A stretch of DNA of 64,000 nt from Deroplatys truncata (taxonomy: Eukaryota > Arthropoda > Insecta > Mantodea > Mantidae). Both the position numbers and the translations under genes were made by a program. Under the pieces are notes generated by a model. It ran no database searches. It saw only the letters and a program-made list of their open reading frames with translations, and was not told where the DNA came from. Location of the stretch: contig CM060975.1 of the NCBI GenBank assembly GCA_030765065.1, forward strand, positions 196,634,507 through 196,698,506, written 5' to 3'. Below are positions 1 to 64,000 of this stretch, piece by piece (the stretch's first letter is position 1; each line of letters opens with the position of its first letter).

Positions 1-962
1 TGTGCCGTGTAATAAATTCATGTTCGTGAATTCTATGCAATGTTATTTTTATAAGTCGTGCCCCATCAATTAAAATATGCACGAACCCTGCTGCAGTTTC
101 AGTAGCACCAGTTACTTTTCTCTTCTTAGATACGTCACTACTTCAGGTCACTATTAAACTTATGTCTCAGCATATGTTTCTAATTCTCTCATGTTAGTTA
201 GAAGGCATTAAAATATTTGAAGAACTTTATTTGAAGAGATCATGAAGTGCCGGAATGTCATCTTCAGTGTTCGTGACCTCGACAATATAACAATAGTATG
301 TCCGGTAAGGAGAGAATCCGCCTTCATTTTCACTGTTTGAAACTTTCTCCTCTGTGAATAGGAGAGTAGGTATCCTAAATTTCCGGATATTAAGTTCGGT
401 CCGTAATTGCTATGGCCTGCTGTATTGACCTTTGTGGAGAGAGCATGTGGACCGGTTAGGCATCTTCTCCCATCAGGTTATTGTATTGACACTACCGTTC
501 TGGCACATCCTGTGTGCTAGAAAGGACTTATACATTGTGCGTTGCCGGTTTTCACATTATGAGTTGTCTCACATTTGAAATCACTGATTTGATTGACAAA
601 GAAGCAACAACATGCGTCTCTCAAGGCTAAGTTCATCTTTCAAGGCGATACCTCACTGTCAGTCTTTTTGCTCAACAATGCTCACGTTGAACATTCAAGT
701 TTCCTGACAAACTCGTAGTTACAATTAGTATTACAAAGAACGAAAGAAAGAAAATATCATATGCACATATTGAGAACAACAATCTAGAAGAGGAAAACCA
801 TTTATTGACTCAAAGAATAAAACAAAACAACAAATGCTACTGTTTGCATCAGCAAGTTGCCATATGACACAGCTTAACATATCAGTACATTTTGTGTATA
901 ATTTAATTAATTTCCTTTTATAAAATACTACTCATAAATGTTATACAGATATATTATAAAAA
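1..962. other. Intergenic DNA, nothing recognised
   Basis: AT-rich sequence with no open frame of note and no likeness to the repeat families found elsewhere in the window. It ends at the A-rich flank of the first CA element. Confidence 0.5.
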
Positions 963-1800
963 GTCTGATGTGTTACACTCACATGACTTTCTTTACTCTT
1001 GTACAAACTATTTTTGCAAACGCTTATTCTCTAAATGGTTCATGTTAATCGAGATGTTAATCTTAATGCTAATTTTCTTGTAGATGCAAGGGGAATTGGT
1101 AGGCTTTAAGCTATAGTCCAAATATTTTAAGAGGTGGTTGCTATGTGGAGTATTTCATTCTCTTTGCATTATCAGGACAAAAAAATGAATAACTAATTCC
1201 CATTTGAGAAAAAGTATAAGTATTAGAAAATTTAAGGGAATAACAAGCAATATCTCGAAAATGGTTCACTCAATAAAAAACATGTATATGACATAAATTG
1301 TGTATTTTAACGCGATCTACATTTTTGTGTAGTAAAATTTTGTCTATCTCTTATGGTTTACCAGTTATGAAAAAGTCGTTCACAATGAAGAATACTTTTG
1401 GAGACATTCCCAGAAAATTCAAGATATACATTTTATTTGTCATTAAAGTATCTTAAATATACGACATTTTAATCAAAATCGTTAGTGCCATTTATGAGAA
1501 AATTAAAATTTTCGAAAAATGTTGCATGTGAAGGGTAATTTGGGGTGGGGGGATTTTCTTAAAAACCTTCGTGTCGCATCTCTGGAAGATACTGAACCTA
1601 AATACCAAGTTTGGTGTTTATACGACTGTTCGTTTCTGAGTTATGCTGTTCACAGACACACACACACGGACATGTTTCCAAAAATTCTTTTTTTTTGGAT
1701 TCAGGGGGCCTCAAAACATGTATTTCCGGTGTAATCTCGGTATCGAATTTTTGGGTGAAATACAATACTTCCCCTACTTACTATACGTAGTAGAGAAAGT
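963..1800 (+). repeat. CA element, subfamily A
   Basis: Near full-length copy. It starts at TCTGATGTG after an A-run, has ACTTTCT(T)TACT just inside the left end, and ends in CGTAGTAGAGAAAGT followed by A5. The (CA)n tract near 1661-1668 is short. Small open frames across the right half recur in other copies and look like fortuitous frames in a young repeat rather than genes. Confidence 0.85.
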
Positions 1801-2063
1801 AAAAATAAAAACATATCCACATAGGTGATTAATTGATTTTGATATTGACCATATATATATATATATATAATGAATAATTGACATTGAATCACCAATTATA
1901 TTGGCGTCATATGTAACATATGTTGTTTATTTAGACCTAGTTTATACAAAAAGTTAAATACATCCTTGTAGATGGTTCCGCGGGCACCAAATAGGAGATC
2001 TTGAACTTGGAAGTGACGTTGACCGAATTGAGAAAATATAATATATTATATATAATATATCTA

Positions 2064-2820
2064 ATAGCATCCTGTTTGCAGATAAGGTGTTCTTGGCAGA
2101 ATCAGAAGATCATCTTCAAGCTAATGTGACACAATTAAATAACATTCTGCAAAATTACAACATAAGAATATCCATCCCCAGAACAAAAATTATAACTACG
2201 AGAGGTAAAAGTTATATTAGGGCTAAAAATTCCTAAATAATAATAATACAATAGAACAAGTGAATACTTTCAGATACTTGCAGTGTGAAATATCAATATA
2301 CAAAACAAATGGAGACTTAGAAAGTAACCTAGAAATGCAATAACATAAATGGATGTATTAAATATTTGGAGAGAAATATTAATAAAGAAATACAATTAAT
2401 ATTATACAACATCGCCTCAAAACCGTCTTTGCTGTACGTATGGGTTTAAATGCAAGCGGTAAAAGACATATCGAAAGATACGAAATGAGATTCTTGAGAT
2501 CGATTCTCAGTGTGAGCCTTAGAGACTAAAAAAAAGGAAGTCAGAAAATCAGAGAAGAACTTCACGTAGAAATGAGTATGGTGAAAGAAGTGACACATTA
2601 TCGGATGAAATACATCAACATATACAAATAATGTATTTTACATTGGAAGAAGAAGAAAAATAAGGTGTTAAGAGTTTGCTGTTAGATTTTGGAATTGTTA
2701 TTTTAACTAACCCAACAGGAAGACGGGATACAGGACGGTCTAAAAAGAAATGGAGACAGCAGTTCACGCAATACTTTGGCTTTGGAACGCATTTAAAAGC
2801 CAAGCCCTTTAATTGGAAGG
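2064..2820 (+). pseudogene. Decayed non-LTR reverse transcriptase fragment
   Basis: The plus strand translates as the RT segment around the catalytic motif (SILFAD then KVFLAESEDHLQ, LNNILQNYNIRIS) and continues with gaps and stops to the C-terminal region (LILYNIASKPSL, later GRRDTGRSKKKW near 2715-2755). The usual F-A-D-D motif reads FAD-K at 2075-2086, so one catalytic aspartate codon is missing, as if one of two GAT codons was lost. Many stops follow. It resembles the RT pieces near 28.8, 43.3 and 53.3 kb. The clade is not assigned. Confidence 0.7.
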
Positions 2821-3310
2821 AAAAGAAGTAGTATTACTCGGGGAATAAACATTTTGTAGGTTTTATCACCACTCAACCACATATTACGCGCTCTTTACAT
2901 GAATTTATAATCAAAAGAAAATGCCTCAACATTTCGAAGTACATTGCCTAAAACATTGAAAACTTAAAACGAACATTAGTTAATATTGTAAAAATGGTTA
3001 ATGTTATAAAATGTTGACATATATTGCATATCCTAACGAAGTTTTGTTTCTCAGTTAAGCTTTCGCAGTTATGAAACATTTAACGAAAGTGAAGAGTGTT
3101 TCATAGTGTAGACAGAAAATTCAAGAGATACGTTTTATTTATTGTTCCAATGTATTACATGTAATACATTAAACAAAATCGGCAGAGCAATTTTACACCT
3201 AATAAAAATAACTTAACGATTTTTCCACCTAAAGGTACTTTCAGGCGGTTGGTACTCACTGACTTTGCGTTGGGACTGTATATCCGCTAAATTCTTGATA
3301 AACAATTATT

Positions 3311-4160
3311 ACTTTCTCTAATACGTACCTAGTACGTGGAGAAGGCACTGCATTCCACCCAAAAATCCGATACCGATATTTCACCATAAATGCACGTTTT
3401 GAGCCTCCTGAATAAAAAAGGAATTTTTGAAAAAGGTGTGTGTGTGTGTTTATCAACAGCAAAACTCAAAAACGAAACGAGGGTAAATACCAAAACTGGT
3501 ATTTAGTTTCAGCATCTTCCAAGATGCGACTCGAAGATTTTCAAGAAAGTTCCCCCAAACTACCCTTTACATGGAACACTTTTCGCAATTTTTTATTTTC
3601 TAAAAATGGCTCTAACGGTTTTGATTAAAATACCATATATTGAAAATATTTACATGACAAATAAAATGTATATTTTGAACTTTCTGGGAATAGCCTGTGA
3701 AGTCCTCTTTATTCGGAAGGAGTTTTGTATGATCATGTGTAACTGGTAAAGTTAAGTGATACACGAAAACGTACTACACCAAAAATGCAGATCTCTTTAA
3801 AACACACAATTTATTACAAATAAATTTTCTGTTTCATTAACCATTTCAGAAATTTCCTTATTAATGGTTCGGTTTGTTCATTTTGTCGTTCATTTCAAGT
3901 CCCACCGATTTTCGGTTGTTTCTGGCTGTCATGGAAATAGTGTGGAATTCTAACGCCGGCATATAGCATTCTGTTCTTAAACATTTGACTATCACTGTTC
4001 TCTTTGTGTCCTAAAGAAGTGTGTAATGTAGCTGTTTTTGAAAAGATTTATCTGATTGAAATGGAGTAGAAAGAAAAATAAACTTTCGTAAGAATAATTT
4101 GTATACACACTAATAAACGATAGAGAGTAGAGAAAGTTGTGTGAGTTTAATGCATCAGAT
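3311..4160 (-). repeat. CA element, subfamily B
   Basis: Minus-strand copy. Read left to right on the plus strand it begins with ACTTTCTCT, has a short (TG)n near 3437-3449, and ends with the reverse complement of the ATCTGATGCATTAAACTCAC start. The left half is the B type (GTTTATTAGTGTG, TCCAGTTCTTAAACATT-like signatures). Confidence 0.85.
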
Positions 4161-4512
4161 TTTTTTTAATAAAATACAGCAGCTACTTTACCTTAAGATA
4201 CCTAAGTGGTAGAGTAGCTTTTCCAAATATTTCTCCAGCTAGCACCTCGCCCTTTACGAACTCTTCAATGTCAACGCCCATTTATTTTATCACAAATGTT
4301 TATGAACTAGCAGAACCCACACCCTGTCTCCGTTATTGCTTCAAGATTCTTCTCTTTCTGCCTCTCCCACTTTCTCACTTTCTTCCTCCGTCTTCGTGTT
4401 TTCCTTCCTTTCCCATTCTATCCCTCTTTATCTCTTACCTCTCTCCAGTTTTACTCTCATTATCGCTCTTCTCTCCGTGCATACATTGCATGTGAAGTTT
4501 TTTAAACCCTTA

Positions 4513-4735
4513 AAGGTAAAGCTACATATCACGGAGGGGTCCCCGATCCCTCAGAGCACAGCGAGATCCCTAACGTTTCCAGAAAGAACGCATCCGACTC
4601 CGCCAGGCCCTTGCTCAGAAGCCACCAACCTCCAGGGTCCCCTGGAGCGAAGCCCCACGCTGAGGAAAGCCCTAACTGAGCGGTACCGCAGCGATGCAAG
4701 ATGGTGGCAGAAGATTAACCCACCTCCATAAATAG
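4513..4735 (-). repeat. SINE S4 fragment (body)
   Basis: The sequence around 4570-4660 matches the body of S4 copies at 8100-8180 and 22070-22150 (the AACGTTTCCAGAAAGAACG block). The tRNA-like head is absent. Open frames here are by-products of the GC-rich repeat. Confidence 0.55.
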
Positions 4736-4762
4736 CATGCAAATTAACATTATAACGGATCA

Positions 4763-4872
4763 ATGGCTTTACTTCCCTTCTGAAGGAAGTCATCCTAAGA
4801 ATTTTACGCCCGAAAAAAAATCTATTGCCCTCCGCGACCTTGAAAGCAGTAGTAACCGCTAGAACACAGGTC
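4763..4872 (-). repeat. SINE S2, 5' part
   Basis: The reverse complement reads as the S2 head: a GTGTTCTAGCGGTTACTACTG-like promoter region, TTCAAGGTCGCGGAGGGC, then the ggcgtaaaaattctt and gaagggaagtaaagc stretch seen at 23640-23715. The 3' tail is missing. Confidence 0.6.
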
Positions 4873-6445
4873 GAGTGAAAAATACTTAACCAATTATTTA
4901 TTTTGCATGCATTAATTTTATATAATTAATGCAAATGCACATTTAAAAAATCTCTTCTCAGTCTAAGCACAATTTTTTTAATAAGATTATCTTACCGAAA
5001 ACAAAGGTAACAAAATTAATGGTAAACTTGTGTTTATATCACTAAGACCCGTGTCGACCAACATGATTAATGGGGAACCTTATCTTATTGCGAAAGGTCA
5101 TTTTCTTCAACAAATTACAGACGGACATTTCTCTTCTTCAAACCCCTTTGCTGTCAAGCAACGGATTCACTTTTTTCCCTCCATTTTTTCCATATATTTC
5201 TGTCCGCACTTCTTCTTCTTCTTTTTCTTCTTCTTCTTCTTCTTCTTATTATTATTATTATTTCAACCATTATTTTCCTCGTTTTGTTCTATTCTTTCCC
5301 AATTAATTCTTGGTCTTCCTCTTCCTATTTTCCTTCTGTTCTCATCTTTATTGTCTTATTTATTTTCCTTTCCTCCGTCCTTATGTAGACATGCCCAAAT
5401 CAATTCAGTTGTTTCTCTTCTATAACTAAATTATTGGTTTCTTTAATTTTACCTCTTCTTTTATTCTTCCATTTCTAATCCAGTCCCCTCTAGTCTTTCA
5501 CACAATTCTTCTTAAGATGTTGCATTTGCGAAATTTGACAAAAAATTGAAAACATGAAAAAATGTTTTTTCATAATAAAATGACACGAACTGCAAATTTT
5601 ACTAAAACATATCGTCTTCCACTTGGCGCATTTAAATCACCAATTAACTGAAGGTATAAATGGACGTCGCGTGTTTATAAATAGGCACGCCCAAATTTAA
5701 ACGTGATTTTCTCGGCAACCGTATTTCATCATTTCTCCATACTGAAAATGCTCCACACGATGTAATTATTTACCTATTTGTTTCAAAAAAGTTTCTGCCC
5801 CTCAAAGGTACATCTTAGGAAATGACCATATATTTTCTTAAAATGGTGCTCCAACTTTGAGAAATATATTATTAACTTTTAGAAAATCAAGAAATCTGGA
5901 GAGTACAAAAAGTAATATTTTGTGCAATAATTAGTTAATATAAAAAATATGATGCAATAGATATTTTTGTAAACTCATTACTGCAAAATGTGAATTTGTA
6001 TGGGATATTTTCAAAAATGCATCATGTGTAACATTTTTATTAGAACAATGAATTTATACAATAAACATTTTGTTTAAATAATCATGCAAGCTAGAATTTT
6101 GAAACTTGGCAAAACCATTGCTGTTAATGTGTGTAACAAGTGGTATAAACTTCAACGAAGTATCTTACATACGTGGATATTCCAAATTCCACAGATGTAT
6201 TACCGCAAGTATTTCATATTCACTGTTATTACTTTACTTTTATTTTTGTCTAATAGTGTCAAGCTCTCTGTTCCATATTCCAATTTTGGCTTTTAAAAAC
6301 GCATATACAAACAAAAAGAAATGTTTTAAGATGCAGTTAAAACACCTACATTTTTAAGGAGATTTAAACATTAAAACATATTAAAGCCATAATGTTTCTA
6401 TTTGGCAAATATGTGTCCTTTTTTTATCTTCTGTACCACGTACCA
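4873..6445. other. AT-rich intergenic DNA with TTC/ATT microsatellite
   Basis: No gene is recognised. A compound simple repeat lies at about 5205-5262 (TTC units, then ATT units). Open frames across it (about 5030-5425) are made of Phe, Ser and Tyr runs from the repeat. The rest shows no family recognised elsewhere. Confidence 0.5.
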
Positions 6446-7226
6446 CATTTCACCGGAAATATATGCTTTGGGACCCCCTGAATAAAAGAAAAGCATTGTT
6501 TAGAAAAAGGTCCACAGTGGCGTTGAATTTTGCAGTTGACTCTATATTAAAAAACCAACTTTGTATTTAGGTTCAGTAAGTTCCAAAGATGTGACAAGAA
6601 GATTTTCGAGAAAATCACCTACTTCAAATTATCTTTTACATGAAAGATTTTTCGAAATGTTTTACATGCTTTCTAAAAAATGACTATAACGATTTTGATT
6701 AAAATATCATATATTAAAGTTATTTACATGACAAATAAAATGTATATCTCGAATTTTCTGAGAATTAACTGTGAAGTCCTCCTTTTTCGGAAGGAATTTG
6801 GTATAACCTTGTATAACTAATAAACGTTATGTGATAGACAAAAACATTCCACACGAATAATGTAGATCTCGTTAAAACACACAATTTATTTCAAGTAACT
6901 TTTTGTGCCATCAGCCATTTCCGAGATATGCGTTATTAATGGTAGGTTTGTTTAATATTTTGTCACTTTACTTAAGTCCCATTGATTTTCAGTTGTTCCT
7001 CGCGACTGCATGGAAACTGTATGGGATTTTAAGGCCAGCGAATAGCGTCTAGTTCTTAAACATTCTCTTTCTTTCATACCGAAATGTGTAATGTAGCTGT
7101 TTCTGCAAGGGTTTATCTCGATTAAAATGAAGTATATAGAAAAACAAGCTTTCGTAGGAATAATTTGTATGCCCACTAACAAACGATAGAGGGCAGAGAA
7201 GGGTAACTGAATATAACAAACCAGAT
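6446..7226 (-). repeat. CA element, subfamily B, 3' end eroded
   Basis: Minus-strand copy retaining the ATTTCACCGGAAATATATG block at its right-end side and the B-type left half to about 7226 (reverse complement starts ATCTGGTTTG). The terminal hairpin and (CA)n tract are lost or degenerate. Confidence 0.8.
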
Positions 7227-7829
7227 TTTTTTCTAAGTTGTCTCTGCCCCTCTTAAATCATTATGCCTCCGAGTTTGAGAGCTTTTGTGGTAGAGAAAGT
7301 ACGAAAATAAGGCGTTTTCGACACATTATTTTTTTTTGTTAATAGGTATTTTCCTGATATAAGCGAAGAGTTTCTCATGTGTTGAGTTTGTTCTCATAGT
7401 CCACCTTACAAGCCCTAGGCTACAGCTCATTATTGCTCTTTGCTGGTCAGTCGAGAAAAAAGAAAGTAAAGATGCTTGTGGCTACCACGCGCGTATGCTA
7501 CGGTGAAATATGTAGTCATTCGTTAGGATGGGAGATCAGACGTGGTGAAGATCTGACCTCAAAATGTGCTCAGGTCATTGATATGGTATCCAGGTCTCTG
7601 AAAAGCTGGCCCAACCACTTTCCACTTATTAAAACGCAGTAAAGAGAAAGGAATGTGTCAGTTCTAGCATCTTATTTAGTACTTAGAGATCTCCTCGAAA
7701 TCTTCCAGTGCCGTTTAGAACATCATAAAAAACAGAATAATTAAGGAGTGTGTAAAGTATTATCTATCAGGTAAATTTACCTGAAAAGCTCAGACCTTTG
7801 AGTGATGAGACTTTCATGAATGAAACGAG
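7227..7829. other. Intergenic DNA, nothing recognised
   Basis: No coding potential or known repeat is seen. The sequence leads into tRNA-like SINE heads after 7830. Confidence 0.45.
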
Positions 7830-7917
7830 AATTTTAAAGTGCCCGTATTCAGGAGTTCCCGGGTTCAAATTTCGTGGGCCGACCAGTCTGACTGGTTTTC
7901 TTCGTAGCTTTCCTCAG
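7830..7917 (+). repeat. SINE head fragment (S4-like)
   Basis: Contains a B-box-like GGGTTCAAATTTC and the following GGTTTTCTTCGTAGCTTTCC and AGTCACCAAG, matching the region after the head of the S4 copy at 44990-45020. It abuts a minus-strand S4 copy, giving an inverted pair. Confidence 0.5.
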
Positions 7918-8490
7918 TCACCAAGGTAAAGGTAAAAAGGTACGGACGAACGGAGGAGCTCCCGAAACCGAGGCAGAACACCGCACGCCAGCCAGCCGGC
8001 CACTGGTACTTCTATCGTGACCCCAGAAGGGAGGGATGTAGGAGAAACCCGAAGGGCGACCAGAACGGATAAAGACAGCCGCAAGCACAGACGGGGTTGC
8101 TAATGTTTCCAGATAGAACGACTCCGACGCCGCTCCAGCCCACTCTATTGGGCCCCGAACCTCGGAAGGCCCCATTAAGGCTCTCCCGCCCGAAAGCACC
8201 CAGTGGTGGGTGCCAGCCCTGCAGTTTCTGGAAGACGTCAGATGAAACTTCCTGCCGAACACCGTCGCCTGATGCCACAACCCTGAAACTGACAATAAGG
8301 AAGATAATGGTTACAGGAAATGAGGGCAGGAGAATCGTGGTAGAAGATGAACTACTCCGATATTCACCTGTTGAACCGGAGAAACTAAATTAAAAAAAAA
8401 CCTAGGGTAGGAGTGGGCGGTCGCCAGTGATCGAACTAGGGACCTCCCGAATGCGAGTCGGACAGTTACGGCGGAGCCACTAGCTCGTAG
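7918..8490 (-). repeat. SINE S4
   Basis: tRNA-derived SINE read on the minus strand. The head near 8485-8425 has an A-box-like GTGGCTCCGCCG and a B-box-like GTTCGATCACTGG. The body follows and the GGTAAAGGTA tail lies at 7923. It is closely related to 21908-22487. Translated frames in it are not genes. Confidence 0.7.
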
Positions 8491-8609
8491 TCGTCAAGGT
8501 AAATGCGGGTTTGATATTTAATACCATGACCCAAAGTTTCACCTTAAGTCTAAAACAACGGTTAAGCATGTCTCTGTGGGCACGTGTCGAGGCTGCCATC
8601 TGTCAGTCA

Positions 8610-8797
8610 CCAAGCAGATGCCGGCCCTCGTAGCCGTGGTCGCTGGAGTGGTCGCGGGTTCGAGTCCCGCCACGGGCATGGGTGTTTGTGTGTGTATGTG
8701 TGTTGCGGAAATAAGTGGTATGAAAACAGTAAAACGCAGTAGCATAAACTGGGTACAACAAGGGAACTTTAAAAAAAAGAAAAAGAAAAAAAGCTGA
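8610..8797 (+). repeat. SINE S5
   Basis: The tRNA-like head TGCCGGCCCTCGTAGCCGTG is followed by a B box (GGTTCGAGTCCC) at about 8658-8669. Then come a (TG)-rich stretch, a body and an A-rich tail (8770-8794). The same element is at 18648-18847 on the other strand. Imperfect direct repeats (GCATGTCTCTGTGGGCACGTG and its variant) lie outside at about 8566 and 8813. Confidence 0.75.
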
Positions 8798-8829
8798 GGT
8801 GCAATTATTCTGCACATGCCTCTGTGGGC

Positions 8830-9544
8830 ATGTGAAGAAGTAAGAGGGTATGGTACAGACCTAGAAGTCTAATCGTCCGCCACACACCAATCCACAAGAT
8901 ATCTGTCTCCTTACTGATCCGTCGCGATATGACCACGTAAAATAATAAATAGAGAAAAACTTCAGTCATCTTCAGGCTGCATTAGACGAATGTCGATTGT
9001 TGTTATTAATGTCAATAGCGATAACCGCAATGCGAGTTTCATAGCCTAATTCCACGTACTGCACTTTTCTCGTGTTGTTAGTTATAACATTAACCTAACC
9101 TGAAATCAAATTTTACTTTTAGCAAGAGCTAAAGTTCTTTCCTGGAACAATAGCAGTGGAATTAATGTGATAAGAAAAGACAATTGCAAACATCTTAGCT
9201 AAAACAAAGGAAGTATTTTTTCAAAAAGGTAAGTTATACTTTTCAAAGGAAAATTTTCTTAAAACAATCTGACAACATGGAAAGATAGGACCACTATGGT
9301 TGTTTATATACTTCTCAATGTGTTAATCATTTTGCCAGCGTCTTCTACAGAAGAAACTTTTTTCCACAATAAGACAATTAAAGATGTACTTGAGAATCAC
9401 ATCTGGACTTGCCTTGCTCTCAATTCACCGTGACATTCATGTATCTGGTAATGAAATTGTGTATAAGTTTGCTAGTGTTCCAAAAAGGCTTCATTTTATA
9501 TTATACACATGTTTGTACTTTCAATTTGTTCTAAAATGTCTTCG
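8830..9544. other. Intergenic DNA, nothing recognised
   Basis: No gene and no repeat shared with the rest of the window was seen. Confidence 0.45.
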
Positions 9545-9773
9545 TTTCTAACGCTCCACATATGGCCGACGGCCTTCGGAGGATACCTCATTCCACCAAC
9601 GAGTAGGTGGAAATCCGAGCCACGTTGAGCCTTAGGGATACTTTACATGAGCAAGTTAGAGATGAAGGCGTGAATAGGGCCGACTTGCCACCCCAGAGTC
9701 GGAAACTGAACCCCGGACCTTCAGTACGATTGCGGAAACGAAACCACTATGCTACCCCGGCGCCTCCTGTTCT
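9545..9773 (-). repeat. SINE S3
   Basis: Reverse-complement copy of the 38875-39190 element. The head near 9770-9700 includes GGTAGCATAGTGGTTTCG and the B-box-like GGTTCAGTTTCC; the TGGTGGAATGAGGTATCC-like 3' block is at 9570-9600. It lacks part of the middle of the other copy. Confidence 0.7.
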
Positions 9774-10357
9774 AAAATGTTAAATTGAAAATATGTTAAC
9801 ACTTGTGAAAAATTTTGCAAAATCCACTTTGTAGTAGTTAGTATATTTATATAGGCACGCCACACAGAAAATAGATATTTCTGACTCTGAAACAAAAGTG
9901 TGCACTTGTTTGAAACAATAACTCTTGACAATTGTGTGTATAATTATACATCAGTGTATTCTCGCGGTGCTCTCCTTTGCAAGTGTTTCAAATGCTTCAT
10001 TTGATGCAGGTTAATCACCTTCAACCTCCCAAAAATTAAATTCAGTATACGACTCTGTTTCTAGGAATGCACTGAGAAAACAAAGAAGGAAGTTTCGATT
10101 ATCTTAAAATAAAAAAAATGTTCCTGCAAAATTATCGAGAAGTGCGGCAGTGATTGGTTGCAATTCATTATTTCACTACATTTCGTTGATCGAAAGTAAA
10201 TGACGTCATTGAATTAAATGGTTAACAAACACTCATTAAAAGCTAAGATCAAATCTATTAGGAACAAACATAGGTTTTCATAAATGAAAAGAAAAGTTTA
10301 AAAAATTCAAACAAAACTGATATACTGCTATACTCCAGAATACTCCAACTTATTTTT
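9774..10357. other. Intergenic DNA, nothing recognised
   Basis: AT-rich, with no supported feature. Confidence 0.45.
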
Positions 10358-11306
10358 ACTTCTCTGCTACGTATTGTATTCCACCCAAAAATTTGATATC
10401 GAGATTTCATCGGAAATACATGTTTTGAGACCCCCTGAATCCAAAAAAAGGCATTTTTGGAAACATGTCCGTGTGTGTGTGTGTGTGTGTGTGTGTCTGT
10501 GAACAGCTTAACTCAGAAACGAACAGTCAGATAAACACCAAACTTGGTATTTAGGTTCAGTATCTTCCAGAGATTCGACATGAAGGTTTTCAAGAAAATC
10601 CCACCCCAGATTACCCCAGATTACCCTTTACATGGAACATTTTTCAAATATTTTAATTTTCTCAAAAATGGCTCTAACGATTTTGATTAAAATATCATAT
10701 CTTTAAGATATTTTCATGACAAATAAAATGTATATCTTGAATTTTCTGGGAATGTCTCCGAAAGTATTCATTGTGAACGACTCTTGCATAACTGGTAAAC
10801 CATAAGAGATAGACAAACGTTTACTGCACAAAAATGTAGATCGTGTTAAAATACACAATTTATGTCATATACATTTTTTTTGTTGAGTGAACCATTTTCG
10901 AGATATTACTTGTTATTCCCTTAAATTTTTCAATATTTATTTTCTCAAATGGGAATTCCTTATTCATTCTTTTGTCTTGGAAATGCAAAGAGTATCAATC
11001 TGTGGCAAAGAGAATGGAGCTGCACATAGCAACCAGCTATTAAGAAATATGTCTATGCCTAAAGGCTACTGTATTTCTATATTGCCCTTGCAAATAAATA
11101 CAAAACAAGAGGAACATTGTATACCTTAAGCGATAGTCAAATATTTTTTAGAACTAGTCGCTATGTGTAAAATGTAATTGTCTTTCCATGTCAAAAGATC
11201 GTTTCTGCAAATGTTTATCTCGATTAATATGAAATAGATGGAGAATAAGAGTTTGTAAAAATAGTTTGTACAAGAGTGGAGAAAGTCATGTGAGTGTAAC
11301 ACATGA
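10358..11306 (-). repeat. CA element, subfamily A
   Basis: Near full-length minus-strand copy with (GT)n at about 10472-10496 and the A-type left half. It ends at the reverse complement of GTGTTACACTCAC near 11300. Confidence 0.85.
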
Positions 11307-11549
11307 CTTTTTCCACCTACTTTCGTTAATCATGATATAAAAACCTTCGCCAGACATACCTTCATTTATCTTAAGTTTACAGCGGCACAAAAACATGCTG
11401 AGATAATCACCTGTTTAAAATGTAAGGTAACATATGCTAACCACAATATTACGTAACTCTGTATGAGCTCAAGGGAAATAAAAGAACAATCGCGTAATAT
11501 TTTGAAGTGTAGTGCTTGAGGCATTGGAAGCTTAAACGACAACGAATTT

Positions 11550-12240
11550 CTCCTAAATTTTCAATGGAGGGAAATATTGTTACAATTTGGCATAAAGTGA
11601 TATTTTAACGAAATATACATGTTTCATGTTTCCTTTTCTCTGTGGCTTCACAATGATATCTATTAAAATAGAATGAAGAGAACTTCACAGCCTATTACAG
11701 ATAATTTAAAATATAAATCAGTCATCCCATTTCTATAACATATTGTAACCGCACGCGCGAAGCTACCTGCATAACGCCAGTAAGTGCCTCTCGGTCCGGC
11801 ACCTGGGTGGAACCTTCGACTGGCCTTCAGTACAACAGCCAGTCGGTACAATATTCATTCTGTGCCGCTTCCTATTTCTTTCGGTATGTTCTAGTAAGCC
11901 TCCTCCGCTTTGTATGCAAGACCCAATTAAGGCTGCTCTTGCCTGCGAGCAGTTCTGTTAATTAAGAAAATACGAAGTGAGAAGTGGACATGAAAGTGGG
12001 TACTGCCAGTGCAGTTCAATTCAATTGTGAGTTTTGATTCGACGGATTAGTTGTGTTGTTTTCTGAGCGTGTGCCAAATGTGCTACGCTGAGTGCCTAGT
12101 GGATAAATAAAAGTGTATTTCGCAGTAACTGGAGTTCTCGTTTATTACTACATGCTATTTCAATTCAAATTGTTAGAGCCATTTTGAGAACAATTTTGGG
12201 ATGAGGGGAACTCCATGGAAATCTTCGTTTGATTACTGAC
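11550..12240 (+). repeat. Degenerate CA element split by an LTR
   Basis: Matches the middle of the CA element up to 11743 (ATTTTAACGAAATATACAT, GAATGAAGAGAACTTCACAG). It resumes at 12153 with GCTATTTCAATTCAAATTGTTAGAGCC, the segment that follows directly in intact copies. The interruption is the LTR-like segment at 11744-12152. Confidence 0.6.
11744..12152 (+). mobile_element. Probable solo LTR
   Basis: A 409-bp segment that begins TGTAACC and ends CTACA. It is GC-richer than its surroundings and carries GGATAAATAAAAG (polyadenylation-like) about 40 bp before the end, as many LTRs do. Its edges coincide with a break in the host CA element, which supports a discrete insertion. No internal retrotransposon domains or second LTR are present, and no clean 4-6 bp target duplication is visible. 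Confidence 0.5.
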
Positions 12241-12488
12241 TTGCGTATGAAATTTGATATTCATTCTGTATTCTAATAGACAAGCGGACGCGAATTTATG
12301 GAAAAGTTAAGATGGAAGTATTAAGACCGCAGAAAAAAAAAGATTTATGTTCTATTTTCGGAAACTAGTGTTCAAGTTGTGACTATAGTATTCTTATGTT
12401 CAGCATGCGCTCTTATTATTAACTCTTAAGTGTTTTCAGTATCTACTTCTGTTTTGTGCTCATTTATTGCGTATTTTCTGGGTTTTTA

Positions 12489-12796
12489 ACTTTCACGTAC
12501 ATAGTAGGTAGAGAAGGTATTGTATTCCACCCAAAAATTCGATACCGATATTTCACCGGAAATATATATTTTGAGGCCCCCTGAATAAATAAAAAAAACA
12601 TTTTTAGAAAAATGTCCGTGTGTGTGAACAGCATAACTCGAAAACGAAAAGTCGAATAAATAGCAAACGTGGTATTTAAGTCCAGTACCTTCCAAGGATA
12701 CGATACAAAGATTTTCAAGAAAATCTACCAGCTCTCAACTACCCTTTAAATGGGGAATTTTTCGAAATCTTTAATTTTCTCAAAAATGGCCCTAAG
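12489..12796 (-). repeat. CA element, 3' part only
   Basis: The right-end third of a minus-strand copy: ACTTTCAC, hairpin remnant, AATTCGATACCGATATTTC block, short (TG)n, and TCTTCCAAG-like block. The copy stops at CTCAAAAATGGCCCTAA. Confidence 0.8.
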
Positions 12797-13757
12797 CAAT
12801 ACTATTTATATAAGCCGTCTTTTAGGTTGAGGTGCGGGAGGTGGACAAAACTCAGACAAAAGCCCCGTTATCTAATCTCTAAGCTACAAAAGTTGTGCCG
12901 CAGCAAGTAAAATGTATACCAGCCGCCACTGTGTACATGCATTTCTACTATGTAAGCATTCGGCAATTTATCGTTTATTTACTTGTTGGCCTCTAATTGG
13001 TGGAGAAGAGGAAGAAACTTAATAACTGGTTTAGTCAGTGACGTCAAAGGCTTGTTCTTGTCACCTGACGAGAGCAGTTAGTACCTCTTTGCCCTTTTGC
13101 AGTCATCTAACTCAGAAACACCTGCATAAAGTCTTCGTTTTCCTTTATTTATCTTCTTCCCTTTTTTTAAAAAAAAGATTAATATTCTTCAGGATCACAG
13201 AGGGTAGTGAATGAAAGTTTGAAGTGAACGCACATGAACTCAGGAATACACAGACTTTGAAGATTATCTGCTATCCAGGCTAAGGACTAAGGAAAATAAC
13301 CCAATAGCTTGACTATATGAAAGAGTGAAAACTGGTCTCCCAACTGCTGAATGTTTAAAACATATGGTCCATCAGTTCCTTGTAACTTCTTGAGATATGC
13401 AGCACTGCAATATCCTAAAGTCGATTAGGTCGATATTTCTATGCTCACCTATTGTATGCTATCCATGTAAATCCAGCTTTCGGTTTAAACGTAGCTACGT
13501 GCATTTAAAAAACATGAGATAGTTACCTGCTCTTATATGCATGTGACTGCAATACAATAAAGATAACAATTTCTGCAAGGTATTCTACGATGATAGAATA
13601 TTAAATGAACGCATTAAACCATGAAAAAGGGGTATAAAACGTAACGCATGTAGATAGAACACGCACATTCAAAAGTATCGTTAAGCGCACTAAACGAGGT
13701 TTCTGTGCATGTGTGGATACGTACACATTCCACGCAAACACACACACACAAAAATCG
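12797..13757. other. Intergenic DNA, nothing recognised
   Basis: Mostly unique-looking sequence with no supported gene. A short CA run at about 13736-13750 is just upstream of the next CA element. Confidence 0.4.
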
Positions 13758-14452
13758 TAGGTATTACATTCATATGTATTTCTCTACCCTCTATCGTTTA
13801 TTAGTGGGTTTACAAATTATTCTTACGAAAGTTTATTTTTCTATCTATTCCATTTTAATCGAGATACACCTTTGCAGAAGTAGCACATTTCGTTGGGATA
13901 CAAAGAGAACGCTGATACTTAAATATTTTAGAACTGGACGTTATACGATGGTCTTAAAGTTCCATATTCTTTCCATGGCATTGCTAAAAATAGCTGAAGA
14001 TCGACAGGGCTTTAAAGGAACGGCTACGTACTGTACAATTTGAACCATTAATAATGGATATCTTGGAAATGGCTAATAAAACAGAAAAGTTTATTGAAAT
14101 AAATTTGTGTTTTAAGGATATTTAATTTTTGTGTATTGCGTTTTCGTCTCTCGCTTAGCGTTTGCCTATTATACAAGATTATACAAAATTTCTTGCAATG
14201 AAGAGGACTTAATAGTATTCCCAGAAAATTCAAGATACACATTTTATTTGTCATGTAAATATCTTTAACATGTGGCATTTTAATAAAAATCGTTAATATT
14301 TTTAGAAATTTAAAAATTTCCAAAAATGTTTCATGCGTAGGGGTTGGGGATTTTCTTGAAAACTTTCATTTTGCATCTTTGGAAGATACTGAACTTAAAT
14401 GCCAAATTTGTATTTATCCGACTTTTCGTTTTTGAGTTATGCTGTTCACAGA

Positions 14453-14490
<38 letters not shown>

Positions 14491-14650
14491 ATACACACAC
14501 ATATACGGATACACGGACAGGCACACCGACCTTTTTCTAAAAATGATATTTTGGATTCACGGTGCCTCAAAACATGTATTTCCGGTGAAATCTCGATATT
14601 GAACTTTTGGGTGGAATGCAATACCTACCTACTCTACCTACTACTTACAA
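13758..14650 (+). repeat. CA element, subfamily B
   Basis: Plus-strand copy with the B-type left half (CTCTATCGTTTATTAGTGGG, GAACTGGACGTTATACG), a long (CA)n at about 14453-14484, and the ATTTCCGGTGAAATCTCGATATTG block. The terminal hairpin is degenerate. Confidence 0.85.
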
Positions 14651-15126
14651 TCGGATGCAAAAAAGCGTGCCGATATGATGAATCACGGTTTAAGTTGGCA
14701 ATTAATAATTAACACGCCTCTGCCGAACCTTCCATCCCTCATTTGGTTACAGAGGTTAATGTTTGAATGCCGAACCAATAAGAGTCGGCCTCATTCAGGG
14801 GCTAGTATAGACAGTCTTTGGGAGGTATGTTGTATCAACCATTCATGTGACATATACCGATTCTCTATCCCTTTCATTGTCCAGCTAGTCCTGACCTTTC
14901 TTCATAGAGTAATGCTAGTTTATTGGACCTCAACTAAAACCAATTAGAGGAGAACTCACCCAATGCAGGCAAAGAACACAAATGATGGGGAGATTCTGCT
15001 AACATTCAAGAATGGAAAACATTAAAAATAACCAAAAGCATCGGCACTTTTTTTTGCATTCGATTGTACGTGATAGAAAAAGTAATAAGTCTAAGAGCAT
15101 ACTTACACTCCCTTTTATATTTAAGT

Positions 15127-15251
15127 ACTTTCTCTAGGAGATAGAGAGCGCATTGTATTCCAAGAAAATTTCTATATCCAGGTTTCGTCGATAATACAAG
15201 CATTTTTTAAAAAAGAATGCATGCGTGCGCGCGTGCGTGTGTGTGTGTGTG

Positions 15252-15282
<31 letters not shown>

Positions 15283-16066
15283 GAGTGAGAGTGAGAGTGA
15301 GATAGAGCAGCATAAGTCGAAAACAAAGATTCCGTTTAACTCTAAGCTTAATTTTTAAGTTCAACATAACTCAAAAACGAAAAGTTGGATAAATACCAAA
15401 TCTGGTATTTAGGTTCAGTATCTTCCAAGGATGTGAAACGAGCATTTTCAAGAAAATTTCCCTCCCCAAACTACCCTTTACATGGAACAATTTTAGAGAA
15501 TTTTTATTTTCTCAAAAATGGCGCAAACGGTTTTGGTTAAAATACCGCATATTAAAGATATTTACATAACTAATAAAATGTACATCCTAAATTTTCTGGG
15601 AATAGACTGTGAAGTCCTCTTCATTCGGAAGAAATTTTGTACAATCTTGTATAACTGGTAAACATTAAGCGATATACGAAAACATACTAACAAAAAATGT
15701 ACATTTCTTTAAAACCCACAATTTATTTAAAATAACGTTTTAGTCGTTTCCGAGGTATCCGTTATTGTAGGTTCGAACTGTTCAATACTTACCCATTCTT
15801 TTAAAGCCCTGTCAACATTCAGTTGTTTCTCACGATTGCATGGAAAGAGTATGGAATTTTAAGGCCAGCATATAGCGCCCAGTTCTTAAACATTTGACTA
15901 TCCCTGTTCCCTTTGTATCTAAACGAAATGTGTAATGTAGCTATTTCTGCATAAAGTTCCTTGGATTAAAGTGAAATAGACATAAATAAAACTAGTAAGA
16001 CTAGCTTTATACCCAGTAATAAACGATAGATGGTAAAGAAAGTCATGTGAATTTTGTAACATCAGA
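15127..16066 (-). repeat. CA element, subfamily B
   Basis: Minus-strand copy facing the preceding one tail to tail. Its simple-repeat slot holds mixed (GT)n and (GA)n at about 15233-15303 instead of pure (CA)n. It ends at ATCAGAT near 16066. Confidence 0.85.
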
Positions 16067-16078
16067 TTTGTTTTTTTT

Positions 16079-16178
16079 TCGGAGCCTCAAGGCATGTATT
16101 TCCGGTGAAATTTCGGATATGTAATTTTGTGGGCAGAATACTTACTCTTACCTACTATAGGGGATGGCAGAGAAAGTA
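16079..16178 (+). repeat. CA element, 3' terminal fragment
   Basis: Only the last 100 bp of the element: CCTCAAGGCATGTATTTCCG to CAGAGAAAGT. It lies immediately beyond the 5' end of the inverted neighbour. Confidence 0.7.
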
Positions 16179-16649
16179 ATATAAAAGAATAGGTAAGATG
16201 GTAAAACGAAATAAATGCAAATAATCTGATTTCGGTCTATTTCTTTATGGTTTCCAGGTGCCAAGAAGGTTTTATTAGAAATCTACTCAAGAGTCTGAAT
16301 TGTCATTATCGCTCCTGGACCAATGCCAACCGTGCTTTTTTTTAAACTTATCTGACTCACAGTTTGAAAGATACAGAGCCAGTCTGTGGAGTATCTGTTC
16401 ATAGCGTTTGTGTGTTAAATAATTCTTATTCGCGTGTTTGGTCGTGTTGAGAGTTCATTAGCTTCTAACATCTAATTTACGATTACTTCTTTATTGTAGG
16501 ATGTTAATCCAAGCATACCAAACTGTTAAATACAGACTGGAACTGGGACCGATTGTACATTGTCTATAAACTCAAAGCAGAAGCTAGTGAGGCGTCTGGT
16601 ATATGTCCTTGGGAAAAATTTCTTGGCATAATCTAACTTCTAACCAGTG

Positions 16650-16651
16650 GC

Positions 16652-16695
<44 letters not shown>
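16650..16695. repeat. (AAT)n microsatellite
   Basis: An uninterrupted run of AAT/ATA trinucleotides of about 45 bp. No adjoining element end was identified. Confidence 0.9.
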
Positions 16696-16696
<1 letters not shown>

Positions 16697-16888
16697 ATTT
16701 AGTTAATTAATGCGTGGTTAAGGATTATTTAAACTACAGGACTTCTGCTGCTGTTATTTCTCGATACATATGATTACATGAAGACCCAAGAGATATTTCT
16801 GAATTATTTTCCGTTTATTCTTATCATTTGTCTTCATATGTAAAGTAGTAAGTTAGACTATATGTCGATTTGCTATTTTCATGTAGAT

Positions 16889-17045
16889 CAAGGGTGGTGA
16901 AAATACTTTTCTCCCTCGAGTCATCAAATATGCAACACGCACTACACCTTTCAGAAGCATATAGAAAACAAATGCATAGACAGCTAGAAAAGGAGTGGCG
17001 CCTGCGAGTCACGCTGCCTCGCGAGTCCCATTTGCGCCACCACTG
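16889..17045. mobile_element. hAT-type MITE with 8-bp target duplication
   Basis: A 157-bp non-coding insertion. The ends are imperfect terminal inverted repeats, CAAGGGTGGTGAAAA on the left and CAGTGGTGGCGCAAA on the complement of the right. It lies between two perfect copies of ATGTAGAT (16881-16888 and 17046-17053). An 8-bp duplication with CA(G/A)-type ends is the hAT superfamily signature. Confidence 0.75.
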
Positions 17046-17053
17046 ATGTAGAT

Positions 17054-18380
17054 AAAGCATAGGGAAAATGTCTTGCTTCCTCTAGTCGCAGGAATAGGCA
17101 ACCTGTATGACGCTGGCAGCAATGCTATACAAATGGAAAGTGGTGAGGGCAAGTGGTGAAGGGAGTCTGAAAATCAATCCAAAATTATAGTTTTTGCTGA
17201 TCTAGATGACTAAACCTTGCGTTTAAAACTTGTACATATAATTAATTTTAATGCAAACATATACTCTGTATTTACGAATCATAAATCAGAAAAAGACTAA
17301 AGAGAATTAGCGAAAGATCTGGATGTTTGAATACGGATTGGATTAACAATGAAATATATATACGAAGGTGGCTTTGACCTTCATTAAAATGTATGTACAT
17401 ATGAAGTTTTTATTACATAAGTGCATTATTAATTGAATCTAATTATATAAAGAGAGAAAATACTCCACTGATATTTATACCTTATTCACTAATGTAAAAC
17501 ATATTTCATCTCGATAGGTTACCAGTTATATGCCACCATCCAAAAATTTTAAATTAGCGGATTGTAGTGCAGGGGTCCTTCATAATATACCCCAGTTCCG
17601 CTCCTTTTTAGTTGGATATGGATGATCTTACACTGAAAAATGTGAAGTTTCTACATTTTAGGTAGCTACGGGGCCCAAATAAATGTTACAATAATTCAAA
17701 ACATCATATATCTAAAGATTATTCCACCTTCAAGATGTCTACAAATTTTTAGAAAATATTAGGGAATGATGGGGGAAAAAAGTACAATTCTGGCTGGGTT
17801 CGAGTCTAAATGTAAACCCCGTAGCGCGTGGGTAAAAACTTGTATAAATTGGAGAGAAACGTGAAGCTCGTTCTCTAGTATTTTGTTGACTTCGGCGAGT
17901 ATACATATATCCACGAGCACGTGTTTGAGGTGTGAGCATAATTTAAAGATAATAATATTCCGGGAGCATTTAAATATTTTATATATCGTCGTGATAACTG
18001 GGAGCCAGTTTTGTTTTTATTTTAGTGAACGGGAAAATCAGTTTACGCTAGTATTCCCGTAAAGCCCTCAGTTAGGCTTTACTCCGAGAACATTCTTGCC
18101 TGTAAATTGAGACATCAATAAACTATGAATCAACGCAAATCTTAGTTTTCATTCCAACGTGGTAAACCTAGTTACCCTGCAGATAAGAGCTACTCATTGG
18201 GCATTTGAGCAAGACAGCCTCAAATTACAGCAGCTTTAAGACATACAAGTTGTGAGTTAAACTTCAAAAAGATAACCTACAAAAATTTGCATAGGCTTCA
18301 TGTCTACAAAAAATGAATACAAACGTCATTGGAGATTTACCCGTGCAATATCTGGTAAATATCTAGCACTTTACACATCT
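17054..18380. other. Intergenic DNA, possible LTR-like stretch
   Basis: No gene is recognised. The part from about 17790 to 18170 has features seen in LTRs: GC-richer composition, a TATAAAT-like motif near 17842, and AATAAACTATGAATC near 18117. No boundaries or duplications could be set. Confidence 0.3.
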
Positions 18381-19530
18381 TATATGTGAGACCCAGAGAT
18401 AGGGTCTCCCCTGAAGGCTGGGGCCAGACGTGCTTCACTGATGGCTCCCGCTTCGAGGACGAACCGGGGGCTTGGCCTGGGTGCCTAGAACCAAGATTGC
18501 CATATGCCTTGGAAATCTCAGCAACTGTTCTCCAGACTGAGATATATGCAATCTTAGCCTGTACAACGCATATTCTAAATTTGCCAGGCAGACGGACGGA
18601 GGTGAGATTCGCTCTGATAGCCAGACAGCTTTGAAAGTCCTTAAGCGGTTTTTTTTTAAATTTCCCTTGTTTACCCAGTTTATTATCACTGTGGTTTTCT
18701 GTATTTGTTACCGCTTATTGCCGCAATTACACAACACACGGGCACACACAAACACACATGCCCATGGCGGGACTCGAACCCGCGACCCTCAGCTTGGCGG
18801 AGCACCGAAGCTCTACACTCCAGCGACCACGGCTACGAGGTCCGGCAGTTAAAACTACCTCCAAATCGGCGTGGCAATGCCAGAGAATGTTGGACAGATT
18901 CTGTGCCAGCTTCCTGGTCACCTGGATTCCTGGACATGCTGGTATTAGAGGTACTGAGATGGTGGACACGCTCGCTTAGAAGGGCTCAGGGCTTGATTAT
19001 ATAGGAACCGAGTCCTTCAGTGACCTATCTTCCAGAGATGTCAAGTATGAAGTCACCCAGTTAACTGGAGGGTTCATCTTGAGTTTCTTAGTAAACAAAC
19101 TACTGCCAGGCAAGCCCATGAACTTATTTCGAGGCCAGGCAGCAAACACAGTGAGATTCTTTTGAATCTAATTAGATCTAAGCTCAGAGGGGTTATCGGT
19201 TATCTTACAGATCACAACATTTGCTCAGACAATTATGAAGGAACTTACACAAGGGCCTTTACGTAGGAAATATGGGAGGGAGCATGAAATCTCTCAGCAT
19301 ATATTATGCAAATGCGAAGGATTCGCCATGCATAGATATTTATTCTTAGGCTTCTTTTTCTTCTAACCCTGAGGATACAAGAAGGCCAGATATAAAAGAC
19401 GTCCGTTTTATCTGGATCATTGGATTTGATAAACGCCCAGGCTAAGAGGCACAAAGGGTTCCAAGAGACTACGTATGGGCCTCCTTGAGGCTACTCAATG
19501 TGTCATCATGATCATCATCATTATTATCAC
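18381..19530 (+). pseudogene. Non-LTR retrotransposon RNase H region, split by a SINE
   Basis: The plus strand encodes an RNase H domain of the kind found behind the RT in I/R1-group non-LTR elements: CFTDGSRFEDEPG near 18430, LQTEIYAILACTTHILN near 18530, then after the SINE QCQRMLDRF, VTWIPGHAGIRGTEMVDTLA (18880-18979) and a diverged C-terminal part to about 19490. The two halves are separated by an S5 SINE at 18648-18847. Stops and frame changes are present, so it is dead. The 3' end is rich in ATC/ATT trinucleotides (about 19497-19540). A related copy lies at 41720-43110 on the minus strand. Confidence 0.75.
18648..18847 (-). repeat. SINE S5 inserted in an RNase H pseudogene
   Basis: Reverse copy of the 8610-8797 element: T-run at 18648, body, (CA)-rich stretch, B box on the complement (GGTTCGAGTCCC) at about 18770-18781, and the head ending CCGGCA at 18847. 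The target duplication is unclear. Confidence 0.75.
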
Positions 19531-19989
19531 TAACATCATCACACGTGTTATCACTCTTGGAGAAACAGCGTATAAAACCATCAAAATCGTAAAAAGGCAA
19601 GAAAACAAACGTAACCTGTCTTGCCTTTTTCGAGATAAGTGGTTGGCGGAAAGAGAAAAACCATTCCGAAGGAAACGCCCTGTGAAATGTGAAGCTAAAT
19701 AGGCAGCAAGAAAACTAGTGACTCTCTATAGACAATTGTCTTTCCGCAGAGGGCACAAAATGATTAGTCAGGTCATCCTGTACCACGCCTTTCCAGCTGT
19801 CTATGTTGTTTCGACGTCCTATTATTTTTTCCTCGGTTCGAAGCAGCTGTTCTCTGCTACATTAATCAGACTCTTGCGCTCAACATTCAACACTTTCTCG
19901 AGTTCTTAAGAATGGAGTTAATTTAGCAATTAAGACAAATATTATTTTTGAATAAATCTTATATACAATAGTATAGCATAGAGCTAGTT
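19531..19989. other. Intergenic DNA, nothing recognised
   Basis: Short open frames at 19475-19702 and 19718-19909 resemble nothing known to me and have no splice or start context. Confidence 0.35.
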
Positions 19990-20472
19990 AACGCAGGGGA
20001 CACCTAGCGCCTCGACCTCCAATGAATCTTTTGTGCATACACCCCCGGGAGGAATGAATGAGGTGAGGGAACTGAGGAGACATATGGGTTGCAGAGCGAG
20101 GCCAGCGCAAGTTGACAGAGACAAGTTCCCTTGTCCACCCGGCAACGGGAGGGTCGCTCGGAGACGTCGCTTTATGAGACCAGGGAAACACGATCCAGCA
20201 GTGGAGGCCCGACAGGCTTGCCTCTAGCAGGACCGAGAAGAAGTTTCAAATCGCAAGCCTCTTTGCCATTTGCCCGACACCGATCCAACCTGTCCTGTAG
20301 TCAACCTGAAACATGAAAGAGAAATGGAGGAGAGAGGAAATCGGTGGTAGAATGCGCCACTCCAGCATTCGCCTATGTCAACCATGGTCAGAGTGGGCTG
20401 CCATGAGGAATCGAACTCGGGACTCCGGGATGCGGGCCTCACGCTTTGCCGCTGAGCCATCTCGCTCGGTAG
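19990..20472 (-). repeat. SINE S4
   Basis: Good full-length S4 copy on the minus strand. The head (complement of 20472-20400) reads GAGATGGCTCAGCGGCAAAG with the B box GAGTTCGATTCCTC, followed by a 400-bp body and the CTAGCGCCTCGACCTCC-type 3' end at 20005. Confidence 0.8.
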
Positions 20473-21907
20473 AAGTCCTAGACACCTACAGGTTGTAGAG
20501 TTTAAGTGTGCACAACGAATACTAAACTAAAAAGAAGAGTAGGAAGTAATGTCTATGTTAGGTACGTTTAAACGGACAACTGAACGTTTGTATATGATTT
20601 CAATTTAAGCGCTTCCCTCTTACCCTTGTCAAGCTGTGCCTTATATATGTATATTTATTTTATTTATTTGTGCTAGCAATCTTCCTTAGAATATGGCATA
20701 TATATATATAATTAAACATACGTATTACACATTAACTTTATACAATTTAAACTTTAATATAAATATATAACTGGGAGGTATTTGCTTTGTTCCAGTGTTA
20801 TTGAACATAGATTGCTTTGTTTTTGTGTTCTTGAAGAACAGATAATTAACGGAAATGTTTTTGGTTAGTACCTACAATTTTTAAGCGAAAACAGGAAATC
20901 CCCCAAAGAATTTCTTGAGGCTCTTCTGATTAGCAGCCTTATTTTTTTCTAACATATTGTTTTACACCACTCCTATAAAAATCAAATCCAACACTTCATC
21001 TGAAAATTAATTTCTTACTTATTTAAATATAAAAAGTACGAAAATATATATAATATGGTCAGTTTTGTATTTATTTATTATTTTAAGAAGTTCACTTCTT
21101 ACTTGAAAGAAGATGTGAATCTTGGCAAGCCAATCTTTCCAAGGAACGTCTGTTGGATGTGAGCCAAAATCTTGTTTGGCGTACTTGATGAAATGATTTT
21201 ACCTGGCACCTGATGAAGTGTTCTTCTTGATGAAATTCGTTTTGGCAATACTGTTGACACATATCATCACTACCACTACTATTAATATTACTGATAGGAG
21301 AGTCGTTGACAAATTTCACGAAATAGTTTCTTCATCGATATTAAAACAGATACATATTGCATTTCTCAGTACTTCTTAACAAAAACTGAATACTTCACTC
21401 AAAGAATATGCACCCAGCAAGGTGATACTCATATATCCTAGAAATCAACCGAAGGACTGATTACACTCAGTCATCGGGTAAAGTATCGGAATGGATATTT
21501 CGTTGTCATGCAGATTAAAATAAATGCAAGTGAAAGCGATAGGACAAGGACTAAGGGCATCTATCAACAAGTTTCGAGGCAGATGGTATAGGACGGCGAC
21601 CAGGCACCAGGTTCTCTGACTAGATGTGTCAGAAACCTACTGCAACTCAAGAAAGTATATAGGAATGTTTACTATGCATTTGGGTCATTTATCAGCAAGT
21701 TAGTCACAACAAATTGTACAAAAATGGGGACTATGTAATTAAGGTTATATATTTGGCATACACTGACTCAGCACCCCTTCGTTTGTCGCTAAAATAACTT
21801 AATAACGGATTTGTATACAAAAAGATATTGGAAAACATTATCGTACAGAAAATTCATTACACATATGCTAACAAAGGTAATAGAATACATTAGGGACCAA
21901 ATTGTCA
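20473..21907. other. AT-rich intergenic DNA, nothing recognised
   Basis: Contains short (TA)n near 20698-20710 and no supported gene. A 75-residue minus-strand open frame at 21092-21319 has no recognised domain. Confidence 0.4.
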
Positions 21908-22487
21908 TGTGGGGGTGAAGGTAAAGGTACGGACGAAGAGGCAGAGCACCACACGTAGGCCAAACGGCCCCTTGTGCTTCTGCAATGACCCCCCGGGAGG
22001 GAGGGATGAGGAGAAAGACCCAAAAGGCGACCATATCTGGATGACAACAGGCGCAAGTGCAGACATCCCTAATGTTTCCACATTGAATGTCTCCAACGTT
22101 GTCCGAGCCCATATCGGGCCCGAACGTCCGGGGTCCTCCAAAGGAGCTCCCGCCCGAAAGCAACCAGAGGCGGGTTCCAGTCGAGCAGTCCCTGGACGAC
22201 GTCAGGGTAAAACTTCCACAGAGGCACAGCCACCGCCCAGCCGCAACCCGCCGAACACCGTCGCCTGGTCGTACAACTCTGAAACAGATGACAAGAAAGA
22301 TGGTGGGTACAGGAAATGGCGAGTAGGAAAGTCGTGGTAGAATATGAACTGCTCCAGCATTCGCCCGCCGACCCGGGGAAACCACGAAAAATCCATGGGT
22401 TATAGTGGGCCGGAGTCACCGGGGATCGAACCCGGGACCTCCCGAATGCAAGTCCATGGATTACATCGGAGCCACCTTGCTCGGTTT
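21908..22487 (-). repeat. SINE S4
   Basis: Full-length minus-strand copy. The head near 22487-22420 has an A-box-like GTGGCTCCGATG and the B box GGTTCGATCCCCG. The long GC-rich body yields the 198-, 143- and 116-residue open frames seen here on both strands; none is a gene. Confidence 0.8.
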
Positions 22488-23162
22488 TATGTGGGGTAGT
22501 TGTCGGATAAGATTTTTCCGGGATTTACCCTTATATAATAAGATAATTTTTTCCAGCTCTCAGTTGTTATGTACCCTGGGCTTATTGCAACAAAGCGATA
22601 TTAAGCTGTAATACGAAAGGACTAAGAAAGAGAAGAAAAAGAGAAGCTTGCTTCGCGGGAAAATTCAAGAACATCTTCATTGCTCTTTTAATGATTAGGA
22701 GGAGAAAGCTGAGTCATCGATGCCTGTCCGTTATTTGGATTGATTAAAATGACGTAATGAGTAAACGACAGCAGAAGCAGTCGATCGAGCAGGAAAACAA
22801 GAAGAAAAAAATGTAGGATTCACGTCTAGCAACAGGTTTCTGCAATAATTGGAACACGTCTACAAGCATGTGTTGCGCAATAGGAAGGACACACCCAGGA
22901 GATGTGCCAAGTTACGTAAACGTTAATGAGACGGCTATGGATGACCGGCATTCTCTCTATTATACACAATAGTTACAAGAAAAAGAAAGAAATAAAAAAG
23001 GTACAGTTAAAAAAGCATGTCAGCATCAATGAACTTACAGATTAATCTCTTCCTACGTAATTGAGTACTCATCAGGCTTTTGTTTCGTGCTTTTACTTTC
23101 TCTACTCCTCAAACAAAGCAGAGGTAGTTTATGCATTGGAAGAAGCATCACTAAAATAAATA
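22488..23162. other. Intergenic DNA, nothing recognised
   Basis: No supported gene. An isolated TTTTACTTTCTCTACT at about 23091-23106 matches the terminal motif of the CA element. Confidence 0.4.
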
Positions 23163-23395
23163 TGATATGCTGCATTCACACGACTTTCTCTACTCACTCT
23201 TCTACAAAATCTTCCTACAAAAGTATCCTCTACTATCTACTTTTCGTTAATAGAGATAACTTTTCGTTACATATTTCCTAATTTCGTTGTTGGTTTAAGA
23301 AGAATACAGAAGACTAAAAATCCGTCTTTTTAAAAGCAGGTTACCTTGTGATTGGCTTTAAAATTCCGTTCTCTTTGCAAGAACACGAGAAAAAA
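23163..23395 (+). repeat. CA element, left part
   Basis: Left half only (GATATGCTGCATTCACACGA, ACTTTCTCTACT, then CTTTAAAATTCCGTTCTCTT). It is followed directly by the start of another copy, so the arrangement is head to tail with a truncation. Confidence 0.65.
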
Positions 23396-23517
23396 TGATG
23401 CGTTGCATTCATATGAGTTTCTCTGCCCATTTTTCAACAAATTATTGGTTCAAAAGCGTATTCTTCTATCTGCTTTATATTAATCCAGGTAAACATTTGC
23501 AGAAACTGTAAATTATA

Positions 23518-24171
23518 CAGGGTGGACCATTTAAGTTGAGGCTGTACAATAACTAAGCGTTGTAGAAAGAAATATGCCGTCCTCTGTGGTGTAGTGGTTA
23601 CCATACTAGCCTCTAGTTTCCAAGGTCGCGGCTTCAAACCCGGCAGAGGGCGATGGATTTTTACGGGCGTAAAAATCCTTTGCATGGCTTCCTTCGGAAG
23701 AGAAGTAAAGCTGGTGGTCCCGTGTCGTAGATTTACGGCACGTAAAAGAACCTCAAGCCTAATAAAGAGGCCTCTGAGCAAAACTACCGGTCTTTCACAC
23801 CCAACATAGAATGGGACGCTAAGGACCATGGTTGTTAAAGAGCGTCCATTAATAAAACTCAGTAGGAAGAAATTCTTTAGTAAAAGTTGCTTGATATTAT
23901 GGGAGAAAGTAAATGCCATTAGTTGTGTTTTGTTTAGAGGACGCTGTGATGATCATTTTAGGGCCAATTTAAATTTATCCTAATTGTAGGTTCCCAATAA
24001 AAAAATAATAAATGGACCCTAAAATGACCATCATAACGTCTTCCAAACAAAACACGACTAATGGCATTTACTTTCCCCCATAATATCAAGAAACTTTTAT
24101 TAAAGACATTTCCTTCTACAACACTTAGTTTTGAAGATATTATACAGTCTCAACTTAAATCGTCCATTCTG
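23518..24171. mobile_element. Foldback MITE with TA duplication
   Basis: Nearly all of this element is one inverted repeat. The left arm starts CAGGGTGGACCATTTAAGTT and the complement of the right end starts CAGAATGGACGATTTAAGTT. The arms run about 170 bp to the centre near 23995, and TA dinucleotides flank the ends (23516-23517, 24172-24173). The left arm is interrupted by an S2 SINE. TA target use suggests the Tc1/mariner group. No transposase remnant is seen. Confidence 0.75.
23574..23861 (+). repeat. SINE S2 with 12-bp target duplication
   Basis: Full-length S2. The head has the A-box-like GTGTAGTGGTTACC and the B-box-like GCTTCAAACCC, followed by the GGTGGTCCCGTGTCG and AACCTCAAGCC blocks and an AATAAAACT-type 3' end. 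It is flanked by GTAGAAAGAAAT (23562-23573) and GTAGGAAGAAAT (23862-23873), 11 of 12 identical. The uninterrupted opposite arm of the host foldback element carries this site once. Confidence 0.85.
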
Positions 24172-24680
24172 TATATCCCCTTGTAGGTATAAAATGCTTA
24201 AGAGAATACAGTATGCTTAAAGTGATAGTCAGATCTTTTAAGAGCAGTTTGCTATGTGATGGCTTTGAAATTCCGTTATGTTTGTATGGACACGAGAAAG
24301 GAAAAAAGAAAGAAAGAAAGAAAAACATGAATAGAATTTTACACTTGAGAAAAGTATAAGTATTTCAAAATCCAAACTAATAACCGGGAATATCTGGAAA
24401 TGGCTAACTTCAGAAAAAAGGAGAAAAAGACAAATTGTGTGCTTTAACGAGATCTACGTTTTTAGTAATATTTTGTATTTCTGTGCTGGTTTACAATTAT
24501 TCAAGAATCATTCAGAATGAAGAGGACTTCAGCGGTTATTCCCAGAAAATTCGAGATCTAACTTTCCTTTGTTATGCTAATATCTTAAACATATGGTATT
24601 TTAATCAAAATTGTTGGAGCCATTTTTGAGAAAATCAAAAGGATAGTTTGGGGTGAAGAGATTTTCTTGTAAACCTTCAT

Positions 24681-24904
24681 CTTTTTTTGGAGGGCCATGA
24701 AGTTTAACTTCTAAACTGGGTAGATCAGTATCGGACGGTAAATGAACGAAATAGTTGGAATGACGCTCAGATGGGTCCAAGGGTCACTAGAGCTTAGCGT
24801 TACCCGACATTTGTCTTCTCAGTATATGAGAAAAACCCGAATAAAACCTCATCCAAGTAATTCAAGTTACCCGAGATTCGAACTCGGGAACTCCTAAATG
24901 TAAG
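24681..24904 (-). repeat. tRNA-derived SINE (family unassigned) in a CA element
   Basis: The complement of 24860-24900 has a B box (GAGTTCGAATCTCG) and a tRNA-like fold region. The segment breaks the CA-element sequence between CTTCAT and GTTGCATCC, which are adjacent in other copies. Confidence 0.6.
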
Positions 24905-25145
24905 GTGCACGTTGCATCCTTGGAAGATGCTTTACTGAAATACCAAGTTTGATGTTTAAGCACATTTTAGTTTTTTAATTATTCTGTTCACACACACACA
25001 CACACACACACACAAACCTTTCCTTAAAAATGTTTTTTATTCAGGGGACCTCAGAATATGTATTTTCGGTGAAATCTCGACATCAATTTTTGGGTTTAAT
25101 ACAATGCAACCACTTATCTCTATAGGCAGGTGGCTGAGACAATAG

Positions 25146-25380
25146 AAAAGAAAGAACGACTTACCACTTGAAAAGGGATTATGTGTTCAAAGATTCAAAC
25201 CATGAAGAATATCTAAAAAATAGTTAATGACAACAATTTTTATTCAACTAAAATTTTTGTGTCCTTTAACAAGTACCGCATGTTTTGCGTAGTAAGATTT
25301 TGTCTACCTCTTACGGTTTACCGGTTATACAAAATACATTCAGAATGAAGAGGACTGCACAGGCTATTCCCAGAAAATTC
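25146..25380 (+). repeat. CA element, middle fragment
   Basis: Middle part of a plus-strand copy (AAAATTTTTGTGTCCTTTAAC, TACGGTTTACCGGTTATAC, GAATGAAGAGGACTGCACAG). It ends abruptly at CCCAGAAAATTC, where sequence of opposite orientation begins. Confidence 0.7.
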
Positions 25381-25826
25381 TCTAAAAGTGTTCTTCATTG
25401 TGAACAACGTTTGCATAACTGGTAAATCATAAGAGATAGACAAAATTTTACTACACACAAAACGTAGATTGCGTTAAAATACACAATTTATGCCATATAC
25501 ATTTTTTGTTGAGTGAACCATTTTCAAGATATTGCTTGTTATTCCCTTAAATTTTCCAATACTTATACTATTTCTCAAATGGGAATTCGTTATTCATTTT
25601 TTTGTCCTGGTAATGCAAAGAGAATGGAATACTCCACATAGCAACCAGCTCTTAAAATATTTGACTATCGCTTAAAGCCTACCAATTCCCCTTGCAACTA
25701 TAAGAAAATTAGCAATAAGATTAACATCTCGATATCTCGATTAACATGAAGCATATGGAGAACAAGCGTTTGTAAAAATAGTTTGTACAAGAGTAGAGAA
25801 AGTCATGTGAGTATAACACATCAGAT
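25381..25826 (-). repeat. CA element, subfamily A, left half
   Basis: Minus-strand left half from the GTGTTCTTCATTGTGAACAA block to the complement of TCTGATGTGTTATACTCAC at 25826. It is joined head-on to the plus-strand fragment at 25380. Confidence 0.8.
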
Positions 25827-26867
25827 TTTTTGTTTTGGATGAATAATTGATACTGACATAATTATATGATGGGCTACCCTGAAACCAAAAATCGTAAAAA
25901 GATTTAAAATACTCCATACATATATCGCCTTATTGTCCAATAATGATAATTTGAGTTCGAGTTCCAGTACCACTTCCAACTGTCATCTATTAAAGACAAA
26001 ACTCAAAACGGAATAGCAGATAAGTATGAAATAAGTCCAGCATCTTTCAAGGATGTGAGAAAGATTTCAGGATATAAGTCCTACCCAAATAATCCTTTAC
26101 ATAGAAGCTCTCTCCGTTATTTATTTTTTCTCAAAATGGCTTAAATAATTTTGATTGAAATTTTACATATTTGAAACGTTTGCTTAGTAAATAAAATATA
26201 GTGTTAATCCAATTTATTTTGATGGCTTTTACACAAATGAGAAGTCATAAGAATTAGATAAAAACGTATTATGTAAAAAGGGCAGATACATTCATATATG
26301 CAAGTTTTTAGCATCAAAAATTTCCAAAGTGTTCTTTGGATTGTCCAATACCTTAAGAGTACTGAAACAGTTGTTATTAAGGTTTTATTATAAACACCAG
26401 GAAATAGAAGCGAGTGTTTTGCCTTCCAAACACAGTGTTGAAAATACGAATCTATAATTTCAAACTTCGTTACGAATTAATTTGCAGGGTATCCTTCCTG
26501 ATTACAGGTCTTCTGTTATTGGCCAGACCATGCTTCATAATATACTGTTCAGTTAATGTTCACTGAAATGAGAGCAGCATGATGAGCTTGCGTTGATTAG
26601 CAGCAACATGGTAATTACTAGCCTCATTAACAGACCAAAAGAAATTAATTGCCAAGTGCCAATCTGCTCGGCTTCAGGCAATGTTTGCTGTCTATTTAAA
26701 TAATAATGTACATTACGTACATATGTACGTAATGTAAATGTTAAATAATTGTTACTTTCTCTCGTTTATCAACTGATAAAGTCAGAAATTCTCATAGGCA
26801 GCTACAACTATTCAAAGTTGGAGCCAGTATTCATTCATTATCTGTTTACCCTCCTCTTATGTAGGAC
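25827..26867. other. Intergenic DNA with a degenerate CA-element relic and a palindrome
   Basis: 25828-25925 is inverted relative to 27945-28045. 26000-26200 is a weak minus-strand CA-element relic (TCCAGCATCTTTCAAGGATG, TTACATAGAAG). A perfect 28-bp palindrome lies at 26709-26736. No gene is supported. Confidence 0.45.
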
Positions 26868-27183
26868 TTACACCCCCCAAGACCTACAGGCGGGTGCCTG
26901 GGGTCAGAGGCCCGTCGAGGAGCAGACAGAATATCCAGGATGGGTGATCAGCCTGATGCCTGGTATGGAAGGAAGGAAGTAGAAGAAACGAAATGTTGGT
27001 GAAAGGAAAGGTGATGATGGAGCAGTTGGTGCAATGAATGGCTGGGGAAACCGGAGAACCCGGAGAAAACCCGCCCAGACGCCGCATCGTCCACCACAAA
27101 TCCCACATGCAGGTCCCTGGGATTGAACCCGGGCCGCCTCGGTGGGAGGCGAGCGGTCTAACCACTCGGCCACGGCGCCGTTG
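26868..27183 (-). repeat. SINE S6
   Basis: On the minus strand the head resembles a type II tRNA: GGCGCCGTGGCCGAGTGGTT, then CCCGGGTTCAATCCCAGG. It is followed by a ~240-bp body. The 3' half recurs at 27515-27660 in the opposite direction. It is not a tRNA gene, because the tRNA-like part runs straight into the SINE body. Confidence 0.75.
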
Positions 27184-27514
27184 GAGCCGAATAACTAAAA
27201 ACTTCCAGGCTATAAGATCGTGGTCTACCAACATGCTGTTAATGTCGGATGATTTTCGCCCATTATGATGTGGTGAAACGTACGTCTTTCAACACTAACT
27301 ATTAAGGCCATGGCCCAAGCTTTTTGGTTGTTCGTATATGAAGAGTCCGTTTTGCAATTCGTTGTCATTTTCGTGCAGTACAGTCTCCTTCAGGGATATC
27401 TCCTTCGAATTCTGTGAGTGAGGTGGGGTGTCTCTGCTTGGTTAATAATCTGATCCGCGAATTTTTGTTTCATCTCTTTATCGTTACATATACTTTCCTT
27501 CTGCTGCACTGCTA

Positions 27515-27660
27515 CACCAAGCATTGGGCTGATCACCCACCCGGGATATGCTATGATCCAGAGCTTGCTTGCTCCTCGACAGACTACTGATTAATTGGCT
27601 TTGGCTTGTAAGTCCCTTGGGGTGTAAGCCCGATCAAGAGAACGATATTCCGTGAAAAAG
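27515..27660 (+). repeat. SINE S6, 3' part
   Basis: GGGCTGATCACCCACCCGGG and TTGGGGTGTAAGCCCG match the complement of 26870-26960. The head is missing. Its orientation is opposite to the copy 330 bp upstream. Confidence 0.65.
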
Positions 27661-28050
27661 AAGAAGTAGAAGAAGAAGAGGTCGGGATGTCTAAGTTTGC
27701 TTGAGAGATGTGGATTGCAGTGCAATTACCTTAACAGTTGTCTTGGTTAAAAATATACAAGTTCGAAAAGAGAACATTGTGGAATAGTTCAGAAGAGGTT
27801 TCTTCCCCTCTATTTATTTAACGTCGCCATATCGCGAGGATCTGTTAGGGGATACCTCGTGGTTCGGTGTGTAGTGCAAAGTTAGTCTTCTGTACCATAA
27901 CATCTGGCTTAGTCTCGCACTTCTGCTTCTATAGATGATAAGGAGATTTATGGAGTATTTTAAAGCGTTTTACGATTTTTGGTTTCAGGGTAGCCCATCA
28001 TACATGTCAGTATCAATTATTCATCCAAAATATAAAAAATTACTAGAAAA

Positions 28051-28803
28051 ACCTTGTGTGTTACATTCCGATGCTTTAATCTACCCTATAGTGTTTAACC
28101 CAGTTAAATCTTTGCAGAAATAACTAAACTACGCATGTCGTCATAAATACAAAGGGAACAGCGATAGTTAGATATTTAAGAACTGGACGCTGTATGCAAT
28201 CGCTTGAAAGGACTTTTAAGAGAAATGAAGAAATGAACAATTCGAACCATTAATAACGGATATCTCAGAAATGGCTTATGCCACAAAAAAGCCTTATGTG
28301 AAATAAATTGTGTGTTTTAAAGGGAACTACATTTTTTGTGTAGCACATTTTCGTCTATTGCTTAACGTTCACCAGTTATACAAGATTATACAAAATTCCT
28401 TCCAAATGAAAAGTATTTCAAAGGATATTTCCCAAAAATTTAAGATATACATTTCAGTTGTCATGTAAATATCTTTAATAATGGTATTTTAATAAAAATT
28501 GTTTGAGTCATTTTTTAGAAAATAAAAAATTTCGAAAAGTGTTCCATGTAAAGAGTAGTTGGGGTGGAAATGTTGGAAGATAATGAACTTAAATACCAAG
28601 TTTGGTACTCACCCGACTGTTCGTTTCTGAGTTATGCTGTTCACAGACAGACACACACACACAGACACACACGGACATGTTTCCAAAAACGTTTTTTTTT
28701 ATTCAGGGGGCCTCAAAACATATATTTCCGGTGAAATCTCGGTATCGAATTTTTGGGCGGAATACAATACTTCCCTTACTTACTATACGTAGTAGAGAAA
28801 TGA
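28051..28803 (+). repeat. CA element, subfamily B
   Basis: Plus-strand B copy with (CA)-rich DNA at about 28643-28671 and the hairpin CCTTACTTACTATACGTAGT. It ends AGTAGAGAAATGAAAAA. The left terminal motif is degenerate. Confidence 0.8.
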
Positions 28804-28805
28804 AA

Positions 28806-29119
28806 AAGAGATAAATCAAGATTGGAAGCAGCAGAGATGAAATTTTTTAGATCTGTTCCAGGAGTGATAAAAACAGACTAAGAAATGTGGGTATCAGAGA
28901 ACAGCTACTGGAAGAACATATAGCCGGGGAAATAGAAGTATACCAGAATAAAAATGGAAAGAACATGTTCTAAGAACGGCTCCTTCAAGATTTCTTAAGC
29001 AAACATTGTTTTATAGACCATTTGGTAACAGAGGATTTGTACGGCCCCGAAGAATATGAAGGAATTGAATTGAGAATTAGCGTCGGAACAGGTCGTCTGG
29101 CCTAAACGATGTTTTAAAA

Positions 29120-29153
<34 letters not shown>
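28806..29153 (+). pseudogene. Non-LTR retrotransposon 3' end with (AAT)n tail
   Basis: The plus strand reads LEAAEMKFFRSVPGVIKTD, the connection segment after the RT, then several frame changes and a last block SGLNDVLKE just before a trinucleotide tail of AAT units (29121-29153). It is broken by stops throughout. It begins right at the A-rich end of the preceding CA element. Related fragments are at 53227-53460 and 2064-2820. Confidence 0.65.
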
Positions 29154-29155
<2 letters not shown>

Positions 29156-29869
29156 ATCCAATTTTAAATAATTTCTGCGCAAGCTTTTTTGTTAACGCCT
29201 GTCCTCCACTGTTCCATTTCATTTACCATCGGTCCTTGATATTTAAACTCAGTTAATTTATCTTATGCAGCCTTGGCAAGTGAGACATTAGCAGATTTGC
29301 AATTTAATGGAGAATGGACTGGATTCAGAATGTCCTGTGACGAGCAATAAATCGTGAATCGTGAGCAGTGGATGCCACGCTTTCATTTCCCTGCTTCCCT
29401 ACTTTTTCAAGCCCGTCTTTTTCTCATGCATAGACTAGCTACTGAGGGAACAGGTTTCTTGCTGATGAACAAAAAAAAAAAACTAAACAAGGTGAACAGG
29501 TATAATCTGCATCTGCTATTATAAAACTCTCTAGACTCAAGAGTTATTTTATTGCTTAACAGATACATGTCAAGCACCGGTGTATGCTTCAGGCATCAAC
29601 TGCGTAGTTCTGTAAATAACAGGCTTTATTTAAAGTTTTGAAGAATAATTGCTCCTAGAAATAACCTTATGCCTAAATGCACGACTTTATCTACCCATTT
29701 CAACTTCACATAATTCCTTATGCATTATAAAATCCATATAAAATGACTAATTCATGTTACGTTACTTCCGATAAACCGACTAGAAATAATCTAAATTTAG
29801 CAAAAAAGAAATATGGAAAACAAAAACACATCTGTTTGCGTACAGTAGTTCGCATTCAGTTTGTGCTAC
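29154..29869. other. Intergenic DNA, nothing recognised
   Basis: No supported gene or repeat. Confidence 0.4.
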
Positions 29870-30165
29870 TAATGGACCTATATGGTTTACCAGCTAGCAA
29901 AAATCATTCAGAACGAAGATGACCTAAGATGCTATCCCCAGAAAATTTAAGATATACATTTAATGTTGTCATGAAATATCTTAAACATGTGATATTTTAA
30001 TCAAAATGGTTAGAGACATTTTTGAAAAAATCAAAATAACCAAACAGTTTCCATGTAAAGGATTGTTTGGATGGAAAATTTTCAGAGCGCCTCAAAACAA
30101 GCATTTCCGGTGAAATTTCGGTATCAGATTTTGGGTGGAATGAAGTTACTACTTACTGTAAGTAA
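29870..30165 (+). repeat. CA element with internal deletion
   Basis: Plus-strand fragment that jumps from the GTAAAGGATTGTTTGGATGG block to CGCCTCAAAACAAGCATTTC. The stretch containing the (CA)n tract is missing. Confidence 0.7.
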
Positions 30166-31061
30166 AAAATCTTTAAGTTTATATGCATCAACATTTAAAC
30201 TCGCACAGGGAATATTCTCAATAGTCTATCCTTTAAAACTTATGAATGACTTTCTGCCAATTTTTGTTAAGAAAATATTAATATAATTGTTTTTGATGGG
30301 CATTTTGACTATTGTAATTCTCTTTTTACTAACTTAACTGAAATGTCAACTCTAAGACTCAAAATACCTGTGTAGGCTTTGTATGCAATCTCTGTCGATT
30401 TGATCATGTTTACACCGTCATTCGAATTGGCTCCAAAAACTTTACGTTCTTGATCACTTCTCCACCAACTCCTTCATATCTAAATGCTTGCTTTAAATAT
30501 CCTTCTGACTATAATAATCGAGAAACTCGCTCACGAAACTCTTTCATTCTTTCTACATGCTCATCATGCAACCTTCTATTCATCAATATTCACTATAGCA
30601 TTAGGATAGGATAGGACTAGAAGCGGAGGGGGACTGCGCCGGGAAACTGAAACCACCATTCTCCAGAAGCTACAACTACTGCAGAACAACCACCAGCAGC
30701 TGCATGAAGGCTACGTTCTATGCCGAGCATTCATGGAATCTCACACGCTACCACTTGTACAACCACCGAATCTACACTTGTACGACCAAACTACCGGCGC
30801 AGAACCGCTGAAACAACCCCTGCATGATTGAACTATGATTAAAGAACAATTAAACTCCTATCCATCCTTCACCTCAGCCAGGAACTTGTGCCATAGCTGT
30901 ACTCCAGCTCCCACAAACCGCTCCCGGCACCGACCGGCAGCATGTACCAACTATTACTAACGGAGGTGCTAATGCGGTACTCCCCCTACCTTTACCCTTA
31001 ACTCCTGTCAAATCCTATTCAATCACCTCATGAACTCTCACCTATAACCCCCCAAAAAAAC
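30166..31061. other. Intergenic DNA; GC-rich block of unknown origin
   Basis: About 30605-31010 is markedly GC-richer than its surroundings. It ends in CTACCTTTACCCTT, which is the complement of the S4-type GGTAAAGGTA tail motif. It may be an S4-related relic. No gene is supported. Confidence 0.35.
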
Positions 31062-31565
31062 TTAGCACCTCGACCTACGCAGATCTTTTGTACCTAGGGA
31101 GAGAGGGATGAGGTGAGAGGAGATAGAGGGCGGCCAGACCAGGAGGTACGACAGGCAAAGGGCAGGGTCTCTATCGTTTACAAATTTAAACTCCCCAGAT
31201 GGCAGCTGGTGCAACCGCCCCCCCCCTGTGGGCTTACACATCCGTTGGGGCCCCGGGACCTAGAGACCGCTCCGCTCTGGGGACGAAGATTTACTCGGAG
31301 TATCTTTTTCCCCTGACATGCACACGTTGATACCTCCTTTGCACTTGCAGCCCTGAAAGAGACTAGGTTGATGAAAGGTGAAATGAAATGAGAATGGGGT
31401 GAAATGGAGGGACAGGAAAAACGGGGGAGGTAATGATCCTTCCCAGCATTCGCCTAGAGACGTGAAGAAACCCCCCCACCCCAAAAATCCCATGGGTCAG
31501 GAAAATTGGCGGCGGAAACCGAACCCACGACCTCCCAAATGTGAGCCATTCCACACTGTAGCACT
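31062..31565 (-). repeat. SINE S4
   Basis: Minus-strand S4 of the same subtype as 56040-56485 (3' end CTTAGCACCTCGACCTACG). The head region near 31560-31510 carries the B-box-like GTTCGGTTTCCG. Open frames in it follow the repeat. Confidence 0.75.
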
Positions 31566-31883
31566 AGTTCGTCTTTGGAATTTCCTATCGGAAGATACAA
31601 GGGACTGTTGGAACGTACAGAGTTCAGGAGGAAAATTAAGGTATTCGTTTAAAGTCCAACTTAATCTGCTGCTCTATTGTAACGATAAATGCGTCGCAAT
31701 ATTCATTTATTATTAGTTATTATTATTATTTTATGTTCTAGTAACTAATATTTCAATTTTAAATATTAGCCGTTTACAGTGATTGTTTTTACCTATATGA
31801 ATGTTGGGCATAAACATTTAAGTTATGATTTTCCTTTTCGTAATTTTAATATTTTTGTTCGACCTTTGTAAGTTTCTCTTTTT

Positions 31884-32716
31884 ACATTCTCTACCACTTA
31901 CCTAGTAGGTAGAGAAGGTATTGCACTCCACCCAAAAAGTCATACCGAGATTTTACTGGAAATACGTGTTTTGAGGTCCCCTGAATAAAAAAACATTTTT
32001 TTTAGATAAACGTCCGTGTATGTGTGTCTGCGTAACTGAACAGCATACTCAAAAACGAAAAGTTGGATCAATACCAAACTTGGTATTTAGGTTCAACACC
32101 CCCCAAAAATGTGACAAGAAGATTTTCAAGAAAATCCCTTCCACTATATACTACCTTTACATGGATGGGTTTTCGAAATTTTGTATTTTTTAAAAAATGG
32201 CCTAACGATTTTAATTAAAATACCATACATTAAAGATATTTACATGTATGTCTTGAATTTTCTGGTAATACCGTGAAGTCCACTTCATTTGGAAGAAATT
32301 TTGTATAATCTTGTATAAATGGTAAACGTTAAGTGATATTATTCCAAAAATGTGGATCTCTTTAAAACACAATTTATTTCAAAAAGTTTTTTGTGGCATA
32401 AACCATTTCTGAGATATTCGTTATTAAAGGTTCAATTGTATAGTTCTTGGTCATTCTGTGTCAACATTCAGTTGTTTCTGCGATTGCATGGAAACAGTAT
32501 GGAATTTTAAGGCCAGCATATATCGTCCAGTTCTTAAAGATTTGACTGTCGCTGTTCCCTTTGTATCTATAGCGATATTTGTAATGTAGCTATTTCTGCA
32601 AATGTTATTTGGATTAAAATGTATTAGGCAGAAAAATAAGCTTTAGCAGGAATAGTTTGTATACCCAGTAATGAATGATAGGGAGTAGAGAAAGTCGTGT
32701 GAATTATCACATAGGA
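31884..32716 (-). repeat. CA element, subfamily B
   Basis: Minus-strand copy with a clear hairpin at its right-end side (CTTACCTAGTAGGTAGAGAA), a short (GT) slot, the B-type left half, and a 5' end near 32716. Confidence 0.85.
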
Positions 32717-33607
32717 TTTTATTTTTATTGTGTTGTATTAAATTGTATTGCCTGGTAAAGTGGAAAAAAGACTGCATAGCATTCACTCATATCAGGGTAA
32801 ATAAACAAATATGTAGAGAAAGCAAAATGCTGAGGAATGTGATTTATAGAGGCCACAAATTTTAAATCAGAAAATTAAAGTTTCCAATTAACGTACAATC
32901 TTTCTGCATTTAGCAAAAGCCACAATGTAATAAGAGTTGTTTACTAAGATAGCAAATAAAGTTAATCTGTGCTAAAAAGTATGTGGAGAACGCAGATTCA
33001 GAATTTGTTAACAAGAAGATGGGAAACACACCGTCCTTCAACTCTTGTAACCCAAGACGTCTTCTTTGCATTCACTCTGTACGTGACGAAGAGAAAGGTG
33101 GTCTTATTTGGGATTCTTCGGGTCTAGGAGTATGGGTCATAGATTGCCTTTAGAAAGCCTATATGCAACTATTGAGAAACTATAAACTTCCATCACCCCT
33201 CTCTAAATGACCTCTTGCAAACTTTACTGATGTTTCAAACTTGATTTACTCTATCTTTCAAGGCAGTTTACGTATTCAGCATACATTCATTTTTGCGGTT
33301 TGGCCGGTTCAACAACCTTGCCACTCATTAACCGATTTATTCACAGCCTTTTACTCATCTTCAAGGTCAGTTACCTTTCGTAGTTCAAAAGGTTTACGAG
33401 GTTAAGGATGAAAATTCTCGGCGATTCTTTACTATTTGCCTTTAATGAGTACATCATTTTAAAAGTGTTACAAAGGTTACGCCTTTGGGTTTGAACGCTC
33501 CAAAGTAGTTGATGTATAGTTCACCTTTCTAATTTGAGGGCACTGAGATTTGTCATGGTAGTCCTCTCCGTCTTACCTCAGTATTTTGTCTGCAGCGACA
33601 TCTGAAG
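32717..33607. other. Intergenic DNA, nothing recognised
   Basis: No supported gene or repeat. Confidence 0.4.
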
Positions 33608-33700
33608 TTAAGAAATCCTATGAGTTACATTCACATAACATTCTCTACTCACTCGTCTACAAACTGTTATCCCAAAGGTATATTCTTCTATCTAGAGGCA
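33608..33700 (+). repeat. CA element, 5' fragment
   Basis: GAGTTACATTCACATAAC, TTCTCTACTCAC and the following 50 bp match the first part of the copy at 23163. Confidence 0.55.
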
Positions 33701-33798
33701 GTATTTTTAACACTTAAATGATTTGTCTAATTATATAATATAAAATTCAATAACAGCCAACCTTAAAGCAATATTTGTATAAATAACATATAGAATTA

Positions 33799-34298
33799 TG
33801 TAACAGTCATTGTATTAGGGTTATATTATTATGTACATGTATAATAATGCTATGTGAATATATTAAGTAATTTAACAATATAGGAGCTGTGATAATATAG
33901 GTCAAAAGTTGCTAACAATGAGGTAACCTTGATGCAATAATGAATTGGAAAGTTTAATAATGCGTACTAATAATTCTTGGAGCAACAATAATGTAATTTT
34001 GAGACAGTTTATAAATAGCCAATCAACAACAAGAAAGGCTAAAGATTAAATAAAAGTATTCTATTGGAGTAGGATTAGCCAATCAGAGACCTGAAAGAGA
34101 TGAAATTTGCAAATTCAGGCGGTAGAAGTCAGTTTCTTGTAGACAGTGTTCCTAACCGGACGCGAGACGCGTTCCGGAGCATTTAAATACGTATTCAGTG
34201 TGAGACATATAAAATTCATAACGGCGAGAATATTATAAAGTTTGCGTGTTAAAAAAGTGCAAGTAATTAATAAAAGAATCTCACAGTTCTCTATAACA
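33799..34298 (+). other. LTR-like stretch, uncertain
   Basis: Begins TGTAACAG and contains TATAAATAGCC near 34011 and a TAATAAAAG motif near 34269. It could end at ATAACA. These are generic LTR-like features with no second copy or duplication, so the call is weak; no gene is seen. Confidence 0.25.
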
Positions 34299-34500
34299 GT
34301 GAAGTGTTATTTATTCGTGTGAAGGATTAATAAATGGAGTGAAGTAAAAATTATAATTTGTGTAGGCCTACGTTCTTTAGCCGCACCATCTCCTGTTAAG
34401 AAATACATGTTTCTACAAATTAATACAGCAGCCGAGGCAAACATAAATATAAATAATATTTAAAGAAACATAAAAATACTAAGTTGATTTCTAAAACTTG

Positions 34501-34585
34501 GGGCGAAGGCCACCGGAAAAGTAAACTTCGGGCGAAGGCCACCGGAAAAGTGAACGTTGGGGCGAAGGCTATCGGGAACTTTGTA
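34501..34585. repeat. Short tandem repeat, about 29-bp unit, three copies
   Basis: GGGCGAAGGCCACCGGAAAA starts at 34501 and again at 34530. A diverged third unit (GGGCGAAGGCTATCGGGAAC) starts at 34560. The unit length is 29-30 bp, so the reading frame is not kept across units. Confidence 0.8.
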
Positions 34586-34743
34586 CCATACGTGGGGCAG
34601 TTATTTCATCAAGTTTGGCTCTCCAACTGCAGCAATACAATACAATTTCTCCTTCAAAGATACTACTTAAATCTAAGTAACTTTTTTCTCACACTTTATT
34701 TATTTTAAGTCGCTTAAACTACGTTGTCATATCGTGACGTTAT

Positions 34744-34775
34744 CATATGTTTTGAGACCCCCTGAATCCAAAAAA
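34744..34775 (-). repeat. CA element, small inverted fragment
   Basis: CATATGTTTTGAGACCCCCT followed by GAATCCAAAAAA is the complement of part of the right half of the element. It is joined to the 5' end of a plus-strand copy at 34776. Confidence 0.7.
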
Positions 34776-35703
34776 TCTTATTTGTTACACTCACATGACT
34801 TTCTTACTCTTGTACAAAATATTTTTACAAACCCTTATTCTCCATATGCTTCATGTTAATCGAGATATCGAGATGTTAATCTTATTGCTAATTTTCTTGT
34901 AGATGCAAGGGGAATTGGTAGGCTTTAAGCTATAGTCAAATATTTCAAGAGCTGGTTTCTATGTAGAGTATTCCATTCTCTTTACATTACCAGGACAAAA
35001 AAATGAATAACGAATTCCCATTTGAGAAAAAGTATAGGTATTGGAAAATTTAAGGGAATAACAAGCAATATCTCGAAAATCATTCACTCAACAAAAAAAT
35101 GTATATGACATAAATTGTGTATTTTAACGCGATCTACGTTTTGTGTGTAGTAAACTTTTGTCTACCTCTTATGGTTTACCAGTTATGCAAACGTTCAAAA
35201 TGAAGAACACTTTTGGAGACATTTCCATAAATTTCAAGACATATTTTATTTGTCCTAAAAGTATCTTAAATATATGATATTTTAATCAAAATCGTTGTAC
35301 ACATCGCCCGTCACTCTCATCATCAAGCTGAGATAAGTCGTAACAAAGTAAGTGTACCGGAAGGTGTACCTAGAAAGTAGATATTAGAACTATTTTTGAG
35401 AGAAGTAAATTTTTCGAAAAATTTTCCATGTAAAATGTAATCTGTGGTGGGGGATTTTCTTGAAAACCTTCGTGTCGCATTTCTGGAAGATACTGAACCT
35501 AAATACCAAGTTTGATGTTTATCCGACTGTTCATTTCTGAGTTATGCTGTTCACAGACACACACACACGGACATCTTTCCAAAAATGCTTTTTTTGGATT
35601 CAGGTGGCCTCAAAACACGTATTTCTGGTGAAATCTCGGTATCGAATTTTTGAGTGGAATGCAATACTTCCCCTACTTATGTACTATACGTAGTAGAGAA
35701 AGT
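34776..35703 (+). repeat. CA element, subfamily A, with mitochondrial insertion
   Basis: Near full-length plus-strand copy that ends CGTAGTAGAGAAAGTAAAAA. It is normal except for about 85 bp of foreign sequence at 35297-35385 between ATCGTT and AGAACTATTTTTGAG. Those parts adjoin in other copies (ATCGTTAGAGCCATTTTTGA). Confidence 0.85.
35297..35378 (+). rRNA. Nuclear insertion of mitochondrial 12S rRNA 3' end (NUMT)
   Basis: The segment has the strongly conserved 3' end of small-subunit rRNA in its mitochondrial form: GTACACATCGCCCGTCACTC, then GAGATAAGTCGTAACAAAGT, then GTACCGGAAGGTGTACCTAG. Cytosolic 18S rRNA reads differently after the GTACAC block. It is a fragment of about 80 bp, not a gene. 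It sits inside a CA element, followed by about 7 bp that match neither source, and two T residues at 35295-35296 could be shared by host and insert. The composition suits arthropod mitochondria; this is recognition of the conserved core, not a database match. Confidence 0.9.
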
Positions 35704-35711
35704 AAAAAGTT

Positions 35712-35795
35712 GGTTGATCTGCGGGATTTGAACCTGAGATGTCCCAAATGTGGCCACAGACGTTAAAGCCTGGGCCCCCTGCTCGATAAACACTC
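35712..35795 (-). repeat. tRNA-like SINE fragment
   Basis: The complement contains a B-box-like GGTTCAAATCCCGC and an upstream head-like stretch. It lies just beyond the CA element. Confidence 0.45.
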
Positions 35796-35804
35796 CTTGT
35801 TAAA

Positions 35805-36396
35805 CGAGATAAACTTTTATTCACATTCGCTGCAATATAAGAAAGATACACTAGGCTAGAGCGATAGTCAGATTTTTACAAAAGTTTATCCCTATGTGAT
35901 GACTTTGAAATTCCGGGCTCTTTGCACGACCATGAGAAGAAACGAAGAGCGACTTTCCACTAGTGAAAGGTATAATTGTTTTGAAATACAAACCAATAAC
36001 AAAGAACATTTCCGAAATTGTTAGCGTTACAAATAATTTTATTTTACACAAAATGTGTGCTTTAACGAAATTTAAATTTTTGTGTAGTGAGATTCCATCT
36101 CTTACGGTTTACTACTTATGCAAAAGTGATTCAGAATGAATAGGATTTCACAGGCCATTCCCTGTGAAAATTCAAGATATTTTCTTGAATGAATTTTCAA
36201 GAAAATTCAGAATAAACGTTTTGTTTATCATAAAAATCTCTTATATATATTGTATTTGAATCAAAATCGTTAGTCATTTTTTATAAAATCGAAAGGAACG
36301 AAACATTTCTCATGTTAGGTGTAGTTTTGAGTGGATTTTCTTGAAAATCTTTTGGCATCATTAGAAGACGCTGTACTTAACCGACCTTTCGTTTTT
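35805..36396 (+). repeat. CA element, truncated, variant left part
   Basis: Plus-strand copy whose left region matches the 24180-24420 copy (GAGCGATAGTCAG, GTGATGACTTTGAAATTCCG). It stops at CCGACCTTTCGTTTTT, just before the (CA)n slot. Confidence 0.7.
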
Positions 36397-37190
36397 ACTT
36401 TCTCTACTACTAGAGAAGGTATTGCATCCACCAAAAATTCGATACTGAGATATCACCAGAAATAATACATGTTTTGAGGCCGCCTGAATCCAAAACCCAA
36501 ATTTTAAAAAAAAAAGATCCGTGTGTGTCTGTGTGTGTGAACAGCATAACTGAAACACGAAACATCGGATAAATATCAAATTGTAATTAGGTTCAGTACC
36601 TTCCAAAAATGCGACACGACGATTTTAAATAAAATTCCCCAAACCAAACTACCCTTTACATCGATCATTTTCAAAATTTTTTATTTTATAAAATGGCTTT
36701 AACAATTTTGATTAAAATACCATATATTAGAGATATTTACATGGCAAATAAAATAATATTTTGAATTTTCTGGGAATAGCCTGTGAAATGCTCTTTATTC
36801 GGAAGGAATTTTGTATCATCTTGTATAAGGCAAACATTAAGCAATGGACGAAAGCGTACTCCACAAAAAATGTAGATCTTTTTTTAAAAAAAACACACAA
36901 TTTATTACATATAGCTTTTTTGTGACATCGGCCATTTTCGAGTTATCCGTTATTAGCGGTTCTATTTGTTCAATACCTGTCATTCTTTTTAAGTCTGATC
37001 GATTTTCAGTTGTTTCTCGCGATTGCATGGAAACAAAATGGAATTTTAAGGCAACGTATATAGCGTCCAGTTCTTAAACATTTGACTACTGTTGTTCTCT
37101 TTATATTCTAACGAAATGTGTAGTGTAGCTATTTTTTCAAAGATTTATCTGGATTAAAATGAAGTGCATAGTAAAATTTCGTAAGAATGT
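36397..37190 (-). repeat. CA element, subfamily B
   Basis: Minus-strand copy that starts directly where the plus-strand copy stops (ACTTTCTCTACTACTAGAGA hairpin). It has a short (GT) slot and the B-type left half. Its 5' end is cut near 37190. Confidence 0.8.
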
Positions 37191-38874
37191 GTGGCCGGGC
37201 GTTGTCACTCATTATTGTTTCACCCTAAACATCACTAATTGGCGATGAAATTTGCTGGCGTAACATTTCTGGCATTAAAAAAAAAGAAAAAAAAAAGAAT
37301 CACTGATCTGATTTCACACACGCAAGGGACATGCGGACCGTTCGATTGTTCTGAACATTTCGAAGCACTCTAACAACAGGAAAACACGCCCAAAGCTGCG
37401 TCTGGCTTCCTAATGAATGGAGGAAGTGATCGCGCATGCCCAAAATCGCGACTGCAGCGCTGCAGCGACAAAATATTTAAACGGTAGTTACTTTAAAAAC
37501 ATGCCTCGTATTTCTACTGTTGTTCTAAGTGTTGTTTACAGTTTGATCTCTTTTCTATTATGCGATCATATACATTAAACATTTTTGGCTTTTGTCTGAC
37601 TCATGCTTGTTGTTTGCGATCTATTCTTTGGTAACCTTCAAATTTTCTAATGATTATAATTTCGGCTGGTTATATTTATTGTATTAACTATTGGTTACAG
37701 TACAAGTTGCAATAATATATTCATGCTGGAACAGGTATTATTCTATATAATTAAATAATGTTTCTCTCCGTGCTTTATTTGCTTACAGTTCTTAATATAG
37801 TGCCATTTATACGCCTAAAAGTTAGATTTTAATCCTGGATCTTCCAGATAAGTTATAATGAGCGCCAAATAATCTAAATGCATCACTTGTTTTATTATTT
37901 AACACTAGTTTAACTCTTGTGTATACACTTAAGCGCTGTACTTCAAAACTTTTGTCAGAAAGATTCATACCTTTACAGTCGGATAATACAAAAGCATAAG
38001 TGTAAAAATGTATCAATCCCTGTTTTTGACAATGTTGCTTATTATTCCTACCTTTGAAATGCAACTTTTGTGCCATGAAAGTAAGAATGTGCTGTAAAGC
38101 GTGGGGGCTAGTTATTTAAGGGAACACACGACTAGGAGTAAGAAGTTGCACTTTCATCACAATCGAGAATCGAACCACACGTTCCGGCTCCTGATTATGA
38201 CTTCTTGCCCCGTCTTTCGTGATAGCTAAAGCAAATGCTCGCTTTTCTTTAAAAACCCTTTGGCAGCATTCACATTTACGTAAGCTTTGGGGTGAAAAAG
38301 TAACTTAAACCACGTCACTGGATTTATTTGGTTAACCTGAAATCAGGAGTATAATTTTTCTAAACACAAAGGCAAATAGGTAATTTGTCCCACGGAAATA
38401 CATCTAATCTCCTATGAAAATATCTTCAAAAATATGTAGCCATGTTGTAAGGCTCGAAACATAAATTGAATAAATAAATGCATACAAAATGGAACTTATT
38501 CTTTTGTCTGCAATAATGGCTACGTGCACACACTACACACATATACAGGTCAACTTTTTCAACTAGACACGGCAGAAACGCAGAGGAGGAGAAGAAAGTC
38601 TAGGGTGGAGGGAGAACAACTGACAATATTCCCCTTACGTGGAACAACATTCACTCGGAACGCATGGTGATGTCACCTTTTCTCACGTTGTATACGCGCC
38701 TGCCGCTCTGTTACTACTGATCCAACACCCCTCCTGGAAGATAAATAGACCTGTTCAGCTACTGCGCATATAGATAAGTGTGTCAGGACGAAAAAGAAAT
38801 CGGTCTGTACGTACTTATTAGCGAGCAAAGCAGAAAGTCTCCGAATTACCATCTATTACCTCTATTTACATAGG
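37191..38874. other. Intergenic DNA, nothing firm
   Basis: The complement of about 37194-37214 reads SDNARPH, a motif of mariner-type transposases, but too short to support a call. A B-box-like GGTTCGATTCTCG on the complement of about 38165-38180 hints at a SINE relic. No gene is supported. Confidence 0.35.
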
Positions 38875-39190
38875 GGGCAGGGGTAGCACAGTGGTTTCGT
38901 TTACGGCTCTCATAGTGAGGGTCCGGGGTTCGATTTCCAACTCTAAGGTGGCAATTATAATATCCACGCCTTCACTTCTGACTTCATAAGAAGTATCCTC
39001 AAGGCCCAACGTGGTGTGGAGTCCACGGTAAAAGCTGTAGGTCCTCTCATTTCGCCGTCATCCTCATCATCACCATCAGAGGCAAGGATTCCACCGGTTG
39101 GGTGCCTCCACCTAAGAAATGGGTCCAGTCATCGCTTGGTGGAATGAAGTATCCCAGAAGGTCATAGGCCATAGTGTTAGAAATGACGAC
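38875..39190 (+). repeat. SINE S3
   Basis: The head reads GGGGTAGCACAGTGGTTTCG with a B-box-like GGTTCGATTTCC near 38927. It is followed by a ~230-bp body with CATCCTCATCATCACCATC and a TGGTGGAATGAAGTATCC block. The minus-strand relative is at 9545-9773. Confidence 0.75.
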
Positions 39191-39480
39191 CTCTAGTTAC
39201 ATTCCCAAATCTCGTCATAGTTCCTTTAAAAAGTTTTCACGGTGCTTCTGTACCATGTAGCTGCTCTACGCATTCAACACTACGTATTAACTATATTAGT
39301 AGTTAAATAGCAGTGGCAGCCAAATGAGTGCTCTGTGACGTCAACGAGCAAGTTTCTTCCTGCTCCCGGCTAATAGTTAGGAACCCAGTGAGAAGTGCGC
39401 ACCGAGTGAGGTATGGAAAAAAGACGAAGTTAATGTTAGCACAGAACTAGCGAAGTAAGGAGAATGCAGCTTATACCTTT

Positions 39481-40830
39481 TACACTTGCTTCCATTTATG
39501 CAGTCCCCACAGCTTTGGTAGGCATTCTACTGGCCTCCACAGGCGAGGATGTATAGCAAGGAGGAGGTGCGCGTATCTGTTTATCTTTTCACGCATGCAT
39601 GGCATCCTGTTTTACGTGCGCAATTCTGGATTATTCACATATGGATGTATAACTTTGAGCAATAGATTTAATCTTCATCACTTATAATAACCATGTTAAA
39701 ATAATATATAACTAAATAAAGCCCTGTTTTGCACAATATCTCCACGAAAAAAATATTTTTGATGGCAACATAATGTACAACTGAAGTACATTATACTTTA
39801 TACTCTCAAAGAGGACACATTTACTAGACATTATTGGAATCATTTGTCCAATCTAAATATACAACTAAATAAAATACTTTTTTTGCAGAATTTCTCCATT
39901 AAAAAGTATTTTAATGACATGCATTATAAAACTGAAGTAAATTACATTTTTTACTCTTAAAGAGGACACATTTGGTAGACATTATTTTAATAATCTGTCC
40001 TATTTCCATTCTTGTCCAACACTTCATTTAGCCGTCTAGGCATCTAATCGCTTAACTGATGGAACAACTCTTGCTCTAAACGCATATGTCCCCACACTTC
40101 ATGACAGTGTTCCCAGAGGGCGACGAGTGATTCAGTGCTCAGGCGTCTAAATCAGGTATTGGGCAAGGATGGAGATTGAACGGTTATTAAAATAAAGATT
40201 AGTAAATGTGTTCTATCTGAGAGTAAAGAATATAATGTATTTCAGTTTTGCATTATGTTGCATTAAAATACTTTTTCATGGAGAAATTGTGCAAAGCAGG
40301 GTTTTGTTTAGTTATATATTTAAACATGATTATTACATGTCGTCTTCCGTGGTGTGGTGGTTACCATGCTAACCTCTAGTTCCCGAGGTCGTGGGTTCAA
40401 TCCCGATGGCGTAATCCCGGCGTAAAAATCATTACTTTGGAAGGGAAGTAAAGCCGGTGGTCCCGTGTCGTAGATTTACGGGACGTAAAAGAACCTCAAG
40501 CCTGATAAAGAGGCCTCTAAGCAAAATTTCCGTCTTTCACGCCCAATATAGAATGGGACGCTAAGAACCAAAGTAGTTAAAGAGCGTCCACAAATAAAAC
40601 TCAGTTTCAGTGGCTATTATATGTGAAAGATGATGAGTAAAGCCATTGCTGAAAGTTATATATTCATATGAGAATATTCTAGAATTGTGCACGTAAAAAC
40701 GTAAAACAGGATGCCACTGTATGTGCGAAAATGTAAACACACCTCCTCCTTGCTATACATATACATACCTGTGAAGGCCAGTAGAATGCCTCCCAAAGCT
40801 GCGGTGACGGCATAAATGGAAGCGAGTGTA
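39481..40830. mobile_element. Foldback element with long inverted arms
   Basis: The left arm (from TACACTTGCTTCCATTTATG at 39481 to about 39990) is the inverted counterpart of the right arm (about 40190 to 40830, ending CATAAATGGAAGCGAGTGTA). Within the arms the CTACTGGCCT, CTCCTCCTTGCTATAC and AGAGGACACATTT blocks pair. The left arm also contains an internal near-duplication (39690-39850 and 39860-39990). The spacer is about 200 bp. The right arm is interrupted by an S2 SINE. No transposase is recognised. A second, more decayed copy is at 62855-63515. Confidence 0.7.
40340..40614 (+). repeat. SINE S2 inside a foldback arm
   Basis: Full-length S2 with head GGTGTGGTGGTTACCATGCT, B-box-like GGTTCAATCCC and the conserved 3' blocks. 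It is flanked by TATTACATG (40331-40339) and TATTATATG (40615-40623), a probable target duplication with one mismatch. The left arm has the site once. Confidence 0.8.
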
Positions 40831-41249
40831 CATAAAACAGAAAGCTTGACCTTTCCTTCCTCCAGATCCCTTGACGTGCATCCCCGATACGGAATTACGT
40901 CACGCGATTAGATTATGTCATCTAATTGAGTTCGCTAACTCGTGTTCCGGAGGGCGTGAGTTCAAAGCTCGGTGGAGTAAGGTGCTTATATAAGGTGGTT
41001 TTCCATGTGGCACTCTTTGGCTTAGGAAACGCTTGAGCGCTCAACAATTTTGTACACCATGGTACCTACTGCTAGCTTTTAATCAATATATTTTTTGCTG
41101 TTTGAAATTGTTTTGCTTTGTTGATTCTTATTATTTCTTCTTTTTCACTCTATAGGTGCTGTGACTTCATAAATTGTTGCGGCTATCTCTGTGGCTCTGC
41201 CTATGTGTATTCTTCCACTTTATTTAAGTCTCATAATTTGTTTTGGAAA

Positions 41250-41640
41250 TCTTTAATCGTACATTTTTGGTACGTGGTCTCGCCTTGATTCCAATATTCT
41301 ATGATTTTGTCTTTCTAATTCCAGAAGCGAGTATTCAATTGGTGTCTTATATTTGCAATCCTTATTCGGTCTCCTCCAGTGACTTATGGGATTATCTTAG
41401 AAAATATATTTCTAACGTTTTTATTCTACTCCCATAACCTTTTAGTTCATTTCCGTAATTACTCTGTTAATGCAATGTTTTTGTAAAATATTTATCTTGT
41501 TTTACTTTCCTTCTTAGAGTACTATTGATTGCATCTAATATGTTATTAAATTTTTACAGTTTATAATTTATATCAATTTCTTCCAGGAATGTATTGCCAG
41601 TCCAGAAAATTTAACTATTCACTATTTCAACATTTTCATA
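41250..41640 (-). pseudogene. Possible RT-derived relic
   Basis: The complement contains INSTLRRKVKQD and, after stops, pieces that could correspond to the segment after the RT palm of a non-LTR element. The match is weak and heavily interrupted. Confidence 0.3.
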
Positions 41641-41719
41641 GTGTAGTGTTAGTTTACATGTAATCGGCGACTTTCCTAAAAGTGTCATTAACTTAATTAT
41701 TGATAGTTAATTTAGTAAT

Positions 41720-43110
41720 TGAAAGGTATGTTCATAATCTGCATTAGAAGGTTTATTAGCAGCTCCAAGGCACTGCAGTCCAATCTTTGTATCATCTACT
41801 TCAGTCAAAAGAGCAGTATTGTTAGATGGATGATAATGATGAATGAGCGGCCTCTGAAAGAAGCCATGCACTCAGGCTTAAGACCCATTGTGCCTCATAT
41901 TCTGGAATTATAGTACAATGGTCCGTATAAACAGGACCACAGCAAAACCTTCGATACGCATAGTATATGCTGTGAGGTCCCTCGCACATTTCCTCCATAA
42001 AGGATTCTATACAAGATCCATTATGCATAAATGTCTACGCAGAGTTTAGTGGGTTGTAAGATAGCCACAACCCCTCTGAGGTTTGCTCTAGATAAATTCA
42101 GGAGGAACTCACTCTCCGGTCAGGCCCGGATATAAAATCGTGGACCTGCCTGGCAGTTGTTTGCTTACTCCAGATCTCAAGTCAGTTGGGTTATCTCATT
42201 CTTGAGGTTTCTATCAGACACTCCAAAAAAGGTTTCGGAGCCAATAAAATCGAACCCCGATGCCTTCCTCGCTAGAGCGTCTGCCACCTCATTACCTCTA
42301 ATACCAGGTATGCACCAGTACCCAAAGAAGTGTAACCGGGCAGTTGGTATGTAGTCTATCCAACATCCTCTGGCATTGCCACACCAGTCTGGATGACCTA
42401 AGGGCTTTCAAGGCTGCCATACTATCCGAGCAGATGTACACATCACCCAAGGGAAATGACAAGCCTGGTTCTAGGGCCATAGGCAGCAGACCCTCCTGAA
42501 CGGGAACCGTCCGTGAACCACGTCCTTTCCCCTGCCTTCGGGAGAGACCAGGTTTCTGGGTCCCATTCCTCCCTGGGAGGTATTACTACAGAGTAGAGAC
42601 TTAGATTTCAAGCCCCCGACCATCTGGGTTATAGAACATTTGTCTAATCCAGAAAAGATCAGTGAGTGACATTTGTGGGGTAGTTTAAAATACCATCACC
42701 CTACAGTCCAGAGGCGTTTTCATCCTGGCTACCTTCTCCACAAACAAGCACAGAGGAGGAAGCTTCACCAGAATCTCTAAGGCAGACTGAGGAGTCGAGC
42801 GTGCCTCCCTTGTTACGAGTATCATCATACATACCAATCTTTGCAGCGAATCCAGCCCAGCAGCCACTACCTTCATTTGAGAGGCAGGCCACCAAACCAG
42901 CGCCGCATAAGTTATTGACGGTCTAATAACCGAAGTGTATAGCTATTTGACACCTTGGGTCGCAGCCACCACCTCAGTCCTACTGAACTTCGACAGACCC
43001 GCAAGGCATTGGCCTTAATTGTAGAGGCAACAAGGTAACGACTTTCTAAACCAGAAGCTGAGGCTTTACCATTTAGCTGCTCCTTAATTTTTCACCAAAC
43101 ACCTCACGAG
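41720..43110 (-). pseudogene. 5'-truncated non-LTR retrotransposon (RT end and RNase H)
   Basis: Read on the minus strand. The end of the RT is seen as VIRPSITYAALVWWPAS, then QSALEILVKLPPLCLFVE (42880-42700). The RNase H part follows: VYICSDSMAALKAL and WQCQRMLDRLHTNCPVTLLW (about 42450-42330). A decayed C-terminal region with SQHILCVSK is near 41960, matching SQHILCKCE in the 19.3 kb copy. Multiple stops and frameshifts show it is dead. The arrangement RT, connection, RNase H places it in the I/R1-like group. Confidence 0.75.
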
Positions 43111-43195
43111 GCTGAGTGCACTCCGAGCCGGATCGCTTATAATTAGAAAAATTCGTATAGTAATCAGGCCAGCATTTCTAAAGACATTTCAGTAT

Positions 43196-44885
43196 TCGCG
43201 ATAAGGATGTGTATAGAGGATCAAATAAATAAAGCATATACTTTGGAACTAATACGGCAATAACAATAACTCAATAAATATAATTCAAGGAATAAAACAG
43301 GGCTGTCAAGCGTCTCCTGCATTGTTTAATGTATACATCGACGAGATTATCAAGCAATGTCAAAAAACATAAATGAGTAATTTTTAAAATAAATGACACG
43401 ATCCTGAGCATAGTTTCGCTCGCAGATGATAGGTCTAGTCTTGTAATATGGCCACCAAAATTTATTTTTGTAATTTACTTGAAACCCAATAGAAGGAAAA
43501 TGAAGTTTTCATGCGGAACTTATACCTACATGATTGTAAAATAAGCATTATGTAGAATTGTAATTCAAATATGGTATTATTTTATTATGTTTAACTTTGT
43601 TTATAACAAGGTTGAATTGGCCATTTTAAAGGACAGTCTTGTATTATGGCCAACCACAAAAAGTCTATTTAAGAGCACGTTTCACATATACAAACCTTAG
43701 CACTTCTTTCACTGCACATTCTTCATGAAATCAGACGCATATCCTGCACAGACACCCACACTTCTCTTCGCTGAAGAGCCCATCAGAATATCCACACTTA
43801 GAATCGCCTGCGCTGCATGCAGATTCTTGTTCCTGTTTTCTGTTTTTGTTTTTTTATACTTTTATTGCTCTTCTTTCATTAATATGTACCGGTAAAGTCA
43901 GAATGGTGGCTTTCTGACTTCTCTCTATCTTTGTCTTCCTTGGTACAGAAGGCAGAGGGCACAGTCGCTCCAGAAGAGGAGCGTATCTTCGCTGCTGCTA
44001 GAACCTCCAACATATTCATAATTGATGAATCTGTTGATGGTGTTTGAAGTCGCTCACTTTCGCCACTTCTAGGTTGCCTGCCTATTTGATCCTAAGTTCC
44101 TGGAGTAGAATCTCTTTCAACTGATCTGCTTGCTTGACCAGACGGGCCTGGGACAGGGTCTTGAGAATTCAGCTTCTCATTTTCTTGACTATGGTCTGGT
44201 TCTTGATAAACCTAAGCATAAATAAATAAATTAAAAAAAAAAGAAAATAAAGGAAAAGAAGAAATAAAATCAAATAAATCCTCCAATCACTCTAGGCATC
44301 GTTAATACATCCAGTATTACGCTACAGAAATGTCACTCCCTGTAAAAACAAAAAACTAATAAAGTTAAACGAGTCTTGTAAAACGGCCAAACAGCTGACC
44401 ATATTACAAGAAAACGCATGTTCATACACTTCAAGACCTAGCTAATAGGTAGCAGCACCAATCATAATTGCCGCAACACGCTTATAGTCCTCGAAGGTTA
44501 CACTTTTACTAACGCTATCCATATTTTGTCATTTAAAACTCGTATTGCTATAATAAATTATGGCTCACAGACACGGGAAAACAAAATGGCTTACCTTCTA
44601 ATACTCTATGTGATATATTTCCTTATAGCATAAACAAAACTGCCAGATGTTTCTCACAACAAAGCGCAGCACACACAGCTAATATGGCGTTGCTTCTGCA
44701 GCACTCTATCGTTTCTATCAGCAACTAGGAGGGCGGCAGAATTTAAATAATTATTTCTGGCCGTTTTACAGGTGCGGCGTATTACAGGACTTGACCCTAA
44801 AGTAATTTTAATGCATCAGAGGACGACATACAAACAGCGTATAAACTGAATGAAGTTGCTCATACAACATGAATATTTAGAGGAA
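43196..44885 (+). pseudogene. RT fragment split at its catalytic motif by a DNA transposon
   Basis: The first part (43290-43431) reads GIKQGCQASPALFNVYIDEI and, after a stop, SLADD: the RT motif before the catalytic site and the site itself. The second part (44800-44880) continues in homologous order as SEDDIQTAYKLNEVAHT. The 1366 bp between them are a TA-inserting element at 43432-44797. Compare the same region at 2064-2200, where the two parts are contiguous (FAD, KVFLAESEDHLQ). Further stops show decay apart from the insertion. Confidence 0.75.
43432..44797. mobile_element. TA-inserting DNA transposon, non-autonomous
   Basis: The left end is GGTCTAGTCTTGTAATATGG and the complement of the right end is GGGTCAAGTCCTGTAATACG, with TA on both sides (43430-43431, 44798-44799). 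Motifs like CTTGTAATATGGCC recur inside on both strands near the ends (43658, 44371, 44395), as subterminal transposase-binding repeats often do. I see no transposase. TA duplication points to the Tc1/mariner-type superfamilies. Confidence 0.75.
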
Positions 44886-44902
44886 CAAACCATAGACGTA
44901 CC

Positions 44903-45150
44903 GAGCGAATTGGCTCCGCGGTATCTGTGAGGCTCGCATTCGGGAGATTCCGGATTGGATTCCCGGTGACCGCCCAGTATGACCATGAGGTTTTTCGTAG
45001 TTTTCCCCTGGTCGCCAAGGCGAATGCCAGAATGGTGTATTCTATCACCATTTCTCGTTTTTCCCATTTCCTCCCCTCTCCTCTCCATTTCACGTTTCAG
45101 GTGTACTTTCAGGCCCTGCGGTACTAATGCTGCTGGGCAGATAGCGTAGA
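44903..45150 (+). repeat. SINE S4, 5' half
   Basis: The plus-strand head CCGAGCGAATTGGCTCCGCG has a B-box-like GGATTGGATTCCCGG (about 44951) and is followed by the TTTTTCGTAGTTTTCCCC and CTCCATTTCACGTTTCAGG body. The 3' part is lacking. It is the only substantial plus-strand S4 in the window. Confidence 0.7.
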
Positions 45151-46051
45151 TGTATGCGCATTAAAAAGATTTCTCCCCGTGAACGCTAGAGGGAGCTGCT
45201 CTCCTGCCTGTTAGAGTTGCTGTGTCGCCCTATTGGCATTCCTCACTACTGTGCGCGGATGTTCAAACTGGAAATGTTTGGGACCTCCTATGGCTCCTTC
45301 TCTTCATCCCTTCCTCTTGGGGTGTAGCCACAATGGATCACAATGGCCGCAGTGCGCGATGTGTCTCCCTCCGATAAATGTTTACATTCTATGGTGTATA
45401 CGTATTTTAATTAAGTAAACAATTTCGATTATTTAGGTTTTAATTTTTTCTATTGCCAGAAGAAAGAAATAAAAAATAAACTTCACAAATTTTATAGAAT
45501 ATGTGTAACAATAAAAAGCAAGGGATAAAACTTTAAAAAGCACATAAAAGTAATAGCGGTTCCTCACACCGATGCACGAAAGCGAAAACCGATCAGTAAA
45601 TAGATAGCATAAACGTAAGATAGAAACAAATCTACTCCAGCAGTAAATTATACTCTAAAATGGACAACAAATTACTCCATAAACTCCATAAAAAGGAAAT
45701 TCATTTAAAAATATACAAAATTCACGGGCATACTGGTAGGAACATTTTGGAAGTGATCCCTGACAAAACATCTCGTCTACTTTTAAGCTATAAGCTCAGA
45801 AGCAAAACAAACGTTGGCACCTAATGGACAAACGGAAGGATTCAGTATGTAAGTAATCGATGCGGAAACAGATCTCAGGTTTAATTTCATGAAGTGCAAG
45901 AAGAATAAGAACCGAATAAAACACCTCATCTTGAAAGGTACGATCAATCTTTCAAAATATAAAAACAATTAGTAATGTTTCAAGAACAGCTAATATACTA
46001 AAAAGCTTCGTCGCCTGTTTTTTTAAGGAATCTACTTATAATGGGGAAAAC
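45151..46051. other. Intergenic DNA, nothing recognised
   Basis: No supported gene or repeat. Confidence 0.4.
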
Positions 46052-46214
46052 AGAAGGTACCTCTGTGGGAGTGTTACCCAAAGGTCTCGGATTCGATTCC
46101 AGGCTGCGGCGAGAAATTGTTCTTTATACACAATCATTCCTTATTCTCCATAGTGTCTGGCAGTATGAATGCGATAGCAAATGCGTGTTTAATTCAAAAG
46201 TTAATGAAAAAAAA
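46052..46214 (+). repeat. SINE S1
   Basis: A head-like region with a B box (GATTCGATTCC near 46089) is followed by CAATCATTCCTTATTCTCCA and a TGGCAGTATGAATGCGATAG block, then an A-run. It is the same family as 50257-50406. Confidence 0.65.
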
Positions 46215-46327
46215 AGTTAAAACTCCCTTGAGTTAAGAGAGTAAAAACTCCACCAGTAAAGTTGTTTCCCAAATCAAAGCGATCATATGAACATAGCAGT
46301 TAAAGGGAGCAATACAACCTGAAAAAA

Positions 46328-47193
46328 TCTGATGTGCTACACTCACATGACTTTCTTTACTCATGTACAAACTATTCTTACAAACGCTTATTCTCCATAT
46401 GCTTCGTGTTAATCGAGATATCGAGATGTCAATCTTATTGCTAATTTTCTTGTAGATGCAAGGGGAATATGGTAGGTTATAAGCGATAGTCAAGTCTTTT
46501 AAGCGCTGGTTGCTATGTGGCGCATTCCAATCTGTTTGCATGTCCAGGACATAAAAAAAAATGAATAACGAATTTGAGAAAAAGTATAAGTATTGGAAAA
46601 TTTAAGGGAATAACAAGCAATATCTCGAAAATGGTTCACCCTAGAAAAAATGTATACTACATAAATTGTGTATTTTAACGCGATCTGCATTTTTGTGCAG
46701 TAAAATTTTGCCTATCTCTTATGGTTTACCAGTTATGCAAAAGTCGTTCACAATGAAGAATACTTTTGGAGACATTCCCAGAAAATTCGAGATATACATT
46801 TCATTTATCATGAAAATATTTTAAACATATGATATTTTAATCAAAATCGTTAGAGCCATTTTTGAGAAAATTAAAATTTTCGAAAAATGTTCCATGTAAA
46901 GGGTAGTCTGGGGTGGGGGATTTTCTTGAAAACCTTTGTGTCGCATCTCTGGAAGATACTGAACCTAAATACCAAGTTTGGTGTTTATCCGACTGTTCGT
47001 TTCTTAGTTATGCTGTTCACAGACAGACACACAGACACACAGACACACACGCAGACACACACACGGACATGTTTCCCAAAATGTTTTTTTTATTCAGGGG
47101 GTCTCAAAACATGTATTTCCGGTGAAATCTCGGTGTGGATTTTTTGGGTGGAATACAATACTTCCCCTACTTACTATACGTAGTAGAGAAAGT
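46328..47193 (+). repeat. CA element, subfamily A, near full length
   Basis: One of the best-preserved copies: TCTGATGTGCTACACTCACA start, motif ACTTTCTTTACT, interrupted (CA)n at about 47025-47062, 3' hairpin and AGTAGAGAAAGT end. It is useful as the reference for subfamily A. Confidence 0.9.
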
Positions 47194-47457
47194 AACAATC
47201 AAAAAGTATAAAAAAACTGTGGGTTATTTATTACCGAAATAAATAAAACAGTTAAGAACAAAAACAGAATATTCAGGTTTTAAATTAAGAACCACTAATC
47301 TCGTTAAACAGTTGCTCAATACGATCAACCAAAACCATGTTTACTATGCGAATTACTGTGGAAATAAAATATAAACCGTATTTCTTTTGTTTAAGCATAA
47401 AAGTACTCTAAAACAAAAACAAAAATTGAGCTAAAATTAAAACGTATGCTGATGTTG

Positions 47458-47503
47458 AAGGTAAAGGTAGGTACATATCACAGGCCCCCCCACCGAAACC
47501 GGG
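47458..47503 (-). repeat. S4-like tail fragment
   Basis: GGTAAAGGTAGGTACATATC and the following C-rich stretch resemble the 3' tail of S4 copies near 7923 and 21918. It immediately precedes a truncated CA element. Confidence 0.4.
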
Positions 47504-47504
47504 A

Positions 47505-48173
47505 CAGAGGGAATAGCGATAATCAAATGTTTAAGAACTGGACGTATGAAGCTACCCGCCTTAAAATTCCATGCTTTTTGCATGCAATCGCCAGAAACAA
47601 CTGAATGTCGAAAGAACATGAAAAGAATGACAAAGCATTGAACAATTCGAACCATTAATAACGGATATCTCGGAAATGGCCAATGCCAAAAAAACGCAAT
47701 TTGAAATAAATTATACGTTTTTTGTGTAGTACGCTTTTGTCTATCGCCAACGTTTACCAGTTATGTAAGATTATATTAATTTCCTTCCGAATGAAGAGGA
47801 CGTCATAGCTATTCCCGAAAAATTCAAGATATAGATTAGATTTATAACGTAAATATCTTTAATATATGGTATTTTAATTAAAATCGTTGACGCCATTTTT
47901 TTAGAAAATAAATGTTTTTTAAAAATATCACATATAAAGGGTAGTTTAGGGTGGGTGAGTTTTCTTGAAAATCCTCGTGTCGCATCTTTGGAAGTTACCC
48001 TAAGGTTCGTTTTTGAGTTATGCTGCCCACAGACACATATACAAAACTTTCTTCTAAAAATGCTTATTCTGAACCAGGAGGCCTCAAAATATGTATTTCC
48101 GACGATATCTCAGTATCGAATTTGGGTGGGATGCAATACCTTCTCTACCTACTATTTAGGCAGTAAAAAAAAG
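47505..48173 (+). repeat. CA element, subfamily B, 5' truncated
   Basis: Starts at GAATAGCGATAATCAAATGT and ends ATTTAGGCAGTAAAAAAAAG. The (CA)n slot is almost lost (ACAGACACATATACAAAAC). Confidence 0.8.
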
Positions 48174-49027
48174 TAAAAAGTATGATTCATATATTTGCAA
48201 TTAAATGAAAAGTTAAGGAAATTGGAGAAACTGTTTGGCGAAAAGCCTTTCTTGCTCCCATTTTTGCTTCAACTTTATTGATTACTGATCAGGGTCCCTG
48301 AAGCCAAATACAGACTGCAAGAGAGATGAGGAAGTTGATGGGGGTGTAAAAGTTGTCAAAGATGCAGAGAGAGACTGACACTTTGCTGTGTATGACAGTT
48401 ATGTTTCACAAGAAAAGTCTGCAGTTCTTCTGAGGGGAACTGGTACAAGGTTTTGTTTACCGTGTCTGTCAAATTTTCTGTCTAACCCCTTGACAACCTC
48501 TGACACTTGCAGAGATGAAAAATGTGTCATCAGAACCTGAAGGCTTGAACAAAAGCGAGTTATGGAGGTGCTCTATAGAGAACAGAAAGTGAGAGGACAT
48601 TGCGCCTCGGGTGGTCTTGCTCATCATAACGATCTCACCACCAATAGAAAGGAAGAGCGTGAAGCAGCAACATTTAGCAGGCGATGACATCAAAGATGTT
48701 GAAGGTGGCTAGCGAGTGAGAGGCCAGCCGCCAAGTCCACTTTGAAGCGAACGGTGAAAGTAAGAGTATCTCCCCATGATGAAACTCTGACCTAGAAAGT
48801 TAACAAGTTACGATGGGAGTCGAACCTGCAACATATGTCTTCAGAGAAGCATGCTCACACGCTTAATTCCATTCTCTTCTTAAAACCATATTTAGCTTTA
48901 TACAACACGCCCCAGAAGGCGTTATTTGTTTCTCAATAGGCAAAACACATCTGTCAAATACTTTCGATCTTAACTTGTTTGGGATTACCAGATATATTGC
49001 TAAGATATACTCAATGCGAATCTTTTT
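48174..49027. other. Intergenic DNA with possible SINE relic
   Basis: No gene is supported. A B-box-like GGTTCGACTCCC on the complement at about 48815-48830 hints at a tRNA-derived relic. The block 48230-48720 is GC-richer than average but its frames are short. Confidence 0.35.
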
Positions 49028-49839
49028 ACTTTCTCCACCCAAAAATTCGATACCGAGTTTTCATTGGAAATATATGTTAGGAGACCCCTGAATCCAAAAA
49101 AAGGCATTTTTGGAAACATGTCTCTGTGTGTGTGTGTGTGTGTGTCTGTCTGTGAACAGCATAACTCAGGAACGAACAATCGGATAAACACCAAACTTGG
49201 TATTTAGGTTTAGTATCTTCCAGAGATGCGACACGAAGGTTTTCAAGAAAATCCCCCCACCCCAGATTACCCTTTACATGGAACATTTTTCGAAAATGTT
49301 AATTTTCTAAAAAATGGATCTAACGATTTTGATTAAAATATCATATGTTTAAGATATTTTCATAACAAATGAAATGTATATCTCGAATTTTCTGGAAATG
49401 TCTCCAAAAGTATTCTTCATTGTGAACAACTTTTGCATAACTGGTAAACCATAAGCGCTAGACAAAATTTTACTACACAAAAAATGTATATCGCGTTAAA
49501 ATACACAATTTATGTAATATACATTTTTTTATTGACTGAACCATTTTCGAGATATTGATCGTTATTCCCTTAAATTTTCCAATTCTTTTTCTCAAATCAG
49601 AATTTGTTATTCATTCTTTTTATGTCCTGGACATGCAAAGAGAATGGAATCCGCCACATAGCAATTAGCTCTTAAAAGATTTGACTATCGCTTAAAGTCT
49701 ACCATATTCCCCTTGCACCTACAAGAAAATTAGCAATAAGATTAACATCTCGATTAACATGAAGCATATGGAGAATAAGCGCTTGTAAAAATAGTTTGTA
49801 CAAGAGTAGAGAAAGTCATGTGAGTGTAACACATCAGAT
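49028..49839 (-). repeat. CA element, subfamily A
   Basis: Minus-strand near full-length copy with (TG)n at about 49125-49145, ending in the complement of ATCTGATGTGTTACACTCAC. The right-end hairpin is partly deleted. Confidence 0.9.
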
Positions 49840-49964
49840 TTTTTATATCCTATTTCTTTTGTAATTTTTAACTTATTATGTAAACACCTGAAGTGTGAGA
49901 AAATCATTTCAAATTTGCATTCTTCCAAACTAAGAAACTGTTGCAATAAACTTATTTTTAAAAA

Positions 49965-50256
49965 TCTGATGTGATACATACACAACACTTTCTCTAATCT
50001 CTATTATTTATTAGTGGGTATACAAACTATTCTTACGGAAGTTTATTTTTCTATCTACTAGATTTTAATCCAAGTAAACCTTTGCAGAAATAGTTACATT
50101 ACAAATTTCGTTTTAGATATAAAGAGAACAGCGAGAGTGAAATGTTTAAGAACTGGACGCTATATGGTATCAATAGAATTCCGTACTGTTTCTATGCAAT
50201 CGCGAGAAACAACATTCAGTATAAACAACTTCCAGAAAATGACCAAGACCTGAACA
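49965..50256 (+). repeat. CA element, subfamily B, left third
   Basis: Begins TCTGATGTGATACATACACA and carries the B-type left half. It stops where an S1 SINE begins; the rest of the element does not resume after the SINE. Confidence 0.8.
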
Positions 50257-50406
50257 GGCTGTCCCCGTAGCTCAGTCCTGTGCTAGGGGTTCCGGGTTCG
50301 ATTCCCGGCTAGGGGTGCGCATTTTTCTCTAGCCAAGGTTATTCCTTATACTCCCCAGAGCCTGGAACTATGAATGAGAGTGTGTATGAATTAATGATAA
50401 AAAAAA
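50257..50406 (+). repeat. SINE S1 with tRNA-like head
   Basis: GTCCCCGTAGCTCAGTCCTG provides an A box (TAGCTCAGTCC) and GGGTTCGATTCCC a B box. They are only about 20 bp apart with no room for an anticodon arm, so this is a SINE promoter and not a tRNA. It is followed by ATTCCTTATACTCC and a TATGAATGAGAG block and an A-run. Confidence 0.75.
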
Positions 50407-50521
50407 CAAAAGTGCAAGAAACCCAACCCAACGACAAGAATTAACACCATTAAGTTCCAAAGGAAAGACCGCCGATAAGGCCAATGTAGTTAAGGCGGGG
50501 TATAAATGGAACTAAAAAAAA

Positions 50522-51252
50522 TCTGATGTGTTACACTCACATGACTTTCTCTACTCTTGTACAAACTATTTTTACAAACTTTGTTCTTATTCTCCATATA
50601 CTTCATGTTAATCGAGATAAACATTTGTAGACTCTATCTTATTGCTAATTTTCTTGTAGATGTAAGGGGAATATATATTTACAAGGGCAGTATAGACATA
50701 CAGTAGCGTTTAATCATAGACATTGCTCTTAATAGCTGGTTGCTAGGTGCAGTACCATTCCCTTTGCCACAGATTAATACTCTTTGCATATTCAAGACAA
50801 AAAAATGAATAACAAATTCCCATTTGAGAAAAAAAGTATTGAAAAATTTAAGGGAATAACAAGCAATATCTCGAAAATGGTTCACTCAACAAAAAAATGT
50901 ATATGACATAAATTGTGTATTTTAACGCGATCTACATTTTTTGTGTAGTAACATTTTGTCTATCTCTGATGGTTTACCATTTATGCAAAAGTCGTTCACA
51001 GACATTCCCAGGAAATTCAAGATATACATTTTATTTGTCAAAAAATATCTTAAACATATGATATTTTAATCAAAATCGTTAGAGCCATTTTTGAGAAAAT
51101 TAAAATTTTCGAAAAATCTTCCATGTAAAGGGTACTCTGGGGTGGGGGGATGTTCTTGAAAACCTTCGTGTCGCATCCTTGGAAGATACTGAACGTAAAT
51201 AACAAGTTTGGTGTTTATCCGACTGTTCGTTTCTGAGTTATGCTGTTCACAG

Positions 51253-51293
<41 letters not shown>

Positions 51294-51420
51294 CATGTTT
51301 CCAAAAATGCTTTTTTGGATTCAGGGGGTCTCAAAACATGTATTTCCGATGAAATCTAGGTATCGAAATTTTGGGTGGAATACAATACTTCCCCTACTTA
51401 CTATACGTAGTAGAGAAAGT
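50522..51420 (+). repeat. CA element, subfamily A
   Basis: Full-length plus-strand copy: TCTGATGTGTTACACTCACA start, ACTTTCTCTACT, (CA)n at about 51256-51290, hairpin, AGTAGAGAAAGT at 51420. Confidence 0.9.
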
Positions 51421-51526
51421 AAAAAACTGAGTTAGGAGTGGAATTAAATGTGTTTTCATAATATACCAGAGTAAATCAACTGGTTTCATCAGGTAAATCG
51501 AATACAGGCAGATATATTTCCGCAAG

Positions 51527-51686
51527 ACGTTACAGCCATTTTGAAAAAATCGAAGATTTCGAAAAAATGTTCCATGTAAAGGGATGTGGCAGGATTTTCT
51601 TGAAACGTTTTGTGTTCGAACAATGGAAGGTACTGATCAAGTTTGGTATTTTTCGACTTTTCGTTTATGAATTATGCTATTCACAG

Positions 51687-51730
<44 letters not shown>

Positions 51731-52372
51731 ACAAACACACACACACACACGTGGATATCGGCCTTTTTCTAAAAATGCTTTTTTGGGTTCAGGGTGCCTC
51801 AAACATGTATATCCAGTGATATCTGGGTATCGTATTTTTGGGTGGAATACAATACTTCCCCTTCTTACTATACGCAGGATACAAGATGCATTTATCGGAG
51901 TGTACACCTCGCCACTGCGACCAGCTTTAACTAATGTGGCTACACTCCTACTGGAAGCAGGGATGAGGTAAAGGAGCCGTAGGAGGTCGCCGGCCCGCTA
52001 TCAAACAGGTCCACAGAGATGCGCAGAAGTCCCTAATATATCCAGTTTGAACACCCGCGCACCAGTAGAGGTAAAGAAAAGGCGACGAAGTAGGACAACG
52101 CACCTTGACATTCACGGGGAGAAATCTTTCCAATGCGCAAGCAACTACGCCTGCCCGACAACGCAGGAGCTGAAGACACGCCTGGAACATAAAAGGCAAA
52201 AATAAAATGAGAGAAAATGGGGGGCATGAGAAATCGTGGTAGAATCATCACTCCGGTCAGTGTTCAGGGGAACACCACGAAAAACCCTATGGTCGGAATG
52301 GGCGGTCACGGGAGTCGAACTCGCCACTTCCCGAATGTGGGCCACAAACTTACTATACGTAGTAGAGAGAGT
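51527..52372 (+). repeat. CA element, 3' part, split by an S4 SINE
   Basis: Starts in the GTTACAGCCATTTTGAAAAA block. The simple-repeat slot is a (TC)n run at 51689-51725 followed by a (CA) run. The terminal hairpin is interrupted after TACTATACG by an S4 SINE (51875-52348) and resumes TACTATACGTAGTAGAGAGA to 52372. Confidence 0.85.
51875..52348 (-). repeat. SINE S4 with perfect 11-bp target duplication
   Basis: Minus-strand S4 lying between CTTACTATACG (51864-51874) and the same 11 bases at 52349-52359. The head is at the right, with a B-box-like GAGTTCGACTCCCG on the complement. This is a clean LINE-mobilised insertion and fixes both SINE ends. Confidence 0.9.
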
Positions 52373-53226
52373 AAAAACAAATTTTGTCAAATTCACTCCG
52401 TGGGTGACCCCATCTTAAGGTATTAAACCACAATCTATTACGCATATTTAAAATATGTAGAACTAAATAGCTTATTTGTTTGTTTTTTAACTTATTTATT
52501 GTCGCTTAACTATAAGCGTTATAATTTATTGTTTATTTCTATTACTTAATATAAAACTAAATAAATTTAAATGAGGAGTAACGCTTTCAGAAAATTTAAA
52601 TACTGGAGATTATAAAACACCTTCAGAAAATGGAAATTGTGTTTAAATATAATCTCGCTGTGCACTTAATGAGCAAACTGTGGAGAAATGTAGCACGTAC
52701 TAACCTCCAAGAGAGGTTTTACTCCCGTTTTGATTATGTCAAGAGAGACTAGCTAATGGTTATAAAGAATGAGGCCTGAAAACTTTGTATGCAATGAGAG
52801 GAAACGGTAGAATTCACTTTCTCTGCTCCTTCCGATGAGTCAGTCCTGACCGTGGAATTTTTAAACAATGTTTACACATTGAACAATGCACTTTAGATGT
52901 CGCTGTATTGTGAAAGAAGGATATCAGTGATACAGTGATCAAGAAAGGTACGTTAGTTTATGATGAAACATATAAATTGTTTCCGTGATGAAGCACAAGG
53001 ACAAAATTAGTGAGAGAATTCCGGTTAAGCAGCAACTCGAACCAAAAACATTGACAAATAAATAAAATAAAATCCAAGTACGCAATCTGGTACCTTGTTT
53101 CCTATACCTGGACGTGTATTCCATATGTTGTAATATTTATCACTTCCTCAATTAAACATATCACTACATCTTGTTCTCGGCCATCCCATTAGGCGATATC
53201 GTTTATTTATAATATTTTTATTCTCA
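52373..53226. other. Intergenic DNA, nothing recognised
   Basis: No supported gene or repeat. Confidence 0.4.
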
Positions 53227-53460
53227 TTAAGTATTTCTTTTTAGATTAAATATATTTAACTGTTTTCGGAGTTTTTCATTTCTTTGTTTATATAAAAAGG
53301 TACACCCAGCTACTGTTCTTAGGAATTTAATCTCTGCTGTTGCTATTCTTTTCGTGTCTGTTCTGTTCGTAGTACAGTTTTCACTTCCACATGTTAGCAT
53401 TGGCACTTCGAATACCCCAGAAGAACAGTTATTTCCACTCAAACCCTTCATCTGCATATA
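53227..53460 (-). pseudogene. Non-LTR RT C-terminal fragment
   Basis: The minus strand reads LTCGSENCTTNRTDTKRI, TAEIKFLRTVAGCTFL and LRKQLNIFNLKR, the segment that follows the RT palm in non-LTR elements. It is open over 76 codons but truncated on both sides. It corresponds to the 28.8 kb relic. Confidence 0.7.
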
Positions 53461-53732
53461 TTTCGCCTAAATATATATTAAATAATGCTGCTGAAAAAAT
53501 TGCATCCCTGTTTGGCCCTTTGGTTCATCTCTGCTTTTTTCCACTTATTTCATGTTATACATTATTATTGTACTGACTTTTACTTGTATTCTAGCAATTA
53601 AAAACATTAATAACAAAATCAACAAAACAAAATTTAAAAAAGTAACATTCCAAAATGCACAGGTATAATTTAAATTTAAAAACTAAAAAGTATACTCAAC
53701 TAGTGTTGTGAGATCCATCAACAAAAAAACTT

Positions 53733-54423
53733 TCTGGTGTGATACATTCACATAACTTTCTCTACCCTCTTATCATTTATTATTGAGTGCACAAGCTATT
53801 TTAGTAAAGGTTATTTTTCTGTTACATTTTAATCCAAATAAACATTTTCAGAAATAACTACATTACACATTTCGTTATAGATACAAAGGGAAGAGCAACA
53901 GTCAAATGTTTAAGATCTGGACGCTATACAGTGACCTAAAAAATCCATATACTGTTTCCATGCAACCGCAAGACACAACTGAATGCTATGAGGATTTTAA
54001 AGAATGACCAAGTAACGAAAAATTCGAACCTTTAATAATGGATATCTCTGAAACCTCTTATGCCACAAAAATACTTATTTGAAGTAAATTGTGTGTTTTA
54101 AAGTATTGTGAAGTACGTTTTCGTCTATACCTTAATGTTTAGCAGTTGTACAAGCTTATACAAAATGTCTCTCAACTGAAGTGGACTCCGCAGACTATTC
54201 CCAGAAAATACAAGATATACATTTTATTTGTCGTGTAAATATCTTTAATAATTTGATTTTAATCATAATTTTAGAGCCATTTTAGTACATCAAACATTTC
54301 AAAAAACTTTCCATGTAAAGAGTAGTTTGGGGTAGAGGGAGTTTTGAAAATCTTCGTGTCCCATGCTAAATACCAGTTTAGTATTTATCCGAATCTTCGT
54401 TTTTAGAGTTATGCTGTTCACAG

Positions 54424-54478
<55 letters not shown>

Positions 54479-54627
54479 TATACACACACGGACCTTTTTG
54501 TAAAAATGCTTTTTCTTCTTTTTTTGGATTCAAGGGCCTCAAAAAATGTATTTCCGTGAAATCTCGATATCAATTTTTTGGGTGGAATACAATACTTCTC
54601 CTACTTACTATATGTAGTAAAGAAAGT
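53733..54627 (+). repeat. CA element, subfamily B (first unit of a tandem pair)
   Basis: Starts TCTGGTGTGATACATTCACA, has a long (CA)n at about 54425-54474, and ends TATGTAGTAAAGAAAGT at 54627. Five A residues separate it from the next unit. Confidence 0.9.
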
Positions 54628-54632
54628 AAAAA

Positions 54633-55486
54633 TCTGATGTGTTGCATTCACATGACGTTCTCTACTCTTGTACAAACTATTTGCAGAAACGGTTATTCCC
54701 CACCTACTTCGTGTTAATCTACATAAGCATTTGCAGTATCTTATTGCTAATTTTCTTGTGGGTGCAACGAGAATATGGTAGGATTTAAACGATAGTCAAA
54801 TATTTTAAGAGCTGGTTGCTATGTAGAGTATTCTATTCTCTTTGTATGTCTGGGAAAAAAACAAAACATAAAAAAGACTAACGACTTCCCGTTTGAGTAA
54901 AAGCATAAGTATTTTGGAAAATTCAAACAAATAACAAGGAATATTTCGGAAATAGTTCGCTCGACAAAAATAATGTATGACATAAATTGTGTATTTTAAT
55001 GAGATCTACATTTTGTGTATAGTAAAGTTTTGTCTATCTCTTACGGTTTACCAGTTATGCTAAGGTCATCCAGAATAAAGAGGATTTTGGGGAATATTCC
55101 CAGAAAATTAAAATATATATTTCATTTGTATGAAAGTATTTTAAACATAATATTTTAATTAAATTATTAGAGCCATTTTGAGAAAATAAAAAATTTAGAA
55201 AAATGCTCTATGTAAAGGGTAGTCTGGAGTGGCCGAATTTTCTTAAAAATCTTCGTGTCGCATCCTTGAAAGATATTAAATTCAAATACAAAGTTGGTAT
55301 TTATCCGACTTTTCGCTCTTGAGTTATGCTGTTCACAGATAGACAGACGGACAACAGATTTCCAAAAATTCTTTATTTGGATTCAGGGCACCTCAAAACA
55401 TGCATTTCGGTGAAATCTCGGTATCGAAATTTTGGGTGGAATGCAATACTTCCTCTATTTACTTTCCCCTACGTAGTAGGGAAAGT
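54633..55486 (+). repeat. CA element, subfamily A (second unit of a tandem pair)
   Basis: Starts TCTGATGTGTTGCATTCACA directly after the A5 end of the preceding B copy, and ends CGTAGTAGGGAAAGT. The (CA)n slot is nearly absent (AGATAGACAGACGGACAAC). Confidence 0.9.
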
Positions 55487-55625
55487 GAAAACTGGTATCC
55501 ATCTATTCCTAACTCCTAGATAAAATTAATGAATTCAACAAGTTAAAATGTAACAAAATACTCCATACTAATCTAAACTACTTTCTAATCACTAGCTTGC
55601 AGCTGTAAACTTACTGATATCTGGA

Positions 55626-55658
<33 letters not shown>

Positions 55659-56039
55659 GTATATATATTTCTATGCAACTAATTATATATTATTTATTTA
55701 TTCTCTGTTTCCTTTAATTGTTCTTATTACATACTCCTCAATTCCTATTAACATGTTTTGGGTTTTGAAGCATCTATTCCTAATATAAATTGTACATTTA
55801 TTATATTTTCTTATAGTTAAAATTCCTTTACAACAATTTATACTAAAATAGTTATTATAATTTAATTTCATGTCAAAATTCATAATTTCAACTGCTATAT
55901 TTGCATTATTTACCCTTTCTATCCAACTTCCATACACTCCCTTTAAAAATGTACAGTTTAACGTTTTACTTTTCTTGAATAGTTTAACTAAATTGCGATA
56001 ATTAATGATTGCATTAAGTAGAAGTAGAACACCTACGGA
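55487..56039. other. Intergenic DNA with (TA)n and an unexplained minus-strand open frame
   Basis: (TA)n lies at about 55630-55657. A minus-strand frame stays open from the SINE junction down to 55698 over AT-rich DNA (about 110 codons, Asn/Ile/Lys-rich). It has no recognisable domain and could be chance. Confidence 0.3.
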
Positions 56040-56485
56040 GGGGGACTTAGCACTTCGACCTACAAGATCTTTCGTGCCTGAAGGCCCCGACGGGTTTTCT
56101 CCAGGAGGGAGGAGTGAGGTGAGAGGAGACAAACGGCGGCCGGACCGGGAGGAACGACTAGGTAGAGGGCAGGTTCCCCTTTTACAGACTGAAGCTGGTG
56201 CAACCCGCTCCATTCCACGGACGAAGGGTTACATAGAGCATCCTTTTCCCCTGCCATGCAACGCTGAGACTCCGGTCGACACTCTGAACTTGAAACAGAC
56301 CAAGAGATAGGTGAAGTGAAATGAGAATGAAGGTGAAATGGAGGGTCAGGAAATTCGGAGGATGTAATGAACCCTCCCAGCATTCACCTAGCGACCCGAG
56401 AAACCCCCAAAAATACCCATAGGTCAGGAAAGTGGGCCACAGGAATCGAACCCACGATCATCGGAATGCGGAACATAAACATCCG
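56040..56485 (-). repeat. SINE S4
   Basis: Minus-strand S4 of the 31062-31565 subtype: 3' end CTTAGCACTTCGACCTAC, body with GGTGAAGTGAAATGAGAATG, and the head's B box on the complement at about 56440 (GGTTCGATTCC). Confidence 0.75.
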
Positions 56486-57259
56486 CTCGTAATTGCATTA
56501 AACTTGTCACTCACTCCGGATTAAACTAATTTTCCTTTATTGCAGGACAGGAGTGTAGAGGGCCTATGGCTTCTCGTGTTTCATTTTTCCATTTCTGTCT
56601 GTCTACGTTGATACCTATGGTAACTGAAGGAAGAAACATTGTTATTATAATTAAAACAATATTGAAATATGTCTTTAAATTTCCTTTCAATCAATTGGTC
56701 GTTTTAGCTCTAACAGAGTTTGGAGTTGTATTTCTTATCTCAAATTCAAACCTCTGTCCTTCTCTCTAGACTCAACCAAGAACTCCCACCATATTATTCG
56801 ACATTATATTTATATCCCGTTGGTTCTACAGTTCCATGACGATAGATCGAGATCCAGAGAAGCAATTCGAAAATAATAAATGCTTTAGACACAAATGTAT
56901 ATGCGAGATTAATCGCCACTCTAAGGAACCTTATTACTGAAATAGAATGACGAAATGGGCAAGATGGCACCTATAAGGGTGGGCATGCCCGTGACCTTAC
57001 CTTTCTTTCCAGCCTGTCCTAATCGCGGTACGAATTGACTGGCAGATAAACGCTTTGAGGTCATTCTAACACTTCCAGACTAAGTCGATCTCACGTTGCT
57101 ATACACGCGGTAGTTGAGTTTTGTTTTCTTTTTCAAGCAAATAAAAAATTTTATCTTTACATTGTTTTGAAATAGAACTTATAGTTGAAAGTACTAAGCA
57201 TTTTTAGTTAAAATAAGGTCTATCTACCACAACTTTTATTTACATAGTGATGCGGTATA
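56486..57259. other. Intergenic DNA, nothing recognised
   Basis: No supported gene or repeat. Confidence 0.4.
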
Positions 57260-57261
57260 TA

Positions 57262-57762
57262 CAGGGTTATTCAAAAAGAAGGAACATACTTTAAATATTT
57301 ATTTCTAATGAACGACAATAGATTGTGACACATGCGTTACATCACTGAATAGAGAACAGTTGAAAATTTTATTTGATGTGTTCAATATGAGCACCATTTG
57401 TTATACGAGGACGACTAGTGCTTTTCCGTTTACATACGCAACCATATTCTACGATTTTATTGTATCAATTGTAAATTTTTTATGAGGCGGCTCGCTGTTG
57501 AACTTACAACGAAATGCACGCTGCAATGAAACAATGAATTCATTCTTTGCATAATGCAGCACACAAAACGACTTTTCATGTGGCGTCGCCGTTTTCTCGT
57601 AAACAAACGGAGCGCCGCTGTAGGCACTGAATGGGACTAATAGTTGGGGCTTAAAACTTTGAACTTTCCGCTATTAAATTATGTTTCGTATTGTTGCTAT
57701 CTATTGTCGTTCATTAGAAATAAATATTTAAAATCTGTTTCTTCCTTTTTAAAAACCCTGTG
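57262..57762 (-). mobile_element. Internally deleted mariner-like element
   Basis: The left end is CAGGGTTATTCAAAAAGAAG. The complement of the right end is CAGGGTTTTTAAAAAGGAAG, and the inverted match runs about 70 bp (including TTATTTCTAATGAACGACAA). TA flanks the left end; the right edge is uncertain by 2 bp. On the minus strand a frame reads NEFIVSLQRAFRCKFNSEPP, typical of the N-terminal DNA-binding region of insect transposases of this kind. A short way on it reads NGAHIEHIK and a stop, which is how such proteins end. The catalytic middle is missing. Confidence 0.75.
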
Positions 57763-58145
57763 TATATATAGACGTATGCTTGTTGTATACTTAAAGTTAC
57801 ACAATACTAAGCAGTACTGTGCTAAAAGGCTTTAGGGTTCAATAGTATTTTGCATAAAAGGGAACTCACTGCTGTAACGATGTACATCAATATTTCATTT
57901 ATAAAGCAAAAGTAATTAATCTTAGCGTATTGATATCCAAAGGACAGGTCAAAAGCCAGGTAAATGCTCTCTGAAATCTGAAGCAGTATTAAGGACATTG
58001 TTCCATTTAATGCATAGAGTGACTATTGAATTACCTTTTAATGTGAGGTACATTATATGTTTATAATTTTCAATAATTTTAAGCGAATTTGTGGCACATA
58101 ATTTATACTCTAAGTGAATAACAAAAGTAATTTTTATGCTTACAG
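57763..58145. other. Intron or upstream DNA of the Gln-rich exon
   Basis: AT-rich with no frame of note. It ends in TTTTTATGCTTACAG, a plausible splice acceptor with a weak pyrimidine tract. An in-frame TAA at 58128-58130 closes the exon's frame just upstream, which supports splicing here. Confidence 0.6.
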
Positions 58146-60872
58146 TTTACATTCCCACGGCAGCAGAGTGCAGCACAGCAAACCAGAGGACAGCTTTCAC
58201 CCAGAGAACAGACCCAGATCCTAACAGACATCCAAGAACACCACGCTTTTCAAGAGCCACGGCAAACGCGGTTTCTGAACTCTTCCGAGAATGATACGCC
58301 CGAACAAAATCCATTGATTCCTCAGGAAAAACTCTTTATCGAGAGCCAGTCTCCAAGCTTTGAGATTCAAGGATCCCAACAGAACCTATTTTCACAACAA
58401 CAGACTCAGCAACAGGTGAATCAATTCCAAAAACCACAAAATTCCTTTTCAGTTCTAAGCCAGATACCACCAAACACACAGTATCTACGCTTTTACCCGG
58501 AGAAGCAAAAAGGTCAAGCACAATCAGTTGAGTCCACAGAATTTCAACAAAGTCAGTTCTCACAAGGTGCAGCCCAGAATCAAAATCCAGTAGTACAGTT
58601 CCAGCAGCAGGATACTGTAAGCCAGTTCAATCCTCAATATTCCTCTGGTAATTCTTTCTTTCAACAACAATCCCAGCAACCCTTAAATAATATTCAACAG
58701 CAGTCTGCAGTCCCTGTTCAATCACCGGTGTTGCCCACGCAGTCTGTCTTTACGCAACAAAATTTCGCGCCCATTCCTCGTGAGCCTTCCACACAAATTA
58801 GCTCGTTTCAGCAATCTGGATCTTTGGGTCAAAGACAACCTGCATTTTCAACGGTTTCACCAGAATTGGTTACAAACGTACAGGTCCAGAAAGGAGTATC
58901 GAACACCCAGTTCTCAATTCAACGTTCTATCTCAGACCCAGCGGAACTGCAGAAAATACAGGAACTGGAACAGAAGCGGCAACAAGAACAAAGAGAATTT
59001 TTATTGAAACAGCAACAAGAACTGCAAAGATTGTTGCAAGAACAGAGAGAACGTGAGGAGAAGCGATTAAAGGAACAACAGCGAATGCTTTCTAAGATAT
59101 TATACACTCCGGATTCAATTAATGTTGCTCAAGTACGAGCGATGAGCTCGACAACGCCAAAGCCTATTCAAGTAACGGCATCTACAGCTAGCTTTGTACC
59201 TGATCAATCTTCCAAACGCAGGCCTTATCAGACGCAGATAGGCGGAAATTCAAATCAGGCCGACCTCAAGCCCTTGAAACCCCGCAGCAGAGAGGATACT
59301 GTAGGTCCTACTATTGCCCCGGAAGAACAAATACTGCTTCAGAATGAAAGACAAAAATTATTCTATCAGCTGAAGGAGACACAGCAGCAGCGACAAAAGC
59401 AGAAATTACAGCAGCAGCAACAACAGCAGCAGTCAGAAAAACAAGAAACAGCGACATTACGTGAACAGGCAACACAGGCTGTCTTAAGTAAACTGGAACA
59501 GCGAAGACAACAGGAGAAACTCCAGCAGCAGAAGCAAGTTCAAGATCAACTTAACAGACAGTTTCAACAACAGTTAGTACAACGCCAGGATCTTTTACGT
59601 CAACTGAGAGTTGCTGTTACTAATGCTGAACCTCCAGAAGGCAACTCAGTACCAGCGTTATCAAACACGTCAAGTCAGTCGTCGCCTATCATTCTTCCAG
59701 ACGGACAGAAACTTCAGCTTGATCAGCTTCTGAAACAAGTCAATCCTACAGGTAATTCAAAAAGTGGTTCTCCAAATATTAAAATAGTGGAGCTACCGTC
59801 ACCAACCAGCACCCCAAGACCACCTCAAGTTCTTTTTGAAGAGCTTACAAAGGGAGTCTTGCCACCAGGAGCAGACTTTGAAATTATACGACATAAGCAG
59901 GATGGCGGTTTGGAGGAGGTGGGAAAGCAAAATCTACCAGTGTCGCAAAAGAAAGTAACATTTGTTTTTCTAGAGGAGCAATCTGATGGATCATTCAAGG
60001 TAAGGGGCGTAAAGGGCAACGCAGATGGACAACCAGGGGAGAGCCCTGCGCCGGTGGATGTGGATTCTATTATCAAGAAACTTCAAGACGGAGACATTAA
60101 ACTACCGACAAGGGATTCATCTAACTCAGTGACCGCATCCTCGACATTGCCGCCATTCTATCAATCCCAGTCCACTCAGATATCATCAAAACAGGCTGTT
60201 TCACAATCCTCATCAGCGGTAGCTGCTGCCACACCATCACCAAATATCATCGGCAATTCGGTGACAAATAATCCAAACTTGGCTTTCTCACAGCAGAAAC
60301 AAAGTGCGAACGGTATAACACACGGGAATATGGAAATTCTACCTTCTGTAAGCTTTTCCACATCCAGTCCTGCGACTCCTGATTTCCAGCAAATTTCTGA
60401 GCAGCAACTGGATCCAAATCATTCCAACAGTCCTTATTCAGTAGAGGTGCAAGGACCTCCTGTAGCTCAAACACAGCATGTGTCACATTTTCATCAAAAT
60501 CATTTGGTCCATCCTTCTCCAGTTCCATCACTCAGACCGTCATCCGCATCTATAGACTCCGCTGTTCAGTACCAACAGCAAGAACCGCAATTGCAACAAC
60601 ACAGACAACAACACCAACAAGTATATCAGGAGCCGCAACAACAGTCGCAGCAATCCTATCGACCTCAGGAGCATCACGAGCAAGACAGTAGGCAACAGCA
60701 GCCATCTAAACCTCCCAATAAGATAATAAAGCTCTCAGTTCCATTCTTCCCTACAAATCCCTCCTTTGCTGCCAAAGCTCCTACACCTGGAATAGTCTAT
60801 GCAAGCTCCACCCAAGGACCACGTGTGCAGATTAGCGCAGAAGAACAAACACGGCAGGACAGCAGTGATAAG
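58146..60872 (+). CDS. Internal exon of a large Gln-rich low-complexity protein
   Basis: A single open exon of 909 codons, phase 0 at both ends, between acceptor TTACAG (to 58145) and donor AAG|GTGAGA (from 60873). Beyond the donor the frame runs only 28 codons to a stop. Exon residues 1-260 are Gln/Ser/Pro-rich without structure. Residues 265-318 form a charged, Gln-rich coiled-coil stretch (around QKRQQEQREFLLKQQQELQR). Residues 393-495 form a second one with a Gln8 run. Residues 512-628 are more complex and probably the conserved part (IILPDGQKLQLDQLLK, LPPGADFEIIRHKQDG, KKVTFVFLEEQSDGSFKV). 808-853 is Gln/His-rich. No enzymatic domain, signal peptide or membrane segment is visible; the N- and C-termini lie in exons not recognised here. 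The protein looks like a long arthropod structural or extracellular low-complexity protein, but I cannot name the family. Composition is GC-richer than the surroundings, as expected for real coding DNA. Confidence 0.85.
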
Positions 60873-61307
60873 GTGAGAAAAATTACGCATCTTCTTTTAT
60901 CGTTGATAAATCTAAAAACATATTTTATGAGTTATTTCATAATTAAAAGAGGCTAAATGAAAAAAGCATACTAACTTCTTATAATAAACTTAAAATTAAT
61001 CATAATGACTCATTTAAAGCCGCAATGCTACTATTCCATCCATTTTAAATATACTTCCTTCATCCTTAAAGTGTCATTCATCCGTGCATTGGTTCAAAAT
61101 ATTCATATAATATTGTTTGTGGAATACACATAAAGACTTAAAAATATCAATAAGGAGGACTTGTAGTAAAACAAACGACGGTTTTGTGCTATAGCAAGAG
61201 CAAATATTCCCTTTTTTCACTGATCACTGCCGCAAAGCCAGCCGGGTTTCAAAATGTTCACGAGATCAATTAAAATCTAGACGGAGATCATTGCACATAA
61301 AAATAAT
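60873..61307. other. Intron or downstream DNA
   Basis: Starts with the GTGAGA donor. AT-rich, no further exon recognised. Confidence 0.5.
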
Positions 61308-61825
61308 TCTGATGCGATACATCCACATGACTTTCTCTAGTGGGTATAAAAATTATTCTTACGAAAGTTTATTTTCCTATCTATTTCATTTTAATCCAGA
61401 TAAACCTTTTCTTATAGATACAAAGGGAATAGCGATAGTCAAATGTTTTAGAACTAGACGCTATACGCTGGCCTTAAAATGCCATACTCTTTCCATGACA
61501 TCACGATAAACAACTGAAATTGACAGGACTCAAAAGAAAGGGTATTAAACAATTAGGACTATTAATGGCGGATATCTCAGAAATGACTGAAAATCGTGTT
61601 GCATCTTTGAAAAGTACTAAATGTAAATACCAAATCTGGTATTTTGCGACTTTTCATTTTTGATTATGTTGTTCACAGACAGACAGGCACACACACATAT
61701 CTATATATACATATAATTGACCTTTTTCTAAAAATACCTCTTTTTTGGATCCAGCGCTCTTCAAAACATTTCAGTGAAATCTCGGTATCGACTTTTTGGG
61801 TGGAATGCAATACTTTCTCTACCTA
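61308..61825 (+). repeat. CA element, subfamily B, with internal deletion
   Basis: Starts TCTGATGCGATACATCCACA. It jumps from GGCGGATATCTCAGAAATGA to AAATCGTGTTGCATCTTTGA, losing about 300 bp of the middle. A short (CA) slot is at about 61689-61697. It stops at CTCTACCTATTG, where an S2 SINE fragment begins in place of the hairpin. Confidence 0.8.
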
Positions 61826-61972
61826 TTGCCGATGGTTCCGTGTCGTATATTCACGGCACGTAAAAGAGCCTCAAGCCTGATAAAGAGGCCTCTGAGTAGA
61901 ATTTCCCGTCTTTCACGCTAAGAACCATAGTAATTAAAGAGCGTCCTAAATAAATAAATAAATAAAAAAGCT
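61826..61972 (+). repeat. SINE S2, 3' part
   Basis: GATGGTTCCGTGTCGTATAT, AGAGCCTCAAGCCTGATAAA and TTAAAGAGCGTCC match full S2 copies. It ends in repeated AAAT units (61952-61966). The head is missing. Confidence 0.75.
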
Positions 61973-62659
61973 CTATTCTCTAACTCCTATGTGCGTGGTA
62001 AAGGTAGTAAAAATGAAACATTCTTGAATGAAATTGGGGGAAAACATCTAGTAAGGTAATTCATTTGCAGTGTGAATGCTAAAAGAAACCCGTACTTCGC
62101 ATACGCGAATTTAGCAATGAACTCGTATCCTCCAATTGGTTTACCTAGGAAAAATGGTTGTACATTGTGAAAGGTCTCAGGATGTGGAATGTCCCGAAAA
62201 ATGGACTGATGGTGGCCTTAGTGTAGCAAAAGCACGGATTGTATTTAAGACAATTAAATTCATTGGTAAAGCCAATACCAAATGCTTATGGCAGGATGAT
62301 GGTTAATGATCTGAAACAGGATGCTGTGCAAGTTATTAAACTGCATTTATATACTCGTACGTCCGTAATTAAGAGACAGGGCTTGTAGTGTGTGTTGTTA
62401 CATAATGGTATTATGCGAGATAGCGCTCACACTTGACCTTTTCCCTTGGGGCCATACCGCCTCATGATTTGTTTGCAGGACGTATATATTAGCTATAAAA
62501 TATAGATGCTATCGCGTTTTCACATCACCTTTGTCTGCCTTTCCCACCAGGTATTTTCTGTAAGTAAACACCAGTCAACCTAAAGGATACTTATTCAGTG
62601 CAAATTTAACTGTGGTAACCTATGAGATGCTCAAACATTTCACTTTTCTTTCTGCTGTT
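61973..62659. other. Intergenic DNA, nothing recognised
   Basis: No supported gene or repeat. Confidence 0.4.
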
Positions 62660-62800
62660 TTACTTTCTCTGACGCTTAGGTTAGAGGAAGTATTGCAATC
62701 GATCCAAGAATTCAATACCGAGCTTTCACTAGAAACACAAGTTTTGAAATACTTTGAATAAAAGTTTTGTAGTGTGTTTCTGATTCGACTGAATGTCTCC
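62660..62800 (-). repeat. CA element, degenerate 3' fragment
   Basis: TTTTACTTTCTCTGACGCTT and AATTCAATACCGAGCTTTCA match the right end of the family on the complement. The rest is eroded. Confidence 0.6.
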
Positions 62801-62854
62801 GTGCTTGCGTCATATAATGCGAAGATTTTCGCGAAATTTTCCGTACTGTAATTC

Positions 62855-63515
62855 GCTTCCATTTATGCCGAACCGCAGCTTCGTGAGACATTTTACCAAC
62901 CGTCTCAGCGAGGGCGTTCATAGCAGGAAGGGGTGTGCCTGGAGCGTTCTGTCTAGGTTGTTGGAATGGTGTATGTTAACTGTAGCTCACGCGACGTATG
63001 CAAATATTTTGGAGGTGCATCGGGAAGAATTGCGAGTATGTGGGAAGCCAATTTGCCAATTGAAGACATTGCTAACGCAATGTAATGCAGCAATCACATG
63101 GGCACATTATTAAAATAATGTCTAGAACAGTGTTTTATTTAGTTGTATATTTAGACTGGACAGATGGTTCCAATGATGTGTAGTAATGTGTCCTCTTTGA
63201 GAGTAAAAGGTATAATGTATTTCAGTTGTACATTATATTGCCATTAAAATTATTTTTCGTGGAGATGTTGTGCAAAACAGGGTTTTAATGTAGTTATTTA
63301 TTTAAACATGGTTATTATAAGTGATGACGAGTAAAGCTATACTCAAAGTTATACATTCATATGCGAGTAATCTAGAACTATGCACGTAAATCAAGACGCC
63401 ATGCGCGAAAAGCTAAACAGATACACACCTCCTGCTTGCTATAGATACATACTCCATCTATGAAGGCCAGTAGAATGCCGTCTGAAGCTGCGGGGACGGC
63501 ATATATGAAGAGATT
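62855..63515. mobile_element. Second foldback-element copy
   Basis: The right arm (about 63115-63515) is very close to 40190-40825 without its SINE (TAAAACAGGGTTTT-type, AACATGGTTATTATAAGTGA, CACACCTCCTGCTTGC, GACGGCATATATGAAG). The left arm (62855-63110) is decayed but begins TCGCTTCCATTTATGCCG like the other copy. The spacer is nearly gone. Confidence 0.6.
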
Positions 63516-63829
63516 GTACTAATCAGCCCCGATATGAGTGCATTTGGCGGAAAGAGATCTAACAGTTACGGGACAATTGGGCGGGGCATTGGAAGGAGAG
63601 TCAGTTAAAGAAAAAATCCATAGTTCCGAGTTGCATTTACCAGCGAGGCTGAGGCGTGCAAATGTAGTACTGGTTTCATTGTGCAGCTGTACATTCCCCT
63701 ATCGCTTTGCCCCTTATTTCCTTGTGATCCCTTTACACATTGTCAACAAAACAGTAGCGCCCTCTTCCAAGTGCACTCATATCGTGGCTGACTAGTAACT
63801 ATATCTTACCCAGAAAATGTTTCATTGTT
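63516..63829. other. Intergenic DNA, nothing recognised
   Basis: An 85-codon open frame at 63538-63795 has no recognisable domain or splice context. Confidence 0.35.
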
Positions 63830-64000
63830 ACTTTCGCTACTATTTATCTATGGTAAGTAGAGGAAGTATTACATTCTATTCAGAAGTTGGAAAATGGGAT
63901 TTCATAGGAAATACAAGTTTTGAGACTCCTGAATCCAAAGAAAGCAGTTTTGAAAAAACTCCGTTCGTCCGTCTGTATGTCTGTCCGTTTGTGAAAAGGA
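63830..64000 (-). repeat. CA element, 3' part, cut by the window edge
   Basis: ACTTTCGCTACT, hairpin remnant, GGATTTCATAGGAAATACAA and GAGACTCCTGAATCCAAAGA match the right end of the family on the complement. It continues beyond the window. Confidence 0.75.

What the first reader, a model, noticed from the sequence alone, without database searches (positions are those of the whole stretch)
35297..35385. Fragment of mitochondrial 12S rRNA inside a repeat element
About 82 bp with the conserved 3' core of mitochondrial small-subunit rRNA sits inside an otherwise normal CA element, between ATCGTT and AGAACTATTTTTG, which adjoin in other copies. A shared TT at the left edge and about 7 unmatched bases at the right edge look like end-joining capture of mitochondrial DNA at a break. 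Because the target is a known repeat, the insertion can be resolved to a few bases, which is rare for so small a NUMT.
Basis: partly seen in the sequence, partly recalled or inferred. Interest (0 to 1): 0.7.

Follow-up and report, generated by a model that had tools for sequence, protein, structure and literature searches.

The report
Tiny mitochondrial rRNA insert in repeat
An 89-base scrap carrying the end of a mitochondrial ribosomal RNA gene has been pasted into one copy of a common repeat, most likely during repair of a broken chromosome; this looks like a clean but ordinary example of a well-known process.

Summary
One copy of a ~0.85-kb repeat ("CA element", 34771-35708) carries an extra 89 bp at 35297-35385, or equivalently 35295-35383, because TT stands at both edges. 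The 20 other copies in the window that span the junction all lack it. About 83 bp of it (35295-35377) is the 3' end of a small-subunit rRNA, with the shortened helix 44 expected of an animal mitochondrial 12S rather than a bacterial 16S. A 12S primer site used in Drosophila matches 18 of 20 bases; a second core matches 29 of 32; neither pattern occurred in 100 shuffles. The last 6-8 bases (TAGATA or TAGATATT) are unassigned and not copied from the flanks beyond chance. Best explanation: a very small NUMT captured at a double-strand break by end joining, with no target loss visible and at most 2 bp of microhomology or duplication at the left edge. No mitogenome was available and the own-genome search did not complete, so donor borders, RNA versus DNA origin, age and genome-wide copy number stay open. 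A new member of a known kind; low interest.

The parts
34771..35708 (+). Host repeat copy (CA element, about 850 bp without the insert), interrupted by the insertion
   Evidence: Matched by other copies in the window on both strands; nearest junction-spanning copy 959-1805 is 92% identical over 836 columns
35297..35385 (+). The 89-bp insertion (equivalent placements 35295-35383 and 35296-35384)
   Evidence: Absent from 20 of 20 other junction-spanning copies; placements computed
35295..35377 (+). 3' end of mitochondrial small-subunit (12S) rRNA, sense strand: GTACACATCGCCCGTC core, shortened helix 44, AAGTCGTAACA core, helix 45 and start of the 3' tail. TT at 35295-35296 may belong to the repeat instead. 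The tail 35370-35377 is assigned by recall.
   Evidence: SSU rRNA covariance model 37 bits, E = 1e-9 on 181 bp; primer-site and core pattern matches at 35299-35318 and 35335-35366
35378..35383 (+). Unassigned bases TAGATA between the 12S tail and TT: filler nucleotides or the first bases of mitochondrial trnV
   Evidence: Sequence; no template in the 100-bp flanks beyond chance
35384..35385 (+). TT at the right edge, repeating TT at 35295-35296: 2-bp target duplication or microhomology

Best explanation
A NUMT: a short piece of mitochondrial DNA carrying the 3' end of the 12S rRNA gene was captured at a double-strand break inside an existing copy of the repeat and sealed by end joining. Compared with most other copies nothing of the target was lost. 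TT is shared or duplicated at the edges, and 6-8 bases at the right end are either filler or the first bases of trnV. It has no evident function. Shown: a clean 89-bp insertion relative to paralogous empty sites, and mitochondrial-type rRNA content. Inferred: double-strand break, end joining, DNA rather than RNA donor, nuclear location.
For: Empty sites in 20 of 20 other junction-spanning copies in the window. SSU rRNA match with short helix 44. Match to a mitochondrial 12S primer site used in Drosophila and to a second core. No poly(A) stretch at the 3' end and a duplication of 2 bp at most. A NUMT review (PMC2820518: passages; [quoted passage not shown]
Against: No mitogenome was available to align, so identity rests on conserved rRNA cores. 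The covariance match is below the gathering score and was not listed in two larger scans. The recognisable 12S stops close to where the mature RNA should end (recalled), which an RNA donor would also give. No reads were available.
Confidence: 0.8

Rival explanations
1. RNA-derived insertion: the 3' part of mature 12S rRNA was reverse-transcribed (by a LINE-type enzyme or a repair polymerase) and inserted, 5'-truncated, with a few extra bases at the 3' end.
For: The recognisable 12S stops near its expected mature 3' end (recalled) and the copy is 5'-truncated, as retrocopies often are (recalled). RetroSeeker (PMC11727581, passages only) proposes putative retrotransposed mitochondrial rRNA in the human genome.
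Against: No poly(A) tail and no duplication longer than 2 bp; that paper's figure marks its examples by poly(A) and target duplications. A fragment border near a gene border can arise by chance because mitochondrial genes lie close together (recalled).
Confidence: 0.12
2. Assembly or library chimera: a mitochondrial fragment joined artificially into the repeat.
For: Single copy in the window; no reads could be examined.
Against: It would need two artificial joins that leave the repeat unbroken on both sides. Both halves match the same five near copies (959-1805, 10360-11312, 46322-47198, 49034-49844, 50516-51425), although the best match of the left half, 25373-25832, does not reach the junction.
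Confidence: 0.05
3. The segment is part of a subfamily of the repeat and was spread by it.
For: Only copies within this 64-kb window could be examined.
Against: The five nearest junction-spanning copies in the window (86-92% identical) and the 15 more distant ones are empty.
Confidence: 0.03

Closest known systems
NUMT (nuclear mitochondrial DNA segment) inserted by end joining
   Same: Mitochondrial-type sequence inserted in a non-mitochondrial context, no target loss visible, little or no homology at the joints (compare PMC2820518)
   Different: Very small; its empty site is read from paralogous repeat copies rather than from a related species
Retrotransposed mitochondrial RNA (putative, RetroSeeker, PMC11727581, passages)
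   Same: Mitochondrial rRNA content, here the 3' end with 5' truncation
   Different: Lacks the poly(A) tail and the target duplication by which that paper marks its examples

Membership tests
NUMT | Sequence homologous to mitochondrial DNA | tested here: met
   SSU rRNA match with short helix 44; 12S primer site 18 of 20 and core 29 of 32. Not aligned to the species' own mitogenome, which was not available.
NUMT | Present as an insertion in other DNA | tested here: met
   Flanked on both sides by one repeat copy; 20 of 20 other junction-spanning copies in the window are empty
NUMT | The surrounding DNA is nuclear | not testable with these tools
   Inferred from a 64-kb repeat-rich window; source organism not given and own-genome search not answered
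NUMT | Little or no target loss at the insertion site | tested here: met
   89-bp gain relative to 12 of 20 copies, 88-93 relative to the other 8
NUMT | Joints blunt or with 1-7 bp of microhomology | tested here: inconclusive
   TT stands at both edges, but the donor sequence beyond either edge is unknown
NUMT | Confirmed by reads across both junctions | not testable with these tools
   No reads held
Retrotransposed mitochondrial RNA | Poly(A) tail at the 3' end | tested here: not met
   35378-35385 reads TAGATATT
Retrotransposed mitochondrial RNA | Target-site duplication of several bases | tested here: not met
   At most TT

The most novel reading that the evidence does not exclude
The 3'-terminal ~80 nt of mature mitochondrial 12S rRNA was captured as RNA or cDNA at a break without LINE hallmarks (RNA-templated repair), its right border coinciding with the mature RNA 3' end and followed by a few non-templated bases.
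Probability: 0.1. Interest if true: 0.45.

Novelty: new member of a known kind. Interest (0 to 1): 0.2.

Why it matters
In my judgement NUMTs this short are easily missed and hard to resolve at their borders. A high-copy repeat gives many paralogous empty sites, so the pre-insertion sequence is known almost to the base. Applied genome-wide, the same trick could give a census of very small captures at breaks. As a single case it agrees with what is already accepted.

Tried and rejected
Bacterial or endosymbiont 16S rRNA: rejected, because in the helix-44 region 66 model positions stand against 4 letters; that a short helix 44 marks animal mitochondrial 12S is recalled.

Locally templated filler (polymerase-theta style): TAGATA and TAGATATT have matches of 5 and 6 bases in the 100-bp flanks, but 1584 and 1080 of 2000 single-base shuffles of the flanks reach as much. 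AGATA also occurs within the insert itself; no control was run for that.

Age of the insertion: this copy has 29 private substitutions in 660 gap-free columns against its five nearest junction-spanning copies (those five have 15 to 28), about 4.4%. With only some tens of conserved rRNA positions in the insert, absence of visible decay cannot show that the insert is younger than the copy.

Folding of the insert alone is no stronger than shuffles (z = -0.37; 68 of 200 shuffles fold at least as well).

Finding a related mitogenome: patterns in viral contigs and genome contigs gave 0 matches, which says little since neither collection is of animals; literal strings in papers gave 0.

It put a spurious TT into the joined query, and does not affect the alignment of the copies.

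Full report
Observation. The sequence at 35240-35420 reads as one repeat copy interrupted by a segment with conserved small-subunit rRNA cores. BLAST of this copy against the window shows other copies matching up to the left junction and resuming at the right junction. nhmmer with the insert-less element gave 36 matches, of which 2 are the halves of this copy, 20 others span the junction and 14 do not. In a MAFFT alignment the 20 of 20 others have no letters in the columns of 35299-35381; several of the nearest read CG-TT-AGAGCCA at the empty site, where this copy has TT-AGAACTA, two transitions away. Removing 89 bp restores CGTT|AGA, and three placements are equivalent because TT stands at both edges. 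The stated coordinates 35297-35385 are one of them. The length difference is 89 for 12 of the 20 copies and 88-93 for the other 8. My first boundary (87 bp) was wrong by two bases and is corrected.

Identity. cmscan of 181 bp gives SSU rRNA with 37 bits and E = 1e-9, aligned over both cores and helix 45, with 66 model positions in the helix-44 region against 4 letters. The alignment also draws in, at lower confidence, repeat sequence left of the insert that other copies share. The match is below Rfam's gathering score, and two larger scans did not list it. The primer 12SBI, seen as a mitochondrial 12S primer in a Drosophila paper (PMC2605931, one passage; 16 papers hold the primer with '12S' and 'insect', listing only), matches with 2 mismatches in 20 at 35299-35318; a second SSU core matches with 3 in 32 at 35335-35366. 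Each pattern has one match in the window and none in 100 shuffles. The short helix 44 argues for animal mitochondrial 12S over bacterial 16S; this rule is recalled.

Borders. The left edge lies in the TTGTACAC core; the TT may come from the repeat, the mitochondrion, or both. At the right, 12S-like sequence runs to about 35377 (the tail after helix 45 is assigned by recall), then TAGATA, then TT and the repeat. The extra bases are not copied from the flanks beyond chance. In the usual arthropod gene order (recalled) trnV follows 12S, so they may be the start of trnV; this could not be tested.

Mechanism. A gain without visible target loss and with at most TT shared at the edges fits numt capture by end joining as reviewed in PMC2820518 (passages; section 13 whole). 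The fig-wasp study PMC7600805 (passages) reports 109 to 628 NUMTs per genome in the species named there and that neighbouring TEs affect NUMTs after insertion. An RNA donor is the main rival: RetroSeeker (PMC11727581, passages) proposes putative retrotransposed mitochondrial RNAs in humans, marked by poly(A) and target duplications that are absent here. PMC10751365 (two passages) cites L1 integrations without endonuclease that lack target duplications, so their absence does not fully exclude a reverse-transcription route.

Age and reality. The copy has 29 private substitutions in 660 columns, so the repeat copy is not brand-new; the insert cannot be dated without the mitogenome. A chimera would need two joins that leave the repeat intact, which is unlikely but untested by reads.

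Verdict. Observation confirmed; interpretation supported; an ordinary though unusually well-resolved tiny NUMT. Paper searches on NUMT insertion were used for context only; I make no claim that such a case is absent from print.

Noticed in passing
window 58314-60956 (+): An 880-aa open reading frame, very rich in glutamine, with no Pfam match at E 0.01; perhaps an exon of a host gene.
   Followed up: partly
window 34748-34775: Just left of the repeat copy lies a 28-bp stretch that matches, in reverse complement (93%), an internal part of the same repeat (35590-35617), possibly a remnant of another copy in opposite orientation.
   Followed up: no
window 54335-55494: Two copies of the repeat lie head to tail, one ending about where the next begins.
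   Followed up: no
window 35776-36485 and 50517-51429: Other repeat copies carry private insertions, among them 37 and 27 bp of unknown source.
   Followed up: no
window 34494-34569: A 29-bp tandem repeat, 2.6 copies, about 200 bp left of the element.
   Followed up: no
window 37239-37326 (+): Weak SNORD19B-like match, 26.9 bits against a gathering score of 50, E = 0.83; probably chance.
   Followed up: no
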